In this document: piece after piece, positions 1-64,000 of the stretch
How positions within the stretch are numbered: position 1 is the stretch's first letter
How the letters are laid out: each line of letters begins with the position of its first letter
From: Abyssibacter profundi
GTDB lineage: Bacteria; Pseudomonadota; Gammaproteobacteria; Nevskiales; OUC007
Direction: 5' to 3'
Assembly (NCBI RefSeq): GCF_003151135.1
Contig: NZ_QEQK01000002.1
Location: 1-64,000 of the forward strand
DNA: 64,000 nt
Made by a program: the position numbers and the translations under genes
Notes under the pieces: model-generated
Told to the model about the DNA's origin: nothing
What the model saw: the letters and a program-made list of their open reading frames with translations, nothing else
Databases searched by the model: none

Positions 1-100
1 CTAACAGGCGTGCGATCGAACTAAGCGTGGCGCCCTGGCCGTGCTGAATCATGATGGTCGCACGCTCTTCTGGACTCAGGTGATGGTAGCTGGATGACAT
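1..100 (-). CDS. IS30-family transposase, N-terminal fragment (cut by window edge)
   Basis: The minus strand from 100 down to 1 encodes 33 residues starting MSSSYHHLSPEERATIM and continuing with a helix-turn-helix-like stretch (GATLSSIARLL). This is the usual N-terminus of IS30-family transposases: a short aromatic lead, LSxEER, then the DNA-binding HTH. The rest of the gene, including the DDE catalytic core, lies outside the window. The start is taken at the first ATG, just inside a terminal sequence that also looks IS-like. Family assignment rests on the N-terminal motif only, so it is fairly but not fully secure. Confidence 0.7.
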   Translation of the reverse strand, partial: MSSSYHHLSPEERATIMIQHGQGATLSSIARLL

Positions 101-150
101 GGCAACACTCTTTTTGGATAGTGTTGCACTTGTTTCCTGAGCCTACGCCG
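1..150. mobile_element. End of an IS30-family insertion sequence
   Basis: Upstream of the transposase start are a small hairpin (CAACACT at 103-109 with AGTGTTG at 120-126) and the sequence GTGTTGCACTTGTTTCCTGA (121-140), which resembles the terminal repeats I associate with IS30-family elements. The outer boundary, near 145-150, is approximate because the other end of the element is not in the window. The element abuts the cassette array. Confidence 0.5.
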
Positions 151-209
151 TCCTTGCGGTCGCGATCGGCTACCTCAAACACCGCCGTATTGCTCAAAAC
201 GATGGAGCA

Positions 210-303
210 ATATAACAAGCCCATGCATCCGACCCATTTTCCGCTACGCTCCAAATGGGCGGCTGATGGGCGGCTGATGGGCGGCTGATGGGCGGCGTTG
301 GGC
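210..303 (+). repeat. attC site with a triplicated internal 11-mer
   Basis: The left core-like box is ATATAAC (210-216) and the right core GTTGGGC (297-303). CCCATTT (233-239) pairs with AAATGGG (253-259) as the hairpin arm, and GCCCAT (219-224) pairs with an ATGGGC further right. The unit GGGCGGCTGAT occurs three times head to tail (257-289), followed by a six-base partial copy. Confidence 0.75.
257..295 (+). repeat. Tandem 11-bp repeat inside attC
   Basis: Three exact copies of GGGCGGCTGAT lie at 257-267, 268-278 and 279-289, then GGGCGG at 290-295. Each copy contains the segment able to pair with the left arm of the attC hairpin, so the site has alternative folds. Confidence 0.9.
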
Positions 304-338
304 GACAAAAGCGGAAGGCAGGTGCCATCCGCCGGGAC

Positions 339-397
339 GGATATACGGTTGACATATCCGTCGCCAGGCGTATAGTGGATATGTAGGGTGTATATCC
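339..397 (+). promoter_or_regulatory. vapBC promoter with two operator palindromes
   Basis: A near-consensus sigma70 promoter is visible: TTGACA at 349-354, 16 bp, TATAGT at 371-376. Two inverted repeats of identical design, GGATAT-N9-ATATCC, lie at 339-359 (over the -35) and 377-397 (just after the -10, over the likely start point). VapB/VapBC complexes are known to autorepress through paired palindromes of this kind. The first gene starts at 410. Confidence 0.8.
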
Positions 398-409
398 GCG
401 AGGTGTGAG

Positions 410-640
410 ATGGAAAGAGGTGGCGTTTTTAAGAGCAACACAAGCCAGGCCGTACGCCTGCCGAAGGCTGTTGCTCTGCCGGAATCAGTGAAACAAGTTG
501 ATATTGTGCCTATGGGCAGATCCCGCCTTATCTCACCAGCTGGTGAATCTTGGGACAGCTGGTTTTCTTCCGAGGGCGTGACGGCTGATTTCATGCAATC
601 CCGTGATCAACCGAATGATCAAGAGCGGGAAGGTTTCTAG
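410..640 (+). CDS. vapB: VapB-type antitoxin (AbrB/SpoVT fold)
   Basis: A 76-residue protein opening MERGGVFKSNTSQAVRLPK, the classic VapB start: a swapped-hairpin AbrB-like DNA-binding domain in which SQAVRLP is the family signature. The C-terminal half (DSWFSSEGVTADFM and after) is where VapB proteins wrap around the toxin. It should neutralise the PIN toxin encoded next and bind the palindromes at 339-397. GAGG (400-403) stands six bases before the ATG. The stop codon overlaps the vapC start by one base, the normal coupled antitoxin-first order. Cassette-borne. Confidence 0.9.
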   Translation: MERGGVFKSNTSQAVRLPKAVALPESVKQVDIVPMGRSRLISPAGESWDSWFSSEGVTADFMQSRDQPNDQEREGF

Positions 641-1041
641 TGCTCAAGTATCTCCTGGATACCAACATTTGCATCTATACGATCAAGAATCGTCCAGATT
701 CCGTTCGCAAGACCTTCATCGAGCATGACGGGCAGATGTGCGTTTCTACCATCACGCAGATGGAGCTGATCTACGGCGCAGAGAAGTCAGCTGCGGTCGC
801 CCGAAACCTGAAAGATGTAGAGGGTTTCCTAGCCCGACTCGCGATCAAGGATTTCGACTCTTCTGCCGCTGCACACACCGGACAAATCCGGGCAGAACTC
901 GCCAAAGCCGGCACGCCCATAGGCCCATACGATCAAATGATCGCTGGTCATGCCCGTTCACTAGGGCTGATCGTGGTCACGAACAACGTCTCGGAGTTCT
1001 CAAGAGTGCCGGGGATTCGCGTTGAGAATTGGACTGGATAG
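640..1041 (+). CDS. vapC: VapC-type PIN-domain ribonuclease toxin
   Basis: A 133-residue PIN-domain protein starting with GTG inside the vapB stop (TAGTG). The acidic metal-binding residues expected of PIN nucleases are present: D7 in YLLDTN, E42 in MELIYG, D98 in GPYDQMIAGHA, and the TNNVSEF motif near 114-120. Length and motif order fit the VapC/FitB group, which typically cleave tRNA or rRNA and thereby stop translation. Which RNA this one cuts cannot be read from sequence. It appears intact, so the module is probably functional and may stabilise the cassette array. Confidence 0.92.
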   Translation: MLKYLLDTNICIYTIKNRPDSVRKTFIEHDGQMCVSTITQMELIYGAEKSAAVARNLKDVEGFLARLAIKDFDSSAAAHTGQIRAELAKAGTPIGPYDQMIAGHARSLGLIVVTNNVSEFSRVPGIRVENWTG

Positions 1042-1056
1042 GTCGGAGGAGTTGTC

Positions 1057-1155
1057 GCCCAACCAATCGTTGCACCGGACATTTGACCCGCTGCCCATTT
1101 TGTCTTTCGCAAGAACAGGCATCGCCTCAAATGCCGGTGAACTCAGGCGATAGGC
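1057..1155 (+). repeat. attC site with altered right core
   Basis: Left core GCCCAAC lies at 1057-1063. The long arms CACCGGACATTTGA (1073-1086) and TCAAATGCCGGTG (1127-1139) pair perfectly apart from one extrahelical A, a hallmark of attC. The right core, expected as GTTAGGC, reads GATAGGC (1149-1155), so the G^TT crossover triplet is changed to GAT. Confidence 0.75.
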
Positions 1156-1209
1156 GACTCAATGAGGGGCCAAATCCACCTTCGTTGCGCGGCCAAACAT
1201 CCTGCAGTG

Positions 1210-1238
1210 TTGATGCGCATTAAACATGCGCATATAGT
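1210..1238 (+). promoter_or_regulatory. ccdAB promoter with paired octamer operator
   Basis: TTGATG (1210-1215), 17 bp, TATAGT (1233-1238) forms a plausible sigma70 promoter. Filling the spacer are two copies of the palindrome ATGCGCAT (1213-1220 and 1226-1233) five bases apart, a layout suited to a ribbon-helix-helix repressor such as CcdA. The gene start follows 30 bp downstream. Confidence 0.7.
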
Positions 1239-1268
1239 TGAGCCAGTCTCACAGTGAGAGGTCTTGCG

Positions 1269-1514
1269 ATGCGGGCTGCAGAAACGACTAAATCCGTTCG
1301 TAAGCCTACGAACCTTTCCTTGGATAGCGCCTTGCTGAAAGAGGCGAAATCACTCGGAATCAACGTGTCCCGATCTGCCGAGGCGGGAATCGCTGAGGCA
1401 GTGAAGCGACACAAACGGCAGAAGTGGCTGAAGGAAAACGCCGGAGCTTTGGCTAGTTCAAACGCATACGTCGACGCAAACGGCCTACCGTTGGCTCAGC
1501 ATCGTCGGTTCTGA
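1269..1514 (+). CDS. ccdA: CcdA-type antitoxin
   Basis: An 81-residue protein with an N-terminal ribbon-helix-helix segment (KPTNLSLDSALLKEAKSLGI) and the characteristic CcdA tail ending NGLPLAQHRRF, the unstructured region that binds CcdB. I chose the ATG at 1269 because GAGAGG (1256-1261) stands seven bases before it; an in-frame GTG at 1254 would overlap that ribosome-binding site. The gene should repress its own promoter through the ATGCGCAT pair and neutralise CcdB. Its stop shares one base with the ccdB start (TGATG). Confidence 0.92.
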   Translation: MRAAETTKSVRKPTNLSLDSALLKEAKSLGINVSRSAEAGIAEAVKRHKRQKWLKENAGALASSNAYVDANGLPLAQHRRF

Positions 1515-1813
1515 TGGCTCGTTTCGATATCTTCCGAAACGAAGGCGGTTCGGGTTATCTGCTCGATGTTCAGGCCGATCTTCTCAGTGGTTTAAACACT
1601 CGAGTTGTTGTGCCTTTGCTGCCTAAATCTGCTGCACCCTCTCCAGCCCAACGGCTGAACCCAATGTTCGAGGTCGAGGGGCAGGAACTCATGATGGCCA
1701 CACAATTCATGGCTGCCATCCCAGAAAGTGAGCTGCGTGTTGGCATCGGTAGTCTTGCCGAGCAGCAGCACGAAATTTCGGCGGCGCTGGATATGCTGTT
1801 CTTGGGCTTTTGA
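1514..1813 (+). CDS. ccdB: CcdB-type gyrase-poisoning toxin
   Basis: A 99-residue protein with the CcdB pattern: MARFDIFRN at the start, YLLDVQADLL, RVVVPLLP, then a C-terminal helix ending DMLFLGF. CcdB of plasmid F poisons DNA gyrase by inserting its last residues (Trp-Gly-Ile) against GyrA. Here the final three positions read L-G-F, so the Trp is replaced while the Gly remains. Whether gyrase is still the target is therefore uncertain, though length and fold motifs are intact. Translationally coupled to ccdA and carried on an integron cassette. Confidence 0.88.
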   Translation: MARFDIFRNEGGSGYLLDVQADLLSGLNTRVVVPLLPKSAAPSPAQRLNPMFEVEGQELMMATQFMAAIPESELRVGIGSLAEQQHEISAALDMLFLGF

Positions 1814-1850
1814 TGCGAAACGTCATATTTTTCAACGGCATACCGCAGTC

Positions 1851-1922
1851 GCCTAACAAGTACTTCCAGTCGACAAAATTTACGCGGCGCGTGAATTTCG
1901 CGGCTGAAGCAAGGCGTTGGGC
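1851..1922 (+). repeat. attC site, 72 bp, complete
   Basis: Left core GCCTAAC (1851-1857) and right core GTTGGGC (1916-1922) are both canonical. Between them are pairing arms (CAGTCG with CGGCTG; AAATTTACGCG with GCGTGAATTT). This is the cleanest attC in the array, separating the ccdAB cassette from the DUF3024 cassette. Confidence 0.85.
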
Positions 1923-1968
1923 GTCGGTATGAGATTTCAGCGACAGATCGAAAGGTCTTGGAGGATGG

Positions 1969-2316
1969 GTGGCGCTTGATGAGTTAACCCAGCGCAGAGT
2001 TCAAGCAGAGGTTGCTGCCTACATCGAGGCAAAGCGGCCTCCTGCACATATTCGGCCGCAACTTGATATTCAGTTCAAGCTTGAGAATCAAAGCATCATC
2101 ATCTTCGAAGTCCGCCCACATTGGCAGAAGGTAGGCGAAATTCTCAGGAACGAGGTTGCGAAGGCCTCGTACATCAAGACGAGAAATGTCTGGAAGATTT
2201 TCTGGATGAGGGCAGATTTGAAGTGGCACGGTTACGAGCCACATCTGTATTCTGAAACAGTCAAAGAATTTCTCGAGATCGTTGAAGAAGATGAATACGC
2301 CTGCTTCTGGGGATAG
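1969..2316 (+). CDS. DUF3024 family protein
   Basis: A 115-residue protein matching the DUF3024 pattern: opening ALDELTQRRVQAEV, then RPPAHIRPQLDIQF, IIIFEVRPHW, VAKASYIKTRNVWKIFWMRAD, LKWHGYEPH and the ending VEEDEYACFWG. The family has no established function, but members recur as single-gene integron cassettes. The start is taken as GTG at 1969 because this gives the usual M-A-L-x-E-L opening; GGAGG ends only four bases upstream, and an out-of-frame ATG at 1965 dies after four codons. No signal peptide or membrane segment is visible. Confidence 0.8.
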   Translation: MALDELTQRRVQAEVAAYIEAKRPPAHIRPQLDIQFKLENQSIIIFEVRPHWQKVGEILRNEVAKASYIKTRNVWKIFWMRADLKWHGYEPHLYSETVKEFLEIVEEDEYACFWG

Positions 2317-2322
2317 GCGGCC

Positions 2323-2345
2323 GCCCAACAAGCCGTATATGGACT
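2323..2345 (+). repeat. Truncated attC (left half only)
   Basis: GCCCAAC (2323-2329) followed by AAGCCGTATATG looks like the left half of an attC immediately after the DUF3024 stop. No matching right core appears before the chromosomal genes begin, so this is probably the broken right border of the array. Confidence 0.55.
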
Positions 2346-2551
2346 CCTCCCGCAACCGGGCAGTCGAAGACGTCTAGATCGCGGCGATAGCGGTGCGGTT
2401 GCGGTCGTTTATTCGGCCTGTTGATGGGCTCTTACGGCCCTGGCCTTCATGGAAATCCGCATCGCGCCGAGCCACAGGCCACAGGCTGCAACTGCGCCTC
2501 TCGCTCTGAATTGTTTCCGGCATTTCTTCGGGGCGCCTGGCGCCAGATACG

Positions 2552-2578
2552 ACAACGCCCGGTCGAGCCGGGCGTTGT
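2552..2578 (-). terminator. Hairpin terminator after the aminotransferase gene
   Basis: ACAACGCCCGG (2552-2562) and CCGGGCGTTGT (2568-2578) form a perfect 11-bp GC-rich stem with a five-base loop, 25 bp past the stop of the minus-strand aminotransferase. No strong U tract follows, so efficiency is uncertain. Confidence 0.6.
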
Positions 2579-2602
2579 TGGTTCATGAACGGTGGTGGCT
2601 GA

Positions 2603-3784
2603 TCAGCGGTTGGCGACCTGGCTCAGACGTTCCAGCGCGCGTTCCAGGGTGGGCAGGTCGGTGGCGAAGGACAGCCGCATGTGGCCGGGTGTGCCGAATG
2701 CGGTGCCGGGCACGAGGGCCACGCCGGCCTGTTCGATCAGGTACTCGCCCAGTTGTAGGTCGTTATCGACTTCGGGTAGGGCGTCGATCAGGCCACTCAT
2801 GTCCGGAAACGCGTAGAAGGTGCCGTCCGATTCCAGGCAGCTGACGCCGGGCAGGGCGTTGAGGCCTGCGACCACCGCATCGTGGCGCTGCTTGAAGGCG
2901 ACCAGCATTTCTTTGACGCAATCCTGATCGCCGTTAAGTGCGGCTTCTGACGCCTTTTGCGAGATCGACGTGGGGTTCGAGGTGCTTTGCGACTGGATTT
3001 TGCTCATGGCCTTGATCAGCGCAGCCGGGCCGGCTGCGTAGCCGATGCGCCAGCCCGTCATGGCATAGGCTTTGGACACGCCGTTGAGCACAATGCAGCG
3101 CTCGTAGAGCTCGGGCGTTGCGTTGAGAATGTTCGCGAACGCGTCGTCGGTCCACAGAATGTGTTCATACATGTCGTCGGTGGCGACAAACACGTCGGGA
3201 TGCTTGAGCAGCACCTGGCCCAGCGCAGCCAGCTCGGCCTGGGTATAGGCCTTGCCGCTGGGGTTGGATGGGCTGTTGAGCACGATGAGCCGTGTCTTGG
3301 GCGTGATCGCGGCTTCCAGCTGCTCCGGCGTGATCTTGAATGCGGCATCCATGCCGGTTTCGATGACCACCGGCTTGCCGCCGGCGAGCAGGACCATGTC
3401 GGGGTAGCTGACCCAGTAGGGCGCGGGAATGATGACTTCGTCACCGTCATCGATCATGGCCTGGCAGAGGTTGAAGAAGCTCTGCTTGCCGCCGCAGGAC
3501 ACCAGGATTTGTTCCGGGGTGTAACTCAGCGCGTTGTCCCGTTGAAACTTGGCGCAGATGGCGTCTTTGAGTTCGGGCGTACCGCCGACCGCGGTATAGC
3601 GGGTAAAACCGTCATCAATGGCGCTCTTGCCCGCCGCACGCACATGGGCCGGCGTCGGGAAATCCGGCTCTCCGGCCCCCAGTCCAATAATGTCCTTGCC
3701 CTGGCGACGCAGTTCGGCCGCACGAGCGGTCACGGCCAGGGTCGGGGAGGGCTTGATGCGTTGTACGCGGTCGGACAGTTTCAA
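2603..3784 (-). CDS. Aspartate/aromatic-type aminotransferase (PLP fold type I)
   Basis: A 393-residue class I aminotransferase. It has the N-terminal RVQRIKPSPTLAV lead typical of bacterial AspC-like Ib enzymes, the GAGEPDFPTP motif, NPSNPSG-like loop (NSPSNPSGKAY), and the PLP lysine K238 in SKAYAMTGWRIGY. It transfers amino groups between aspartate (or related acids) and 2-oxoglutarate in the cytoplasm. The chosen start is a TTG at 3784 giving MKLSDRVQ, because GGAG stands eight bases upstream and homologues begin there; an upstream ATG at 3871 would add 29 unrelated residues. Substrate preference within the family cannot be read here. Confidence 0.9.
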   Translation of the reverse strand: MKLSDRVQRIKPSPTLAVTARAAELRRQGKDIIGLGAGEPDFPTPAHVRAAGKSAIDDGFTRYTAVGGTPELKDAICAKFQRDNALSYTPEQILVSCGGKQSFFNLCQAMIDDGDEVIIPAPYWVSYPDMVLLAGGKPVVIETGMDAAFKITPEQLEAAITPKTRLIVLNSPSNPSGKAYTQAELAALGQVLLKHPDVFVATDDMYEHILWTDDAFANILNATPELYERCIVLNGVSKAYAMTGWRIGYAAGPAALIKAMSKIQSQSTSNPTSISQKASEAALNGDQDCVKEMLVAFKQRHDAVVAGLNALPGVSCLESDGTFYAFPDMSGLIDALPEVDNDLQLGEYLIEQAGVALVPGTAFGTPGHMRLSFATDLPTLERALERLSQVANR

Positions 3785-3879
3785 TGGACTGACTCCAGCT
3801 GAGGTGAAAAGGCGTGCGTATGATACGGGTCGCTCGAACACCGACCAAACAACGTGTGGCAAACCGCGCATCTGACCAT

Positions 3880-4434
3880 TCAGTCCTTGGTCGGCTCGCC
3901 CAGGCGTCGTTCGATGCGGATGAGCGTGTCACGGATCTCGGTGAGCAGGGGCGTGGCGGCATCGGCTTCTGGGGCGGGCGCAGGGGCCGACGCTTCGGTG
4001 ACCCGGTCACGCTGGCGTAGCGCCAGTGCGCGAAAGGCCTCGGTGTCTTCCAGGCCGATCAGGCGAACCAGCGCGCCTCCGCTGCCGCTTTGGCCGGCGG
4101 TTTCGACCCGCAGACCCTTGAGATTCATGTAGCGCATCACTGGCCCCTGGAAGGTCGCAAGATCGGTGATCTTCTCCAGCGGGATGCTTTTCTCCTCCCG
4201 GTTCCAGAGTCCCCGGTCTACCTGTAGTTCGCGCGTGGTCAGCACCACATTCAGCGTTTTGAAATAGCGGCTGTAGTACCAGCGCATGATGGGCAGCATG
4301 AGCGGGATCAGCACGATCCCGGCCACCGTGCAAAGCAGTGCCAGCGACATCGTGAGCAAGTGGTAGCGAATCGCGCGTGGCGAAATGGCGGGGTTGCTGA
4401 GAATCTTGTTGGATTCGTCCATACGGTTTTCCAT
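3880..4434 (-). CDS. PH-domain (YdbS-like) small membrane protein
   Basis: About 184 residues. After a short hydrophilic start there is a hydrophobic hairpin ([21 protein letters not shown]), then the pattern of a bacterial PH-like domain of the DUF304/YdbS type: [30 protein letters not shown], and [10 protein letters not shown]. The C-terminal part is an Ala/Pro linker ending in a charged helix ([18 protein letters not shown]), possibly a coiled coil. The function of these proteins is not established; the domain would face the cytoplasm. Start could be 4434 or 4422; neither has a strong ribosome-binding site, the second being slightly better placed. Confidence 0.65.
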
Positions 4435-4576
4435 CGGCGGCAAGAAACGCGGTGGCCGTGACCCCCCCACGCAACTTCAGCCTAGCGCAAGCCGCTGGCC
4501 GGCCGTATCAAAAGGGGGACGATGCACACCGCTGCTGGCCCTCTACAGCGGCGTCAACAGTGCCGGAGGGCGTATC

Positions 4577-6613
<2,037 letters not shown>

Positions 6614-6642
6614 GCCCCCGGCTGGCCGCCCCGCGGTCGGGA

Positions 6643-6972
6643 TCAGGACGCCAGCGTCTGGACCCGCTGCGGGAACTCCTTGGCCATCGGGTCCTTGAGC
6701 GCAATGCCGCGCTCACGGTTCTCCACCGTCGACCACAGTAGGGTGGGCAGGTCCGGGTAGCGGGCCACAATCTGCTCGACCAGCTCGTCGCCGCGGGTCC
6801 CCGGCATGTGATAGTCGGAGATGACCAACGTGATGCGTTCGGCTTCAGTGTCGAGTATTTCCAGTGCGTCGTCGGCGCTGCTGGCCGTAATCACCGGAAT
6901 GCCGGCTGAGCCCAGCACGATTTCGCAGATGAATCGCACCGATTCTTCGTCATCGACCACCAACACACTCAT
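6643..6972 (-). CDS. Stand-alone receiver-domain protein
   Basis: A 109-residue receiver domain and nothing else. The acidic pocket is VVDDEE near the start, the phospho-acceptor is D53 in VISDYHMP, and the switch residue region LLWST follows; the usual conserved lysine is probably the one in AKEFPQ. With no output domain, it must act by protein contact. Its ATG overlaps the stop of the KaiC-like gene (ATGA, 6969-6972), so the two are translationally coupled and probably work together. No kinase lies beside it. Confidence 0.85.
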   Translation of the reverse strand: MSVLVVDDEESVRFICEIVLGSAGIPVITASSADDALEILDTEAERITLVISDYHMPGTRGDELVEQIVARYPDLPTLLWSTVENRERGIALKDPMAKEFPQRVQTLAS

Positions 6973-8414
6973 TGCTGACGATGACCACTGAGCGCCCCCC
7001 AGCCCAGCAGGCCTTCGACGGACGTGAGTTCCTTGGTGTCCGCGACCATGCCGGATTCGGTGACGTCGAAGCGGATCATGCCCTTGGCGTGTGCGGAATC
7101 CCGCATCTTCAGCACGAGCAAGGCCCGACGGATTTCCGAGTGATCAGCCATGTAGCGCATGACGATGACATTTTGGAACAGGTGACTGAGTGCATCCACG
7201 CTATGTTGCGAGCCCATGGCGGTGGTTTCCAGCGTGAACAACACCGAGGCGCCCGACGAGCGCGCGTGCTGCGCCAGCGACCAGATCAGGCCGGGGTAGC
7301 GTTGTTGCTGTTTGGCAAGCGTTGCCAGTTCGCCCATGGAATCGAAGACGAAGCGGTCCGGCTTCGCTGCCAGATCCTGCGAAATCTGGTTTGCGAGCCG
7401 GTCGGTAACCAGTTCGACGATGGGCTCCTCGCGGATGACCAGCCGTCCCGATGCCAGCCCCTCCTCGATCTCGCTCCAGCCAAACGCCCGGGCCTTGTCC
7501 CGAATGGCTGATGCCGTCTCTTCCAGTGCCACGTAAACGCATCGCTCACCCTGGCGCAGGCCCTCGCGGACGAACTGCAGGCTCATGACGGTTTTGCCGG
7601 CGCCGGAGGGGCCAGTCACCAGCGTCACATCGCCACGAGGCAGGCCACCGCCTGCGAGTTGGTCGATGCCGGGCACGCCAACGGAGACCCGTCCCGATGT
7701 CTGGTCCGTGCTGCGGTCCACGACGCTTTCGATGCGGGGATAGACACAGGCACCGGACTCGGTGATTTCGTAGGCATGTCGGCCAGCGAGATAGCGGCGG
7801 CCACGCATCTTGTGGACCCGCAGGCTGCGCTGATCCTGCCAGCCGCTGTGCTCCAGACTGAGTTCGATAATGGCATCGGCCACTGCAAACTCGGCGCCTT
7901 TGGTCAGGTCGTCTCCGACGTACTCGCCCACCAGAATGAGGACCGTGTCGCTAAAGGACAGACGGCTGACCAGTCGGTGCATATAGGTGCGAAAAGAAGC
8001 GGCGTCACCGTGGTCGCGTAGGGCCTTGGCGGAGTCGATCACCAGCACGGCGGGGCGCTCCTGCAAAGCCATGCGGGTGATCTGATCGACGATCGAGCCG
8101 ATGGCGTCGCCGTCATCCGGCGCCTTGTCCAGAAACTCCGAGACATCCTGGTAACGCACGCGGTTGTCCAGGGCTGCCTTGTCGAAGAAGGTGAAGCCTT
8201 CCAGATGTCGCACCAGCTTGACCTGCGATTCAGACAGGCTGGTGACGTACACAGCCGGCGCCTGCTGGGTCGCACTGGCGAACGCGATTTGCTGCGCGAG
8301 GACGGTCTTGCCGGTGCCGGGGGCACCCGCGATGACCATGGCGCTGCCAGCGGCCAAGCCGCCTCCGAGCACCCGGTCCAGATTCGCGTTGCCGGTGGTA
8401 TGGGTTGTTGTCAT
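6969..8414 (-). CDS. KaiC-like double RecA ATPase
   Basis: A 481-residue protein with two RecA/KaiC domains. The first has Walker A GAPGTGKT (30-37), Walker B PAVLVIDSAKAL and the HKMRGRRY signature around 201-208; the second has GPSGAGKT (268-275) and FVFDSMGEL. This is the KaiC/RadA superfamily; outside cyanobacteria such genes have roles in stress or signalling rather than proven circadian timing, and no KaiA or KaiB is nearby. AGGAG precedes the ATG by six bases. It is co-translated with the receiver protein downstream, a common KaiC pairing with two-component parts. Confidence 0.85.
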   Translation of the reverse strand: MTTTHTTGNANLDRVLGGGLAAGSAMVIAGAPGTGKTVLAQQIAFASATQQAPAVYVTSLSESQVKLVRHLEGFTFFDKAALDNRVRYQDVSEFLDKAPDDGDAIGSIVDQITRMALQERPAVLVIDSAKALRDHGDAASFRTYMHRLVSRLSFSDTVLILVGEYVGDDLTKGAEFAVADAIIELSLEHSGWQDQRSLRVHKMRGRRYLAGRHAYEITESGACVYPRIESVVDRSTDQTSGRVSVGVPGIDQLAGGGLPRGDVTLVTGPSGAGKTVMSLQFVREGLRQGERCVYVALEETASAIRDKARAFGWSEIEEGLASGRLVIREEPIVELVTDRLANQISQDLAAKPDRFVFDSMGELATLAKQQQRYPGLIWSLAQHARSSGASVLFTLETTAMGSQHSVDALSHLFQNVIVMRYMADHSEIRRALLVLKMRDSAHAKGMIRFDVTESGMVADTKELTSVEGLLGWGALSGHRQQ

Positions 8415-8556
8415 GTCATCTCCTGAGCGCGTGGCCCCCGGTGCTCGACCGGCCCGGGGTGACGTGCGCGTGGCGATCCTAAAGGCGCCCAGGTCAACAG
8501 GATGTGAACAGACCGCCTGTTCGTTGCGTCTGCGCGCAGTTCAGCCCAGCCGCCGC

Positions 8557-10569
8557 TCAGCCGATCGGGAGAAATCTGAAGGCGGCGTGAAATCGGCTGT
8601 GGTATCGGCCTGCCGTCAGCATGAGCAGCAGCAACAACGTCCAGGGTGCGACGGCCCCGCTGCCGGCTGAGGACGGAGCGTCCGGTGCGACCGCCGGGTC
8701 ATCATCGCTGGCCACAGGGTCGTCCTGATTGCCCTGCGGCGTGGAGTTGGTGCGTCCGTTTGTGTTACCCGATTGCTCGGATTGCTCCCCGGGCATGCAT
8801 TGGTTCAGAGGGTCGCCTTCGGTGGCGGCGGTCACCGGCGCGCCCACGGTGGACACGGATGGCGTCGCGGTGATCGTGACGGCTTTTCGCAGGGCATCGC
8901 CCAGTCCATCGTTATCGCGCACGGTCAGGCTGATCATGTAGGTGCCGGGCTGCGAGTACGTGCAATAGGCCTGCGGGCCTTCCGCGATGCGACCGTCGCC
9001 GAAGTCCCAGCGATAGTCGACGATCCGGCCGTCCGGGTCCTGCGAGTCGCTGGCATCCGTGCTGACCCATTGTGGTGTACCGCCTTGCTCGGGGCTGGTG
9101 GTAAAGCGGGCCACCGGGGGCTGCGCATCGGTGTCGGGATAGCTGCCGGTGATCCGGTAGGCGCCGATGCTGCCGTAGTCGGAGTAGGCCACGGTGGGGT
9201 TACCCGTGCCGACGCCATCAACCACCAAATAATAAGTGCCGCCACCCAGTTCGACCGCCAGCGATGCGCCCAGCCGATCGCGTGGGCTGGCATCGGCCAG
9301 CATGACGCCGTCGCTGTCGATTAACTGCAGACGGACATCAAGGTTGGGACGAATCGGACCGGGTTCGATCGTAAAGCCGGCGGGGCCGGCGCCGGCCACG
9401 AACATCAGCCAGTCCGTGTCTTCGTCGCGGGTGATGGTGCCGGTATGCTCTACGCGCTGGGTGCCGCCTGACAGTCGGACCTGAAGCCGGTTTGCCGTGT
9501 TCGGACCATCGCCTGCATCGTCCAGACGCAGGGCTGCGCCATTGTCAGGCATGGTGGCGATGTCATCCTGGGTGTTGTTGGCGCCCGCGTACTCGCCTCG
9601 GCTCCATTGGGTGACCGCCTGTCCGTAGCTAATGCCCATGATCGGTGCCCAGCTGGTCGCACCCGAACCGTGTCCCCGGTAATAGGGGTCTGAATCCACA
9701 CCGTCGTGACGCAGACCCAGCGTGTGTCCCGCCTCATGCGAGACCGCTTCGGCAATGGTTTCTTCCGAACTGTTGAACACCCAAGCAGGCTGGTAGCGGC
9801 CGGGGTTTGACCCGAAATAATCGAACACGCTCAGATAGGCCACACCCCCGCAATCACAGTCGTAGAAGGTGTTGGGCGTGATGACCACGCGCATGCCGAA
9901 TCGTCCATCATTTCGGCTGTCGCGGATCAGGTCTGACTCCACAGGCTCACGCGTGGTGACATTGACATCAAAAGGCGCGAAATCTTCAGCCACCCGCTGC
10001 CAGACGGCCTGGATGATGCGATGTTCCTGATCGCTGAACTGGCCGGGGCGACCATCGATGTCCCAGGGCCCTGCGTTGATGCGGGCGCCGTTGTTCCACT
10101 CCTCGCCAGTGATGCTGTGGCCGTCAAAATCCAGGTAAATGCTCCGGTTGGACCCGGGCAGGCTGGAGAGGTTGAAGGTGCGGGAGCGGTCCAGCGCGCC
10201 GGTGGTCTGGCTGCTCGCTGCAGTGGACGCGGCGAGGGGCTGATGAAGACCGTCTTCCACAAAGTAAATGCGTCCGCCGCCATCAATGCGGGCGGTCGGA
10301 TCGTTCTGGAGGAGTGCTGCCAGCACATCTGCAGGCATCCGGTAATACGCTGCCACTGCTGCCAGGTCATCGCCCAGCGCCAGCACGGCAGCCTGACCCG
10401 ACAGGGGACCGTCGAGCGTCAGCGACGGGAAATCTGGCCTGTCCGGGGGCAGCGGCTGGGCGACGGCGACGCCGCAGACCAGAGCGGTCAGCATGAACAG
10501 CCCCGCCAGACCGACCGGGGGCATGTGTCGGCGGGCCAGAGAACAGGCGCGAGCAGCGCTGCGAACCAT
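8557..10569 (-). CDS. Secreted metzincin-type zinc protease with PKD domain
   Basis: A 670-residue protein. A signal peptide ends near AVAQP (about 38). A LysM-like or linker segment precedes the catalytic domain, whose zinc motif is HEAGHTLGLRH (278-288), the metzincin HExxHxxGxxH, followed by PIMGISYG, a plausible Met-turn. A prepeptidase-like beta domain (about 365-485, with VEHTGTITRDEDTDWLMF) and a PKD domain (about 490-570, DYRWDFGDG) follow. The C-terminus has an Asp/Pro/Ser-rich spacer, a hydrophobic stretch (APWTLLLLLMLTAG) and basic residues, similar to GlyGly-CTERM sorting tails but with an unusual extra RFHAAFRFLPIG end. Probably exported and surface-attached or released. Confidence 0.85.
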   Translation of the reverse strand: MVRSAARACSLARRHMPPVGLAGLFMLTALVCGVAVAQPLPPDRPDFPSLTLDGPLSGQAAVLALGDDLAAVAAYYRMPADVLAALLQNDPTARIDGGGRIYFVEDGLHQPLAASTAASSQTTGALDRSRTFNLSSLPGSNRSIYLDFDGHSITGEEWNNGARINAGPWDIDGRPGQFSDQEHRIIQAVWQRVAEDFAPFDVNVTTREPVESDLIRDSRNDGRFGMRVVITPNTFYDCDCGGVAYLSVFDYFGSNPGRYQPAWVFNSSEETIAEAVSHEAGHTLGLRHDGVDSDPYYRGHGSGATSWAPIMGISYGQAVTQWSRGEYAGANNTQDDIATMPDNGAALRLDDAGDGPNTANRLQVRLSGGTQRVEHTGTITRDEDTDWLMFVAGAGPAGFTIEPGPIRPNLDVRLQLIDSDGVMLADASPRDRLGASLAVELGGGTYYLVVDGVGTGNPTVAYSDYGSIGAYRITGSYPDTDAQPPVARFTTSPEQGGTPQWVSTDASDSQDPDGRIVDYRWDFGDGRIAEGPQAYCTYSQPGTYMISLTVRDNDGLGDALRKAVTITATPSVSTVGAPVTAATEGDPLNQCMPGEQSEQSGNTNGRTNSTPQGNQDDPVASDDDPAVAPDAPSSAGSGAVAPWTLLLLLMLTAGRYHSRFHAAFRFLPIG

Positions 10570-10702
10570 GAGTAGACCTGAGTCAAGAATAGACCCTGAT
10601 CATCGGCTTCTGACCATGTCGCCACATCCGGTGTGGGATACAAATCCCGCTCACCGATTGGTGAGAGGGGGGTCTATCGAAAGTCGGACTGTGATGGCGA
10701 GT

Positions 10703-10757
10703 TGTCCGGGCCTGTCCGGTGGACGGTCAAAACTGTCCGGACACCTGTCCGCGGACA
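10703..10757 (+). promoter_or_regulatory. Probable enhancer (UAS) for the NtrC-family regulator
   Basis: Within 55 bp lie the perfect palindromes TGTCCGGACA (10734-10743) and TGTCCGCGGACA (10746-10757), plus two further TGTCCGG half-sites (10703 and 10713), the second forming an imperfect dyad with GGACG (10721-10725). They sit about 70-120 bp upstream of a sigma54 promoter, the position expected for an NtrC-type activator. Confidence 0.7.
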
Positions 10758-10823
10758 CTTTTCAGTGAGTGGGGAAGGTTAAAATAATAAATAAAAACAG
10801 CAAGTTACAAATTTTCGAAAAGT

Positions 10824-10837
10824 GGTATGCAGGTTGC
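10824..10837 (+). promoter_or_regulatory. Sigma54 (-24/-12) promoter of the exporter operon
   Basis: TGGTATG-N4-TTGC with the invariant GG (10824-10825) and GC (10836-10837) exactly ten bases apart matches the sigma54 consensus. The segment between it and the palindromes is strongly AT-rich, as expected for a bent, possibly IHF-assisted, loop. The first operon gene starts 35 bp downstream. Confidence 0.75.
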
Positions 10838-10872
10838 GCTAAGGAAAGCACAGTCCAACCCGAGAGAAGATC

Positions 10873-11298
10873 ATGCGAGCCACACTGACCACGCTTTTCC
10901 TCTGCAGCGCCCTGTTGACGACCCCCGTTGGAGCCAGCTTCCAGTCGGGTACCTCGCCAGACCAGGCCACGCCGACGACCATCGATTACACCGCCGAACT
11001 GAACCGCAACCCGGCTCAGCAACGCTACCGCGAGCGGATGGCCGAGACCCTGCAGCATCGTGCTACGCGCCAGATCGCTGGGCAGACAGCCGAGCTATTG
11101 GCCGGCCTGGGCGGCGTTGCCCAGCCCGTGCCGGTGGCCCTGACGGTGGAGCCCGCTCCGTTGTGGACACCGGTTCCGGTCGCGCTGCGCAGCCAGTGCG
11201 CGTACCCGTCGCAGGACCCGGCTGCCGCAATCTGGTCGGTGTTGCAGACCCCGCTCCGGCCGCAGCCCTGTGATGCAGGCGAATGCGTTTATCTCTGA
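10873..11298 (+). CDS. Small exported protein, first gene of exporter operon
   Basis: A 141-residue protein with a clear signal peptide (LTTLFLCSALLTTPVGA, cleavage near residue 21). The mature part has a helical, charged segment (RYRERMAETLQHRATRQIAGQTAELL) and a Pro-rich middle, with four cysteines, three in the last 35 residues (C109, C132, C137), which could form a disulfide in the periplasm. I do not recognise the family. Being first behind the sigma54 promoter and overlapping or touching the fusion-protein gene, it is likely co-produced with the exporter and might assist or modulate it. Confidence 0.7.
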   Translation: MRATLTTLFLCSALLTTPVGASFQSGTSPDQATPTTIDYTAELNRNPAQQRYRERMAETLQHRATRQIAGQTAELLAGLGGVAQPVPVALTVEPAPLWTPVPVALRSQCAYPSQDPAAAIWSVLQTPLRPQPCDAGECVYL

Positions 11299-11309
11299 GC
11301 ACGGCAGCC

Positions 11310-12599
11310 ATGGTTTCGACAGTCGACAGCCTGCGTGGCACCAGTGGTCAGGACCGGATGCTGGCACCCCGGCGGCGGGGCGCAGGCCGCATCGCAGCCC
11401 TCCTGGTGGGGTTGATGCTGCTCGGCCTGGCCGCTTGGTTGCTGCCGCGACTCTGGACACTATGGTCCGCCGAGCAGTCGGTTTCACTCAGCCGGCTGTC
11501 AGTCGCCGCGGCAGAGCGGGGGCGTTTTGAACGGGACATTGCTGCAGATGGCCGGGTGGTTGCGGCCGTCAGTCCCACCTTGCATGCCCCGGCCGCCGGC
11601 GTGGTCCGGCTGGATGTTCAGGCCGGCGATGCCGTGGCGGTCGATACGGTTCTCGGGGTGGTGGACAGCCCCGAACTGCGTAGCGAACTGGCGCGGGAGA
11701 AAGCCCGCTTGCAAGCCCTGACGGCCGATTACGGGCGCGCGCGCCTGGCGGTACGCCAGCAGGAATTACGTGCTGAGGAGGCGTTGCAGCAGGCCCGGGT
11801 AGATCGGGACGCCGCCGCCACCGAGCATGCGCGCATGGCCCGCGCCTTCGAGCTGGGCGTCATGCCTGAGATTGAGCGTATGCGCACAGAGGCGGCGCTC
11901 AAAAAAGCTGAATTCGCGCTCCACCGTGCTCGCTCGGACCGGGATCTGCAGCGCGAGGGGCAGGATCTGGATGTCGAGGCCAAGCGCTTGGCTCGTGACG
12001 CCCAGGGCTTGATTGTTGAGGAACTGCAACGCCAGGTGGATTTGCTGACGCTGCGCTCGCCCGTGGCCGGTCAGGTGGGGCAGCTGCTGGTCAGTGATCG
12101 CGGCTTTGCGGCCAAAGATGCGCCGCTGATGACGGTGGTGGACCTCAGCGCGCTGGAAGTGGAACTGGATGTTCCGGAAGCCTTTGCGCGGGATTTGCTG
12201 CCGGGAATGCCCGCGACGATTCGCGGCAACCAGCAGCAGTTCGACGGCGAGGTCAGCGCCGTGTCGCCAGAGGTGGTCCGGGGGCGGGTGACCGCGCGGG
12301 TGCGGTTCCTCGGTTCCGTGCCCGAGGGCTTACGACAGAATCAGCGTTTGTCGGTTCGCGTGCTACTGGATGCCCGCGATGACGTGTTAACCGTGCCCAG
12401 AGGGCCGTTTCTCGAGGCCGGCGGTGGGCGCGTGGCCTATGTGGTGAACGGCCAGGTGGCCGAGCGCCGAATCATTCGTACCGGTGCGGTCAGTCTTGAT
12501 CGTGTCGAACTACTGGACGGAGTCACCGAGGGCGAGCGCCTGGTGATCTCCGGAACCGATTCTTTTGACGATGCCCAGCGCGTCGTGATCAGCCGATAA
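11310..12599 (+). CDS. Membrane-fusion protein (HlyD/MacA-type) of ABC exporter
   Basis: About 429 residues. One N-terminal transmembrane anchor (GRIAALLVGLMLLGLAAWLL), a lipoyl-type half (APAAGVVRLDVQAGDAV), a long Ala/Arg/Glu-rich coiled-coil hairpin, then the second lipoyl half (LRSPVAGQVGQLLVSDRG) and a beta-barrel domain. This is the periplasmic adaptor linking inner-membrane ABC permeases to an outer-membrane channel. The frame is open from 11283, overlapping the preceding gene; ATG codons at 11310 and 11358 are also possible and none has a strong ribosome-binding site. No outer-membrane factor gene is in the operon, so a TolC-like protein would come from elsewhere. Confidence 0.9.
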   Translation: MVSTVDSLRGTSGQDRMLAPRRRGAGRIAALLVGLMLLGLAAWLLPRLWTLWSAEQSVSLSRLSVAAAERGRFERDIAADGRVVAAVSPTLHAPAAGVVRLDVQAGDAVAVDTVLGVVDSPELRSELAREKARLQALTADYGRARLAVRQQELRAEEALQQARVDRDAAATEHARMARAFELGVMPEIERMRTEAALKKAEFALHRARSDRDLQREGQDLDVEAKRLARDAQGLIVEELQRQVDLLTLRSPVAGQVGQLLVSDRGFAAKDAPLMTVVDLSALEVELDVPEAFARDLLPGMPATIRGNQQQFDGEVSAVSPEVVRGRVTARVRFLGSVPEGLRQNQRLSVRVLLDARDDVLTVPRGPFLEAGGGRVAYVVNGQVAERRIIRTGAVSLDRVELLDGVTEGERLVISGTDSFDDAQRVVISR

Positions 12600-12609
12600 G
12601 GTGGATGCC

Positions 12610-13314
12610 ATGCTCAAGATGACCCATTTATCCAAGGCCTTCCGCACCGAGATTGTCGAGACCTTCGCACTGCGCGATTTCTCCATCGAAGTGCAGCAGG
12701 GGGAGTTTGTGGCCGTGACCGGACCGTCCGGTTCCGGCAAGACCACGTTCCTGAACATTGCCGGTTTGCTGGAAACGGCCAGCAACGGCCGCTACGAACT
12801 CGATGGTCAGGATGTCAGTGCACTGAACGACCATGCGCGTTCGAAGATTCGGAACGAAAAAATCGGATTCATCTTTCAGGCGTTCAACCTGATTCCCGAT
12901 CTCAACGTGTTCGACAACGTGGATGTGCCGCTGCGCTACCGCGGCCTTCGTGCTGGAGAACGCCGGCGTCGCATCGAAGACGCCCTGGAGCGGGTCGGCC
13001 TGTCTGCCCGCATGAAGCACTACCCGGCGGAGTTGTCCGGCGGGCAGCAGCAGCGGGTGGCCATTGCCCGTGCCCTGGCGGGGCGGCCGCGTCTGCTGCT
13101 GGCCGACGAGCCCACGGGCAATCTTGACACGCAAATGGCACGCGCGGTCATGGAATTGATCGAGGATGTCCATCGCGACGGCGCGACCATCGTCATGGTC
13201 ACGCATGACCCCGAGCTGGCGGCGCGCACCCAGCGCAATGTCCATATTGTCGATGGGCAGGTGGTGGACATCGATGCCGCAGAGCCGCGGTTTGCGGCTG
13301 TGGCCGGAGGCTGA
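12610..13314 (+). CDS. ABC exporter ATPase (LolD/MacB type)
   Basis: A 234-residue ATP-binding subunit with Walker A GPSGSGKT (38-45), Q-loop IFQAFNLIPDL, signature LSGGQQQR, Walker B LLLADEPTGNLD and the switch H in MVTHDPELA. The Q-loop and EPTGNLD sequences mark the MacB/LolD/FtsE group that works with FtsX-type permeases. I take ATG 12610, preceded by AAGGTGG, rather than the in-frame GTG at 12601. It powers the two permeases encoded immediately after it. Confidence 0.95.
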   Translation: MLKMTHLSKAFRTEIVETFALRDFSIEVQQGEFVAVTGPSGSGKTTFLNIAGLLETASNGRYELDGQDVSALNDHARSKIRNEKIGFIFQAFNLIPDLNVFDNVDVPLRYRGLRAGERRRRIEDALERVGLSARMKHYPAELSGGQQQRVAIARALAGRPRLLLADEPTGNLDTQMARAVMELIEDVHRDGATIVMVTHDPELAARTQRNVHIVDGQVVDIDAAEPRFAAVAGG

Positions 13315-13319
13315 CCCCG

Positions 13320-14627
13320 GTGCTCGCCTATTATTTTCGTCTCGCCCTGCGCAGCCTGCGTCGCAATCCGGCACTGACCGTGCTCATGGTGGTGGCTATC
13401 GGCATCGGTATTGGCGCCAGCGTGACCACCATGACGGTCATGCATGTGCTGTCCGGTGACCCGATGCCGGAGAAAAGCGATCGATTGTTCTACCCGCGTG
13501 TCGATCCGGAAGACGCGATGTTCTACGAGCCGGGGGCCGAGCCGCCGCACCAGCTGACCTATGTCGATGCCATGAATCTGCTGCGAGACGGTCGTGGCCG
13601 GCATCAGGCAGTGATGAGCGGCGGCGGATCGGTGGTCGTGCCAGAGGCGCCCGATCAGGAACCGGTGCTCATCGAGACCCGGTACACCACCGCAGATTTT
13701 TTCGCCTTGTTCGACGTGCCTTTCCTCCACGGAGCGGGCTGGACGGCAGAGCAGGACGAGGCCCGCGACCAGGTGGTGGTGCTGTCGCGTTCGCTGAACG
13801 AGCGCGTGTTTGGTGGCGCCAACAGTGTTGGCGAGTCCATCCGTCTGGGCGATCACCGTTTCCGCGTGATCGGGGTGATCGATCAGTGGCGGCCCAACCC
13901 GCATTTCTATGATTTGACGACCGGCCCCTACGCCGATTCCGAGGACGCCTTTCTGCCCTTGGAAACCTCGATTGACCTGCAGATGGCGCGCAGCGGCGAT
14001 ATGTCCTGTTTTGGCGATGAACGCCAATCGCCCGAGCAGCAGCAGCGATCTGGCGTCTGCATGTGGTTGCAGTACTGGGTGGAACTGGATGCCCCCGAGG
14101 ATCGGGTCGCCTACCGGCAGTACCTGGAGCGTTACAGCCAGGCCCAGCGGGAAGCGGGGCGGTTCGAACGGCCCGATAACGTGCGCCTACACAGCCTGAC
14201 CGAATGGCTGGAGGTGCGCGAGGTGGTGCCCGATGACGTGCGCCTGCAGTTCTGGGTGGCGCTGGGCTTTCTGGTGGTCTGCATCGTCAACACCATCGGC
14301 TTGATGCTGGCCAAGTTCTTACGCCGGTCCGGTGAGATCGGCGTTCGGCGCGCATTGGGCGCCACCCGGCGATCGGTGTTTCTCCAGTACCTGATGGAGG
14401 CCGCGATGATCGGCCTGGTGGGCGCGGTGCTGGGGGTGTTGCTGGCACTGGCCGGCCTGGCTGCGGTGCGGCTCCAACCGGTGGATTACGCGGCGTTTGC
14501 ACGGCTGGATCTCAACATGTTGGCGCTGGCCGTGGGGCTGTCTGTGCTGGCCAGCCTCCTGGCCGGTTTGCTGCCCGCGTGGCAGGCCTGTCGCATTGCC
14601 CCGGCCCTGCAGTTGAAGAGCGAATAA
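13320..14627 (+). CDS. FtsX/MacB-type permease, first of pair
   Basis: A 435-residue permease: N-terminal transmembrane helix (ALTVLMVVAIGIGIGASVTTM), a large periplasmic MacB_PCD-like domain (about 50-305), then three C-terminal helices with the FtsX motif GEIGVRRALGATRRSVFLQ between helices. It starts with GTG, with GGAGG nine bases upstream. It lacks a fused ATPase, so together with the next gene it forms a heterodimeric version of the MacB transmembrane unit. Such exporters with NtrC-like regulators often handle peptide antibiotics or lipids; the substrate here is unknown. Confidence 0.92.
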   Translation: MLAYYFRLALRSLRRNPALTVLMVVAIGIGIGASVTTMTVMHVLSGDPMPEKSDRLFYPRVDPEDAMFYEPGAEPPHQLTYVDAMNLLRDGRGRHQAVMSGGGSVVVPEAPDQEPVLIETRYTTADFFALFDVPFLHGAGWTAEQDEARDQVVVLSRSLNERVFGGANSVGESIRLGDHRFRVIGVIDQWRPNPHFYDLTTGPYADSEDAFLPLETSIDLQMARSGDMSCFGDERQSPEQQQRSGVCMWLQYWVELDAPEDRVAYRQYLERYSQAQREAGRFERPDNVRLHSLTEWLEVREVVPDDVRLQFWVALGFLVVCIVNTIGLMLAKFLRRSGEIGVRRALGATRRSVFLQYLMEAAMIGLVGAVLGVLLALAGLAAVRLQPVDYAAFARLDLNMLALAVGLSVLASLLAGLLPAWQACRIAPALQLKSE

Positions 14628-14638
14628 GGACGCCTGTT

Positions 14639-15844
14639 ATGGATATTGCACCCGTACTGAAAGCGCTGCGGCAACAGAAAACGGCAGCGCTGCTCATTGC
14701 CTTCGAAATCGCACTGGCCTGCGCCATTATCTGCAACGCCCTGTTCGTCATGGTGGCGCGTACCGAGCGCATGCAGGTCGACAGCGGGGTGGTGGAGTCC
14801 GAGCTGCTCCGCATCCGCTCGGCCACATTGGATGACCAGGCAGAGCGCCCGGCGCGCGTGGGCGAGGACCTGGCGGCCCTGCGTGAAGTCGCCGGCGTGG
14901 TGGATGTGGCCGCTGTGCAGCAGGTGCCGTTCGGAAATTCTTCCTGGAATACCAGTTTGGCCACCGAACGGGATGGACGCGGCATCACCAGTTCCACGAA
15001 TTATTTCGACTCCGGCAATCTGGTGAAGACGCTGGGACTCACGCTGATCGCCGGCCGCGATTTTCTGCCCGAGGAGTACATCGAGTTCGAGGCGCTGTAC
15101 CGCGAAGAAGCGCGCACCAACGGGGTGGCCATCATTACCCAGACGCTGGCCGAGCGCTTGTGGCCCGGTGAGTCGGCCCTGGGCAAGCAGTTCTATCCCG
15201 ATGCTGACCCGGTCCGGGTAATCGGCGTGGTTGATCGTCTCATCCGTCCCTCGTTCCGCAATCTCGACAACGCCGACAGCAGCACGATTTACCCGGTGCG
15301 TCACGCGCCGGGTGCCCAGTATGTGGTGCGTTTTCGAGGTCGCAGTGCCGAGGCCGTGCTGCAGGATGCCGAGGCCGCGCTGCGGGCGGTGCATCCGGGG
15401 CGTCTGACACTGAGCGCGGAGTCCTTCCCCCAGCTGCGCGAGCGCTTCTTCCGCGGTGACCGTGTCATGACCTTACTGCTGGCGGGCGTGGTGGTGGCGC
15501 TGCTCATCGTCACCGCGCTGGGCATTGTCGGGCTTGCGAGTTTCTGGGTGCAGCGTCGGCGGCGACAGATCGGGGTGCGCCGGGCCTTGGGGGCCACGCG
15601 TGGTGCCATCCTCCGCTACTTTCAGTTGGAGAACTTTTTGATCGTGACCGCCGGCGTGGCCGTGGGCATGTTTGCCGCCTATGCGGTCAACGCCTGGCTC
15701 ATGCTGCACTATGCATTACCCAGATTGCCGCTGAGCTACCTGCCGGCTGGTGCGATTGGCCTCTGGCTGCTGGGGCAGGTTGCCGTGCTACCGCCTGCAT
15801 TGCGGGCGATGCGCGTGCCGCCGGCGCTGGCGACACGCGCATGA
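14639..15844 (+). CDS. FtsX/MacB-type permease, second of pair
   Basis: A 401-residue partner of the preceding permease, with the same plan: an N-terminal helix (AALLIAFEIALACAIICNALF), a periplasmic domain of about 250 residues, and C-terminal helices around the motif QIGVRRALGATRGAILR. ATG 14639 follows AAGGA by nine bases; the frame is open upstream inside the previous gene but that stretch does not match the family. The two permeases differ enough in their periplasmic domains to suggest separate contacts within the complex. Confidence 0.92.
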   Translation: MDIAPVLKALRQQKTAALLIAFEIALACAIICNALFVMVARTERMQVDSGVVESELLRIRSATLDDQAERPARVGEDLAALREVAGVVDVAAVQQVPFGNSSWNTSLATERDGRGITSSTNYFDSGNLVKTLGLTLIAGRDFLPEEYIEFEALYREEARTNGVAIITQTLAERLWPGESALGKQFYPDADPVRVIGVVDRLIRPSFRNLDNADSSTIYPVRHAPGAQYVVRFRGRSAEAVLQDAEAALRAVHPGRLTLSAESFPQLRERFFRGDRVMTLLLAGVVVALLIVTALGIVGLASFWVQRRRRQIGVRRALGATRGAILRYFQLENFLIVTAGVAVGMFAAYAVNAWLMLHYALPRLPLSYLPAGAIGLWLLGQVAVLPPALRAMRVPPALATRA

Positions 15845-15902
15845 GTCGGGCGGTCCGAACCAATCGGCTGCAAGCCGATCGACCACAACGGGTTGGAGAC
15901 CC

Positions 15903-17243
15903 ATGTCCACAGTACTGATCATTGACGATAACCCGGCCGTTCGGGAGGCGCTGTCGCTGCTGCTGTCGTTGCGCGATATCGATGTGCTCACCGCGGATGG
16001 TCCGGAATCCGGGCTGGCGCTGCTGAACGAGCAGGAAGTGGATTTGGTGATCCAGGACATGAACTTCACCGAAGACACGACGTCGGGCGAGGAGGGCGAG
16101 CAGCTGTTTCGACAGATTCGCCAGCGATTCGCCGACCTGCCGGTCATCCTGCTCACGGCCTGGACCCATCTGGAGGCGGCGGTCGAGCTGGTGAAGAACG
16201 GGGCGGCTGACTACGTGGCCAAGCCCTGGGACGATCACAAGCTGGGCACGACGGTCGCCAACTTGCTGGAACTGTCAGAGACCGCCCGCGAGGTCTCCCG
16301 TGTTCGACGTGAGCGCCAGCGGCGACGCAGCGCATTGGCGGCCCGCTACGACTTGCGGGGCGTGGTCTACGGCTCGGATGCCACCGAGCGCGTGCTGGAA
16401 CTGGCCTGTCAGGTGGCCCGGTCGGATTTGCCGGTATTGATCACCGGCCCCAATGGCGCTGGCAAGGAGCGGATTGCGGACATCGTCCACGCCAATTCAT
16501 CGGTGAAGTCGGGGCCGTTTATCACCGTGAACTGTGGCGCATTGCCCGGTGAGCTGATTGAGGCCGAGCTATTCGGCGCCGAGGCGGGGGCCTACACCGG
16601 CGCCAATCGCGCGCGGCCGGGGCGGTTCGAGGTGGCCGATGGCGGCACCTTGTTCCTCGATGAGATCGGCAACCTGCCGCTATCCGGACAGGTGAAGCTG
16701 CTGCGGGTGCTGGAGACCGGACAGTTCGAGCGCCTGGGCTCATCGCGAACCTTAAAGACGCGGGTGCGCGTGCTCAGCGCCACCAACGCTGATTTGCCGG
16801 CAATGATTGCCGACGGCAGTTTTCGTGAGGACCTGTATTACCGACTCAATGTCATGGAGCTGCGGCTGCCGCCCCTGGCCGAACGACGGGATGACATTCT
16901 GCCGCTGGCCGAGCATTTTCTTGGCGGCGAGGTGGGGCTGTCCGACGATGCACGCCGGGCGCTGGAGCAGCATCGCTGGCCGGGCAACGTGCGTGAGCTA
17001 CGCAATGCCATGGAGCGGGCGCGATTGCTCTGTCAGGACGGCGAGATTCGCCGCGAAGACCTGAATCTGCCGAGCACCGCGGCGGCCGAAGCGCATCGCA
17101 ATCTGGATGAGCCGGATGCGGAGACCATCCGCGCTGCGCTGGAGGCAGCGGGGGGAACGGTCAGTCGTGCGGCGCGGGCGCTGGGGCTGTCGCGTCAGGC
17201 CCTCTACCGACGCATGCAGCGATTCGAGCTGTCTGCCGATTGA
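15903..17243 (+). CDS. NtrC-family sigma54-dependent response regulator
   Basis: A 446-residue regulator: receiver domain with D52 in VIQDMNF and K107 in VAKPWDD; AAA+ domain with Walker A GPNGAGKE, the sigma54-contact loop as GAYTGA (normally GAFTGA), and LFLDEIGNLPL; and a Fis-type HTH at the end (GGTVSRAARALGLSRQALYRRM). Phe-to-Tyr in the loop is a known tolerated variant. GGAG precedes the ATG. It lies inside the exporter operon just before its kinase, and the operon has a sigma54 promoter and upstream palindromes, so positive autoregulation is likely. Confidence 0.95.
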   Translation: MSTVLIIDDNPAVREALSLLLSLRDIDVLTADGPESGLALLNEQEVDLVIQDMNFTEDTTSGEEGEQLFRQIRQRFADLPVILLTAWTHLEAAVELVKNGAADYVAKPWDDHKLGTTVANLLELSETAREVSRVRRERQRRRSALAARYDLRGVVYGSDATERVLELACQVARSDLPVLITGPNGAGKERIADIVHANSSVKSGPFITVNCGALPGELIEAELFGAEAGAYTGANRARPGRFEVADGGTLFLDEIGNLPLSGQVKLLRVLETGQFERLGSSRTLKTRVRVLSATNADLPAMIADGSFREDLYYRLNVMELRLPPLAERRDDILPLAEHFLGGEVGLSDDARRALEQHRWPGNVRELRNAMERARLLCQDGEIRREDLNLPSTAAAEAHRNLDEPDAETIRAALEAAGGTVSRAARALGLSRQALYRRMQRFELSAD

Positions 17244-17251
17244 GCCGGCCC

Positions 17252-18577
17252 ATGACCCCACATTGGCGGCCCAGCCTGGGCTTGAAGCTCGCGGCCTTGT
17301 TGCTGCTGTTGTTCTCGGCCGGCGTGGGTGTCGGTGCCTGGCTGTGGCAGCGTTGGGATGATCCGCTGTTGGTGGGCCTGGTCGCCGTGTTACTCGGGCT
17401 GCTGCCCTGTTTGTTGATTGCCCGACGCGCCACACGGCGCGTGCGACGCTTGTTGCGGGCGCTAGAAGGGGCGGTGGCCAGTTACCGTGATGGCGATTTC
17501 AGCATCTCGACCAACGATGCCGGTGGCGATGAACTTTCCGCCCTGGTGGAACGCCACAATGAACTCGGCCGCACCCTACGCGAGCAACGCCAGCATCTGG
17601 TCCAGCGTGAGCTGCTGCTGGACACGGTGGTGCAGAACACGCCTGTGGCGCTGGTCCTGACGGATTCGGCCGATCGTGTGGCCTATGCCAACATGGCCGC
17701 GCGGCAATTATTCAACGCCGGAAAACGGCTGGGTGGCCTGGGGTTTGCCGAGTTAATCGAGACCCTGCCTGCGGTGGTTGGGGAGGCCGTGGCCTCGGGC
17801 GAGGATTCGCTGTTCAGCCTGGAGCTGGAGGGCGGTGAGGAGACGTTTCACATCTCCCAACGCGGGTTCCGACTCCAGGGTCGGCCACATCGTCTGTATC
17901 TGTTCCGGCGCATGACCCGCGAACTGTCGCGCCAGGAGGTCGCCACCTGGAAGAAGGTGATCCGGGTGCTGAGCCACGAACTCAACAACTCGCTGGCTCC
18001 GATTTCGTCGATGGCGCATTCCGGCGCCGAATTGACCCGGCGCGGGGAGACCGAGGCCACGCTTAAAGTCTTTGCGTCCATCGGCGAGCGGGCACGCCAT
18101 CTACACGGTTTTGTCGACGGTTACGCCCGATTCGCCAAGCTACCCATGCCCCGTCTGGAGTCGGTCTCCGTGGCCGATCTGGTCGACACGTTGGCCGCGC
18201 AGGTGACGTTCACCGCGGCCCGGCCACTGCCCAGTTTGCCGTTGCGGGTGGACCGGGCACAGTTCGAGCAGGTTTTGATCAATCTGCTGAAAAACGCTCA
18301 CGAGGCCGGCAGCGCGCCCGAGGCGGTCGAGCTGCGGGTGACCCGCGTTGCCGCCTCGGTCTGTATCGATATTCTGGATCGCGGCAGTGGTATGAGCGAA
18401 TCCGTGCTGGCTAATGCCTTGCTGCCGTTTTATTCCACCAAACACAGCGGGACGGGCCTTGGCCTGGCCCTGACCCGGGAGATCGTGGAGGCCCACGGTG
18501 GGCGGTTGCAGCTGTCGAATCGGCAGAGCGGCGGGCTGCGGGTGCGGATCCTGCTACCGATGAATCCGGGGAGCTAG
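17252..18577 (+). CDS. Sensor histidine kinase, partner of the NtrC-family regulator
   Basis: About 441 residues. Two adjacent N-terminal transmembrane helices ([20 protein letters not shown] and the next hydrophobic run) leave almost no periplasmic loop, so it probably senses within the membrane or through the exporter. A HAMP-like segment, a PAS domain ([22 protein letters not shown]), the phospho-acceptor in [12 protein letters not shown], and an ATPase domain ending [18 protein letters not shown] follow. This is the NtrY-like group. A TTG at 17240 overlapping the regulator stop (TTGA) is the alternative start. Its stop overlaps that of the convergent SDR gene in a shared CTAG. Confidence 0.93.
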
Positions 18578-19527
18578 CCGACGCTGCTGGCCGTGTCCGC
18601 TGCTGCGTCCGACAGGTAGGTCACACCGGTGAGCTGCTCCGACGCGGCCCAGAGCCGATCGCCCATGGCTGGATTGCGCGCCTGCTTCCGGCAGCCGACC
18701 TTGACGGGGTGTCCGCGCAGTTGTTGGAACCCGCCCGGGCCGATGTAGTCGCCGCTGACCACGTCGTCAGCCGTTGCCGCGTAGAGCGTGGGCAGGGCGC
18801 CCATTTGTGCAGGCTGGCCAACCAGGGCGTTGCTGGCCTGCATGACCAGACGTTCGACAAGCGACTTGCGTTGCTCCGCCGCCACGAATTGCAGGTTTGT
18901 CGACGCGTAGCCGGGATGAGCACCCGCGACGATGACGTTGCGTCCGGCCGCGATCATCCGGCGTGATAGCTCGAACATGAAGATCAGGTTTGCCAGCTTG
19001 CTGTCGCCGTAGGCCTGCCAGCGTTTGTAACGACGCTGACTCCAGTCGAGATCATCAAAGCGGATGCCAGGCGTCCAGCGGTGCGCCATGCTGGCAAGGC
19101 AGACGATGCGGCCGCCGTCGCTGATCTGCTCTTGCAGCAATCCGGTCAGGGCAAAATGGCCTAGATGATTGGTCCCAAACTGCATTTCGAAGCCATCGGC
19201 AGTCCGGGCATACGGCACGGCCATGACGCCGGCGTTATTGATCAAGAGTTCGATGGACTGGCCACCAAGCGCAGCGGCAAAGGACCGCACGGAATCGAGG
19301 CTGGCCAGGTCCAGCGGTTCCACCTGCAGCGAGGCCTGCGGCAGCTCGGCGCGCAGTTGCTGGAGCGCCTGCTCAGCCTTTTCGGGGTTGCGGCAGGCCA
19401 GGATGACATGGGCGCCGGCCGCCGCCAGCGCACGTGTGGTGAAGTAGCCCAGGCCGCTGTTGGCACCCGTAACCACGGCGGTCTTGCCGGCCAGGTCGGG
19501 CATGTCGGCTTCCATCCACTGGGTCAT
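18574..19527 (-). CDS. Short-chain dehydrogenase (retinol-dehydrogenase-like SDR)
   Basis: A 317-residue classical SDR. The NAD(P)-binding motif is TGANSGLG, the dimer/structural motif NNAGVM, and the catalytic tetrad includes S in CLASMAHRW and Y/K in YGDSKLAN. The conserved SDR pattern [12 protein letters not shown] and the length match the retinol-dehydrogenase/WW-domain oxidoreductase-like group often annotated as oxidoreductases of unknown substrate. I start at the ATG giving [16 protein letters not shown]; a longer frame to 19587 exists without similarity. It stands alone, convergent with the kinase gene. Confidence 0.88.
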
Positions 19528-19602
19528 GACGGTTGATCGCTCGGTCAAAGGGCAGGGCTTCTTAACACGATCTTGGGCCCCTGGCACAGGCCATCGGCGA
19601 GA

Positions 19603-20568
19603 TCAGGTGGCGAACTGCGCCTTCATCGCATCCACAAAGGTGCCGAATTGATCCGCCGGCAAATCGTTGATGCCCGCCGCTGCGGCGCGGCCTCCGCCGC
19701 TCGGGAACTGTCGGCAGAGCGTATCTGCGCCGGCCTTGCGGTTGAGCGGGGCACGGACGCTGACCAGGAAACCGCCATCGTCTTTCTGCGTCAACACCGC
19801 ATGGGCGCGATCCGGGGCGGCATTGGCCAGTGCGTTACCGAACACGCCCGATACACGGCGTGCCCAGGCTGCATTGGGCAGAATCAGGAATGCGGCATCT
19901 GCGTTCGAGGCCGGGTCCAGTGGTGTCGATTCGGCGCTGGCCATGTCGGCCTTGTAGCCGGCGATCAGGGTTTGCGAGGTCTCGGGAGCATCCCGCAAAA
20001 AGCCCAGCGGGCTGCGATGCTGCACCGCTTCCCGGTACAGCGCTTCCGGGGTGAAATGCAGGTCGGCCGGGCTGGCGCCATAACCGTTGTAGTTCATGGC
20101 AATGCCGAGCTCCTCCAACTGGTCGAGTTCGGCATCGGATAGCGCAGCCTGCCCGGCCAGCGTGCGGGCGCTCACCGATAGGTTGTCGCCGAACGCCCCC
20201 ACCAGTGCCCACTCCACGAACCGATTCTTGAGCTCGCCATTGACCAGCAGGCTGGTGCAGACATCGGCGGCCGGATTGATGTGGGCGGTCAGCGCGGGAT
20301 GGTCCGGAATCTCGCCCGCGTAGTGGTGGTCCACGTAGTGAACCTGGGCACCGGCTTCCAGCAGCCGGTGCAGAGCATCGCGGTTCTTGTCCAGCGAGAT
20401 ATCCAGGGTGGTGACGCGGTCACCCGCGCCAGCACTGACCCGCTTGAGCAGGCTGATATCGCGTTTGACGCCCGTGACCAGCTCGGCATCACGGGGCTCG
20501 GCCAGGCGCAACTGGACCAGGGCGCAAACGCCGTCTGCGTCACCGTTGAAGACGTCAAAATCAGCCAT
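19603..20568 (-). CDS. DHH-family phosphoesterase, last gene of sulfate-activation operon
   Basis: A 321-residue protein with DHH-superfamily metal motifs: DVFNGDADGVCAL at the start, TLDISLDKN, and YVDHHYAG, then a DHHA1-like C-terminus containing PSGGGRAAAAGIN. DHH-DHHA1 enzymes include NrnA-type nanoRNase/pAp phosphatases. It lies 11 bp after sat on the same strand, so it is probably co-transcribed with PAPS-making enzymes; hydrolysis of 3',5'-pAp, the by-product of PAPS use, would be a logical role, but this is inference from context. Substrate cannot be assigned by sequence alone. Confidence 0.75.
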   Translation of the reverse strand: MADFDVFNGDADGVCALVQLRLAEPRDAELVTGVKRDISLLKRVSAGAGDRVTTLDISLDKNRDALHRLLEAGAQVHYVDHHYAGEIPDHPALTAHINPAADVCTSLLVNGELKNRFVEWALVGAFGDNLSVSARTLAGQAALSDAELDQLEELGIAMNYNGYGASPADLHFTPEALYREAVQHRSPLGFLRDAPETSQTLIAGYKADMASAESTPLDPASNADAAFLILPNAAWARRVSGVFGNALANAAPDRAHAVLTQKDDGGFLVSVRAPLNRKAGADTLCRQFPSGGGRAAAAGINDLPADQFGTFVDAMKAQFAT

Positions 20569-20579
20569 GAATCAATCCC

Positions 20580-21761
20580 TTACTGAATACTTTGGTAGTA
20601 GTCCATCAATACCTTGGCGACTTCCGGGCGCGAAAACTCGGGCGGCGGCGCCATGCCCTTGCCGAGCATTTCGCGCACCTTGGTGCCGGAGAGCAGCACA
20701 AAGTCTTCCTTCGCGTGATCCGGGGCTTCGCGCATCATCACGACACGGTCCAGCTTCTTGGAATAGGCGGTGTGGTCGGCCCGGAAGATCTCGATGTCCA
20801 GCGCGCCCTCGGGGACCTGCTCGTCAAAAATGGTCTGCGCGTCAAAGGCGCCGTAGTAGTCGCCCACACCGGCGTGGTCACGACCGACGATGAGGTAGTC
20901 CGCCCCCATGTTCTGGCGGAACAGGGCGTGCAGAACGGCCTCGCGCGGGCCGGCGTACAGCATGTCAAAGCCGTAGCCCGTGATCATCACGGTGTTTGGC
21001 GGGAAGTAGTGATCCACCATGGTGCGGATGCAGTTGTCGCGCACATCGGCCGGGATATCGCCCTTCTTGAGCTTGCCCAGCAGCATGTGGATGACGATGC
21101 CGTCGGCACCCAGACGTTCCTGGGCCATGCGGCACAGTTCTTCGTGGGCACGGTGCATGGGGTTACGGGTCTGGAAGGCGACCGTCTTGTTCCAGCCGCG
21201 CTCGGCGATTTCGTTGCGGATCTCGACCGCGGTACGGAAGGTGTCCGGGAAGTCCGATGCGAAGTAGCTGAAGTTCAGCACCTGGATCGGCCCCGAGAGC
21301 AGGGTGTTGCCCAGGCTCAGGAATGTGGAGACACCCGGGTGGGCGTCATCCAGCGTGCCGAAGATCTGCTCGGCCATCTGCCGCAGTTCCTCATCGCTGA
21401 CCGTCTCCACGGCCTCGACGTCCATGATGGCCAGCACGGGGTGACCGTCCACATTGGGGTCGCGCAGCGCGATACGGCCCGTGGCCACGTCGTCCGCCTG
21501 GGTGAGGTTGAGCACCGGAACGGGGAAGAACAGCCCGCCGGTGGTCTTGAGGTCGCTGGCCACGGACAGGGCGTCTGCCTTGTTCATGTAGCCGGTGAGC
21601 GGGTTGAAGTAACCACCGGCCATCATGACGGCATTGGCAGCGGCAGCTGAATTCAGCAGCAGGCTGGGCAGGCCTTCCGCCTCGGCCTGCAGGGCCGTGC
21701 GGGTGGCGTCGTCTTCGACATACAGCGGGTTCAGCGTATCGGAACCGTGCGGCTTGATCAT
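20580..21761 (-). CDS. sat: ATP sulfurylase (sulfate adenylyltransferase, Sat type)
   Basis: A 393-residue ATP sulfurylase of the single-polypeptide Sat/Met3 type, unrelated to the CysDN pair. The active-site motifs are QTRNPMHRAHEELCR (QxRNPxHxxH), GRDHAGVGDYYGAFDAQ, and LSGTKVREML. It joins sulfate to ATP to give APS and pyrophosphate. In an operon behind cysC and before the DHH phosphoesterase, the gene serves activation of sulfate rather than an obvious dissimilatory pathway, since no aprAB, dsr or sox genes appear nearby. Confidence 0.95.
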   Translation of the reverse strand: MIKPHGSDTLNPLYVEDDATRTALQAEAEGLPSLLLNSAAAANAVMMAGGYFNPLTGYMNKADALSVASDLKTTGGLFFPVPVLNLTQADDVATGRIALRDPNVDGHPVLAIMDVEAVETVSDEELRQMAEQIFGTLDDAHPGVSTFLSLGNTLLSGPIQVLNFSYFASDFPDTFRTAVEIRNEIAERGWNKTVAFQTRNPMHRAHEELCRMAQERLGADGIVIHMLLGKLKKGDIPADVRDNCIRTMVDHYFPPNTVMITGYGFDMLYAGPREAVLHALFRQNMGADYLIVGRDHAGVGDYYGAFDAQTIFDEQVPEGALDIEIFRADHTAYSKKLDRVVMMREAPDHAKEDFVLLSGTKVREMLGKGMAPPPEFSRPEVAKVLMDYYQSIQ

Positions 21762-21800
21762 GTGTTCAGTCCTGTGAGGTCAGGTCGGTAATCGGTGGGT

Positions 21801-22418
21801 TCAGGCGGGCAGGATGCCGCGCTGCTGCAGCAGGGCGATGACGGCATCAACTTCTTCTTCCAGCGACATCTCATGGCTCTTGAGCACCAGTTCCGGTGTC
21901 TCGGGAGCCTCGTAGGGATCGCTGATACCCGTGAAGTTGGGGATCTCGCCTGCACGGGCCTTTTTGTACAAGCCCTTGGGGTCGCGCTCCTCGGCCACGG
22001 CAAGCGGCACGTCGACGTAGACCTCGATGAAGTCCATGTCGGATTCGGCGTGCATGGCGCGGACCAGATCACGATCGGTGCGGTAGGGGCTGACAAAGCT
22101 GGACAGCGCGATGACGCCGGCATCGACGAACAGCTTGGCGATCTCGCCAATCCGGCGGATGTTCTCGGCGCGATCCTCGGCCGAAAAACCCAGGTTCTTG
22201 TTAATGCCGTGGCGGACGTTGTCGCCATCTAGCCGGTAAACAAGCTTGTTCCGGGCAAACAGCGCTTGCTCCAACGCCACCGCCACCGTGCTCTTACCCG
22301 AGCCGGACAGGCCGGTGAACCAGATGGTGGCGCCTTTCTGGCCCAGCAGTTTGTTGCGGTCGGCCCGGGTGACGTCGCCGTCGTGCCAGGTGATGTTGGT
22401 GGCCTTTTGTTCGGTCAT
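21801..22418 (-). CDS. cysC: Adenylylsulfate kinase (APS kinase)
   Basis: A 205-residue APS kinase. P-loop GLSGSGKST (36-44), the [20 protein letters not shown] motif, and [12 protein letters not shown] around the substrate site are all family hallmarks, as is [10 protein letters not shown]. It phosphorylates APS to PAPS. The start giving [16 protein letters not shown] is the family's usual opening; the frame stays open to 22529 without similarity. First gene of the minus-strand operon cysC-sat-DHH, divergent from a LysR regulator across about 110 bp. Confidence 0.95.
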
Positions 22419-22527
22419 GAGCAAGCTGTCCGGTGGGGTGTCTGCGAGGCGGCATTCTAGGGTGAAACGAGACATTCTAAAAATGCATAAATAAGATGGT
22501 TGCCATGCTTTCTTTTCATGGCCTGGC
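22419..22527. promoter_or_regulatory. Divergent control region between cysC and the LysR gene
   Basis: This 109-bp spacer separates two divergent genes and contains an AT-rich core (about 22476-22498, around AAAATGCATAAATAAG) that stands out from the GC-rich surroundings. LysR-type regulators usually bind such divergent spacers, but I cannot pick out a single convincing T-N11-A box or -35/-10 pair. Confidence 0.4.
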
Positions 22528-23424
22528 ATGAACCTGAATCACCTGGCGATTTTTCACGCGGTGGCGCGGGCCGGCAGCGTGACGGGCGGTGCTGAGGTCC
22601 TGGGGGTTTCCCAGTCGGCCGTGTCGAGGCAACTGGCCGAATTCGAAGCCCGGCAGGGCGTGTCGCTATTCGACCGCCGGCCGCGCGGCGTGGTGCTAAC
22701 CGCACCGGGCCGCGTCCTGCTGGACTATGCAGAGCGCCTGTTTGCAATACGTGCGCAGGCCGAGCTGGCCCTGGACGACCTGCGGCACCGCAGGCTTGGC
22801 CGACTGGCCATCGGCGCCAGCCGGACCATTGGCGCCTACATGCTGCCGCAGGCCTTTGCGCAGTTCACGCGGGACAATCCCGGGATCGAGCTGTCCCTGA
22901 CCGTGGAAAACACCGAGACCATCGAGCGCCAATTGCTGGATGGGCGCATCGACATCGGCTTCGCCGAGGGCGTGGCAGACGATGCCGCGCTGGACTACAC
23001 CGTGTTTGCACAGGATGAGTTGGTGTTAATCGCCGCCCCCCGGCATCCGCTGGCCGGGGCAGGGACCGTGCAGCTGGACCAGCTGCGTGATCAGCTGGTG
23101 TTGATGCACGAAGCCGGTTCCGGAACCCGGGCGGTGACCGAGCAGTGGTTGGCGGACCGCGGTGTCAGGCTGCAACCGGCGATGACGCTCGCCAGCACCG
23201 AGGCGCTGAAGCAGACCGTGGCCACCGGCTTGGGTGTGGCGCTGTTGTCTGCCCAGGCTATCCGCATGGAACTGGCCGCGGGTTTGCTGGTTCGGCTCAG
23301 CCTGGATGGCGGGCCCTTCAGACGGCCGTTGTATCGCGTGCTGCCCAGGGCCAGCACGCCGAGTCCCGCGCTGGAGGGCTTTTTGCAAGTCATCGACAGC
23401 ACATTCCGACAAGGGTGGCCGTGA
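22528..23424 (+). CDS. LysR-family transcriptional regulator
   Basis: A 298-residue LysR regulator. The winged HTH covers the first 60 residues ([45 protein letters not shown]); the rest is the periplasmic-binding-like effector domain, including [19 protein letters not shown] and [10 protein letters not shown]. Its position back to back with cysC-sat-DHH suggests control of sulfate activation, as CysB/Cbl do elsewhere, though the sequence itself is not of the CysB branch as far as I can tell and closer regulators of this type are often called CysL- or CbbR-like. Effector unknown. Confidence 0.88.
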
Positions 23425-23519
23425 TGACTGCGGATGGCCGCCGGGGCGTCCGGCCACAAACCGTGCACCGGGAACCTCGATTCGGCGATCATGCCGAGTT
23501 CACGCGGCTGAGACTGACC

Positions 23520-25127
23520 ATGCGACAGAATGTTCAAACCCTGCTTCTGGCCGGCTTGCTGGCCACGCTGTGCGCCTGCTCGGGCGGGGCGCCGGAATCC
23601 GAGGCGACAACGGCAGCCGGACAGGCCGAAGCGTCTACAGCCGACCACCAGGCCACAGAGATCGATTGGTTCCAGGGCAGTGTGGAAGACGCCATGATTG
23701 CTGCCGCGGATGCCAGCAAGCCGGTGTTTCTGTACTGGGGCGCACGCTGGTGCCCGCCCTGCATGCAGCTCAAGACCACGGTCTTTAACCGCCCCGACTT
23801 CGTCGCGACGACCGAGCTGTTCGTGCCGGTCTATCTGGACGGCGACACGGCCGGCGCCCAGCGCTGGGGCGATCATTTCGGCATCGTGGGCTACCCAACG
23901 CTGATCGTGCTGCGTCCTGATGGCACCGAGCTCACGCGTATCAGTTCCACCGGAGATCTTGAGGCCTACCCGCGCGTGTTGCGTGCAGCGGCGCGGCAGA
24001 CCCGGCCCTCCGTCGACATTCTGGATGCAGCCTTACACGAGCCCGCCACGCTGTCCGCCGACGACTGGACGTTGCTGGCCAACTACGGCTGGTGGGTGGA
24101 TCGCGGGACATTACTGGGCGAGCGCAGCATGGCCAGTGTTATGGGGCGGCTGGCGGAGGCTGCGCCAGAGGCCGAGCGCCCACGCTTTCGCCTGCTTGAA
24201 TACGCGGCGACCGTTTCGGGCGAGGAGGCTTTGACCGGCGATCAACAGCACGCGGCGCAGGCGTTGCTGCGGCAACTGATTACCGATGCCAAGCAGCTTC
24301 GGGCCCAGATCGACACCCTCAACTACTTCGCGGTTGACGTGCTGGTTGCCGCCACCGAGCCAGGCAAGTCGCGCCAGGCGCTGGCCGACGAGCTAGACCG
24401 GGCCATGCAACAGGTCGCGGCCAGCGATGCCTATACGATCAAAGACCGGCTTTATGCCCAGCGCAGTCGCGTCAAACTATTCGAGGCGCTTGATCCTGAA
24501 GCCACGCTCCCGGCTGAGCTGGTGGCCGACCTGCAGGCCACCGTCGCCTGGGCTGATGACGCGGCCGAGACTCCGCAGGCGCGTCAGGCCATGGCCAACT
24601 ACGCGACGTATACGCTGGAGGCGGCCGGGTTGTCGGCCGAGGCCGAGGCCTTGTTGCGTCGCGAAGTCCAGCAATCGCCCGACGCCTATTACTTCATGCC
24701 CACCATCGCTCGCTATGCCGAAGCGCGTGGCGATACCGATGAAGCGCTGGACTGGCTGCAGCGAGCGGCTGAAGAGGCCAGAGGACCGGCCACCCGAGCC
24801 CAGTGGGGGCTGATCTATCTCAACGGCTTGCTGGAGATGACCCCCGAAGCCATCGACCGCATTGAGGGCCAGATGACCGCCATTATCGACGAGCTGGCTG
24901 CCGAACCCAGCGCGTTTTATCAACGCACCCACATGCGCTTGCAACGTGCCGATCAGCAGCTCGCCGACTGGGCCAAGGCGCAGGATGCGGCGGCTGTCAT
25001 GCAGCGTCTGGCAACGGCTATGGACCGCGTCTGCGACCAGCTACCCGAGACTGCTCAGGCCCGCGTTGACTGTCAGGCCTTGTTCCAGTCTGAGCCCGCC
25101 GCAGCCGTCGCCGCAAGCCCGACATAG
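23520..25127 (+). CDS. Thioredoxin-fold lipoprotein with long helical C-terminus
   Basis: A 535-residue predicted lipoprotein. The signal ends in LCAC with lipidated C20; a low-complexity Ala/Glu/Thr linker leads into a thioredoxin domain with the redox motif WCPPC (77-81 in WGARWCPPCMQ) and cis-proline region GYPTLIVLRPDG. From about residue 180 on the protein is Ala/Glu-rich and helical, resembling TPR-type repeats (ALDWLQRAAEEARG). It should face the periplasm, anchored to a membrane, acting in disulfide chemistry or protein folding. The upstream frame runs into the LysR gene; ATG 23520 fits the signal peptide. Confidence 0.8.
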   Translation: MRQNVQTLLLAGLLATLCACSGGAPESEATTAAGQAEASTADHQATEIDWFQGSVEDAMIAAADASKPVFLYWGARWCPPCMQLKTTVFNRPDFVATTELFVPVYLDGDTAGAQRWGDHFGIVGYPTLIVLRPDGTELTRISSTGDLEAYPRVLRAAARQTRPSVDILDAALHEPATLSADDWTLLANYGWWVDRGTLLGERSMASVMGRLAEAAPEAERPRFRLLEYAATVSGEEALTGDQQHAAQALLRQLITDAKQLRAQIDTLNYFAVDVLVAATEPGKSRQALADELDRAMQQVAASDAYTIKDRLYAQRSRVKLFEALDPEATLPAELVADLQATVAWADDAAETPQARQAMANYATYTLEAAGLSAEAEALLRREVQQSPDAYYFMPTIARYAEARGDTDEALDWLQRAAEEARGPATRAQWGLIYLNGLLEMTPEAIDRIEGQMTAIIDELAAEPSAFYQRTHMRLQRADQQLADWAKAQDAAAVMQRLATAMDRVCDQLPETAQARVDCQALFQSEPAAAVAASPT

Positions 25128-25186
25128 GCCCGTCGGAATAAAGGGTTGCCAAGCGGGGGGTAACCACTCATAATCCGCGGCCCTTC

Positions 25187-25263
25187 AGGCGCGTAGCTCA
25201 GCTGGTTAGAGCACCACCTTGACATGGTGGGGGTCGGTGGTTCGAGTCCACTCGCGCCTACCA
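25187..25263 (+). tRNA. tRNA-Val (anticodon GAC)
   Basis: Complete 77-nt cloverleaf: acceptor stem AGGCGCG (25187-25193) with CGCGCCT (25253-25259), D-arm GCTCAGCTGGTTAGAGC, anticodon stem CCACC/GGTGG around the loop TTGACAT giving anticodon GAC (25221-25223), T-arm with GGTTCGAGTCC, discriminator A and encoded CCA (25261-25263). Confidence 0.97.
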
Positions 25264-25288
25264 AATTCCTGAATGGAATCAGTACGTT

Positions 25289-25314
25289 AAAAGGCCGCCC
25301 TCGGGCGGCCTTTT
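25289..25314 (+). terminator. Rho-independent terminator after tRNA-Val
   Basis: AAAAGGCCGCCC (25289-25300), a TC loop, and GGGCGGCCTTTT (25303-25314) make a strong GC stem followed by a T run, 26 bp past the tRNA CCA end. Confidence 0.92.
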
Positions 25315-25538
25315 GCGTTTGGAGGAGATTTGCAAGGTATTTGGCGTGGTGGTGGTCCTATCCTCTCCCGTTCTTGGTCACTCTTTTTCTGCTCCCCGGG
25401 CCTCAAGGACGTCACTTGAATGACGTCAGTTGGTCACCTGGATACTGGGTTCAGGTTGCCCGATTAAACTCTGCATCGAACGGCGCCTGACGGTGGAGCG
25501 CCACTGCGCTGTTGCTAGCTTTCTGTAGGGTTTGGACC
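25315..25538. other. Gene-free spacer with a repeated GACGTCA
   Basis: No gene is seen in this 224-bp stretch. It contains two copies of GACGTCA (25408-25414 and 25422-25428) separated by seven bases, the second inside the octamer palindrome TGACGTCA. They lie about 110 bp before the next gene; an operator role is possible but unsupported. Confidence 0.4.
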
Positions 25539-25793
25539 ATGGGGAAGATGTACAAGCTGCTTGGGCCTGGCGGGTCGTTCTACGAGAGCCCGGAGCCGGG
25601 TCAGCTTGGTGGTTACAGGCCAAAGAAGATATACGGCAGGCTCGACTGCCCATCGGCCCTCCGGCACTTGGCCAAGGGGCACTACGCAAAACAGCGGGTC
25701 TTCTTTGCTGATGAGGAAGCAGCGATTGCCGCCGGGTATCGTCCGTGCGCGAAGTGCCTGCCAGAGCAGTACGAGATATGGAAGCGGGGTTGA
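25539..25793 (+). CDS. Stand-alone Ada-type metal-binding domain protein
   Basis: An 84-residue protein matching the zinc-binding domain of Ada without its methyltransferase or AraC parts: [53 protein letters not shown]. Ada repairs methyl phosphotriesters through the first of four zinc-bound cysteines. Here three Cys are in place (one in RLDCPS, two in CAKC), with no second Cys in the first pair; a His may complete the site, as in many stand-alone members. The ATG at 25539 has TAGGG upstream. Cytoplasmic; exact function not established. Confidence 0.75.
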
Positions 25794-25821
25794 TGCCTGC
25801 GGTGTGGACAGAATTAACGTG

Positions 25822-26856
25822 ATGACCAAACCTGCCCAGTTATCGGACCCGGAACTGACCGCGATTGCGCAGGCAGTTGGCGCGCAGGCGGTGTCTCGCA
25901 CCGAGGTCATCCAACCGCTGTGGGGCGGCTATGGCGAGTTGTTTCGTGCCGAGGTGGACGGCGGCGAGCACTTCAGTGTGATCGTCAAGCACATCCGCCT
26001 GCCCAAGCCAGCCCGGCATCCGCGTGGCTGGAGCACCGATACCTCGCATCAGCGCAAGCTCAAGTCCTACCGGGTCGAGGTCAATTGGTATCGGGACTAT
26101 GCGGGGCAGGGCGGAGATGCATCGGTCCGGGCGGACGCCTGCCCGATGCCGCGTTGTCTGTTTGTCGAGCGCCGTGATGACGAAATTCTGCTGGTGCTGG
26201 AAGACCTGCAGACGCGTGGCTATCACCGGGTATTGCAGCAGGCCGGTCATCACGAGATTCAGGCTTGCTTGCGTTGGTTGGCCCAATTCCACGCCCGCTA
26301 TCTCGGCGTGGCCCCCGCTGGTCTGTGGAAAACCGGCACCTATTGGCACCTGGCGACGCGCCCGGATGAGCTGGCGGCGCTGACGGACACGGCGCTCAAG
26401 ACGGCGGCACCACAGCTGGATGCCTTGCTCAGCGGATGTCCGTTCCAGACCCTGGTCCATGGTGATGCCAAATTGGCGAACTTCATTTTTGCCAAGGGCG
26501 GCCGGCACGTGGCGGCGGTCGATTTCCAGTACGTGGGTCGTGGCTGCGGCATGAAGGACGTGGTGATGCTGCTGAGCAGTACGCTGCCGCCAACGGACTG
26601 TGAGCGACGCTGTCCGGCGCTGGTGGACGACTACTTCAGGCTACTGGCGCAGGCCTTGAGCGAGCAGCCTGTCGGGACGGCAGCCCGGGCAGTCGACGCT
26701 GCGGCGCTGGAACAGGCTTGGCGCCCGCTGTTCTGCGTCGCCTGGGCCGACTTCCAGCGGTTTCTGAAGGGCTGGAGTCCAGGGCATTGGAAAGTCCATG
26801 CCTACAGCGAAGCCCTGACCCGGCAGGCGTTGGAACAATGCGCCATACCGGACTGA
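25822..26856 (+). CDS. Kinase-fold phosphotransferase (EcKinase/APH-like)
   Basis: A 344-residue protein with protein-kinase-like small-molecule phosphotransferase motifs: an N-lobe with [11 protein letters not shown] and VIVKHIRL, the catalytic loop [13 protein letters not shown] (HGDxxxxN) and metal motif [14 protein letters not shown]. These match the ecdysteroid-kinase-like/aminoglycoside-phosphotransferase clan. [15 protein letters not shown] and [11 protein letters not shown] fit the EcKinase branch. Substrate unknown; such bacterial proteins are usually annotated only as phosphotransferases. The start is the ATG after AATTAACGTG with no strong ribosome-binding site. Confidence 0.8.
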
Positions 26857-26879
26857 GCGGTCGCGCGCTGACGTGCACT

Positions 26880-27014
26880 ATGGCCTGCGTTTTCTCCTCC
26901 AAGACGGTCACAATGGATGGCGAGCGCGTCGTTCTCGACATTCCGCGCGACCGGCACGGGCAGTTCGACCCGACGCTGATCCCCCCAGAGAGCGGCACCT
27001 GCCGTCAGGCGTAG
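26880..27014 (+). pseudogene. IS256-family transposase remnant
   Basis: A 45-codon scrap reads SSKTVTMDGERVVLDIPRDR followed by HGQFDPTLIP, which is the conserved N-terminal region of IS256-type (Mutator-like) transposases: a G/SKTVxxxxGExxLxIPRDRxGxFxPxLI pattern. Nothing before or after continues the protein, no catalytic DDE part is present, and the 3' end runs into the convergent peroxiredoxin-like gene. It marks an old insertion and deletion at this place. Confidence 0.75.
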
Positions 27015-27544
27015 CGGCGTGCACCCCGAATCGGGTAGTTATTCTCCGGGTTTCGGATCCATCGCAATCCCCTGACGAGCGTGGGGATGTCCGGCCGTAC
27101 GAACGGGTTGTTGGAGACATCGGCGACGTGCAGCTGACCAGACTCGTTGACGACAAACAGGGCGGGCTCCGAGAAGGGATGATCGGTTTCCTGCTTCGAG
27201 CGCGGCTCGGAGATGTACACGCCCAGTTGCTGCATCTGCGCCGGCTGCAGGCTGTGGTAAAGGGGGAACCCGACGTCGAGCTGCTCGCGATGCCGAGCCA
27301 GTTGGTCCGCGCTATCTCCAGAGACCGCGACCAGATCGACACCGATCTCGGCCAGTTCGGCACGATGAGACGCCAGTGCGTTGAGATAGCGCGTGCAGAG
27401 CGGGCAATGCTGCCCCCGGTAGACGACAACCATGATCCAGTCCAGACCTTGAGCCGGACGCGATAAATCGCGGTACGTGCCCGTCTCGTCTGCGACTTTG
27501 ATGACGGGAAACGCGTTGCCAGGGTGGAGTTTGATGGAGGTCAT
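27005..27544 (-). CDS. Peroxiredoxin-like (AhpC/TSA family) protein
   Basis: A 179-residue redoxin. The peroxidatic region is VVVYRGQHCPLCTRYLNAL: a CxxC sits where AhpC-type enzymes carry their active cysteine, as in the redoxin-domain group often annotated 'peroxiredoxin-like'. VDLVAVSGDSADQ and the C-terminal FVVNESGQLHVADVSNN also follow the thioredoxin fold. It would reduce peroxides in the cytoplasm. It overlaps the upstream quinone reductase gene by four bases, so the pair is coupled, and both are likely controlled by the HxlR regulator. Confidence 0.85.
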   Translation of the reverse strand: MTSIKLHPGNAFPVIKVADETGTYRDLSRPAQGLDWIMVVVYRGQHCPLCTRYLNALASHRAELAEIGVDLVAVSGDSADQLARHREQLDVGFPLYHSLQPAQMQQLGVYISEPRSKQETDHPFSEPALFVVNESGQLHVADVSNNPFVRPDIPTLVRGLRWIRNPENNYPIRGARRYA

Positions 27545-28155
27545 GCGGCCACCCGGGTGTTGTCGTCGCCGAGTAGATGGCGGCGGATATGGGCTCGGAA
27601 GCGCTGCAGGTCCTGTTCAATTTGCGGATTCTTCATGACGTCATACGCCGCGAAGCTTGGCAGCGGCTGGGCTCCGAAAAATGCCATGTTCAGATGCTGG
27701 GGCCTCAGCAGATCGTCCACGCTGCCACCGGCGAAGAAAGGCTCGGCCGGGTCGTCAAAGGCTTGGCGGGGTGCGTTCAAGGTCACCGACAGCAGGTAGC
27801 GGGTGCCACCGAGCGTGCCGCCCATTCCATAGTTGCGGGTTGGCGCTTCGGCGCTACGGCCGTCTCCCTGGCACAAGCGCCCATCCATCCCGGCAGTGTA
27901 GACCTCGTCCATGTACTTCTTAAACGACCATGGGGCGCCCATCCAGTTGATGGGGAACTGCATGATCACGGTGTCGGCCCAGACATGATGGTCGACCTCG
28001 GCCTCCACATCGTAGCCGGCGTTGACCTGTGTGAGTCGCACGCTTTTTCCAGCGTCCGTCAGCATGGTCGCTGCGGTCTCGGCGAGTGTCTGATTCAAAC
28101 GTCCAGGGGCAAAGGGGTAGGGTTGGTGTCCGTCGATGATCAATACGTTCTTCAC
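27541..28155 (-). CDS. mdaB: MdaB-like NAD(P)H quinone oxidoreductase
   Basis: A 204-residue flavodoxin-fold quinone reductase closely following MdaB: VLIIDGHQPYPFAPGRLNQTL, VWADTVIMQFPINWMGAPW, FKKYMDEVYTAGMDGRL, and YGMGGTLGGTRYLLSVTLNAP. It makes a two-electron reduction of quinones to hydroquinones with FAD and NADPH, avoiding semiquinone radicals. Divergent from hxlR with a palindromic operator between them, the usual arrangement for quinone or electrophile-responsive regulation. Confidence 0.92.
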   Translation of the reverse strand: MKNVLIIDGHQPYPFAPGRLNQTLAETAATMLTDAGKSVRLTQVNAGYDVEAEVDHHVWADTVIMQFPINWMGAPWSFKKYMDEVYTAGMDGRLCQGDGRSAEAPTRNYGMGGTLGGTRYLLSVTLNAPRQAFDDPAEPFFAGGSVDDLLRPQHLNMAFFGAQPLPSFAAYDVMKNPQIEQDLQRFRAHIRRHLLGDDNTRVAA

Positions 28156-28220
28156 GATCGCTCCTTCAGATGGCGGGGTTACTTGACCCGCGGCGGGTCG
28201 GAGAGGAACATAAGTACGCA

Positions 28221-28261
28221 GGTTACAAAAAACAACCAGTTACCTTTTGGTAACCGGGAGG
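28221..28261. promoter_or_regulatory. Palindromic operator between mdaB and hxlR
   Basis: GTTACC-TTTT-GGTAAC (28239-28254) is a perfect 6+6 inverted repeat, and a further GGTTAC (28221-28226) lies 13 bp away. HxlR-type regulators bind short dyads in such divergent spacers. The repeat ends 11 bp before the TTG start of hxlR and overlaps its likely ribosome-binding site GGGAGG. Confidence 0.7.
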
Positions 28262-28265
28262 CGTC

Positions 28266-28640
28266 TTGAAAGCTCGCGTGGAATCTGATGACCGAGGCCG
28301 TCGACGGGTGGCGGACCCCTGTATGGAACCCTGTCCGATCGAACGCGGTATGCGCGTTATCGGTGGGAAATGGACGGGGTCGATTTTGTGGCATTTGCAG
28401 GACGAGCCCGTTCGGTTCAACGACCTGTCACGCATGATCGGGGGCGCCAGCAAGAAGATGCTGACCGAGCGACTCAAGTACCTGGTCGAGCAGGGACTGG
28501 TGTCTCGTGAGGTGGTGCACTCCTCTCCCGTTTCGGTGCAATACGCGCTGACGGATTTCGGTCGCACCGCGCTTGCTGTGCTCGATGAGTTGAGGCGCTG
28601 GAGCGAATTGTTGCCGGCGGAGACGGCGTCGCAGCGCTAG
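28266..28640 (+). CDS. HxlR-family winged-helix regulator
   Basis: A 124-residue HxlR regulator with the conserved start CPIERGMRVIGGKWTGSILW, the helix-turn-helix FNDLSRMIGGASKKMLTERLKYL and the wing region VVHSSPVSVQYALTDFGRTAL. C20 (MEPCPIER) is the redox/electrophile-sensing cysteine of the family; a second Cys is absent nearby. The start is likely the TTG at 28266 after GGGAGG with a short spacer. It probably represses mdaB and the peroxiredoxin-like gene until quinones or diamide-like stress modify the cysteine. Confidence 0.9.
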   Translation: MKARVESDDRGRRRVADPCMEPCPIERGMRVIGGKWTGSILWHLQDEPVRFNDLSRMIGGASKKMLTERLKYLVEQGLVSREVVHSSPVSVQYALTDFGRTALAVLDELRRWSELLPAETASQR

Positions 28641-28858
28641 CACGAAGCCGGTGCGCTGGCGCGGATGGGCCGGCGGTTGTGCGCAGGCCAGATGCAAAGT
28701 GCCGGCACTTGGCTCCCGGCTCATGAATTGACCGCTCCGGCCGATACCTCTGCCTACGGTAGGAAATGCACGGGTGGTGGAAGGGTCGGGCCTGATGGGC
28801 CCCCTGATCTGACCGCGTCCCGAGGCATGTGGAGACGTGCGGTGGCGGGAGCTTGCGG

Positions 28859-30487
28859 GTGAACAAGGCGCTTTGGACGCTGAAGGGCAAGTCGATTCTG
28901 GTGGTCGATGACTTTCCGGATATCCGGGCGCTGGTCCGGGAGATGCTCAAAAACTTCGGGGCGACGACGATCGATGTCGCGCGCAATGCCGAGCAATGTC
29001 TCGAGCTGCTCGCCGACAAGCGTTACGACGTTGTGCTTTGCGACTACAACCTGGGTGACGGCAAGGACGGGCAGCAGATCCTGGAAGAGGCGCGTGTCCG
29101 CGAGCTCGTCCCGTACTCGTCGATCTTCATCATGATCACGGCCGAGAACACCATGAATATGGTGATGGGGGCGGTGGAGTATGAGCCCGATGCCTATCTG
29201 TCCAAGCCGTTTACGCAGGTCGTGCTGGAATCACGGCTGCGCAAGCTGGAGCAGAAGAAAGCGGTCCTGCGCGAGATTTCGGCGGCGATGGATGCCCGAA
29301 ATCTGGAGCGGGCGCTGGCGCTTTGTGAGCAGGCTCTGACGCAAGAGAAAAAGCATTTCTTCGACATCATGAAACTGCGTGGCGATTTACAGATGCGCCT
29401 GCACCGTTTTGATGCCGCCCTGGCGATTTTCGATGAGGTGATCGCGATCCGGCCGTTGTCATGGGCATTGCTGGGCCGTGGTAAGGCGCTTTATGAACTT
29501 GGCGAACACGCCGAGGCCGAGCAGTCTTTCCGTGAGGCCATCGCCGCCAATGCTCACTTTGTTGCCGCCTTCGACTGGCTGGCCCGTGCCGAGCAGGCCC
29601 AGGGTCGGATCGAAGCGGCGCAGCAAACGCTCAAGCAGGCGGTCGAGCTGTCACCCAAGAACACGGCGCGGCAGAAAACGCTGGCCGAGGCATCGCTTCA
29701 AACCAATGATCTGGCCACGGCTGAGGCGGCCTACAAGGCCGTGGTGGTCGATGGGCGTCACTCGATTCACCGCAAACCCAAGGACTTTGGTGCCTTGGCT
29801 GAGCTCAAAGTCCATCTCGACAAGCCGCAGGAGGCTGCAAAGTTGCTGGGCGCGGTGGGCCGGGAGTTCAAACACGCCAGTGGTGAAGACCAGCTGATCG
29901 CGGCAATGGTCGAAAGCAAGATCGCCGGCGCCTTGGGCCAGGATGATGTCAGCGCGGCCGCGCTGGATCGGGCGATGGCCCTGCACGCCAAACACCCCGG
30001 AGAACTGTGCAGCGAGGATGCCCTGGACCTCGCGGCATCCTGCTTCGCGGCCGGCCGCAAGGAGGATGCGGTTGGGCTGATGCAGGCCGCGGTACGCAGC
30101 CATCACGAGGATCCCGCATTTCTGGAGCAGGCGCGTGCCGTGTTCGATCAGGCCGGTTTGGCCGACGAGGGCGAGCAGCTCATCGACACCGAGCATAAGG
30201 CCATGATTCGCCTGAACAACGAGGGGGTCGCGCTGGCCCGTGACGGCAAGCTCCGCGACTCCGTGGTGTTGTTCCTGAAAGCCGCACAGTCCATGCCGGA
30301 GAACACGACCATCAACCTCAATGCCGCGCAGTCGTTGCTGATGCTCATGAGTCAACAGGGGGCGGATCGACGCTCCCTCGAACAGGTGCGGATCTACCTC
30401 ACACGGGCCCGCGGCCGAGCAGCCAACCAGGACCGCTTCGACAAGATCTACAACCAGTACCGTCAACTTGCCACCGGCACCGAGTAA
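28859..30487 (+). CDS. Response regulator with TPR output region
   Basis: A 542-residue protein: N-terminal receiver (D62 in VVLCDYNLG, K116 in YLSKPF) followed by about 400 residues of tetratricopeptide-type helical repeats (RALALCEQALTQ, WALLGRGKALYELGEHAEAE, and similar). No DNA-binding or enzymatic domain is visible, so its output is by protein contact. I start at GTG 28859, with GGGAG upstream and the family's VNKALWTLKGKSILVVDD-like opening. The gene is four bases from the histidine kinase that follows. Confidence 0.9.
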   Translation: MNKALWTLKGKSILVVDDFPDIRALVREMLKNFGATTIDVARNAEQCLELLADKRYDVVLCDYNLGDGKDGQQILEEARVRELVPYSSIFIMITAENTMNMVMGAVEYEPDAYLSKPFTQVVLESRLRKLEQKKAVLREISAAMDARNLERALALCEQALTQEKKHFFDIMKLRGDLQMRLHRFDAALAIFDEVIAIRPLSWALLGRGKALYELGEHAEAEQSFREAIAANAHFVAAFDWLARAEQAQGRIEAAQQTLKQAVELSPKNTARQKTLAEASLQTNDLATAEAAYKAVVVDGRHSIHRKPKDFGALAELKVHLDKPQEAAKLLGAVGREFKHASGEDQLIAAMVESKIAGALGQDDVSAAALDRAMALHAKHPGELCSEDALDLAASCFAAGRKEDAVGLMQAAVRSHHEDPAFLEQARAVFDQAGLADEGEQLIDTEHKAMIRLNNEGVALARDGKLRDSVVLFLKAAQSMPENTTINLNAAQSLLMLMSQQGADRRSLEQVRIYLTRARGRAANQDRFDKIYNQYRQLATGTE

Positions 30488-30491
30488 GCCC

Positions 30492-31187
30492 ATGACTGCA
30501 GTCAATCCGACCTTCGATTTCGCGACCGCCCTGGCGAATTCGGTCCACGATATGAAGAACTCCTTGGGCATGGTGCTGGGCATGCTCGATGAGATGGCGA
30601 CACGCCTCGATCCGGCACTGGCCAGCCAGTTGGAGAATCTGCCGGCCATGCAGTACGAAGGCCAACGGGTCAACAATCAGCTGGTGCAGCTGTTGGCAAT
30701 CTACCGAATTGGTGAGCAGAACTATGCGGCGCAGATCAGCGAGGTCGAAGTCTCCGACTTTCTGGATGATTGCGCCGTGCGCAGCGAACTGTTGCTGGCG
30801 TCCAGAGGCATTGCCATCGAGGTCGATTGCGACCCCTGTCTGATCGGCTTTTTTGATCCGGAACTGGTCTTTGGGGTGATCAACAACGTGATCAACAACG
30901 CGTATCGCTATGCGCAATCCAAGATCCGGCTGTCCGCCGAGATGACGGAGTCGCAGTGTCTCCGCATTAGCGTGGATGACGATGGGCGTGGCTATCCCGA
31001 AGCCATGTTATGCGGCGCCGGCACTCAGCAGCCGGCATTGAATTTCAGCGCCGGCAGCTCTGGCCTGGGCCTGTATTTCTCGCACCTCGTTGCCAGCATG
31101 CATCGCAGTGGCCCGCGTCAGGGCCTGATCGAGTGCAGCAACCAGGGCATCGAGGGCGGGGGACGATTCAGCATCGTGTTGCCGTAG
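30492..31187 (+). CDS. Soluble minimal histidine kinase
   Basis: A 231-residue kinase with neither membrane segments nor a recognised sensor domain. The phosphorylated residue is probably H19 in ANSVHDMKNSLGMVLG; the ATPase region shows VFGVINNVINNAYRYA (N box), VDDDGRGYP (G1) and SSGLGLYFSHLVA (G2). Lying four bases after the TPR regulator, the two form a pair conserved in operon order. Signal input must come from another protein, perhaps through the TPR repeats of its partner. Confidence 0.88.
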   Translation: MTAVNPTFDFATALANSVHDMKNSLGMVLGMLDEMATRLDPALASQLENLPAMQYEGQRVNNQLVQLLAIYRIGEQNYAAQISEVEVSDFLDDCAVRSELLLASRGIAIEVDCDPCLIGFFDPELVFGVINNVINNAYRYAQSKIRLSAEMTESQCLRISVDDDGRGYPEAMLCGAGTQQPALNFSAGSSGLGLYFSHLVASMHRSGPRQGLIECSNQGIEGGGRFSIVLP

Positions 31188-31320
31188 TCCCGCCGCGGGA
31201 GATGGATGAAGCGCCATCTCCAAAAACCTGACGCCGGCCAGCCGCGCGCTGTCGCGCCGATTCCTGCCGAGCCTGGCGTGGCTGGCTGACCCGGCAGTCA
31301 TCTGGTGCAGCACCAACAAA

Positions 31321-31348
31321 AAAGCCCCCGACCCGGGTCGGGGGCTTT
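31321..31348. terminator. Bidirectional rho-independent terminator
   Basis: AAAGCCCCCGACCC (31321-31334) and GGGTCGGGGGCTTT (31335-31348) make a perfect 28-bp palindrome. On the minus strand it is followed by a run of T (complement of 31318-31323). It serves the kinase gene ending at 31187 and the surface-protein gene ending at 31387. Confidence 0.9.
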
Positions 31349-31355
31349 GCTTGGT

Positions 31356-31379
31356 CTGCAAGGCCGGAAGGCCTTGCAG
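31356..31379. repeat. Second perfect hairpin next to the terminator
   Basis: CTGCAAGGCC (31356-31365), loop GGAA, GGCCTTGCAG (31370-31379): a perfect 10-bp stem eight bases before the stop codon of the minus-strand gene. It may assist termination or protect mRNA 3' ends. Confidence 0.75.
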
Positions 31380-31386
31380 TCATGGT

Positions 31387-34300
31387 CTAGCGCCGGTTCA
31401 TACGACGGCGACGCAGCCCCAGCAGGGTCGTGAGAACCAGCAGGACAGGGGCGCCCAGTGCGCCACCGCCGACGACTTCACCGCTGGCACCGTCACCACC
31501 GGTACCACCGGTACCACCGCCGCCACCCTGGCCAGGCTCACGGGCCACGACCGTGTGTTCGGCGAGGTTGGTGCTCTCGGCACCGGTCGTATCGGTGACG
31601 CTGGCTTGAGCCCGGTAGGTGCCGGCCTGGTTGTAGACATGCGTGATGGTCACGCTGTCCTGGCCGCCGAAGGGCTCGTCCTCGATGAAGGAGCCGTCAC
31701 CGAAGTCGATGGAGAAGCTGGTCAGCGATTCTCCATCCGGCGCGGTGCCCGAGACCGTGTAGTCCACGCTCAGCGGCGCTTCGCCGTCGGCCACGCTGCC
31801 CGTGAGGGTGGCCAGCAGATTGCCGGTCACGTCTCCACAAATCGCATCGGTGCGAATCACGTAGTCCGCGGGGCCGGCCGTGTCGCGGCTGGGTGCCGAG
31901 GCGGCGCCCACACGCGAGCGCAGGTCGAACCCGGCGATGATGTCGCCTGCCTGCAGTTCACCGAACAGCGACTTCGGAATCACGAAGACCACGGTGCCAT
32001 CGGCGCCGTAGGTGCTGCGTTCGTCCAGTTCGCCTTCAGCGGTGAATGCCAGCAGCCCCTGGGGCAGCTCCTCGAAGCTGCCGTACTCGAAGGTCGCAAT
32101 GCCGTCGCCCACGTTCAGCGCGAAGTAGAAGTTGTCACGCAGCGGGAACAGGGCCGGGTAGAACGACGTGGCCGGCGGTTCGGTGGCCGTAAAGCCAGCC
32201 AGCTTCAGCGTGACGACCAGATTCCCTGCGAACTCAGCGGGCTCGGCCACGGACATGGAGATGATGTCGTGGTCGGGTGACGGGGAGTCACCTTCGGAGT
32301 CCAGGATGATCGTGTCACCCGGAAGCGAGCACGTATCGACAATCACCTCGTCCTCGATGGGCAGCGTCACGACATTGCTGTCCAGGGCATCGCCGGCCGC
32401 GTTCTGGGCGACGATCTTGTACGAGTACTCGGCCACGGCCGTACTGGCGGTGTCGTCGACAAACTGCGTGCGGGTGCCAGCATCGCCAACCAGGGTGTAG
32501 GGGCCTGCTGGGCTTTCAGCGCGGTACACCTGATAGTTGGTGATTTCAGTGCCGCCATTGTCCGGTGCACGCCAGACCACCTTGGTCTGGGTGACGGTGC
32601 GCTGGCTGGCCTCTTGCAGAGCACAGGCAGCAGCCGGCGGGATGGGCGTGCTGTGGTTGAACTGCTGGCCGGCCAGGTTATCGAACTCGGCGTACAGCGT
32701 ACGACCACCGGACTGACGGGCAATCGTGCCCTTGGCGGCAAAGCTGTTCTGGCTCGGGTCGGCCACACAGCCACCGATGCAACCATCGGCATAGGCGAAC
32801 AGCGTGCGGCCCAGGTTGTCAATTTCCAGGTCGTTGAAATCCAGCAGGTTGCGGTTTGTGCCGCTGGGGCCCACGCCGCCGAAGCCCTGGACCGGATCAT
32901 CCGGGCTCAGGTTGACCAGCTGCCAGCTTTCACCGCCATCGTAGGTGGTCGCGATATAGGGGTACCAGACGCCCTCGAAGGCCAGGTCTTCGTTCGGACC
33001 GACCGTCGTCGTTCCGAGGAATGCGCAGGCTGCACGATCCGGGTCGCCTGCAATTGCAGCCGGGAAGCGTGTGGCGACCAAGCCGGCTGCGGCGCCGACA
33101 TCCTGATCGTGTTCCCAGGTCACGCCCTTGTCACGCGAAACCGCGACACGTGCGGTGCCGTCTGCGTTCTCGTAGCACATGTAGGCCGTGCCATCGGAGG
33201 CCAGTGCGATCGACGGGTCTGAACCCGCGCCACCCTCACTCTCCGGCAATACACGCACATCGTAGGTGGTACCCGCATCTTCGCTGACGAAGGCCACCAC
33301 CTTTTCGGAACTGCCGTCCAGACCCAGACCGGCGACACACTGCGAGCTGTCAGGGACGTAAAGCGTGCCGTCCGGGGCGACCTTGGGATGCCCGTGCAGG
33401 GCGCCTGCGCCGCAATCCAGATTCTTGAAGGGGGTGCCAGGCCCGAAGGTCTGACCGCCGTCGTCACTGCGGGCGCAAAAGGCTGCAGCCACGGATTGCG
33501 AGCAGTAGTAAACAGCGTTCGGGAACAGCAGGCCGTCGGTGGGGAAGCCCTCCGGGTAGGGACCGCTCACCACGCCCTGGTGGTCTGCACCACCATTGGG
33601 CAGACCGATCTGGCCCGGGATCCAGGTGTCGCCGTCGTCGTCACTGTATTCGAACAGGCTGTTGGCGCCGGCCAGCTGCGAGTTAAAGGTTCGCCCGGTG
33701 GCCTTGTCGGTGTACATGATTGGGTCCAGCGAGTTCAGCGTGGTCACCAGACCGGACTTGTTTTCCCATTGGGCGTCACAGGCCTGTGGCAGCGGCTCGT
33801 CCAGATTCTCCGGGAAGGTCACGCGCAAGGCATTGGTGTACGAGATGAACATCGCCCGTTCGGTGAAGGGGTTGAAGCCGATGGTGGGCTCACCCGCGTC
33901 GTTACCCTCATTGGGCGGCGATACGTAAATTGAGTAGCGCGGTGCGGTGGGGTCGAAGGGCAGGCGGCCATCGTTGCCGGTGCCGCCGTCGCCGCCACCG
34001 CCGGAGGATTCAAAGAACTCCAGCGTGATCGTGGTCTCGGCCGTTGTGCCGGTCACCAGCCAGGGATTGACGCGCACCGTGAAGGTGGTCGTCCCAGGAT
34101 CAACAACATGGAACATCTCCTCCGGAGGCGTGCCGCCCTGGGTAGAGCTGTTGACCTGCTCACCGTCGGCGTTCAGCAGGTAGATGTCATAGTCCTCGGT
34201 GGCATCCGCGGTGGTGATCACGCGAATAGCGGCTCCCATGGCCTCCGGCAGCGGTGCGGGGGCTTCAACCGTCAGGGCGAAATCATCGCAGGGCAGGGCG

Positions 34301-34479
34301 GGATTCTGACAAACGCCGGTATCCGGATACCCCGGATTGGAAATGGCGTTGGGTCCGGACGTGAAGCTAATGGTCGGTGATGCCTGGCTGACAGTCCCTG
34401 ATTCGGGATCTGCCGCCGTCGCGGTGGCCGCAAACACGGCGCCTGCGGCCAGTGCGGCAGAAAGTATGAGTCGATGCAC
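31387..34479 (-). CDS. Large Asp-box surface protein with FN3, PKD-like domain and sorting tail (paralogue 1)
   Basis: About 1030 residues. Signal peptide (LILSAALAAGAVFAATATAA), an N-terminal beta domain with TEDYDIYLLNADGEQ, then a propeller-like region with at least five Asp-box (SxDxGxTW) motifs: SDDDGDTW, SDDGGQTF, SEDAGTTY, SRDKGVTW, TYDGGESW. An FN3-type domain (VVWRAPDNGGTEITNYQVYR), a further beta domain (DIISMSVAEPAEFAGNLVVTL), a PKD-type domain (SIDFGDGSF) and a tail with Gly-rich spacer, GALGAPVLLVLTTLLGLRRRR. The tail looks like GlyGly-CTERM, processed by rhombosortase in type II secretion bacteria. Start is GTG behind GGGGAA. Asp boxes alone do not prove sialidase activity. Confidence 0.85.
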   Translation of the reverse strand: MHRLILSAALAAGAVFAATATAADPESGTVSQASPTISFTSGPNAISNPGYPDTGVCQNPALPCDDFALTVEAPAPLPEAMGAAIRVITTADATEDYDIYLLNADGEQVNSSTQGGTPPEEMFHVVDPGTTTFTVRVNPWLVTGTTAETTITLEFFESSGGGGDGGTGNDGRLPFDPTAPRYSIYVSPPNEGNDAGEPTIGFNPFTERAMFISYTNALRVTFPENLDEPLPQACDAQWENKSGLVTTLNSLDPIMYTDKATGRTFNSQLAGANSLFEYSDDDGDTWIPGQIGLPNGGADHQGVVSGPYPEGFPTDGLLFPNAVYYCSQSVAAAFCARSDDGGQTFGPGTPFKNLDCGAGALHGHPKVAPDGTLYVPDSSQCVAGLGLDGSSEKVVAFVSEDAGTTYDVRVLPESEGGAGSDPSIALASDGTAYMCYENADGTARVAVSRDKGVTWEHDQDVGAAAGLVATRFPAAIAGDPDRAACAFLGTTTVGPNEDLAFEGVWYPYIATTYDGGESWQLVNLSPDDPVQGFGGVGPSGTNRNLLDFNDLEIDNLGRTLFAYADGCIGGCVADPSQNSFAAKGTIARQSGGRTLYAEFDNLAGQQFNHSTPIPPAAACALQEASQRTVTQTKVVWRAPDNGGTEITNYQVYRAESPAGPYTLVGDAGTRTQFVDDTASTAVAEYSYKIVAQNAAGDALDSNVVTLPIEDEVIVDTCSLPGDTIILDSEGDSPSPDHDIISMSVAEPAEFAGNLVVTLKLAGFTATEPPATSFYPALFPLRDNFYFALNVGDGIATFEYGSFEELPQGLLAFTAEGELDERSTYGADGTVVFVIPKSLFGELQAGDIIAGFDLRSRVGAASAPSRDTAGPADYVIRTDAICGDVTGNLLATLTGSVADGEAPLSVDYTVSGTAPDGESLTSFSIDFGDGSFIEDEPFGGQDSVTITHVYNQAGTYRAQASVTDTTGAESTNLAEHTVVAREPGQGGGGGTGGTGGDGASGEVVGGGALGAPVLLVLTTLLGLRRRRMNRR

Positions 34480-34602
34480 GATGAATTCCCCAGTGTGATG
34501 CTGTGTATTGCAAGCGGTCTCCTGCCGTGGAGTCCGCTGGAGGTGAGTTTTTCCCACTCCAAGCATTTAGTATGCCCACTTTCGTTGTCATTCGGCGGTC
34601 AC

Positions 34603-35139
34603 ATGACGGTTTTTTCCGTATTTCGCGTTGTTCTTCTGACGATCGGCTCCTTCCTGCTCGTCGCCGGTTGTTCGCAGCCCTCCGAGCCGGCCAAGCCGGC
34701 GACATCGGGGCGTGACGTTATCTCCATCGAGCGGCTGCGCATGCCGCCGCCAGAAGCGTTTGAGGTGGAGAAGATCGAGATCAAGTCCATCGTTCAGGCC
34801 AGCCAGGCGCCGACGTTGTTCAAGCAGGAAGGACTGGTGAGCTCCGCCTACTACAAGTACTGGCGGCCGGATGGCAGTGCCTACAAGGTGCGCTTGAACA
34901 TTTACGAGTCGCGCCCTGATCTCCAGCACGGCTGGGACAAGCGGTTTCCGCCGGAGACACTGACCGGGACAACATCGCTGGGAGCGGATGTATCGGGCTT
35001 TATTCAGGGCGAGAAAATCGCAGCAACGCAGGTTGACACCGTTCTCGTGGAGGTCACGACCTCCAAGGGCGCTCCGCGCCTGGCGGAGTTCACCCGACAG
35101 TACACCGCCTACGTGCAGGACATCTGGCAGCGTGATTAG
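34603..35139 (+). CDS. Uncharacterised lipoprotein
   Basis: A 178-residue predicted lipoprotein: MTVFSVFRVVLLTIGSFLLVAGCSQ has a clear lipobox LVAGC. After a Pro/Ser linker, the body (SIERLRMPPPEAFEVEKIEIKSIVQ, YKYWRPDGSAYKVRLNIYESRP, EVTTSKGAPRLAEFTRQYTAYV) shows alternating strand-like and helical stretches but no family I recognise. The ATG at 34603 is the only start in front of a proper signal peptide. Divergent from the large surface protein, so the 120-bp spacer must carry promoters for both. Confidence 0.75.
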   Translation: MTVFSVFRVVLLTIGSFLLVAGCSQPSEPAKPATSGRDVISIERLRMPPPEAFEVEKIEIKSIVQASQAPTLFKQEGLVSSAYYKYWRPDGSAYKVRLNIYESRPDLQHGWDKRFPPETLTGTTSLGADVSGFIQGEKIAATQVDTVLVEVTTSKGAPRLAEFTRQYTAYVQDIWQRD

Positions 35140-35157
35140 TCGGGTGGTGGCGATGCG

Positions 35158-36021
35158 TTACCGCAGATTCCACGCAAAACGATAAATCCCGGTGGTGGCC
35201 GTCGGCACCCCGTCGGTCGTTGCCGGCTTGAAACGGCAGCGGCTCAGTGCGGACAGCGTCTCTTCGTCCAGGCGGCGGTGCCCGCTGGACTCCCGGATGC
35301 TGCCGGCGGTGACCAGGCCCTCGGCATTGATCTGCAAACTCACCACCGTGACGCCTTCTTCTTCGGCGCGTAGGGATGCCCGTGGGTACTGCGGACGATC
35401 GCAGGTTTCCCAGCGAACCGCAGGCTTGGTGATCACCGGTTCGCGGGCCGGTGACAGGGCGACTCTGACCGGCTGAGCCGGTGCGGACGGTGTCGCAGGC
35501 CTGTTTTCCGGGGCTTCGACGGGCTTGCTGGCGGGTACGGCGGCCTGGGCTGCGGCGGCCGATGCGGCCTGCGATTGCTCCTGCTCGATGCGGCGGCGGC
35601 GAGCCTGTTCGGATTCCAGGCGCTGCCGTAACGCGGCGGCCTCCTGACGCTGGGCTTCGAGCGCGGCGATCTGGGCCGCGCGTTCCTCGGCAGCCACACG
35701 TTCACGCTCGGCCAGCTCGGCCTCGATACGGCCGCGTGCCTCCACCGCTGTCAGGCTGTCGCGCAGTTCGGCCCGCAGGGCGGCGAGGGCGGCTTCTTCT
35801 TCGGCCTGCATGCGGGTCACGGCGGCCGTTTCGGCGTCGTCGCTGGCCAGGCTGAGTTCGGTGACCACACCCTGCGGTTCTTCACCTTGGCCAAGCCAGA
35901 CCACGGCTCCCACGGCCAGGCAGACGACCAACAGGGCCAGGGCAATCACGTACTCCGCAGACTGGCCAATGGCCTGGCGCAGCGTGCCCGCGCTTGCGGA
36001 CGTTTGGGTTGGTTTAGACAT
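35158..36021 (-). CDS. TonB-family energy-transducer-like protein
   Basis: A 287-residue protein with one N-terminal transmembrane helix (YVIALALLVVCLAVGAVVWL), a long Glu/Ala/Arg coiled coil (about 70-160), a Pro/Ala linker, and a C-terminal TonB-like domain: RPQYPRASLRAEEEGVTVVSLQINAEGLVTAGSIRESSG and ALSRCRFKPA. This plan matches TonB proteins that span the periplasm. No exbB/exbD or receptor genes are nearby, and the coiled coil replaces the usual Pro-rich spacer, so it may instead be a TonB-like envelope linker such as TolA-type proteins. Confidence 0.8.
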   Translation of the reverse strand: MSKPTQTSASAGTLRQAIGQSAEYVIALALLVVCLAVGAVVWLGQGEEPQGVVTELSLASDDAETAAVTRMQAEEEAALAALRAELRDSLTAVEARGRIEAELAERERVAAEERAAQIAALEAQRQEAAALRQRLESEQARRRRIEQEQSQAASAAAAQAAVPASKPVEAPENRPATPSAPAQPVRVALSPAREPVITKPAVRWETCDRPQYPRASLRAEEEGVTVVSLQINAEGLVTAGSIRESSGHRRLDEETLSALSRCRFKPATTDGVPTATTGIYRFAWNLR

Positions 36022-36048
36022 CGGTGCTCCCCAGGGTGCGAGCCGCCA

Positions 36049-37002
36049 CTAGGCGTATAGAAACTCGCGGATCTTGCTGAATAGGCTTCGGTTCTGGCGC
36101 TCGGGTGGGATGACGGCGAGTTCTTCGGTCATCTGCTGGGCGCGTTCTGGCTGGCGTTGCAGCGAATGGTGTCGGCGGTCGGCAAGATTGACCGCCCCAC
36201 GCAGCACGCTGACATTGATCGGCTTTCGCAGCACGCGGTAAATCTGGCCGTAGTTGATCAGGTCGATAATGTGCTGTGCGTCGGGTTGGCCGGTCAGCAC
36301 GATGTAGACCAGTTCCGGGCGCAGTTGGTGCAGGCCATTGACCAGGGTGGTGACGGGCTCACCGCCAATGCTGGACTCGGTGATGACGGTTCCGATGCGG
36401 TGCTGCTTGATCTGGTCCAGCGCCTCGTAGAACGAGCCGGCGACATGGACGGGCCGGTCGGCGCTCAGCACATGGCGTAGGGCTTCGCGTTCGGAGGCGT
36501 CTGCATCCAGCACCAGGACGCCGGTGCGTTCCTGTGGCTCGGCGGTGGCGGCGGCCGGAACGGTCTCCACGGCTGCATCGCCGGCCTGGGCGCTGGCGTC
36601 ATTAGCCGCCTGGGCTCGCGTGGCCACCCGCACGGCCGCGGCGACGGTGTCGCGCAGTTCGTTCCGACGCCAGGGTTTGGAGACGAAGCGGAAAATCTCG
36701 CCATCATTGACCGAACCGATGATGGCCTCCAGGTCCGAGTAGCCGGTCAGCAGGATGCGGGTGGTGTCCGGCCGCAGTTCGGCCGCCGAACGCAGTACAT
36801 CCACGCCGGTCATCTCCGGCATGCGTTGGTCGCTGATCAACACGTCGGCGGGCCAGTCGCGCAGGATGTCGAGTGCCTCGGCACCGGAATTCGCGGTGCG
36901 GACCTCGTAGTCGGTCCTGAAGATGGATTTCAGCGACACCAGAATCCGGGCCTCGTCGTCGACGAACAGCAGGCGGGGGCGGGCAGTGGCATCCATCGTC
37001 AT
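36049..37002 (-). CDS. Two-receiver response regulator, second receiver degenerate
   Basis: A 317-residue protein with two receiver domains and no output domain. The first (about 8-125) is intact: VDDEAR, D58 in VLISDQRMP, T86 and K109 in VSKPW. After an Ala/Glu linker, the second (about 160-280) keeps the shape (GVLVLDADASERE, IVLTGQPDAQ, K260 in VLRKP) but has E209 in VITESSIG where the phospho-acceptor Asp should be. The C-terminal tail is basic. It overlaps its partner kinase gene upstream by four bases, so the first receiver is the likely phosphate target. Confidence 0.88.
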   Translation of the reverse strand: MTMDATARPRLLFVDDEARILVSLKSIFRTDYEVRTANSGAEALDILRDWPADVLISDQRMPEMTGVDVLRSAAELRPDTTRILLTGYSDLEAIIGSVNDGEIFRFVSKPWRRNELRDTVAAAVRVATRAQAANDASAQAGDAAVETVPAAATAEPQERTGVLVLDADASEREALRHVLSADRPVHVAGSFYEALDQIKQHRIGTVITESSIGGEPVTTLVNGLHQLRPELVYIVLTGQPDAQHIIDLINYGQIYRVLRKPINVSVLRGAVNLADRRHHSLQRQPERAQQMTEELAVIPPERQNRSLFSKIREFLYA

Positions 37003-38705
37003 GCTCCTGCCGGAACGGCCGCGCCCAGCGCGTCGTTGCCTGTGGTGTCGGCAACGGGTTCGATGGCGCTGGTGGGCGTGGTGTGTCGGACCGGAAGCAA
37101 CAGGGTGAAACAGGTGCCCCGGCCGGGTGTGGAATCGACCTCGATGCTGCCGCCGTGATCCTCGATGATGCGGAACACGATAGACAGCCCAAGTCCGGTC
37201 CCTTCGCCCACCGCCTTGGTCGTGAAGAACGGCTCGAAAATATGCGCCTGAGTCTCGGCATCCATCCCGCAGCCACTATCCTGAATCTGGACCTGAACCT
37301 GTTCGCCGACATGGCGGGTGCGCAAGGTGATGAGCCCATGTCCATCAATGGCTTGCGCACCGTTGTTGATGAGATTGAGGAAGACCTGATTGAGCTGGGA
37401 AGGGGCGCAGTGAATGGCGGGAATCTCGCCCAGGTCGCGTTCCACCTCGACACGGCCCTTGAGCTGGTTCTGGCAAATCTTCAATGCGGTCTCCAGGCCC
37501 TCGTTGAGATCAAAGACCTCCGTGGCGGAGCGGTCCATGCGACTGAAGTTCTTGAGGCTTTTGACCAACTCGTCGATCTGGTTCATCCCGTGCATGGAGT
37601 CTTCGAGCAGGACATCGGCCTCCACCATGCGCTCCTGGGCGTCTTCGCTGAGTCCCCCGGCGGCTTCGACGATGACCAGTGATTCCTTCACCGTCTCAAC
37701 ATTGCTCAGGGCATAGCCCAGCGGGGTGTTGATCTCATGGGCCACGCCGGCAACCATCTGACCGAGTGAAGAGAGCTTTTCAGATTGGATCAGGTGGGCC
37801 TGCTGCATACGGAGCTCCTGCAGGGTCCGGTTCAGCTCGTCGGTGCGCTGTTCCACGAGTTGTTCCAGATTGGCATTGATGCCGTCGAGCTCGTTGAAGC
37901 TGCTACGCAGCCGTAGACCGATGAGTGTGAACACCAGCAGCAGCGCGCTGGCAAAGGCGGCCAGGGCGAGGGTGTAGTGCTCGATTCGCGCATCCTGCCG
38001 GGCCACCGCTTCGCGCACCTGCGCGGTGAGCAGTCCGAGTTGCTCGGCGGTGGCGAGATCGCCCAGCGCATCGGCCTGGGGCTGTAGCGCATCCTTGGCG
38101 GCCCTTACTTCGCGCGCCGCGGCTTCGAAGGCGGGCAGCGCACCGTTCAGGCGAGCCATCAGCGAATAGATCCGGCCACCGTTGTTGGGGTTGGCCTGCA
38201 GGCCATAAATCGCCAGTTCATCGAGCAAAGCGATGATCTGGTCCCTAATCGCCAGGTCGGACTCGCTGGACATCAGGCCGCCCAGTGCGCGTTCGGCTTC
38301 GATGCGCAGTTGCTCAAAGGCACTGACAAAATCGATTTGCGCGGCCTTGAAGTCGATCAGGCCCTGGCGGCGTTGGGCTGCCAGGTCCAGATAGCGGCGC
38401 AGGGGGCGGGCGGTCAGTGGTTGATCCGCGAGGCCGGTTTCCGGGCTGGCCAGACGCTCGTCTGCGGTGACCCACAGCGCGGCTGTCCCGTCCAGCGCGG
38501 CAAATGTGGTGTCGCGGTGGACACGGGCACGCGCCACTTCCCGGGCGAACTGTTCGCTCAGCCTGGCCACATAGTTCAACTGGGCCAGTTGGTCGCTCGC
38601 CTGGCGGGCATCCAACGGACGCTCCTGGGACTTCAGGACCAGTACCGCCAGCAGCGCCAATGACCCACCCAGCGCAACAATCGCAATCCATTTGCGCAAG
38701 AACAT
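36999..38705 (-). CDS. Membrane histidine kinase with long all-helical periplasmic sensor
   Basis: A 568-residue kinase. Transmembrane helices at about 8-24 and 246-264 enclose a predominantly helical periplasmic domain resembling the DAHL type (AQLNYVARLSEQFAREVARARVHRD). A coiled coil (LEQLVEQRTDELNRTLQELRMQQ) leads to H323 in GVAHEINTPLG and an ATPase domain with SGCGMDAETQAHIFEPFFTT and GTGLGLSIVFRIIEDHGG. This is the NtrB/FixL-like group. The ATG at 38705 follows GGGGAG by five bases. Co-translated with the two-receiver regulator. Confidence 0.9.
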   Translation of the reverse strand: MFLRKWIAIVALGGSLALLAVLVLKSQERPLDARQASDQLAQLNYVARLSEQFAREVARARVHRDTTFAALDGTAALWVTADERLASPETGLADQPLTARPLRRYLDLAAQRRQGLIDFKAAQIDFVSAFEQLRIEAERALGGLMSSESDLAIRDQIIALLDELAIYGLQANPNNGGRIYSLMARLNGALPAFEAAAREVRAAKDALQPQADALGDLATAEQLGLLTAQVREAVARQDARIEHYTLALAAFASALLLVFTLIGLRLRSSFNELDGINANLEQLVEQRTDELNRTLQELRMQQAHLIQSEKLSSLGQMVAGVAHEINTPLGYALSNVETVKESLVIVEAAGGLSEDAQERMVEADVLLEDSMHGMNQIDELVKSLKNFSRMDRSATEVFDLNEGLETALKICQNQLKGRVEVERDLGEIPAIHCAPSQLNQVFLNLINNGAQAIDGHGLITLRTRHVGEQVQVQIQDSGCGMDAETQAHIFEPFFTTKAVGEGTGLGLSIVFRIIEDHGGSIEVDSTPGRGTCFTLLLPVRHTTPTSAIEPVADTTGNDALGAAVPAGA

Positions 38706-38915
38706 GCACACTCCCCGCCGAGTCCGCTTCGGCGCTATTCAGATTTCCCCAGTGCCGATTTCATTGGACTGCTTCCCCGATGCGCCGCTGCTGCATGAGG
38801 CCGAGGGGCCAGGAGTACCCAGGCGCCGGCTTGCATGTCTACGGTGCACCGCCAGTCCGTCGGCGATGTTGGGAGCAAGCGGTAGCAGGTTCCGTGCCAC
38901 GCGAGTGGCGCCGGG

Positions 38916-40220
38916 CTAGGGGTGGATGCGAGGGAGGGTGTCGCGATGCGGTTGAGAAAGCTGAACCCGGTCCCGGCCGGCGTTCTTGGCCGCGTAAAGC
39001 GCGCGATCAGCGCGATTGAGCAACTCGCTGGCGGTGTCGCCTGAAAACTCGGCCAGTCCGACACTCATGCTGAGTTTCAGCTGACGTGAGTATTCATTGA
39101 GTTTGATGCGCGCCACGGCCCTGCGCAGGCGCTCGCAAACCTCGCGGGCATCGCCCAACTCCGTTTCAACGAAGAGAAAGACGAACTCCTCGCCACCGAA
39201 TCGGGCCACCATGTCCTCGCCGCGAAGCTCGCTTTGGAATGCCGCTGCAACCCGGCGCAGGGCTTCGTCGCCGGCAGCGTGGGAGTAGTTGTCGTTGATC
39301 GCCTTGAAATGGTCCAGATCGGCCAGCGCCAGGCAGAACCGACGGCCGTGCCGACGTGCGCGGTGAATCTCTTCTTCCAGGCGAATCTGTGCATGGCGTC
39401 GGTTGCGTAAGCCCGTCAGATCATCGGTCCGGGTCATCTCGTGCAATTGCTCGGTCTTGACGTGCAGGTCGCGGGTGCGTTCCTTGACCAGCCGCTCCAG
39501 GCGCATGCGCATACGGCCATGGGCGGACAGCTGCCAGATCGCCACACAGAACAGCCCGGTAAAGACCACGGATTCGGTGAGCGGCAGGTGCATCCAGACC
39601 ACGGTGAACAGGGCGGCGACCAGATAGGACAGCAGCTCCAGGGTCAATGAAAACGGATCATGGGGATCGTTCGAGGACATCCCGTGCATCTTGAAGACCC
39701 ACTTGAGCATCGATTCGTTGACGATGTGCGCGATCACGGCCATGGCCGCCAGCGCGACCAGCGCCTCCAGCGAAAAGTGGGTGAGCGGGACAGGACCGCC
39801 CAAGGCCAGATACACCAGCCCACCGGCCAGAACCGCCATGCCCATCATCGCGCCATTGGCGAAGCCCGCGGCCAGCGAGTGCGTCAGCGTCTCGCCACGA
39901 CGCAGACGCTCGATGGGGTGAACCAGCGAGGCGAGCGCATTAATCCACGCGGCCTGAATCGGGCCGAGCATCAGGACGGCGGCAAACTGGGCCACGCGGT
40001 CAAACGAGACGAATCCGTGCCCCGGGTGCTGATACTGGCAGGAGATCGCAAACAGCGAGAATCCGAAGAAACTGATCAGCGCCCAAGGGTTAATGGGGCC
40101 GGGGTCGACCAGCCAGGTGGCCAGCAGCAGGACCAGGATCGACGCGCCAAACAGCGCCGCCATGATGCGCATGAACGCCTGTTCGGAACGCTGGCCTGGG
40201 TTGTCGGAGGCTGTTGGCAA
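38916..40220 (-). CDS. Membrane-bound diguanylate cyclase (GGDEF)
   Basis: About 434 residues: seven or so transmembrane helices forming an MASE-like sensor (NPWALISFFGFSLFAISCQYQ through VVFTGLFCVAIW), a coiled linker, then GGDEF with TDDLTGLRNRRHA, LADLDHFKAINDNYSHAAGDEAL and the active site GGEEF. The inhibitory I-site RxxD is kept (RGED, five residues upstream). It should make cyclic di-GMP. Start TTG at 40220 gives the longest frame; ATG 40172 is an alternative and neither has a strong ribosome-binding site. Confidence 0.9.
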   Translation of the reverse strand: MPTASDNPGQRSEQAFMRIMAALFGASILVLLLATWLVDPGPINPWALISFFGFSLFAISCQYQHPGHGFVSFDRVAQFAAVLMLGPIQAAWINALASLVHPIERLRRGETLTHSLAAGFANGAMMGMAVLAGGLVYLALGGPVPLTHFSLEALVALAAMAVIAHIVNESMLKWVFKMHGMSSNDPHDPFSLTLELLSYLVAALFTVVWMHLPLTESVVFTGLFCVAIWQLSAHGRMRMRLERLVKERTRDLHVKTEQLHEMTRTDDLTGLRNRRHAQIRLEEEIHRARRHGRRFCLALADLDHFKAINDNYSHAAGDEALRRVAAAFQSELRGEDMVARFGGEEFVFLFVETELGDAREVCERLRRAVARIKLNEYSRQLKLSMSVGLAEFSGDTASELLNRADRALYAAKNAGRDRVQLSQPHRDTLPRIHP

Positions 40221-40331
40221 CTATCAAAACCGGTGGTTCTGCAGTCAGTCCGCCGGCATCGGACACGATTGTGCCAATCGCGGATGTCCGTGTTGCGGAG
40301 TGTATGGCCGCTGACTGCGGTTGTATCGAGT

Positions 40332-41966
40332 CTAACCGATGCTTCGGGCTTTTCGTCCCACGCGTCGTCGATCCTTCAGAATCTCCCGCGCTGCATTGTG
40401 GCCAGGCGCACCCGTGACACCGCCTCCGGGATGCGTGCCCGCACCACATTGGTAGAGGCCGGTGACGGGCGTTCGGTAATCGGCATAGCCAAGCGTTGGT
40501 CGGGCGGAGAACATCTGGTCCAGGCTGAGGGCACCATGAAAAATGTCGCCGCCCACCAGGCCAAAGCGCCGTTCGAGGTCCAGCGGGCTTAGCGCTTCGC
40601 GCGCGATGACCGAGGCTTTGAAATTCGGCGCATGCGTATTGACGGTCTCGATCATCAGGTCGGCAACCCGGTCACGTTGATCGTCCCAATGCATGCCATC
40701 GGGGAGCGTGGGCGCGACGTGCTGGCAAAACAGGCTGGCGACGTGCTGTCCGGGCGGCGCGAGCGAGTCATCCAGCGTGGATGGAATCAGCATTTCGACG
40801 ATCGGCTGCCGTGCCCAGCCCTGGGTTCGTGCATCGAAATAAGCCTGTTCCATGTAACCCAGCGTCGGCGCAATGATGATGCCGGCGCCGTGGTGTTCGG
40901 CGGCCTGACGGCCCGGCAGGCACCGAAAATCCGGCAACTCCGACAGCGCGACGTTCATTCGGAACGTACCGGAACCACAGCGCCATTGACGCATGCGTCG
41001 GGAGAATTCTGCGGGCAGGGCTGCGGGGTCGACCAACGCTTCAAACAATAACCGCGGATTGAGATTCGAGACCACGCGTGGGCTGTGGACCTCGCGGCCG
41101 GCGTCGGTCTTGATGCCGCAAGCCTGCCCGCGGCGGATCAGCACCTCACGGACGGCGTCGCCGGTGATGATCTCCACGCCACGCTCGATGGCGCTGCGGG
41201 CCATGGCCTGGGTGATGGCGCCCATCCCGCCCAATGCATGGCCCCAGGCCCCCTTGCGCCCATTGACTTCGCCGAAGCAGTGATGGAGCAGGACGTAGGC
41301 CGAGCCTGCGGCGTAGGGACTGGCGTAGTGCCCGACAACACCGTCAAACCCCAGGACGGCCTTGATGGGGTCAGACTCGAACCAGTCGTCCAGATAGTCT
41401 CCGGCCGAACAGGCGAACAAGCGCAGCAGCTCCTGTCGACTGGCCTGCGGTAGCTGGCGAAATGGGCGGCCCAGTCTCAGTGCATGCCATAGCTCGGCCA
41501 GCTGGTCGCGCCAGCCGGACGCACGCAGATTGGGTGGGCGTTGCAACACCAGCGCGCGTAGCAGATCGGCCACGCGTTCGAGTTCCTGCTCATAGGCCGC
41601 GAGACGCTCGGCATCCTTTTGCGAATGCCGAGCAACCTCCGGCTGCGTGCGATGCCCGCCCACTTTCAGATAGCCACCGTCTGCCGTGGGCAGGAAATTG
41701 CCGAGCGGGCGCTCGACAATACGGAGTCCATGTCGGGCGAGTTCGAGATCGCGGATGATCTGGGGGTGGAGCAGCGAAACCGTGTAGGAGGCGACGGAAT
41801 TGCGGAAACCGGGGTGGAAACTCTCGGTGACGGCAGCGCCGCCCACCACGTCCCTGCGTTCGATGACGACGGTTTTGAGCCCGGCGGCGGCCAGGTAATT
41901 TGCACAGACCAAGCCGTTGTGTCCGCCACCAATGATGACGGCATCGGCGTGCAAGATGGGCTTCAA
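40332..41966 (-). CDS. Phytoene-dehydrogenase-like FAD oxidoreductase (PYROXD2/CrtI-type)
   Basis: A 544-residue flavoprotein: FAD-binding AVIIGGGHNGLVCANYLAAAG and VIERRDVVGGAA at the N-terminus, and the C-terminal CGAGTHPGGGVTGAPGHNAA that closes the flavin site, the pattern of CrtI-like NAD(P)/FAD oxidoreductases of the PYROXD2 branch. No other carotenoid gene is nearby, so carotenoid desaturation is not implied. A TTG start overlaps the regulator stop (TTGA), tying this enzyme to the solute-binding protein-kinase-regulator unit. Substrate unknown. Confidence 0.88.
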   Translation of the reverse strand: MKPILHADAVIIGGGHNGLVCANYLAAAGLKTVVIERRDVVGGAAVTESFHPGFRNSVASYTVSLLHPQIIRDLELARHGLRIVERPLGNFLPTADGGYLKVGGHRTQPEVARHSQKDAERLAAYEQELERVADLLRALVLQRPPNLRASGWRDQLAELWHALRLGRPFRQLPQASRQELLRLFACSAGDYLDDWFESDPIKAVLGFDGVVGHYASPYAAGSAYVLLHHCFGEVNGRKGAWGHALGGMGAITQAMARSAIERGVEIITGDAVREVLIRRGQACGIKTDAGREVHSPRVVSNLNPRLLFEALVDPAALPAEFSRRMRQWRCGSGTFRMNVALSELPDFRCLPGRQAAEHHGAGIIIAPTLGYMEQAYFDARTQGWARQPIVEMLIPSTLDDSLAPPGQHVASLFCQHVAPTLPDGMHWDDQRDRVADLMIETVNTHAPNFKASVIAREALSPLDLERRFGLVGGDIFHGALSLDQMFSARPTLGYADYRTPVTGLYQCGAGTHPGGGVTGAPGHNAAREILKDRRRVGRKARSIG

Positions 41967-42367
41967 GCGTTTGGCCGGCCCGTTTCGATGGCGCTCCGGA
42001 TCGCCCGGAGCAAGTCGTCGTAGGCCAGGAACTCAGAGGGTTTGACGAAATACGCGTCGGCGCCAAGTGCCCGTGCCCGCGCCTGGTCTGCTTCCAGCGC
42101 AGAGCTCGACAGGACCAGCCGCATCATCGCAGGGCAGACTTGGTCTGCACGAATGCGTTCAAGCACCTCGAAGCCACCGATTTTCGGGAGATTGAGGTCG
42201 AGGACCATGGCGTCGTAGCAGGCATTCTGCTGCGACGCCTGTTGCAGTTTGGTCAATGCGGATTCGCCGTCCTGCGCCACGTCCACGTCTACCGACCAGC
42301 CACTGCTACGCAGCATCTCGGTGAACAGGACGACGTCCCCTGGATTGTCTTCCACCAGCAAGATCAT
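41963..42367 (-). CDS. Rcp1-like single-domain response regulator
   Basis: A 134-residue receiver with the Rcp1-type layout: LLVEDNPGDVVLFTEML, D57 in VLDLNLPKIGGFEVL, SSSALEADQARARALGADAYFVKP. The EDNPGD and DLNLPK motifs mark the group that pairs with phytochrome-like or HAMP kinases and signals through dimers without a DNA-binding domain. It overlaps the kinase upstream (ATGA) and the oxidoreductase downstream (TTGA), so three genes are translationally coupled. Confidence 0.92.
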   Translation of the reverse strand: MILLVEDNPGDVVLFTEMLRSSGWSVDVDVAQDGESALTKLQQASQQNACYDAMVLDLNLPKIGGFEVLERIRADQVCPAMMRLVLSSSALEADQARARALGADAYFVKPSEFLAYDDLLRAIRSAIETGRPNA

Positions 42368-44172
42368 GCGTTGATTGTGGAGCTTGCCAGCGTGAAATGC
42401 ATCTCTGTCCCCCCATCGGCTGCGGATTCCACCCAGATTCGACCGCCGTGCGACTTCACGACGCGGGCGCAGATGGACAAGCCGATGCCTGAACCGGGGA
42501 ACTCGCCGCGATGCTCCAACCGAACAAAAGGCGAGAAAATGCGATCTTGTTGATCCGCAGGGATGCCGATGCCGTTGTCGCTGACGACGAAGTGCCAGTC
42601 ATCGCCTTGTTCGAAGGCGCGCACGGCCACATGCGGGGCCTTTCGGCAGAACTTGGCGGCATTGCTGCAAAGATTCTGGAATAGCTGGACGATTTGGGAG
42701 GGGCGCACGGTTAGCGTGGGGAGCGGCTCCACCGCTAGCTGACCACCGCGACTTTCCACAGTGGCGCGAATGCCCTCGAAGGTCGGTTCCAGCAGGGCAG
42801 AAAGATCCACTGTTTCCAGCAGGGCATCGTCCCGCCCCGCCCGTGAGTAGTCGAGCACATCACGGATTAGCGTCTGGGCGCGTTCTGCACCTTCGTTGAG
42901 GTGGCGCAGATAGTCTCGCGCCTTGTCATCGAACAGGTCTTCGCGCTCACCATGCATGGCGAGCAGCGTGGAGAACGAGCGCACCATGCGGACGGGCTCC
43001 TGCAAGTCATGCGAGCAGACGTAGGCAAAGCGTTCGAGCTCGGCGTTGGAATCGGCCAGCCGGCCGGTTTGTAGCTCCAGTTCCCGCGCCTGGGCACTGA
43101 ATTCGCCGGCCGCCCGCGCCATGTCGCCGACCTCGTCTTGGCGGCCGGTGTAGGGAATCTCGCGCTGATAATCGCCATTGGCCATGGCGCTAAGCGTGCT
43201 GGCGATATGGGCAATCGCGGCGGCCACGCGCATGGCCATGGCCATCGAGACGGCGATGGCGATCACGGTGGCGATCAGCGTGACGATGGTCAGGGCAAAG
43301 TTCGAGCGCTGTCGCTCTGCGGACTCCACCTGTAGCGCATGGGTTAGGGATGCGCGCTCGTCCGCGCGGAGCTGCGCGGTGATGGACTGCATTTCGGCTG
43401 CCTTGCCTGCAAGCACGGCATGGACCAGGTGCAACAGGATGCGATTGTACTGGGTGACTTCGGTCACGGCCGTCGACAGCGCGGCGGCCTGTTGTTGCGC
43501 CCAGTCGCGCCCATCGATGGTCCTTGGGAGCGCGGCGACGAGTCCGGCGACGCGCTGCACTGCCGTGCGGATCTCTTCCACCGACCCCGGTCGTGACGTC
43601 AGCAGCAGATCGAAGATGCCCACGCGCACTGCGATCAGGGCGTCGGACAGGGCCGCCGCCTGATTGGGCGATAACTGGTCCTGTCGATCCTGCACCCACT
43701 GGTCCAGGGCCGGGAGCAGCTCTTGCGTGGCCGCCGTGCGCGCCCGGGACAGGTCCGTGCGTTTCTGGACGACATCGTCGAACCCAAGCTTGTAGTCGGC
43801 GTAATGGGTTTGCAGCCGTTCCAGGGCGGGCGAGGCTTGTTCGCTGTGTGCCTGCTGCACGTAGTGCGCCATCCGCTCATCCAGGCCGCGGGTCAGGGCC
43901 TCGGTTCGTTGCAGAACGCCATAAAACCCCTCGCCGGCAAACGCGAGGACGGCACGTTGCAACTCCAGCAGGTCGCGATCGATCTCGTGGGCCAGCAGGG
44001 CGCGATCGATGCCCCGTGTTAACGAGACAAAGTTGTCTTCCACATCGCGGTTATAGGAGGCGGTCAGGGCGATGAGCACGACCATGGCGACCACATGCGG
44101 AATCAACCCAAGGGCCAGTTGCCAACGGATGGACTGGCGGCGCTTGCCGCCGGATCGTTCAGGCGAGGTCAT
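42364..44172 (-). CDS. HAMP-domain sensor histidine kinase
   Basis: A 602-residue kinase: transmembrane helices about 18-38 and 292-315 flank a roughly 250-residue all-helical periplasmic domain; HAMP about 315-365; phospho-acceptor H388 in FAYVCSHDLQEPVRMV; ATPase with FQNLCSNAAKF, VVSDNGIGIP and GSGIGLSICARVVKSHGG. The SHDLQEP form is the phytochrome-like HWE-neighbour group. It lies two bases after a solute-binding-protein gene; a periplasmic binding protein could present ligand to this sensor, as in TorT/TorS-type or LuxP/LuxQ-type systems. Confidence 0.92.
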   Translation of the reverse strand: MTSPERSGGKRRQSIRWQLALGLIPHVVAMVVLIALTASYNRDVEDNFVSLTRGIDRALLAHEIDRDLLELQRAVLAFAGEGFYGVLQRTEALTRGLDERMAHYVQQAHSEQASPALERLQTHYADYKLGFDDVVQKRTDLSRARTAATQELLPALDQWVQDRQDQLSPNQAAALSDALIAVRVGIFDLLLTSRPGSVEEIRTAVQRVAGLVAALPRTIDGRDWAQQQAAALSTAVTEVTQYNRILLHLVHAVLAGKAAEMQSITAQLRADERASLTHALQVESAERQRSNFALTIVTLIATVIAIAVSMAMAMRVAAAIAHIASTLSAMANGDYQREIPYTGRQDEVGDMARAAGEFSAQARELELQTGRLADSNAELERFAYVCSHDLQEPVRMVRSFSTLLAMHGEREDLFDDKARDYLRHLNEGAERAQTLIRDVLDYSRAGRDDALLETVDLSALLEPTFEGIRATVESRGGQLAVEPLPTLTVRPSQIVQLFQNLCSNAAKFCRKAPHVAVRAFEQGDDWHFVVSDNGIGIPADQQDRIFSPFVRLEHRGEFPGSGIGLSICARVVKSHGGRIWVESAADGGTEMHFTLASSTINA

Positions 44173-44174
44173 GA

Positions 44175-45431
44175 TCAGCTCAGCAGGAATTCATGCCAGC
44201 GTGGCAGGCTGTATTCGTACGATGGCATGACGGTGTTCCAGACCGCCACGTTCGAAAAGCGTCGCTCGTAGGAGCCGCCCCGTCGGACGGAGCCCGGTGG
44301 CAGAAAGGGTTGTCCTGCAGTATCGGTCAGCGCCTCTTCCGCCGGCTTGCCGAGATACCAGTAGTCCCATTCGGCCTCGGTGAGAAACTCACGGGAGCGC
44401 TCCGGGTTGGAGATGTAATAGCCCTGCTTGGCAATAAACGCTCCCGCCCAACCGGACAGCCACCAGTTCATAAAGGCATAGGCGGCCTCTTGCTGCGCGT
44501 CCTGACAGGCCGACGACATGCACATCACCCCATGCCAGGCTCGATAGCCCTCCTTGGGCGCGGCGTAGAGCACAGGGACACGCTGGCTGTGCAGCGCGGC
44601 AATGCCGGGGGAGAACATGCTGGCGATGTGGCAGCGACCCGATTGCATGTAATCAACCGATTCGGGAACCGAATTCCACATGCCGGAGAAGTGACCGCGT
44701 TGCTTGAACTCGATGAGCACCTCGAACAGTCGGTCCACCTCGGCGGCCGTCATGTTGCCAATGTCGGCAAACTCGACATAGCCGGCCGATTGCGCGGCCA
44801 ATGCGGCATCGAAGATCCCGATGGTCGGTTCATTGACCAGGCCCACGCCGCCGGCGTTGGCCTCATCCAGCAGCCAGGCCCAGGACTCCGTCTCGTAGGG
44901 TTCACCGGCGGGAATGACATCGGTGCGATAACCAAACGAGTCGACGTTGTGCACGTAGGGTAGGAAGCTCGCGCGGCTGGATGGCGTGGGGCCAAGGCTG
45001 TCGTCCGCTTGGACATGCAGAATTCGGTAGGGCGCATCGCCGTACCCGATGCTCGCATCTGGAGTCAGCCGGCCGGTCTTGGACAAATCATTGATTTCGT
45101 TCCAGCGTTCGATGCGCTGGGTTTCGATCGCCTGGATCGCGCCCGTGCTCCATAGCACCTTGATGCTGTTGGACCACTGTTCATAAATATCGAAGGACTC
45201 GGGCCGGGTGGCGGCACGCTGCAGCACCTGGGCACTCCCGCCGGGGGTGAACTCGATTCGGAAACCGAGATCCGCTTCGGCCTGTCTGCGCAAGGCTTCG
45301 TGCAGCGTGACGTGCGTGCCGAGCACGCGCAAGGTGACGTCGCGCGAGCGAATGACGGTGGGCGCCTGACCCGTCGCGAGGCAGAGGGCCAGTCCCGACA
45401 AACCCTTGAGGGTGTCTCTGCGTGTCGTCAT
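44175..45431 (-). CDS. Periplasmic solute-binding protein, spermidine/putrescine type, orphan of its transporter
   Basis: A 418-residue family 1 solute-binding protein with a Tat-like signal (MTTRRDTLKGLSGLALCLA). The body has the two-lobe pattern of PotD-type polyamine binding proteins (YEQWSNSIKVLWSTGAIQAI, VHNVDSFGYRTDVIP, WLLDEANAGGVGLVNEPTIGIF, AAYAFMNWWLSGWAGAFIAKQGYYISNP). No ABC permease or ATPase gene is nearby; instead the gene leads directly into the kinase-regulator-oxidoreductase run, two bases apart. It is therefore a good candidate for a dedicated sensory binding protein. Confidence 0.85.
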   Translation of the reverse strand: MTTRRDTLKGLSGLALCLATGQAPTVIRSRDVTLRVLGTHVTLHEALRRQAEADLGFRIEFTPGGSAQVLQRAATRPESFDIYEQWSNSIKVLWSTGAIQAIETQRIERWNEINDLSKTGRLTPDASIGYGDAPYRILHVQADDSLGPTPSSRASFLPYVHNVDSFGYRTDVIPAGEPYETESWAWLLDEANAGGVGLVNEPTIGIFDAALAAQSAGYVEFADIGNMTAAEVDRLFEVLIEFKQRGHFSGMWNSVPESVDYMQSGRCHIASMFSPGIAALHSQRVPVLYAAPKEGYRAWHGVMCMSSACQDAQQEAAYAFMNWWLSGWAGAFIAKQGYYISNPERSREFLTEAEWDYWYLGKPAEEALTDTAGQPFLPPGSVRRGGSYERRFSNVAVWNTVMPSYEYSLPRWHEFLLS

Positions 45432-45595
45432 GGTTCTGCGGTCATCAGCCTGATTATGGGGTGCCCGAGTGATCTGAGTGTTTAGCGGCTGTCCGACCAA
45501 ATTACTGAGGAAACACCCCGAAGGGTCATGGCATGCTGCGGACTGAACCGATTCGATCTGCTGTAGCAGACGTAGTATCAACAAGGAGACATGAG

Positions 45596-46345
45596 ATGGA
45601 TGTAAAGAGCCAGGTCAGTGCCGAAGAGTGGGAAACGCGGGTCAATCTGGCCGCTGCCTACCGGCTGGTGGCCCAGTTCGGTTGGAGCGATCTGATCTTC
45701 ACGCATATCTCTGCCCGGGTGCCGGGCGGCGACCACCATTTCCTGATCAATCCCTACGGATTGATGTTTGACGAGGTCACCGCCAGTTCGCTGGTCAAGA
45801 TCGACCTGGAGGGGCGCAAGGTGATGGAGTCGCCCTATGACATTAATCCGGCCGGATTCACCATCCACAGTGCTATTCACGCCGCGCGCGAGGACGCCCA
45901 GTGCGTGCTCCATGTTCACAGTGTCAATGGCATCGCGGTCAGCGCACAGCGCGATGGGGTCTTGCCGCTGTCCCAGCAGAGCATTTTCGTGCTGTCCTCG
46001 CTGGGGTATCACGACTACGAGGGCGTGGCGCTGAACGAGGACGAAAAGCCCCGCCTGGTTGCCGACCTGGGCGACAAGAACTTTCTGATGTTGCGTAACC
46101 ACGGCCTGCTCACCGTGGCCGAGACCATTCCCGATGCGTTTCTGTTCATGTACCTGTTCGAGACCACCTGCATGATCCAGGTGCGGGCGCAGGCGGGTGG
46201 CGGGGCGCTGACGCCGGTGCCACAAACCATTATCGACGGCGCACAGGCCCAGGCTGCTGCCGTGACCCGCGGCGCCGGTGGTCATCTGGCTTGGCCGGGA
46301 TTGTTGCGTCGCCTGGATCGTAGCGACCCCTCATTCCGCGACTAG
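45596..46345 (+). CDS. Class II aldolase/adducin family protein
   Basis: A 249-residue protein with class II aldolase features: RLVAQFGWSDLIFTHISARVPG, VLHVHSVNGIAVSAQ (zinc His pair) and LMLRNHGLLTVAETIPDAF (third His). These enzymes cleave or epimerise sugar phosphates through a zinc site. AAGGAG precedes the ATG at 45596 by eight bases. Other members of the family have lost catalysis (adducin); here the three zinc histidines are intact. Substrate unknown. Confidence 0.88.
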   Translation: MDVKSQVSAEEWETRVNLAAAYRLVAQFGWSDLIFTHISARVPGGDHHFLINPYGLMFDEVTASSLVKIDLEGRKVMESPYDINPAGFTIHSAIHAAREDAQCVLHVHSVNGIAVSAQRDGVLPLSQQSIFVLSSLGYHDYEGVALNEDEKPRLVADLGDKNFLMLRNHGLLTVAETIPDAFLFMYLFETTCMIQVRAQAGGGALTPVPQTIIDGAQAQAAAVTRGAGGHLAWPGLLRRLDRSDPSFRD

Positions 46346-47112
46346 CTGTCGCGATTGCGCGGCGGCAATCCCACGCGGGCACGGCCCTCGTCGGTCTTGA
46401 TTGAGAAGTCCGTGCCCGCGAATTCCCGGGCGGCGTCGGTGCAGAGATAGGCGATGGCGCGGGCCGCCCAGTCCGGCGGGATGTGCGCATCGGGGTCAAG
46501 CTGACTCACCGGATTGATGCCAGACTGACGGATGGCATGCTGCATATCGGTCGCCACGGTGCCCGGGCTCATGCCCACGACGGTGATGCCTCGATCGCCG
46601 TATTCGACATGGGCACAGCGGGTCAGCGACAGCACGGCTGCCTTGGTGGCGCAGTAATGGCTCCAGCCCTCCAGCGCCTTGGTTGCCGCGCCTGAACTGA
46701 TGTTGATCACGGTGCCGCCGCCTTGTTCGAGCATGGGGGGAATGGCGTAGCGCAGACCGTAGAACACGCCTTTGGTGTTGACGTCGACCACCTGGCTCCA
46801 GGCAGCGGGGTCGATATCGGCAATGTGGGCGATGGGTTCGATCAGCCCCGCATTGTTCACAAGCACATCCAGGCGACCGTAGCGCTGCACCGTCTCGCTC
46901 ACGGCCTGCGCGACATCCGCTGCATTGGACACGTCGCATTGCAGCGCAATCGCTTCGCCTGGGCCAGCGTTGATCTCCTCAGCCAACGCGGCGAGTGCAT
47001 CCAGCGAACGGGCGGCGACCGCGAGCCGGTGGCCTTGCGAACCCAGCAGGCGAGCGGCGGCCGCGCCAATGCCTCGGCTGGCACCCGTGATCAGTATGGT
47101 TTTGGCAGTCAT
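46342..47112 (-). CDS. Short-chain dehydrogenase/reductase
   Basis: A 256-residue classical SDR: TGASRGIG, the NNAGLI motif, S in NISSGAATK and Y/K in YCATKAAV. It reduces or oxidises an alcohol/ketone with NAD(P). Close C-terminal text TDFSIKTDEGRARVGLPPR is uncommon. Its stop shares CTAG with the class II aldolase stop, the genes being convergent, so it is not in an operon with that gene. Confidence 0.88.
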   Translation of the reverse strand: MTAKTILITGASRGIGAAAARLLGSQGHRLAVAARSLDALAALAEEINAGPGEAIALQCDVSNAADVAQAVSETVQRYGRLDVLVNNAGLIEPIAHIADIDPAAWSQVVDVNTKGVFYGLRYAIPPMLEQGGGTVINISSGAATKALEGWSHYCATKAAVLSLTRCAHVEYGDRGITVVGMSPGTVATDMQHAIRQSGINPVSQLDPDAHIPPDWAARAIAYLCTDAAREFAGTDFSIKTDEGRARVGLPPRNRDS

Positions 47113-47171
47113 GCAGGCTCCAGTGACTCGGTGGAACGAGGCAGTGTCGATGTCTTGCCGCCGAAAGAAAA

Positions 47172-47217
47172 CCGCCCGTTACGGCCAGCATTCAACAATG
47201 CCATTCGCAACGGGCGG
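47172..47217. terminator. Complex hairpin between SDR and paralogue 2
   Basis: CCGCCCGTT (47172-47180) pairs with AACGGGCGG (47209-47217), with a nested hairpin GCATT-CAAC-AATGC (47188-47201) inside the loop. It lies about 50 bp downstream of the paralogue 2 stop on the minus strand and probably ends that transcript; no clear T run follows. Confidence 0.55.
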
Positions 47218-47268
47218 CTATTCACTGCAGCGCGAGGGCCCGGTTGGCCGCCGCATGCAGCAGCCTGG

Positions 47269-50200
47269 TCAGCGGCGGCGAGGTCTGCGCACCATGAGCA
47301 AGGCCATGACCAGCGCCAGCAGACCCAGTCGACTCATCGACCCACCGGCGCCGACGCCGGTCGCGCCGCGGCCGGCCTGGCTGGCCTCACCCGACACGTC
47401 AATCTGCGCCTGCGCGATGTTGTCACTCTTGCGGCCACGCTCGTCGACGGTTTCCAGCTGGGCCCGATACAGACCCGCTTCGTTGTAGACGTGCTCGACG
47501 ACGGGCTGATCTGTCTCCAGCTGTGTGCCGTCACCGAAATCGAACAGGTAGGAGACGATGGGCTCGCCGTCGTCATCCGTACTGCCCGAGGCATCAAACG
47601 TCACCGTTGAACCGACGCTGGGCGTTGTGTCCGAGACGCTGAGCAACGAGAACGGCGGGCGGTTCGGCAGGCAGAACGTGTCGCTGCGGAGCGTGTAGTT
47701 CTCCAGCCCCACACCGGCATCCTCGGTATTGGTGCTGCGAGACAGCTTCTCGGCGGCCGTCGCACCGGAGAACACGATGGCCGTCGGATTGACCAGCTGA
47801 TCACCCGCCTGGAGACCGAAAACCTCGCGGGGCACGACCATGGCGATGGTGCCGTCGGCTGCGAAGGTGGATTCCGGCGCCAGCGTGCCTTCCTCGTTCC
47901 ACAGCGTGTAGGACGCCAGGACCACGACCTCGCGGGTGGTCGAGCCGTAGATGAACCGGGGCGCACCCTCATCGGTCACCATGGCGACAAAGACGTTGTC
48001 CGGGTTCGACGCCGGGATGGACGGCGGATTAAAGCGCACGCCCCATAGCGTGTTCGCGGGAGGCGCGGACAGATCATCCACACGCAGGGTGACGAGCAGG
48101 TTGCCGTCGAGTTCCAGCGGCTCGGCGACGCTGACCGAGATCAGGTCAGTGCCGGGCAGGGCGCCGCCGTCGCCGGGGCCATCCGGGACAAAGGTCACGC
48201 CCGGGGCCACACAGAGGTCCTCCTCCACGGTGACTTGCTCGACAGGCAGGGTAATTACGTTGCTATCCAGTGATTCGCCCTGGCTGTTCACCGCGACGAC
48301 GCTGTAGCTATACGTCTCGATGGCCGGGTCGGCGCTCAGATCGACAAAGCTGGGCTTGCCATTGGTCCGGCCAATCTGCGTGCGCTCGCCATCGCCGATG
48401 CCACGAAACACCTTGTATTCGCTGATGGCTTCGCCGCCGTTGTCGGGCTCGCGCCAGCTGAGGGTGCTGCGGTCGAAGGTCCGGCGTCCGTCGAGACAGG
48501 CACGGCGCGGTGCGGCGGGTTCCACGCGGTCGAACTCGGCGTAGAGACCGCGTCCACCGACCTGGCGCACCAGCTTGGGATAGGCCGCAAAGGTGTTGTT
48601 GATCGGATCGACGTCGCAGGAGCCGATGCAGCCATCGGCGTAGCCGTACAGCGGGAAGCCACGGTCATCGATGGTGATCTCGTTGAAGTCCAGCAGGTTG
48701 CGGTTGTAGTTGCCGCCACCGCTGTCCCAGATGCCGCCGTAGCCCTGCACCGGGTCGTTCGGTGTGGCATTGACGATGTCCCAGGTCTGGCCACGGTCGT
48801 AGGTCGTGGCGAAATACACATGCCAGACGCCTTCGAAGCCCAGGGTGTTGGGATTGCCGGGGGTGGTCGTGCCCAGGAACGCACAGGCGGCGCGGTCGCC
48901 ATCGCCGGCCACGGCCTGTGGGAACGCGATGTGCTGGATACCCAGCTCCTGTGAGATGTTGACCGGATCGCTCCAGGTCTCGCCCTTGTCGGTGGTCACC
49001 GACACAAAGGCCTGGCCCAGGCCCTTGGCGAAGCACATGTAGCCCGTGCCATCGCTGGCCACGGCGAACTGGGGGTCAAAGCCACTGGACTCCGAGCCGG
49101 GCACGGTGCTGACACGCCAGGTCGTGCCGGCATCTTCAGAGATGGCCACGCCGGCTTCGCCATTGCAGTCCGGGGCGGGGACGTACACGGTGCCATCCGG
49201 CGCCACACGCGCATGCCCATGCAGGCCGGCGCAGGTGGTCAGGTCGTACATGATGGTCGTGGGGCCAAAGGTCAGGCCGCCGTCATCGGAGCGCGCACAG
49301 TTGGCGTAGGCCACGTCCTGGCCGCAGTAGTACAGCGCGTTCGGAAAGCTCGTCCGCGCCAGGAGCTCCATCCCTTCCGGGTAGGGGCCGGAGCCAATGG
49401 TCTGGTGGTCGAAGCCGTTGAGCACGATGCTGTTGCCCTCGCTGGGCGTCCAGGTCTCACCGTCGTCGTCGGTAAAGGCCATCAGATGCGATTTGGCCTG
49501 CAGCTGCCCAATCCAGGTACGGTTGGTTTCGGCGCCTCGGACCAGCGAGTCGGTAATGCCAATCGGGTCCAGGGTATTGACCGTGGTGGTCACAAAGCTG
49601 CGGTCTTCCCATTCGGCCTCGCAGGCCTCGGGTGCCGGCGGATCCTGTTCGGCTGGGAAGGTGGCCCAAAGCGTCTTGAAGCCGCTGAGCAGGAAGGCAC
49701 GCTTGGTGTCGGTGTTGAACCCGATGGAGGGCTCACCGACGTTGCCGTTCAGGGCCGGCGGGGGCGTGTAGGTCAGGTAGCGGGGAATGCCCGGGCCGCT
49801 GGCACCCAGCGGCACGCTGCCAGGCTCGACCGGCCCGCCAGGGCCAGGCACCACGCCGGGTTCACCCGGCTCGAATGTGATGGTGGCGCTTACGGTGCCG
49901 CCGGTGACGGCGTAGGGTGAGATCTCGACCTGGTAGACCGTGTCCCCCTCCAGCGCTAAGAAGCTAGCGGATTCGCTAGCGGTCACGGCACTCCCTGAAC
50001 TGGCAACCTCGCCCCCGGCCGCGTCGTAGACATAGAGGTCAAAGTCTTCGGTGGGGCTGCCCCATTCGATGACGATCCGGACGCTGGCCGAAGGAAATCC
50101 GGTCAGTGCGCCGGCCGGGATGCTCACGGTCAGGTCGTAGTAATCGCAGACCCCGATGGTGCATTCGCCCGATGGGTCCGAAACCAGGAATGGCCCCGAT

Positions 50201-50316
50201 GTGTAGGTCAGCGGGCCGGAGTCGGGCGTGAGCGTGCCCGAAGCCGGATCGGCGGCAGACAGGGCAACAGGCAGTAGGCATAGCGCGGCGAGCAGCCCGC
50301 GTAGCGGTCGGTTCAT
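47269..50316 (-). CDS. Large Asp-box surface protein with FN3, PKD and sorting tail (paralogue 2)
   Basis: About 1015 residues with the same plan as the 31.4-34.5 kb protein: signal peptide (LRGLLAALCLLPVALSAA), N-terminal beta domain with TEDFDLYVYDAAGGE, five Asp boxes (TDDDGETW, SDDGGLTF, SEDAGTTW, TTDKGETW, TYDRGQTW), FN3 (SWREPDNGGEAISEYKVFR), the DLISVSVAEPLELDGNLLVTL domain, PKD (LFDFGDGTQ), and a tail GAGGSMSRLGLLALVMALL then RRPRRR, GlyGly-CTERM-like. Conserved stretches such as FAYADGCIGGC/YGYADGCIGSC show clear common ancestry. Function unknown; the ATG at 50316 follows GGGGAA. Confidence 0.85.
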   Translation of the reverse strand: MNRPLRGLLAALCLLPVALSAADPASGTLTPDSGPLTYTSGPFLVSDPSGECTIGVCDYYDLTVSIPAGALTGFPSASVRIVIEWGSPTEDFDLYVYDAAGGEVASSGSAVTASESASFLALEGDTVYQVEISPYAVTGGTVSATITFEPGEPGVVPGPGGPVEPGSVPLGASGPGIPRYLTYTPPPALNGNVGEPSIGFNTDTKRAFLLSGFKTLWATFPAEQDPPAPEACEAEWEDRSFVTTTVNTLDPIGITDSLVRGAETNRTWIGQLQAKSHLMAFTDDDGETWTPSEGNSIVLNGFDHQTIGSGPYPEGMELLARTSFPNALYYCGQDVAYANCARSDDGGLTFGPTTIMYDLTTCAGLHGHARVAPDGTVYVPAPDCNGEAGVAISEDAGTTWRVSTVPGSESSGFDPQFAVASDGTGYMCFAKGLGQAFVSVTTDKGETWSDPVNISQELGIQHIAFPQAVAGDGDRAACAFLGTTTPGNPNTLGFEGVWHVYFATTYDRGQTWDIVNATPNDPVQGYGGIWDSGGGNYNRNLLDFNEITIDDRGFPLYGYADGCIGSCDVDPINNTFAAYPKLVRQVGGRGLYAEFDRVEPAAPRRACLDGRRTFDRSTLSWREPDNGGEAISEYKVFRGIGDGERTQIGRTNGKPSFVDLSADPAIETYSYSVVAVNSQGESLDSNVITLPVEQVTVEEDLCVAPGVTFVPDGPGDGGALPGTDLISVSVAEPLELDGNLLVTLRVDDLSAPPANTLWGVRFNPPSIPASNPDNVFVAMVTDEGAPRFIYGSTTREVVVLASYTLWNEEGTLAPESTFAADGTIAMVVPREVFGLQAGDQLVNPTAIVFSGATAAEKLSRSTNTEDAGVGLENYTLRSDTFCLPNRPPFSLLSVSDTTPSVGSTVTFDASGSTDDDGEPIVSYLFDFGDGTQLETDQPVVEHVYNEAGLYRAQLETVDERGRKSDNIAQAQIDVSGEASQAGRGATGVGAGGSMSRLGLLALVMALLMVRRPRRR

Positions 50317-50470
50317 TGGATTCCCCAGTTCGATATGGACGCCGACGATCGGCCAAGTCACGCCGGCGGGATAAAATTCCCCAGCAGCACGGTGACAGTG
50401 GCAGGGCAGGCTGTCAATGTGATGTGAAACAGCACGGGCGTGAATCACGCCGCATTAAAGGACAGGCGAG
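50317..50470. promoter_or_regulatory. Divergent spacer with repeated CTGGGGAA element
   Basis: The minus strand carries CTGGGGAAT just before paralogue 2 (plus-strand 50320-50328) and a second CTGGGGAATT (50375-50384). The first is the likely ribosome-binding site; the second, about 60 bp upstream, has no such role. This spacer must hold promoters for both paralogue 2 and the small exported protein gene starting at 50471. Confidence 0.45.
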
Positions 50471-50992
50471 ATGAAACCGATCATTTGGGTGGTGGCTGCA
50501 GCGCTGTCAGGGCCGATGACCGTCTCTGCACAAACCTCAGACGGGCAGACCTGGCTCAGCCTGGGCATGACGGGCGTCTACGGCCATGTCGACGTGCCCT
50601 GCGAGCCGGGCGGTCGCTCGGGCTGCAGCGAACAGGGTTATCTCGGGGGCTTCACCGGGCAATTCACCCAGGTCAGCGCCAGCGGTACCGCTTTGCGGCT
50701 GCGCTATGTGTACCTGCGCGAGACTACCGACGGTCGCCGGCCCAGCGAGTTCGCCGCCCTGGTGGGCACCCGGTTTGGCGAGTCACGCGTACACGGCCTG
50801 GTGGGGATTGGTCGGGTGTTCAATCCGGATGACGACCTCTCGGGCCACCGAACAGGACTGGCCTGGTCCATGGTGGTGGCCGGACGCGATGCGACCGACA
50901 CCGGCTTTGAGTTCGCCTTGCACGGCAACTTTTCCAGCGATGTGGACTATGTCGGGACCAGCTTCGCGCTGCGGTTTGGCGACATGGATTAA
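50471..50992 (+). CDS. Small exported beta-barrel-like protein
   Basis: A 173-residue protein with a signal peptide ending near TVSAQT and alternating hydrophobic strands (TWLSLGMTGVYGHVDV, TALRLRYVYLRET, HGLVGIGRVFN, GFEFALHGNFSS, YVGTSFALRFGDMD). The terminal FGDMD and strand pattern suggest a small outer-membrane barrel, but no family is recognised. Two cysteines (PCEPGGRSGC) could form a loop disulfide. No recognisable operon partner except possibly the mutarotase about 70 bp downstream. Confidence 0.65.
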   Translation: MKPIIWVVAAALSGPMTVSAQTSDGQTWLSLGMTGVYGHVDVPCEPGGRSGCSEQGYLGGFTGQFTQVSASGTALRLRYVYLRETTDGRRPSEFAALVGTRFGESRVHGLVGIGRVFNPDDDLSGHRTGLAWSMVVAGRDATDTGFEFALHGNFSSDVDYVGTSFALRFGDMD

Positions 50993-51062
50993 CAGGGCAT
51001 CACCTCGACAGCGTGGTGGTCGCGAGGCAGTCTGACCCGCCGTTTCGAAGGCAGGACGCCAC

Positions 51063-51893
51063 ATGGATGAGTCGCTCAAGGCCCGCGTTGAAGATTGCAT
51101 AGAGCTGGCAACACCCGAAGGCGCGCGAGTCTGGGCGACGGCTCAGGGCGCGCATGTGTTGGACTGGGTTCCGGCGGCTGGCATGCCGGGCCAGTTGTTT
51201 GTCAGCCAGGCCAGCGCCTTTGGTGCGGGCGCCTCGATCCGTGGTGGCGTGCCGGTGATTTTTCCCCAGTTCGGTCAGTTCGGTGAGCTCCCCAAGCATG
51301 GATTTGCCCGCCGCTCGCGCTGGCAGCTGGCCGACCGACAAGCCGATTCGCTGCGCTACGAACTGCGGGATAGCGAGGATAGCCGGGCGATCTGGCCGCA
51401 TGCCTTCGTGGCGGGGCTCACCGTGCAGCTCCAGGCCCGCAGGCTGCAGGTGAGTCTGGACGTGACGAACACGGGGTCATCGGCGTGCCAGTTCACCGCC
51501 GGGTTACACAGCTATTTGCGGGTCGATGAGATCGCCGACGCCGCGCTCCAGGGTCTGGGCGGACGGGCCTATTGGGATGCGACAGCGGATCTTGCGCATC
51601 GCGAGCAACCCGCAGGCGACCTGCGCTTTGCCGGCGAGCTGGATCGCGTGTATCCGCAGGTCACCGGACCGCTGACGGTGACAGAGGGTGAGCGATCCAT
51701 CGAGATCACTGCCCGCGGATTTGAGGATGTCGTGGTCTGGAACCCGGGGCCGATCAAGGCCGCCGACATGACCGACATGGAGCCCCATGGGCACCGGCGG
51801 ATGCTATGCGTAGAGGCCGCCCAGATTGCTAAGCCGGTCAGCCTTGCTGCCGGCGAGAGCTGGCGCGGCAGCCAGACGCTGAAGGTCTGGTGA
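51063..51893 (+). CDS. D-hexose-6-phosphate mutarotase-like protein (YeaD type)
   Basis: A 276-residue aldose-1-epimerase-fold protein of the YeaD/apoptosis-bacterial-neighbour branch: IRGGVPVIFPQFGQFGELPKHGFAR with the catalytic His near the start, GLHSYLRVD (second His), ELDRVY (Glu) and EPHGHRRMLCVEAAQ. It interconverts alpha and beta hexose-6-phosphates. The motif PQFGxxxELPKHGFAR is diagnostic. Cytoplasmic; about 70 bp after the small barrel gene. Confidence 0.9.
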   Translation: MDESLKARVEDCIELATPEGARVWATAQGAHVLDWVPAAGMPGQLFVSQASAFGAGASIRGGVPVIFPQFGQFGELPKHGFARRSRWQLADRQADSLRYELRDSEDSRAIWPHAFVAGLTVQLQARRLQVSLDVTNTGSSACQFTAGLHSYLRVDEIADAALQGLGGRAYWDATADLAHREQPAGDLRFAGELDRVYPQVTGPLTVTEGERSIEITARGFEDVVVWNPGPIKAADMTDMEPHGHRRMLCVEAAQIAKPVSLAAGESWRGSQTLKVW

Positions 51894-51903
51894 TTCCCTG
51901 CGA

Positions 51904-52866
51904 TCAGGTTGCTGCGGGTCGAAGTAGCAGCGCTTCCGGCGGCGCCAGCAGATCGCGCCAGTCCGGCAGGATGGGGCGTGGCGCCAGGGGCAGGGGCCGG
52001 TCGCCGATATGGGTGTCCAACCAGTCGATCAGGTCGACCCACATCCCACGGATTTCGTCCTGGGTGGGCATGATGCCGGCATAGTGCAGCTCCGGCGTCA
52101 GTACCGGAATGCCCAATGTGCGCCCGGCGTAGTTGCCCAGCGAGCCGGGATACGCGCCAAGCCGATCCAGTTGCAGGATGCCCAGCTGCGGTGGCGGTGG
52201 CGGCGGACCATCAAAATCCAGCACTCCCAGCGGAGCGTGGACGCTGACGATGACATCCGGCTGGAAGCGTTCGATTTCATCGATCAGCCATTGGGTCTCG
52301 GGCTCCGAGGCGGCTGATGGACCCGGGTAGCGCCGAGGGTCGCGACCGGTTTGCTCGGTCCAGTACGGCAGCGCGCGCTGGTCCCAGGCCAGCGTCGGGA
52401 AGTTGCGGTTGAGGTCCACACCATTGGCGTTGTAACGCGTGGCGGGACCGGCGAGCAGCCCATCCGGGTTCAGGCAGGGCAGCATGCGCCAGTGGTAGCG
52501 CCGGGTCGTGTCCTGATTCAGATACTCCGCCCACCGGAACTGGATGCTGACGGCAGAATACTCGTCGCCGTGGACACCGCCGATGAGCAGCACCCGGGCC
52601 GGGCGCTTTTCCACCGGCAAGGTTCGGCTGGGCGGAAAGTCTGCGGTCAGGATCGGACGTTGCTCGACCGTGCCGACCTCCGCCGCGGCGAACTCCACCA
52701 GCTTGCAGTCCTCGGTCGAGACGCTGCCCAGCAGACCCGCGATTTCGAGGCAACCCTGGGCCCCATTGGCCAGCGGCATGGGCAGCATCTGGCCAGCAGA
52801 GTGGACCGGCAGGGCGAGAAGTAAGCTGAGTGCGAGCCAGCCGGCTCGCGCGAGTTGGACTGTCAC
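51904..52866 (-). CDS. Exported M14-family zinc carboxypeptidase (MpaA-like)
   Basis: A 320-residue M14 peptidase with a signal peptide (WLALSLLLALPVHSAG). Zinc ligands H99 and E102 in GGVHGDEYS and H210 in VSVHAPLG; NPDG and NGVDLNRNFP are substrate-binding motifs; the general base is E259 in LTPELHYAG. This resembles MpaA, which trims murein tripeptide, but MpaA is cytoplasmic, so an exported member may act on peptidoglycan or peptides in the periplasm. A hexaproline run (DFDGPPPPPPQLG) sits near the active site. Confidence 0.88.
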   Translation of the reverse strand: MTVQLARAGWLALSLLLALPVHSAGQMLPMPLANGAQGCLEIAGLLGSVSTEDCKLVEFAAAEVGTVEQRPILTADFPPSRTLPVEKRPARVLLIGGVHGDEYSAVSIQFRWAEYLNQDTTRRYHWRMLPCLNPDGLLAGPATRYNANGVDLNRNFPTLAWDQRALPYWTEQTGRDPRRYPGPSAASEPETQWLIDEIERFQPDVIVSVHAPLGVLDFDGPPPPPPQLGILQLDRLGAYPGSLGNYAGRTLGIPVLTPELHYAGIMPTQDEIRGMWVDLIDWLDTHIGDRPLPLAPRPILPDWRDLLAPPEALLLRPAAT

Positions 52867-52989
52867 AGTGCGAGTGGCGCGCCGCGTTGTTGAAATGTGG
52901 GGAACGGCCGTTGGGGGAAACGGCCGCGCGGAAGAATACGCGAACCAGACCGCTGACGGCCAATGGTGTCAGGCGAAAGCCGGGCCGAA

Positions 52990-53775
52990 CTACTCCGAGG
53001 GCCGGACCAGATAGCCGCCGGAGCGCTCGTCGCGGGTCAACTGCAGCAGCTTGGCCTGGCCCATGGCCTCCAGCAGCTTATTGAACGAATCGAACCCGTG
53101 GAACGACTCGGAGAACCCCGGCCGGCGTCGCTTAAGCGTCTGTTTGATCATGGAACCCCAGACCCGCTCGTCCTCGCCGCGTTCCTCAATGAGCGCTTCC
53201 AGCGTGCCCAGCACGTGGTCGAAGGCTTCCTGCTTCTTGTCATCCACCGACGGGGTGGCCGGCTTCTTGGCCTTGCGCTTGCGCTTGCTCTTGTCCGTGG
53301 AGCGAACCAAGTCATCGTAAAAGATGAAGTCGTCGCAGTTGGCGGTGAGCAGGTCAGAGGTTGAATTCTTCACCCCGACGCCGATGACGGTCTTGTTGTT
53401 CTCGCGCAGCTTGCTGACCAGCGGGGAGAAGTCTGAATCACCCGAGATGATCACGAACAAATCCAGGTGTTCTTTGGTGTAGCAGAGATCCAATGCATCG
53501 ACGACCATGCGGATATCCGCGGAATTCTTGCCGGACTGGCGTACGTGCGGGATGTCGATCAGCTCGAATGCGGCCTCGTGCATGGGGCGCTTGAAGTCGG
53601 CATAGCGGCTCCAGTCGCAATAGGCCTTCTTGACCGTAATCGAGCCCTTGAGCAGCAGACGTTCGAGAACCTTCTGAATATCGAATGCGGCGTAGTTGGC
53701 ATCGCGTACGCCGAGGGCAATGTTCTCGAAGTCGCAGAACAGGGCGAGGTTGGGTTGTTCGCTGGTTGGATTCAT
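52990..53775 (-). CDS. NYN-domain ribonuclease-like protein with LOTUS/OST-HTH domain
   Basis: A 261-residue protein: an N-terminal NYN (PIN-like) domain with D15 in LFCDFENIA, D87 in KNSADIRMVVDALD and D113/D115 in ISGDSDFSPLV, the acidic cluster of a metal nuclease; a basic linker (KSKRKRKAKK); and a C-terminal OST-HTH/LOTUS-like winged domain (GSMIKQTLKRRRPGFSESFHGFDSFNKLLEAM). This NYN-LOTUS combination is widespread in bacteria and points to RNA processing or decay, with the LOTUS part binding RNA. Specific target unknown. Confidence 0.93.
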   Translation of the reverse strand: MNPTSEQPNLALFCDFENIALGVRDANYAAFDIQKVLERLLLKGSITVKKAYCDWSRYADFKRPMHEAAFELIDIPHVRQSGKNSADIRMVVDALDLCYTKEHLDLFVIISGDSDFSPLVSKLRENNKTVIGVGVKNSTSDLLTANCDDFIFYDDLVRSTDKSKRKRKAKKPATPSVDDKKQEAFDHVLGTLEALIEERGEDERVWGSMIKQTLKRRRPGFSESFHGFDSFNKLLEAMGQAKLLQLTRDERSGGYLVRPSE

Positions 53776-53833
53776 TCGAGCAGTATCGCAGACCGTGCCA
53801 GTGCAGTGCGATGGGCGGGGCAGGTGTCAGGCG

Positions 53834-54289
53834 TCAGGTTCCTTTGCGTGCGCCGCGTCTGCTGATGCGTGCGAACACCCAGCCGCCCACCGCGCCGCAG
53901 ACGCCCAGGGCCAATAGGCCTGCCAGGCTGCGTGTGGCCGCTACGGCCGTAATTCCGAACAGCTGATTCATGATGACAAAGGCCGTGATCAGCGCGGTGG
54001 CGCCGGCCAGCACGTGCAACGGCAGTCGTAGATCACGAAGCCAGTGCGCCAGCAGGCCCGAGACGATGAATGCGACCATGAATCCGCCAGCTGTGATGCC
54101 GGCCAGGGACGGCGCGAAGCCGGCCAGGTCCTGCCAGGTGGTGGCCGCGCGGACGCCCAGCGGAATCGGCGTGCCCAGCGATTGCAGGGCCGCCAGGTTG
54201 AACTGGGTTTGGGTCACGCTGCCGAGCAGGGTGGTGGTCAGCACGGCGGCCAGCAGGGCGATGAATGTCCAGGCGATTCGCTGTCGCAT
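53834..54289 (-). CDS. Small membrane protein of unknown family
   Basis: A 151-residue hydrophobic protein with four predicted transmembrane helices (AWTFIALLAAVLTTTLLG, GITAGGFMVAFIVSGLLAHWL, LHVLAGATALITAFVIM, SLAGLLALGVCGAVGGWVFA) and a basic C-terminal tail. No recognised motifs; such proteins are usually listed as hypothetical. The ATG at 54289 is preceded by an in-frame GTG with no better ribosome-binding site. Minus-strand neighbour of NYN-LOTUS, about 60 bp apart. Confidence 0.6.
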   Translation of the reverse strand: MRQRIAWTFIALLAAVLTTTLLGSVTQTQFNLAALQSLGTPIPLGVRAATTWQDLAGFAPSLAGITAGGFMVAFIVSGLLAHWLRDLRLPLHVLAGATALITAFVIMNQLFGITAVAATRSLAGLLALGVCGAVGGWVFARISRRGARKGT

Positions 54290-54376
54290 CACGGTTCGTC
54301 TCGGTTGGTTGTACCGCTAGTGTGCACCAGCCTCGCCGCTGTTACCGTGGACCGTCCACCCGCGTCGTGCTGCACG

Positions 54377-55483
54377 ATGATGAATCGAATACTTCGCTGT
54401 TTGGCCACCGGACTGCTGGCCACCATTCCGGCCAGCCTGCTCTTCGCCGCCCCACCCAAGGTCGAAACCCTCGCAACGGGGTTGAATCACCCGTGGTGTG
54501 TGGCGTTTTTGCCGGATGGGCGCTGGCTGATTACCGAGCGCGCCGGGCAGTTACGCATCCTGGATGAGGGCGGATTGCGTCCGGAACCGGTTGCGGGCGT
54601 GCCGGCCGTTTATGCAGCCAGCCAGGGCGGCTTGTTTGATGTGTTGCCGGCGCGTGATTTTGCGAACTCGGGTCATGTCTATCTGTCGTTTGCGCATGGC
54701 ACCCCCGATGCCAACGCGACACGGGTGGTCCGCGCCAGGCTGGTCGATGATCGGCTGGAGGAGGTCACGCCCATCTTTACCGCCGCACCGAACAAGGACA
54801 CGCCGGTCCACTATGGCGGACGCATGGCCTGGCTGCCGGATGGCACGTTGCTGCTCACCTTGGGCGATGGCTTCGACTATCGAGAGGCAGCGCAACGCCT
54901 GGATTCGCATCTTGGAACCATTGTGCGGGTCAACGCCGATGGCAGCATTCCGGATGACAATCCCTTTGTTGATCAGCCCGAGGCCCTGGATGCGATCTAC
55001 ACCTACGGCAATCGCAACGTCCAGGGACTGGTGGTGGACGAACAATCCGGTCGCGTCTACGCCCACGAGCATGGGCCGCGGGGTGGGGATGAGATCAATC
55101 GGCTGCAGCCGGGCGGGAACTACGGCTGGCCGGTTGCCACCCATGGCATCGACTATTCCGGGGCGGTGATTTCGCCGTATAAGCAGCGCCCTGGCATGAT
55201 CGATCCGCTGGTGGTTTGGACGCCCTCAATCGCGCCCAGCGGCATGGCGCTATACCGCGGGGAACGGTTTGCCGACTGGCAGGGTAATTTGCTGGTCTCC
55301 ACCCTGGCAGAACGCAGTTTGCGGCGGGTCGAGCTCGATGCGTCCGGCCGCGTCGTCGGCCAGCATGTGCTGATGCAAGACCGCGGCGTTCGGCTGCGTG
55401 ACGTCAGGGTGGCCCCCGATGGTGCGGTGATCGTGTTGACCGATGCCCCCGATGGCCGGGTGCTCAGGTTGACGCCGGGTTAG
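54377..55483 (+). CDS. PQQ-type soluble aldose dehydrogenase (YliI/GDH-like)
   Basis: A 368-residue protein with a signal peptide (ILRCLATGLLATIPASLLFAA) and the six-bladed propeller motifs of the soluble PQQ dehydrogenases: LNHPWCVAFLPDGRWLITERAG, GGLFDVLPARDF, HYGGRMAWLPDGTLLLTLGDGFDY, YTYGNRNVQGLV, EHGPRGGDEINRL, and SPYKQRPGMIDPLVVWTPSIAPSGMALY. It oxidises aldoses in the periplasm with PQQ supplied by the cell. No pqq genes are in the window. Its 3' end overlaps the convergent 1684-residue gene by 20 bp. Confidence 0.92.
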   Translation: MMNRILRCLATGLLATIPASLLFAAPPKVETLATGLNHPWCVAFLPDGRWLITERAGQLRILDEGGLRPEPVAGVPAVYAASQGGLFDVLPARDFANSGHVYLSFAHGTPDANATRVVRARLVDDRLEEVTPIFTAAPNKDTPVHYGGRMAWLPDGTLLLTLGDGFDYREAAQRLDSHLGTIVRVNADGSIPDDNPFVDQPEALDAIYTYGNRNVQGLVVDEQSGRVYAHEHGPRGGDEINRLQPGGNYGWPVATHGIDYSGAVISPYKQRPGMIDPLVVWTPSIAPSGMALYRGERFADWQGNLLVSTLAERSLRRVELDASGRVVGQHVLMQDRGVRLRDVRVAPDGAVIVLTDAPDGRVLRLTPG

Positions 55484-58400
55484 CGACGTCTGGGGGCAGT
55501 GGGAGATCGAATACGAAGCTGGCGCCGGCGTATTCCTGCGGATCTTCAATACGAAGCTGACCGTCGTGGGCTTCGACCACGCGCGTGCAGATGGCCAGCC
55601 CCAGTCCCAGCGTGCCGCGCTTGGGGCCGTGCCCCTGTTGCTTGGGCTGTAGCAGACGCTCGCGGTCAGCAGCCGGAATGCCGTCGCCATCGTCTTCCAC
55701 CCGGATGTGCAGCCGGTTCTGTTTGGCCTGGGCATCGATGAGCAGCCTGGCGGGGCGGTCGGCGGCGCGGTGGCGATAGGCATTGCTCATCAGATTCTGG
55801 AGCAGGCTGCGCAGATTCGCCGTATGACCAAATACAAGCAGTTCGCCGCCGCGCAGCGTGAGTTGCTCGGGGGCAAATCCATCCTCGCCGCAGGCCTGCA
55901 GCGCACCGGCGACGATTTGCTCCAGCGGTGCTGACTCCCGGTCTTGGTCAGACTGGGACGAGCGTGCCAGCTGCAGCAGGCCCTGCACCTGCTCCGATGC
56001 TTCCTGCGCGCTCTGGCCGATCATGCCGAACATCTTGCTCGTGCGTTCGTCCAGCTGGTCTTCCAGACGGGGCCCCAACAAGTCCACAACGCCGCTAATA
56101 CGGCGCAGTGGGGCCTGCAGGTCGTGGGAGGCCGCCGACGCGAAGGTGTCCAGGTCGGCGCTTAATCGCGTCAGTTGTTGGCGCTCGGCTTCCAGCGCGC
56201 GGTTGGCTTCGGCCAGTTCATGCGTGCGGATTTCCACGCGTCGTTCCAGTTCCCGCTGCGTTTCGATGCCCCGCAATGCCGTGGCCGCCTGTGTGGCGAG
56301 TAGGGTGATGACGGCCACCTGTTCATCGGAGAACGCATAGGCGCTGCTGCGTTGCTCCATATAGGCGAATCCGGTGGTCTGGCCATACAGACGCAGCGGC
56401 AAACAAACCGCGGAGAGCACGCCGCGACGTTTGAGCACCGGGTCCTGGTCCGGCCACTCGGTGGCGGCCATGTCGTGGACAATCAGTGGTTTGGCACTGC
56501 GCAACATGGATTGGATCAGCATGTCCGGAATCGCCGGGTCACCCTGTTCTGCATCGGGCAGCTCGCCGGCCGCAGACAGGACATGCAGCCCGCCGGCATG
56601 GACCTCGCCCAGGCAGCCCCAGTGGGCACCGGCGTTTTCAACAAGCATCTGTGCGAGGCCACGTCGCATGGCTTCCGGCGTGGCCTGCTCGGTGATGGTC
56701 GAGGACGCCTTGAGCGCGGACAAGCCATCCAAGGCCGTGAGGCTGGTCTGTACCGGCGCGGTCGCGGCATGGCTCTCGCCTCCGCGACCGACTCGCTGGT
56801 CGCGCAACCTGCGGACCTTGGCCGTGGCACCCCATTGGTTGTAGTGCTCCACGGCCTGGGTCAGGTAGTGATCCGCGGTCAGCCAGGCTTGTTGTCGCTG
56901 CCAATGCTGGGCGAAAAACTCTTCTGCCAGTGCCTGAACGTTGGTGTACTCGTGTTGAGCGGCGCCGGTGATTGCTGATTCAAAGGCGACGATGGCCTCC
57001 TGATGACGCTGGCCATACGATCGGCAGACCGCTCGGACCAGGTCTGCCTTATGGGCAAAGTTGCCCGGTGCATAGCGTGCCCAGCGTCGGAGTCGGCGGT
57101 AGCACTGGACGATGCGTGCCCGATCGTCTGCCCCGGGCGCGCCTTGTGTCGCGGCGAACAGGATCAGGGGGTAGTAGAGGCTGAACTCGGCCAGCTCCGC
57201 CATCCCAGGTGCGCCGTAGGCGTAGGCTTCGGCCTTGCGCGCATAGGCCAGGGCCTGCTCGGGTTCATCCAGCAGGTGGCAGACGATCATCTGCGAGACC
57301 CGGATGTTGAACACCAGAAACGGGCTATTGCCCGATTCCAGCTCGGCGGCCAGTGCATTGGCATCGTAGTCGTCACCAACCAGCTCGATACCGACGCCGC
57401 CCTGATCCGACAGATTCATGGCCAGCTGTCGCCAGACCTGTGCGAAGCCCACGTGATAGGCCATATGCAGCTTGCGAATCAGTTCGATGCAGCGATTCTG
57501 CTGCCGCAGGGCTTCAGACAGCGGAATGCCGGTGAAAACGGCATGTTTGCCGAATTGAATGCCGTTGTAACAGCCGTACTCGAAATCGCCATGGTCGATC
57601 CCGGATTGAAAGCCGCGGGGCAGTTCTGTGAGCGATTCGCGCAGCGGTCGCGTCCAGTGCGCGACAAACACGTAGTAGAGGTTGAGAATCTTTGCTTCCA
57701 GCGGCCGGGCCTTGAAGCGTTGCAATAATTGCAGGGCTTGTCGGCCCATCCGTTCGCCGGCGGGAATGTCGCCGAACACGCCGCTCAGCAGCACGGCATA
57801 AAACCCGTAGGCAAACGACGACAGCGCGTTCACGCCCCGGTCCAGCGTCAGCTGCATCATGGATAAGGTCAGCGCCTGCCATAGCTGCGGACGCATGACG
57901 TAGGCGGCGCCGGCCGCGCCGGTCATGACCGACAGGGCGATGGCCGCCTTGGGGTCATCCAGCAACGGTGCGGCTTCAAGATCGGTGGCCATCGCCTGTT
58001 CAGCAATCCGCTGTCGTTGGCTGGCCACGCGTTGGACGAGTGCGTCATCGTCGCGGGGGATGGATACACCCAGGCGGTCGAGTGTCACCAGGGCGTAGTC
58101 CAGCGCACCGTGTTGATCGTCGTCTGCGATCAGACGCTCGATGAGCAGCTGATCCAGCATCGCGCGCTCCACAACATCCAGGTTGCGTTGCTCCAGTGCC
58201 CGAATCCGGTCGCGGGCGGCTTGTTCGCTGCCGCTGCGAAACTCGCAGCGAATCAATGCCAGTTCAAAGCTCAGTGCCTGCTCAGGGTCTTGCGCCCAGT
58301 GATCGCTCGGCCGCAGGACTTCCGCCGCCTGGTAGGTCTGCAGGGCCACGTCGTGTGCAAACTCGGCATTGGCTGCCTCCGCGGTTTGCAGGGCCAGATT

Positions 58401-60518
58401 GAAGACCGCGCTGCGTTCCGTTGCCGTCTCGATTCGGGCCAAGGCGCGAAGGTATTGCGCCATAACCCGATGATGCTCGGCATCCTGGCGGTGGAGAAAC
58501 CGTGCCAGATGGTGGTGAAAGTCTGGGCGGTCCTGCTCCGGCGTGAGGGTGTATGCGGCTTCCTGGATTCGGTCATGCCAGAACCGGGGTTGCTCGTCGC
58601 TCCAGTGAATCAGCTGGTACCGATGGGCGATCTCGAGTTGGCGATGCAGCTCATCGGCTTCGATCCCGAGCAAGGCCGCCAGCTCATCGGTCGTGGCTGC
58701 GTTATCCAGTCCCGCCAGGTGGCGCAGGCTGTCCTGAACCGTTGCCGGCTGGCGGCGTAGCTGCTCCAGCACCAGATCGACCACATCATCGGGAAGCGGG
58801 AGTGCCTGCAACCCGGCAAGGTCTGGCTGCCAGCAGCGCGTCGCTGCATTCATATGCAGCAGTCCGTGGTCCCACCAGTCCATCAGCACGCGGCGAAGAA
58901 AGAAGGGATTGCCGCCGGTGATCTCTCCCAAATGCCGGACCATCGCGTCTCGGGCGTTGGCGGCCATGGGAAGCTCGGTGTCGATCAACCGCGTGATGGC
59001 GTCTTGATCCAGCGGTGCCAGCTGTATCCGGCTGACTCGCTCCGATTCTTCAGTCTGCGCCAGCCAGGTGGCGAGCTGCGGGTTCTGCGTGACCTCGTTG
59101 TCACGGTAGGCCCCCAGGATGAGCAGATGGCGTGTGATCTGCGACTTGACCAGATGAGCCAGCAAGTCGAGAGAGGCGGAATCTGCCCACTGCAAATCGT
59201 CGACAAACACCACCATCGGGCGCGCCAGGTCGGCCAGTTCGGCGATGAGGCATTCGGCGTCGTAGCGCATGCGCGCCTGGGCTTCAGGAGACAAATCCTG
59301 CGCCCGCTCACCCGTCTCATAGTCGCCCGGTCGCAGGACACTCAGGGCTTCTGCATGGCGTTTGAGTAAGGCATTCCGTTGTTCTTGGCCCATTCCGCGT
59401 GCCCGCAATTCGCTGAGCGACTGGCGGATGATGCTCTGCCATGCCGAGTAGGGACGGTTGCGCTGGGCCTGATCGAATTTGCCCTCGGCCCAGATGAGGT
59501 CTGGCTCGGATGCAAGGCAATGCCTGGCAAAAGCCGACTTGCCAATGCCTGAGGTTCCGGTGATGAGTTGGCAGTGCAGGCTGCCGTTTCGGACCTGTTG
59601 CAGGCGCGCATTGAGATCGCGGGCATTGGCCTCGCGGGCGAACAGGCGCCGACTGGGGGTATACGTAGTGACCGGGTCCTGATGTCCCAATCCATCGACC
59701 GGCATCGTGGTGTCGCCGGTCAGCCAACGCTCCAGGTCTGCGAGCAAACCGTATGCAGATTGATAGCGATCCGCCGGGTGCTTGCGCAGGAGCTTGTCGA
59801 TGATCGCTGCCAGCAAGGCGTCGCAGTCCGGCGCCTTGGCGTCGGCCAGCGCTGGCGCCTGTGTCAGGTGGCGATGCAACAGGGCAAGAGGGTCGTCTTC
59901 GGCGGTCCCGAAGGGCGGAGCGCCGGTCAGCATGTGAAACAGCATGGCCCCGACGGCATAGAGGTCTGCGCGGCGATCGATCTGGGCGAATTGGCGGCCA
60001 CTGCACTCCGGCGCCAGGTAGGCCAGATGGTCGAGATCCAGTACCTGGTCCGGGTCGGCCGTGTACGGAATACCCGCCGTCTGGTCCAGACCGAGCAGCT
60101 CCACGCCGGGCGCCTCTCCGATCAGCAGCATGCCTGGGTGGAGCGCCTTGAGTGCCCGGCCCGAGCTGTGCAGCGCATCGAGCTGCCGCAGCAGTGCACC
60201 GGTGATTTGCACGGCAGCCGTTGGATCCAGTGGTGCCTGCGCCAACAGGTACTGGTCACCCCGTTGTGCTGGCCATGCGGTCGGGTTCCAGACCAGGGCG
60301 GGCATCTTCCGGAATTCAACCAGCCGCGCATGCGCGTTGGGGGCGAGCATCAGGCGCAGCGCGCGTTCTTGCTCCAGCGTCTCCTGGGCGACATCGGCTG
60401 CGGTCCCCGCAGCCAGGAGTTTCAGAAGGTGGTCGTTGTTGGTGCCGTTCAGGCGCGCATTCAACAGGCGCCAGGCTGCGGTGTCCGCAATGGTGTCTCG
60501 CGTCTCTATCGCATCCAT
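55464..60518 (-). CDS. Giant signalling protein: degenerate kinase domain, AAA-type ATPase, GAF, histidine kinase
   Basis: A 1684-residue polypeptide. Residues 1-270 follow a Ser/Thr kinase fold but with LHPGML in place of HRDLKP (H127), no DFG, and no VAIK lysine, though APE (169-171) and DLYAVGAMLFHMLTG are kept. The ATPase region starts at about 285 with P-loop GTSGIGKS (321-328), Walker B VVFVDDLQWADS, then long TPR-like helices. A GAF domain (about 1320-1460) and a histidine kinase follow, phospho-acceptor in FASAASHDLQAPLRR and ATPase ending GTLGLGLAICTRVVEAHDG. No adjacent response regulator. Such trifunctional proteins are known in gammaproteobacteria and myxobacteria, but with a functional kinase end in most. 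Confidence 0.9.
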   Translation of the reverse strand: MDAIETRDTIADTAAWRLLNARLNGTNNDHLLKLLAAGTAADVAQETLEQERALRLMLAPNAHARLVEFRKMPALVWNPTAWPAQRGDQYLLAQAPLDPTAAVQITGALLRQLDALHSSGRALKALHPGMLLIGEAPGVELLGLDQTAGIPYTADPDQVLDLDHLAYLAPECSGRQFAQIDRRADLYAVGAMLFHMLTGAPPFGTAEDDPLALLHRHLTQAPALADAKAPDCDALLAAIIDKLLRKHPADRYQSAYGLLADLERWLTGDTTMPVDGLGHQDPVTTYTPSRRLFAREANARDLNARLQQVRNGSLHCQLITGTSGIGKSAFARHCLASEPDLIWAEGKFDQAQRNRPYSAWQSIIRQSLSELRARGMGQEQRNALLKRHAEALSVLRPGDYETGERAQDLSPEAQARMRYDAECLIAELADLARPMVVFVDDLQWADSASLDLLAHLVKSQITRHLLILGAYRDNEVTQNPQLATWLAQTEESERVSRIQLAPLDQDAITRLIDTELPMAANARDAMVRHLGEITGGNPFFLRRVLMDWWDHGLLHMNAATRCWQPDLAGLQALPLPDDVVDLVLEQLRRQPATVQDSLRHLAGLDNAATTDELAALLGIEADELHRQLEIAHRYQLIHWSDEQPRFWHDRIQEAAYTLTPEQDRPDFHHHLARFLHRQDAEHHRVMAQYLRALARIETATERSAVFNLALQTAEAANAEFAHDVALQTYQAAEVLRPSDHWAQDPEQALSFELALIRCEFRSGSEQAARDRIRALEQRNLDVVERAMLDQLLIERLIADDDQHGALDYALVTLDRLGVSIPRDDDALVQRVASQRQRIAEQAMATDLEAAPLLDDPKAAIALSVMTGAAGAAYVMRPQLWQALTLSMMQLTLDRGVNALSSFAYGFYAVLLSGVFGDIPAGERMGRQALQLLQRFKARPLEAKILNLYYVFVAHWTRPLRESLTELPRGFQSGIDHGDFEYGCYNGIQFGKHAVFTGIPLSEALRQQNRCIELIRKLHMAYHVGFAQVWRQLAMNLSDQGGVGIELVGDDYDANALAAELESGNSPFLVFNIRVSQMIVCHLLDEPEQALAYARKAEAYAYGAPGMAELAEFSLYYPLILFAATQGAPGADDRARIVQCYRRLRRWARYAPGNFAHKADLVRAVCRSYGQRHQEAIVAFESAITGAAQHEYTNVQALAEEFFAQHWQRQQAWLTADHYLTQAVEHYNQWGATAKVRRLRDQRVGRGGESHAATAPVQTSLTALDGLSALKASSTITEQATPEAMRRGLAQMLVENAGAHWGCLGEVHAGGLHVLSAAGELPDAEQGDPAIPDMLIQSMLRSAKPLIVHDMAATEWPDQDPVLKRRGVLSAVCLPLRLYGQTTGFAYMEQRSSAYAFSDEQVAVITLLATQAATALRGIETQRELERRVEIRTHELAEANRALEAERQQLTRLSADLDTFASAASHDLQAPLRRISGVVDLLGPRLEDQLDERTSKMFGMIGQSAQEASEQVQGLLQLARSSQSDQDRESAPLEQIVAGALQACGEDGFAPEQLTLRGGELLVFGHTANLRSLLQNLMSNAYRHRAADRPARLLIDAQAKQNRLHIRVEDDGDGIPAADRERLLQPKQQGHGPKRGTLGLGLAICTRVVEAHDGQLRIEDPQEYAGASFVFDLPLPPDVANPAST

Positions 60519-60907
60519 GGTGTGCCGCTCACCTCTTCAACCCGGGTGTTAAGAAAACGCTGATTGAGGTCCGCTCGCCAAGGCCGTGGCTGTGGTCCGC
60601 CAGGCCGGACGGAGCGCGTCCCCGATGGTCCTTTCAGATCGGCAAGCGACAACCCTGTCTTGCGGAACACCGCTTGCTGCTGATCGGGGATGATCCAACG
60701 CGAGCGCATGCGTCTTGCCTGGTCCGATATCAGACGGCCGCTCGGCAGTGCGAATCAATCCGTGTCTTCCTGATGCTTGAATAACATGTTGTCGGCCGGC
60801 AGGGCGAGTTATTGAGTCGGGAGGCAGGCCGGACGGCCGGCCATCGATTCCTGTGCTATTGATCGTGGGCATGATTAGGCTGCCTTGCTAAATAACGGTG
60901 GATCGCT
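60519..60907. other. Gene-free spacer before nhaD
   Basis: A 389-bp stretch between the giant signalling gene start (minus) and nhaD (plus). It should hold promoters for both. Short frames exist on both strands but none has recognisable similarity or a ribosome-binding site. I see no convincing riboswitch fold, attC or palindrome. Confidence 0.6.
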
Positions 60908-62368
60908 ATGCTCGCCGCCCCGTTTTCTCTCCTGATTGCTATGTCGCGACTGTTGATCGTGCTCGCCAGCCTGTTGTTGACGCCTTCGCTTGTGTGGGCT
61001 GCCGATACAACGACGGGTCCAGCCTTGGATCTCACCATGAGCTGGTTCGGTATCACCAGCTTGCTGTTGTTCGTCGTGGCCTATGTGCTGGTGGTGCTGG
61101 AGGAATGGAGTGGCATGCGCAAGTCCATTCCGGTGCTCATGGCAGCCGGGTTCATCTGGACGCTGATCGGGCTGGCCTACACGCTGGCCGGACAGCCACA
61201 CTGGGCTGGCGAAATGGTCCGCCATAGCCTGCTGGAGTTCGGTGAACTCCTGTTGTTCCTGCTGGTGGCCATGACCTATGTCAATACGCTGCAGGAGCGC
61301 GGCGTATTTGATGCCTTGCGCAGCTGGCTGGTCGGGCGCGGGTTCTCGCTGCGCATGGTGTTCTGGATTACGGGCGTGCTGGCGTTCGTGATGTCGCCGC
61401 TGGCTGACAACATGACCACCGCCCTGGTGTTGTCTTCGGTGGCCTTGACCGTGGGCGGCTCGCAAACGCGATTCGTTGTCGTGGCCTGCATCAATATCGT
61501 GGTGGCGGCGAATGCGGGCGGGGCGTTCAGCCCGTTCGGAGACATTACGACCCTGATGGTCTGGCAGAAGGGCGTGTTGGGTGCCGCGGAATTTATGGCG
61601 CTGCTGCTACCCGCGTTCGTGAACTGGATCGTGCCGGCGGTCATCCTCAGTTTTGCAGTGCCCGGTGGGCGCCCCGAGGCGCTGTCCGAGTCCGTTGAGG
61701 TCAAACGGGGCGGGTACATCATTATCGGGATGTTCGTCGTGACCGTGGCGGTGACCGTGACCATGCACACCGCGTTTCACCTGCCGCCTGCGCTGGGCAT
61801 GATGGGCGGGTTGGGGTTGTTGAAACTCTACGGTTGGTACCTCAACTGGTCTGGACTGCGACGCCAGGGGCAGCCGATGACCTTCGTATCGCATGATGAA
61901 ATGATGTCCGATCACACCGAACCCCACGCCCCGAATACCTTTCGAGAAGTGGCCAGGGCCGAGTGGGATACGCTGTTGTTCTTCTACGGCATCATCGTGT
62001 GCGTTGGCGGCCTGGGTGCCCTGGGGTATCTGGCAGTCGGTTCGCAGTTCATCTACGAAGGCCTGGGGCCCATGACGGCCAATATTCTGGTTGGTGTCGC
62101 CTCAGCAATCATTGACAACATTCCGGTGATGTACGCGGTGCTCAGCATGGACCCGGTGATGTCCGACGGGCACTGGTTGTTGGTCACGCTGACTGCGGGC
62201 GTGGGTGGCTCGCTGCTGTCCATTGGGTCTGCCGCTGGTGTTGCCGTCATGGGGCAGGCGCATGGTCGTTATACCTTCTTCTCGCACCTGCGCTGGAGCT
62301 GGGCGATTGCATTGGGTTACGCGGCCGGGATCGCCACGCATCTTTGGTTGAATCAGGGCTTGTTCTAG
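60908..62368 (+). CDS. nhaD: NhaD-type Na+/H+ antiporter
   Basis: A 486-residue, twelve-or-so-helix membrane protein of the NhaD family: ALVLSSVALTVGGSQTRFVVVACINIVVAANAGGAFSPFGDITTLMVWQKG contains the conserved Asp-Asn core of the ion-transport superfamily, and SAIIDNIPVMYAVLSMDP repeats it in the second half. A signal-like N-terminus (LLIVLASLLLTPSLVWAADTT) is normal for NhaD. It expels Na+ (and Li+) in exchange for protons, suited to saline or alkaline life. GGTGGA precedes the ATG. Confidence 0.95.
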   Translation: MLAAPFSLLIAMSRLLIVLASLLLTPSLVWAADTTTGPALDLTMSWFGITSLLLFVVAYVLVVLEEWSGMRKSIPVLMAAGFIWTLIGLAYTLAGQPHWAGEMVRHSLLEFGELLLFLLVAMTYVNTLQERGVFDALRSWLVGRGFSLRMVFWITGVLAFVMSPLADNMTTALVLSSVALTVGGSQTRFVVVACINIVVAANAGGAFSPFGDITTLMVWQKGVLGAAEFMALLLPAFVNWIVPAVILSFAVPGGRPEALSESVEVKRGGYIIIGMFVVTVAVTVTMHTAFHLPPALGMMGGLGLLKLYGWYLNWSGLRRQGQPMTFVSHDEMMSDHTEPHAPNTFREVARAEWDTLLFFYGIIVCVGGLGALGYLAVGSQFIYEGLGPMTANILVGVASAIIDNIPVMYAVLSMDPVMSDGHWLLVTLTAGVGGSLLSIGSAAGVAVMGQAHGRYTFFSHLRWSWAIALGYAAGIATHLWLNQGLF

Positions 62369-62494
62369 CGAAGCTGGCCGGTGGTTAGCGCGATGCCATG
62401 CCGACCCAGAGCGGCCACGCGATCACGCTTGGATCTTGGTTGACCGGTTTGTTTGCTGTGGCATGCTCGGCCGGCACCAAATCTTGAAGAGGCC

Positions 62495-62899
62495 ATGCTG
62501 ATGATCGTAACGCCGCTTTATGCCGGCCTGCTTGCCTTGTGGTTCCTGGTGCTCAGCATTTGGGTGATTCAGGCTCGATCGGGTCCCGATGGACCGAGTC
62601 TGGGTGATGGCGGGCGCGAAGATGTGGCACGTCGTGTCCGTGCCCACGGCAATTTTGCGGAGTACACCGCATTGGTGCTCGTGCTGATCGGTTTTGCGGA
62701 GCTGGCCGGATCGCCCGGCTGGCTATTGCATTTGATGGGCCTTTGCCTGCTGATCGGGCGTCTGTTGCATGGCTACGCCTTGGCGTTCACCACGCATTTC
62801 CCACTGGGGCGTGTGGTCGGCATGGTGCTGACCTTCATCGCGCTGCTACTGGGGGCTGGTTTTAACGTCGGGTCCAGCATCAGCCGCCTGCTGCAGTGA
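62495..62899 (+). CDS. MAPEG-family membrane protein
   Basis: A 134-residue, four-helix protein: TPLYAGLLALWFLVLSIWVIQ, the conserved RVRAHGNFAEYTALVLVLIGFAE (glutathione-binding region of MAPEG), LGRLLHGYALA, and VVGMVLTFIALLLGAGFNV. MAPEG proteins are membrane glutathione transferases/peroxidases or related. GAAGAGG precedes the ATG. It stands between nhaD and a DUF2189 gene on the same strand. Confidence 0.92.
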   Translation: MLMIVTPLYAGLLALWFLVLSIWVIQARSGPDGPSLGDGGREDVARRVRAHGNFAEYTALVLVLIGFAELAGSPGWLLHLMGLCLLIGRLLHGYALAFTTHFPLGRVVGMVLTFIALLLGAGFNVGSSISRLLQ

Positions 62900-62928
62900 G
62901 AGCCGACCAGGGCAGAGGCTGACAGTCG

Positions 62929-63699
62929 ATGGCCACCGGTGAAGCTATCCGGCCACTGGTTGCCGGCGCCCATGCGCTGCACTGGACGGCGCCATTCGGT
63001 TGGCTTCGGGCAGGCTGGCATGATCTGCGCGCAGCAGCCGGGACCAGCCTGGGCTACGGCCTCGTGATGGTGGGCATTAGCTGGTTGATCGCGCTGGCCG
63101 CTTGGCGGCTGGGCAACCTGGGTTTTTATCTTGGGTTGTTGAGCGGCTTCGTGTTTTTGGGTCCGCTGTTGGCGCTCACGCTTTACGCGGTCAGCGCACG
63201 GTTGGCCTGCGGAGCGCCGGTCTCGCTACGGCGCACGATCGGCGACGCCAGGAGTGCCCTGGGCGATGCGCTGGTCTTTGCTGTGATCCTGCTCGTGGTC
63301 TTCCTGATCTGGGCGCGCGCAGCCGCCATGATCCACGTGTTTTTCCCGCTGGGTGCCGCGCCGTCACTCTCCGCGTGGCTACGGTTTCTCGGCATCGGTA
63401 GCGCCATTGGCGCGATGTTCTGCGCCATCATTTTTATGGCGAGTGCGTTCTCGCTGCCGATGATGCTGGATCGTCAAACCGACACGGTGACCGCCGTGCT
63501 GTCGAGCATCCACGCAACGCTGCGCAACAAGCCGGCCATGCTGGTATGGGCTGGGGTGATCGGCCTGTTTGTGGTGGTTGGGGTGCTCACGGCTTTTCTG
63601 GCCTATGCCGTGCTGCTGCCCTGGCTGGGCCACGTGGTGTGGCATGGCTACCGCGAAACGCTTGATGTCGCTGCGTGGCCACCACGCCCGCTGCTTTGA
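62929..63699 (+). CDS. DUF2189 family membrane protein
   Basis: A 256-residue integral membrane protein with about six helices (TSLGYGLVMVGISWLIALAAW, FYLGLLSGFVFLGPLLALTLYAVSARL, and others) and the DUF2189 pattern near the start, APFGWLRAGWHDLRAAAGTSLGYG, and the later FSLPMMLDRQTDTVTAVLSSIHATLRNKPAM. These proteins often sit near cytochrome oxidase genes, but none is here; function unknown. Confidence 0.85.
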   Translation: MATGEAIRPLVAGAHALHWTAPFGWLRAGWHDLRAAAGTSLGYGLVMVGISWLIALAAWRLGNLGFYLGLLSGFVFLGPLLALTLYAVSARLACGAPVSLRRTIGDARSALGDALVFAVILLVVFLIWARAAAMIHVFFPLGAAPSLSAWLRFLGIGSAIGAMFCAIIFMASAFSLPMMLDRQTDTVTAVLSSIHATLRNKPAMLVWAGVIGLFVVVGVLTAFLAYAVLLPWLGHVVWHGYRETLDVAAWPPRPLL

Positions 63700-63703
63700 A
63701 CAA

Positions 63704-63732
63704 CGCCGGCCGCGGTGTCACCGCGGCCGGCG
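63704..63732. terminator. Strong hairpin between convergent DUF2189 and thiolase genes
   Basis: CGCCGGCCGCGG (63704-63715), loop TGTCA, CCGCGGCCGGCG (63721-63732): a perfect 12-bp GC stem exactly between two convergent stop codons. No T run on either side, but the symmetry and position fit a shared transcription end. Confidence 0.7.
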
Positions 63733-63741
63733 GAGTCGGTG

Positions 63742-64000
63742 TTAAACGACTTCAAACAGTCCAGCCGCACCCATGCCGCCACCGATGCACATGGTTACGA
63801 CGACATGCTTGGCGCCGCGCCGCTTGCCCTCGATGAGCGCATGGCCGACCAGGCGGCTGCCCGTGACGCCATAGGGGTGGCCGACGGCGATGGCACCACC
63901 ATTGACGTTGAGGGTCTCGTCGGGGATGCCCAGCTTGTCCTGGCAGTACAGGACCTGGACGGCAAAGGCCTCGTTCAGCTCCCATAAGCCGATGTCGTCG
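63742..64000 (-). CDS. Thiolase (acetyl-CoA acyltransferase), C-terminal part
   Basis: The minus strand from 64000 to the stop at 63742-63744 reads 85 complete codons, ending in the thiolase C-terminus: [40 protein letters not shown] with the catalytic His, and [16 protein letters not shown] with the second active-site Cys. It condenses or cleaves acyl-CoA. The N-terminal half, with the acylated Cys, lies beyond the window edge. Confidence 0.93.

Follow-up and report, generated by a model that had tools for sequence, protein, structure and literature searches.

A phased TGTCC array before a sigma-54 promoter as the predicted enhancer of a probably autoregulated exporter operon in Abyssibacter profundi

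INTRODUCTION

In 2025, sigma-54 promoters were found to be enriched in Gammaproteobacteria at the FtsX-like permeases of peptide transport (COG0577), a link for which that study claims the first evidence (PMC12316311). The locus described here agrees with that prediction in combining the same exporter class with a sigma-54 promoter in Gammaproteobacteria; for the COG0577 class, the accessible sections of the study describe neither an enhancer motif nor a cognate activator, and mention neither a regulon nor small peptides. The same sections mention that the two-component system ZraSR can autoregulate (PMC12316311). In BceRS-BceAB, the kinase reads the transporter and the two-component system forms a positive loop (PMC10314905).

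We use the term window for the whole stretch of 64,000 nucleotides of A. profundi DNA that was analysed. In this window, an exporter operon encoding its own NtrC-type regulator and histidine kinase lies downstream of a candidate sigma-54 promoter and enhancer, and we compared this arrangement within the genome, in orthologous operons and with the systems described so far.

RESULTS

A preliminary description of this DNA had proposed an exact GG-N10-GC element, two perfect palindromes with extra half-sites 70-120 bp upstream, an AT-rich bridge between them, and an operon carrying a GAYTGA regulator and a kinase. Direct reading and domain searches recovered all of these elements, with a measured distance of 66-120 bp between array and promoter. 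The features are as follows, distances being counted from the TGG of the promoter.

10703-10707, plus strand: TGTCC half-site at -120, read from the sequence
10713-10717, plus strand: TGTCC half-site at -110
10734-10743, no strand assigned: perfect palindrome TGTCCGGACA at -89 (TGTCC at 10734, GGACA at 10739)
10746-10757, no strand assigned: perfect palindrome TGTCCGCGGACA at -77 (TGTCC at 10746, GGACA at 10753)
10777-10822, no strand assigned: AT-rich bridge between enhancer and promoter, 78% AT against 37% in the window
10823-10838, plus strand: sigma-54 promoter TGGTATGCAGGTTGCG (GG at 10824-10825, GC at 10836-10837)
10873-11298, plus strand: first gene of the operon, 141-residue protein of no known family with an apparent signal peptide and the C-terminus CDAGECVYL
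11283-12599, plus strand: HlyD/MacA-like periplasmic adaptor (Pfam PF13437, NCBIfam TIGR01730)
12601-13314, plus strand: MacB/LolD/DarD-like ABC ATPase (PF00005)
13320-14627, plus strand: MacB_PCD and FtsX permease 1 (PF12704, PF02687)
14639-15844, plus strand: MacB_PCD and FtsX permease 2 (PF12704, PF02687)
15900-17243, plus strand: NtrC-type response regulator with REC, AAA+ (PF00158, with GAYTGA) and Fis HTH domains, from domain search
17240-18577, plus strand: histidine kinase with two transmembrane (TM) helices, a loop of ~7 residues, HAMP and HATPase_c, from domain search and hydropathy

The exact GG-N10-GC lies inside TGGTATGCAGGTTGCG, which is near the consensus TGGCACG-N4-TTGCW and conforms to TGGCAC-N5-TTGCW, and a transcript start is predicted at about 10848-10851 (near 10849). 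In the upstream region, the half-site at 10713 forms the near-palindrome TGTCC-GGT-GGACG with positions 10721-10725, the TGTCCGGACA element also occurs in Luteibacter orthologues, and TGTCCGCGGACA, kept in relatives at 76-81 bp from the TGG, is the most conserved element of the putative enhancer. A perfect IHF consensus was found in a few orthologues and is absent from the window's bridge, so that an IHF site was dropped as a feature of the bridge.

As for the encoded proteins, the adaptor reading frame, taken from 11283, overlaps the end of the first gene at 11298; its true start is likely the ATG at 11310, judging from the MIRDTSAQD starts of relatives. The 141-residue protein evolves fast: its counterpart in Abyssibacter L040, whose regulator is 83% identical to that of the window, is very diverged and ends in CEAHDCVYL, and the two have a C-terminal CxxxxCVYL in common. 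One to four MacB/FtsX permease pairs lie upstream of the regulator in Dyella, Luteibacter, Rhodanobacter and relatives (L043-L119). According to hydropathy, most of the orthologues compared share the kinase loop of ~7 residues found in the window (Abyssibacter, Solimonas, Dokdonella, Tahibacter and relatives further away), and longer loops are present in Rhodanobacteraceae (Luteibacter, Dyella). Elsewhere in the window we noted, by eye only, a KaiC-like protein with two ATPase domains (6969-8414, minus strand) and, as the next gene, a stand-alone receiver protein (6643-6972).

The conservation of the upstream region was assessed in 33 operon heads gathered through the regulator sequence and without selection for the motif. 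They comprise 26 heads from the window and 25 genome loci (Abyssibacter, Solimonas, Luteibacter, Dyella, Tahibacter, Dokdonella, Pinirhizobacter and others) and seven more distant heads from a class-wide sample, with regulator identities of 57-70%. A sigma-54-like promoter is present in 33/33 heads and precedes the reference start of the first gene by 39-84 bp; its -12 element is weakest (ATGT) in the two most distant ones (L273 and L274). Moreover, the 160 bp above the promoter hold two or more half-sites in each of the 33 (mean 4.67), whereas random windows of the same loci contain 0.26 on average and reach two or more in 2.7% of cases. Such half-sites, conserved in orthologues, agree with what is expected of an upstream activating sequence (roughly 80-150 bp upstream). 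Near the regulators of L107, L117 and L119 (~70% identical) we found no equivalent TGTCC promoter array; in these loci the gap between regulator and kinase is ~1.7 kb and exporter genes were not found in place. We take them as a rearranged or differently controlled branch.

The geometry of the array was analysed in 83 sites selected by motif. TGTCCGCGGAC is present in 76 of them, and in 71 of these 76 its first T lies 76-81 bp upstream of the TGG, within a search range of 57-87; a minority spacing of 68-70 bp is about one turn closer, with 4/76 at 68-69. TGTCC half-sites cluster at about -79 and, as additional copies, at about -90, -100 and -111, with a repeat of ~11 bp, and the half-sites of the window (-120, -110, -89, -77) follow this pattern. 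When the unselected heads were reduced to one for each genus, none of 5000 random placements attained the observed ~11-bp periodicity. Periodicity and fixed distance together suggest an enhancer whose half-sites line up along one face of the helix as an array, in which the inverted copy nearest the promoter (TGTCCGCGGAC) is nearly invariant. The preliminary description had placed the target in the two palindromes; the conserved element is a phased array ending in TGTCCGCGGAC at about -79 from the -24 box rather than a pair of equal palindromes.

We then asked how specific these elements are within the genome. TGTCC-N0-3-GGACA is found at two places in the 64-kb window, where 0.27 would be expected, and 3 of 100 shuffles reach two. 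The palindrome alone was rejected as a genome-wide marker, since it is not enriched there (19 occurrences against 16 for the reversed pattern); TGTCCGCGGACA is unique in the 3.74-Mb genome. As the preliminary description had proposed, the genome was scanned for the paired motif near -24/-12 elements. The combined motif (TGTCC-N0-3-GGAC, 46-76 bases, TGGYNNG-N4-TTGC) has exactly one match, the window site, which is expected of an autoregulated exporter operon. A looser pattern requiring GGACA only gave 28 matches against 13 for its control; judged by eye, most of them resembled ordinary coding sequence, and the pattern was discarded. Among these matches the window site alone carries the palindrome of the combined motif. 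A strict sigma-54 control outside operon heads yielded one other site, too few for comparison. What goes far beyond chance is the pairing of the palindrome with a sigma-54 promoter at constant spacing, which is kept from genome to genome. The genome contains rpoN in the form of two PF04552 genes (C5:219128-219604 and C24:8076-8540), the second with a further sigma-54 activator domain ~1 kb away (C24:6680-7174).

Among 50 genomes carrying the regulator, the combined motif has 97 matches against 2 for the reversed control (totals summed from the table of matches). An even sample of 369 genomes of the class has TGTCCGCGGAC with a promoter in four, all among the eight that have the regulator. Three of these four contain only the operon's own site, and since most matches are linked to the operon itself, this co-occurrence is partly trivial linkage. 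The independent argument, in trans, comes from the unlinked sites, those of Rhodanobacteraceae and one in the distant genome G370 that precedes a DUF885 protein (Pfam). Genomes of Rhodanobacteraceae commonly hold two to five combined-motif sites. The 83 sites fall into 27 exporter operon heads, 34 small-peptide genes, 5 S33-like alpha/beta hydrolases, 2 TolC-type channels and 15 others; among the last are operons that begin with a permease (L179, L224, L226-L229), a protein resembling serine carboxypeptidases (L222), a hydrolase of the beta-lactamase fold (L248) and some likely chance matches (L176, L217, L233). Genes following the small peptides include, according to Pfam, an NlpC/P60 enzyme (L180), a beta-lactamase-fold hydrolase (L214) and an M3 peptidase (L241). 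A channel, pump parts and enzymes degrading peptides or the cell wall make a coherent envelope-defence regulon, and the same regulator family appears to drive it in Rhodanobacteraceae (TolC, extra permeases, hydrolases/peptidases and tiny TM peptides). The specific DNA target that had been proposed for the regulator family is conserved down to 57% regulator identity, and in relatives it extends beyond one operon to a small regulon.

The small-peptide family has 41 members of 27-73 residues, seven of them second tandem copies (L173-L247, for example L197, L206 and L234). Its conserved part, MK(F/Y/H/L)E..-LR-LFVACLLVCGL-LGAM, typically MKFExxMLRxLFVACLLVCGLxLGAM, is a single N-terminal TM segment; a tail ending in CALPPDGVVCPR is often present, and some members have nothing but the TM segment. 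Searches of Pfam and NCBIfam gave no family above cut-off for these peptides. Their genes often lie upstream of a TrmL-like methyltransferase gene. No small peptide stands at a combined motif in the window's genome, where the operon begins with the 141-residue protein.

Is the array read by the operon's own regulator? This protein has the REC, PF00158 AAA+ and Fis HTH architecture of NtrC-type activators, and its GAFTGA loop, in the GAYTGA variant, is conserved in the alignment. In 22 aligned regulators, the HTH recognition segment (window residues 424-440) has a mean identity to the window of 81% (minimum 71%), against 60% for the lid and 55% for the linker, and the helix SRQ(A/S)(L/F)YRR is kept in 22/22 orthologues, which range from 57% to 100% identity. 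Direct recognition would lead one to expect that reading head and target are both conserved, and we consider it highly probable that the TGTCC array and the sigma-54 promoter are used by the operon's own regulator. Promoter and enhancer might also be real with another activator bound to the array and the operon's regulator acting elsewhere, the genome having eight strong PF00158 sigma-54 activators, seven besides the operon's own. This seems very unlikely, because array and regulator travel together across families, the DNA-contacting helix of the operon's regulator is conserved, and the remaining activators are ~40% identical over their full length and not encoded in the operon. We give hardly any credence to the idea that the motifs are fortuitous or decayed and that a sigma-70 promoter drives the operon: the lack of genome-wide enrichment of the palindrome alone would suit it, but every one of the 33 unselected heads shows a conservation and spacing that speak against it.

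DISCUSSION

The arrangement most likely corresponds to an autoregulated exporter operon with a positive loop. The kinase, whose two TM helices are joined by hardly any periplasmic loop, would phosphorylate the neighbouring NtrC-type regulator, which would bind the TGTCC array in its helical phasing, with TGTCCGCGGACA, ~77 bp before the -24 box, as the anchor. A DNA loop formed across the AT-rich bridge would allow the AAA+/GAYTGA domain to open RNA polymerase-sigma54 at 10823-10838, and a transcript from ~10849 through adaptor, ATPase, two permeases, regulator and kinase would close the loop. We infer regulator-DNA binding, phosphorelay, looping, start site, substrate and positive feedback from the sequence and its comparison. 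In the window's genome, the own operon is the only target found. The content of the regulon in Rhodanobacteraceae points to a role of the module in clearing toxic peptides or lipids from the envelope, and we put the chances of such a peptide or envelope detoxification role at about even.

How the system senses its signal could follow the Bce principle, in which a near-sensorless kinase reads the cycling of an FtsX-type transporter and responds to the demand for peptide-antibiotic transport. The kinase with two TM helices and a loop of ~7 residues, the co-encoded FtsX-type transporter, a positive loop as in BceRS-BceAB (PMC10314905) and the peptidases and TolC of the regulon all favour this, but the permeases are MacB-type, the regulator is NtrC-type rather than OmpR-type and the kinase loops are longer in Rhodanobacteraceae; we regard it as a real possibility while leaning somewhat against it. 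Such sensing adds a mechanism to the autoregulated exporter operon and does not exclude it. More doubtful is the full version, a demand-sensing sigma-54 resistance module in which the sensorless kinase reads the MacB-type exporter and a phased TGTCC regulon includes miniproteins as subunits or modulators of pump or kinase. The exporter might instead secrete a self-made peptide, the 141-residue product here and the small MKFE peptides in other genomes, in the way DarBCD exports darobactin. The best NCBIfam match of the ATPase is DarD, below cut-off, and the regulon contains small peptides with C-terminal Cys pairs. However, the conserved part of the peptides is a 27-residue TM segment to which several members add nothing, no maturation enzymes were seen, and the hydrolases of the regulon fit detoxification better, all of which makes a biosynthetic exporter improbable.

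A literature search found no paper on the enhancer motif, cognate regulator, regulon or peptides, which is weak evidence as subscription journals lay mostly outside its scope; queries for the TGTCC motif returned one unrelated human paper, and those for combinations of sigma-54, MacB and two-component systems no account of such a circuit. To the preliminary description, the analysis adds the phasing of the array, its conservation across several families and the regulon that it marks in relatives, and it suggests that the loop probably belongs to a peptide or envelope detoxification module. The regulator family, which occurs in several gammaproteobacterial families and has no described target, would gain a concrete DNA target and a regulon, and the general prediction of 2025 that sigma-54 controls FtsX-type peptide exporters would become a circuit whose sites and partners are named and can be tested. 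Moreover, a family of tiny membrane peptides that neither Pfam nor NCBIfam contains comes to light, and its co-regulation hints at a function in export or sensing.

Among known systems, ZraSR and AtoSC have the domain order and the sigma-54 mechanism in common with the window's pair, but the window proteins score below the equivalog cut-offs, and target DNA and regulon differ. With MacAB-TolC, the module shares an HlyD adaptor, an ABC ATPase and MacB_PCD/FtsX permeases, and TolC in the regulon of relatives; unlike MacAB-TolC, it has ATPase and permeases in separate genes (219 bits against a cut-off of 966 for the MacB equivalog with fused ATPase), one to four permease pairs and its own sigma-54 circuit. 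In the darobactin exporter DarBCD, DarD is the best named relative of the ATPase, whereas the DarB model describes one long permease and the window has two shorter ones; the scores for the DarB, DarC and DarD equivalogs of NCBIfam are 19.6, 31.1 and 252.7 bits against cut-offs of 700, 450 and 375. BceB-type permeases have 10 TM segments. The Bce modules share with the window an FtsX-type ABC transporter and a kinase whose two TM helices enclose hardly any sensor loop, the latter seen here by hydropathy. The window differs from them in its Gram-negative host, its MacB-type exporter with periplasmic adaptor, its two MacB_PCD/FtsX permeases in place of a single BceB-type one, its NtrC-type instead of OmpR-type regulator and its sigma-54 promoter. 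By analogy, the module may therefore work like the Bce modules without being a member of them.
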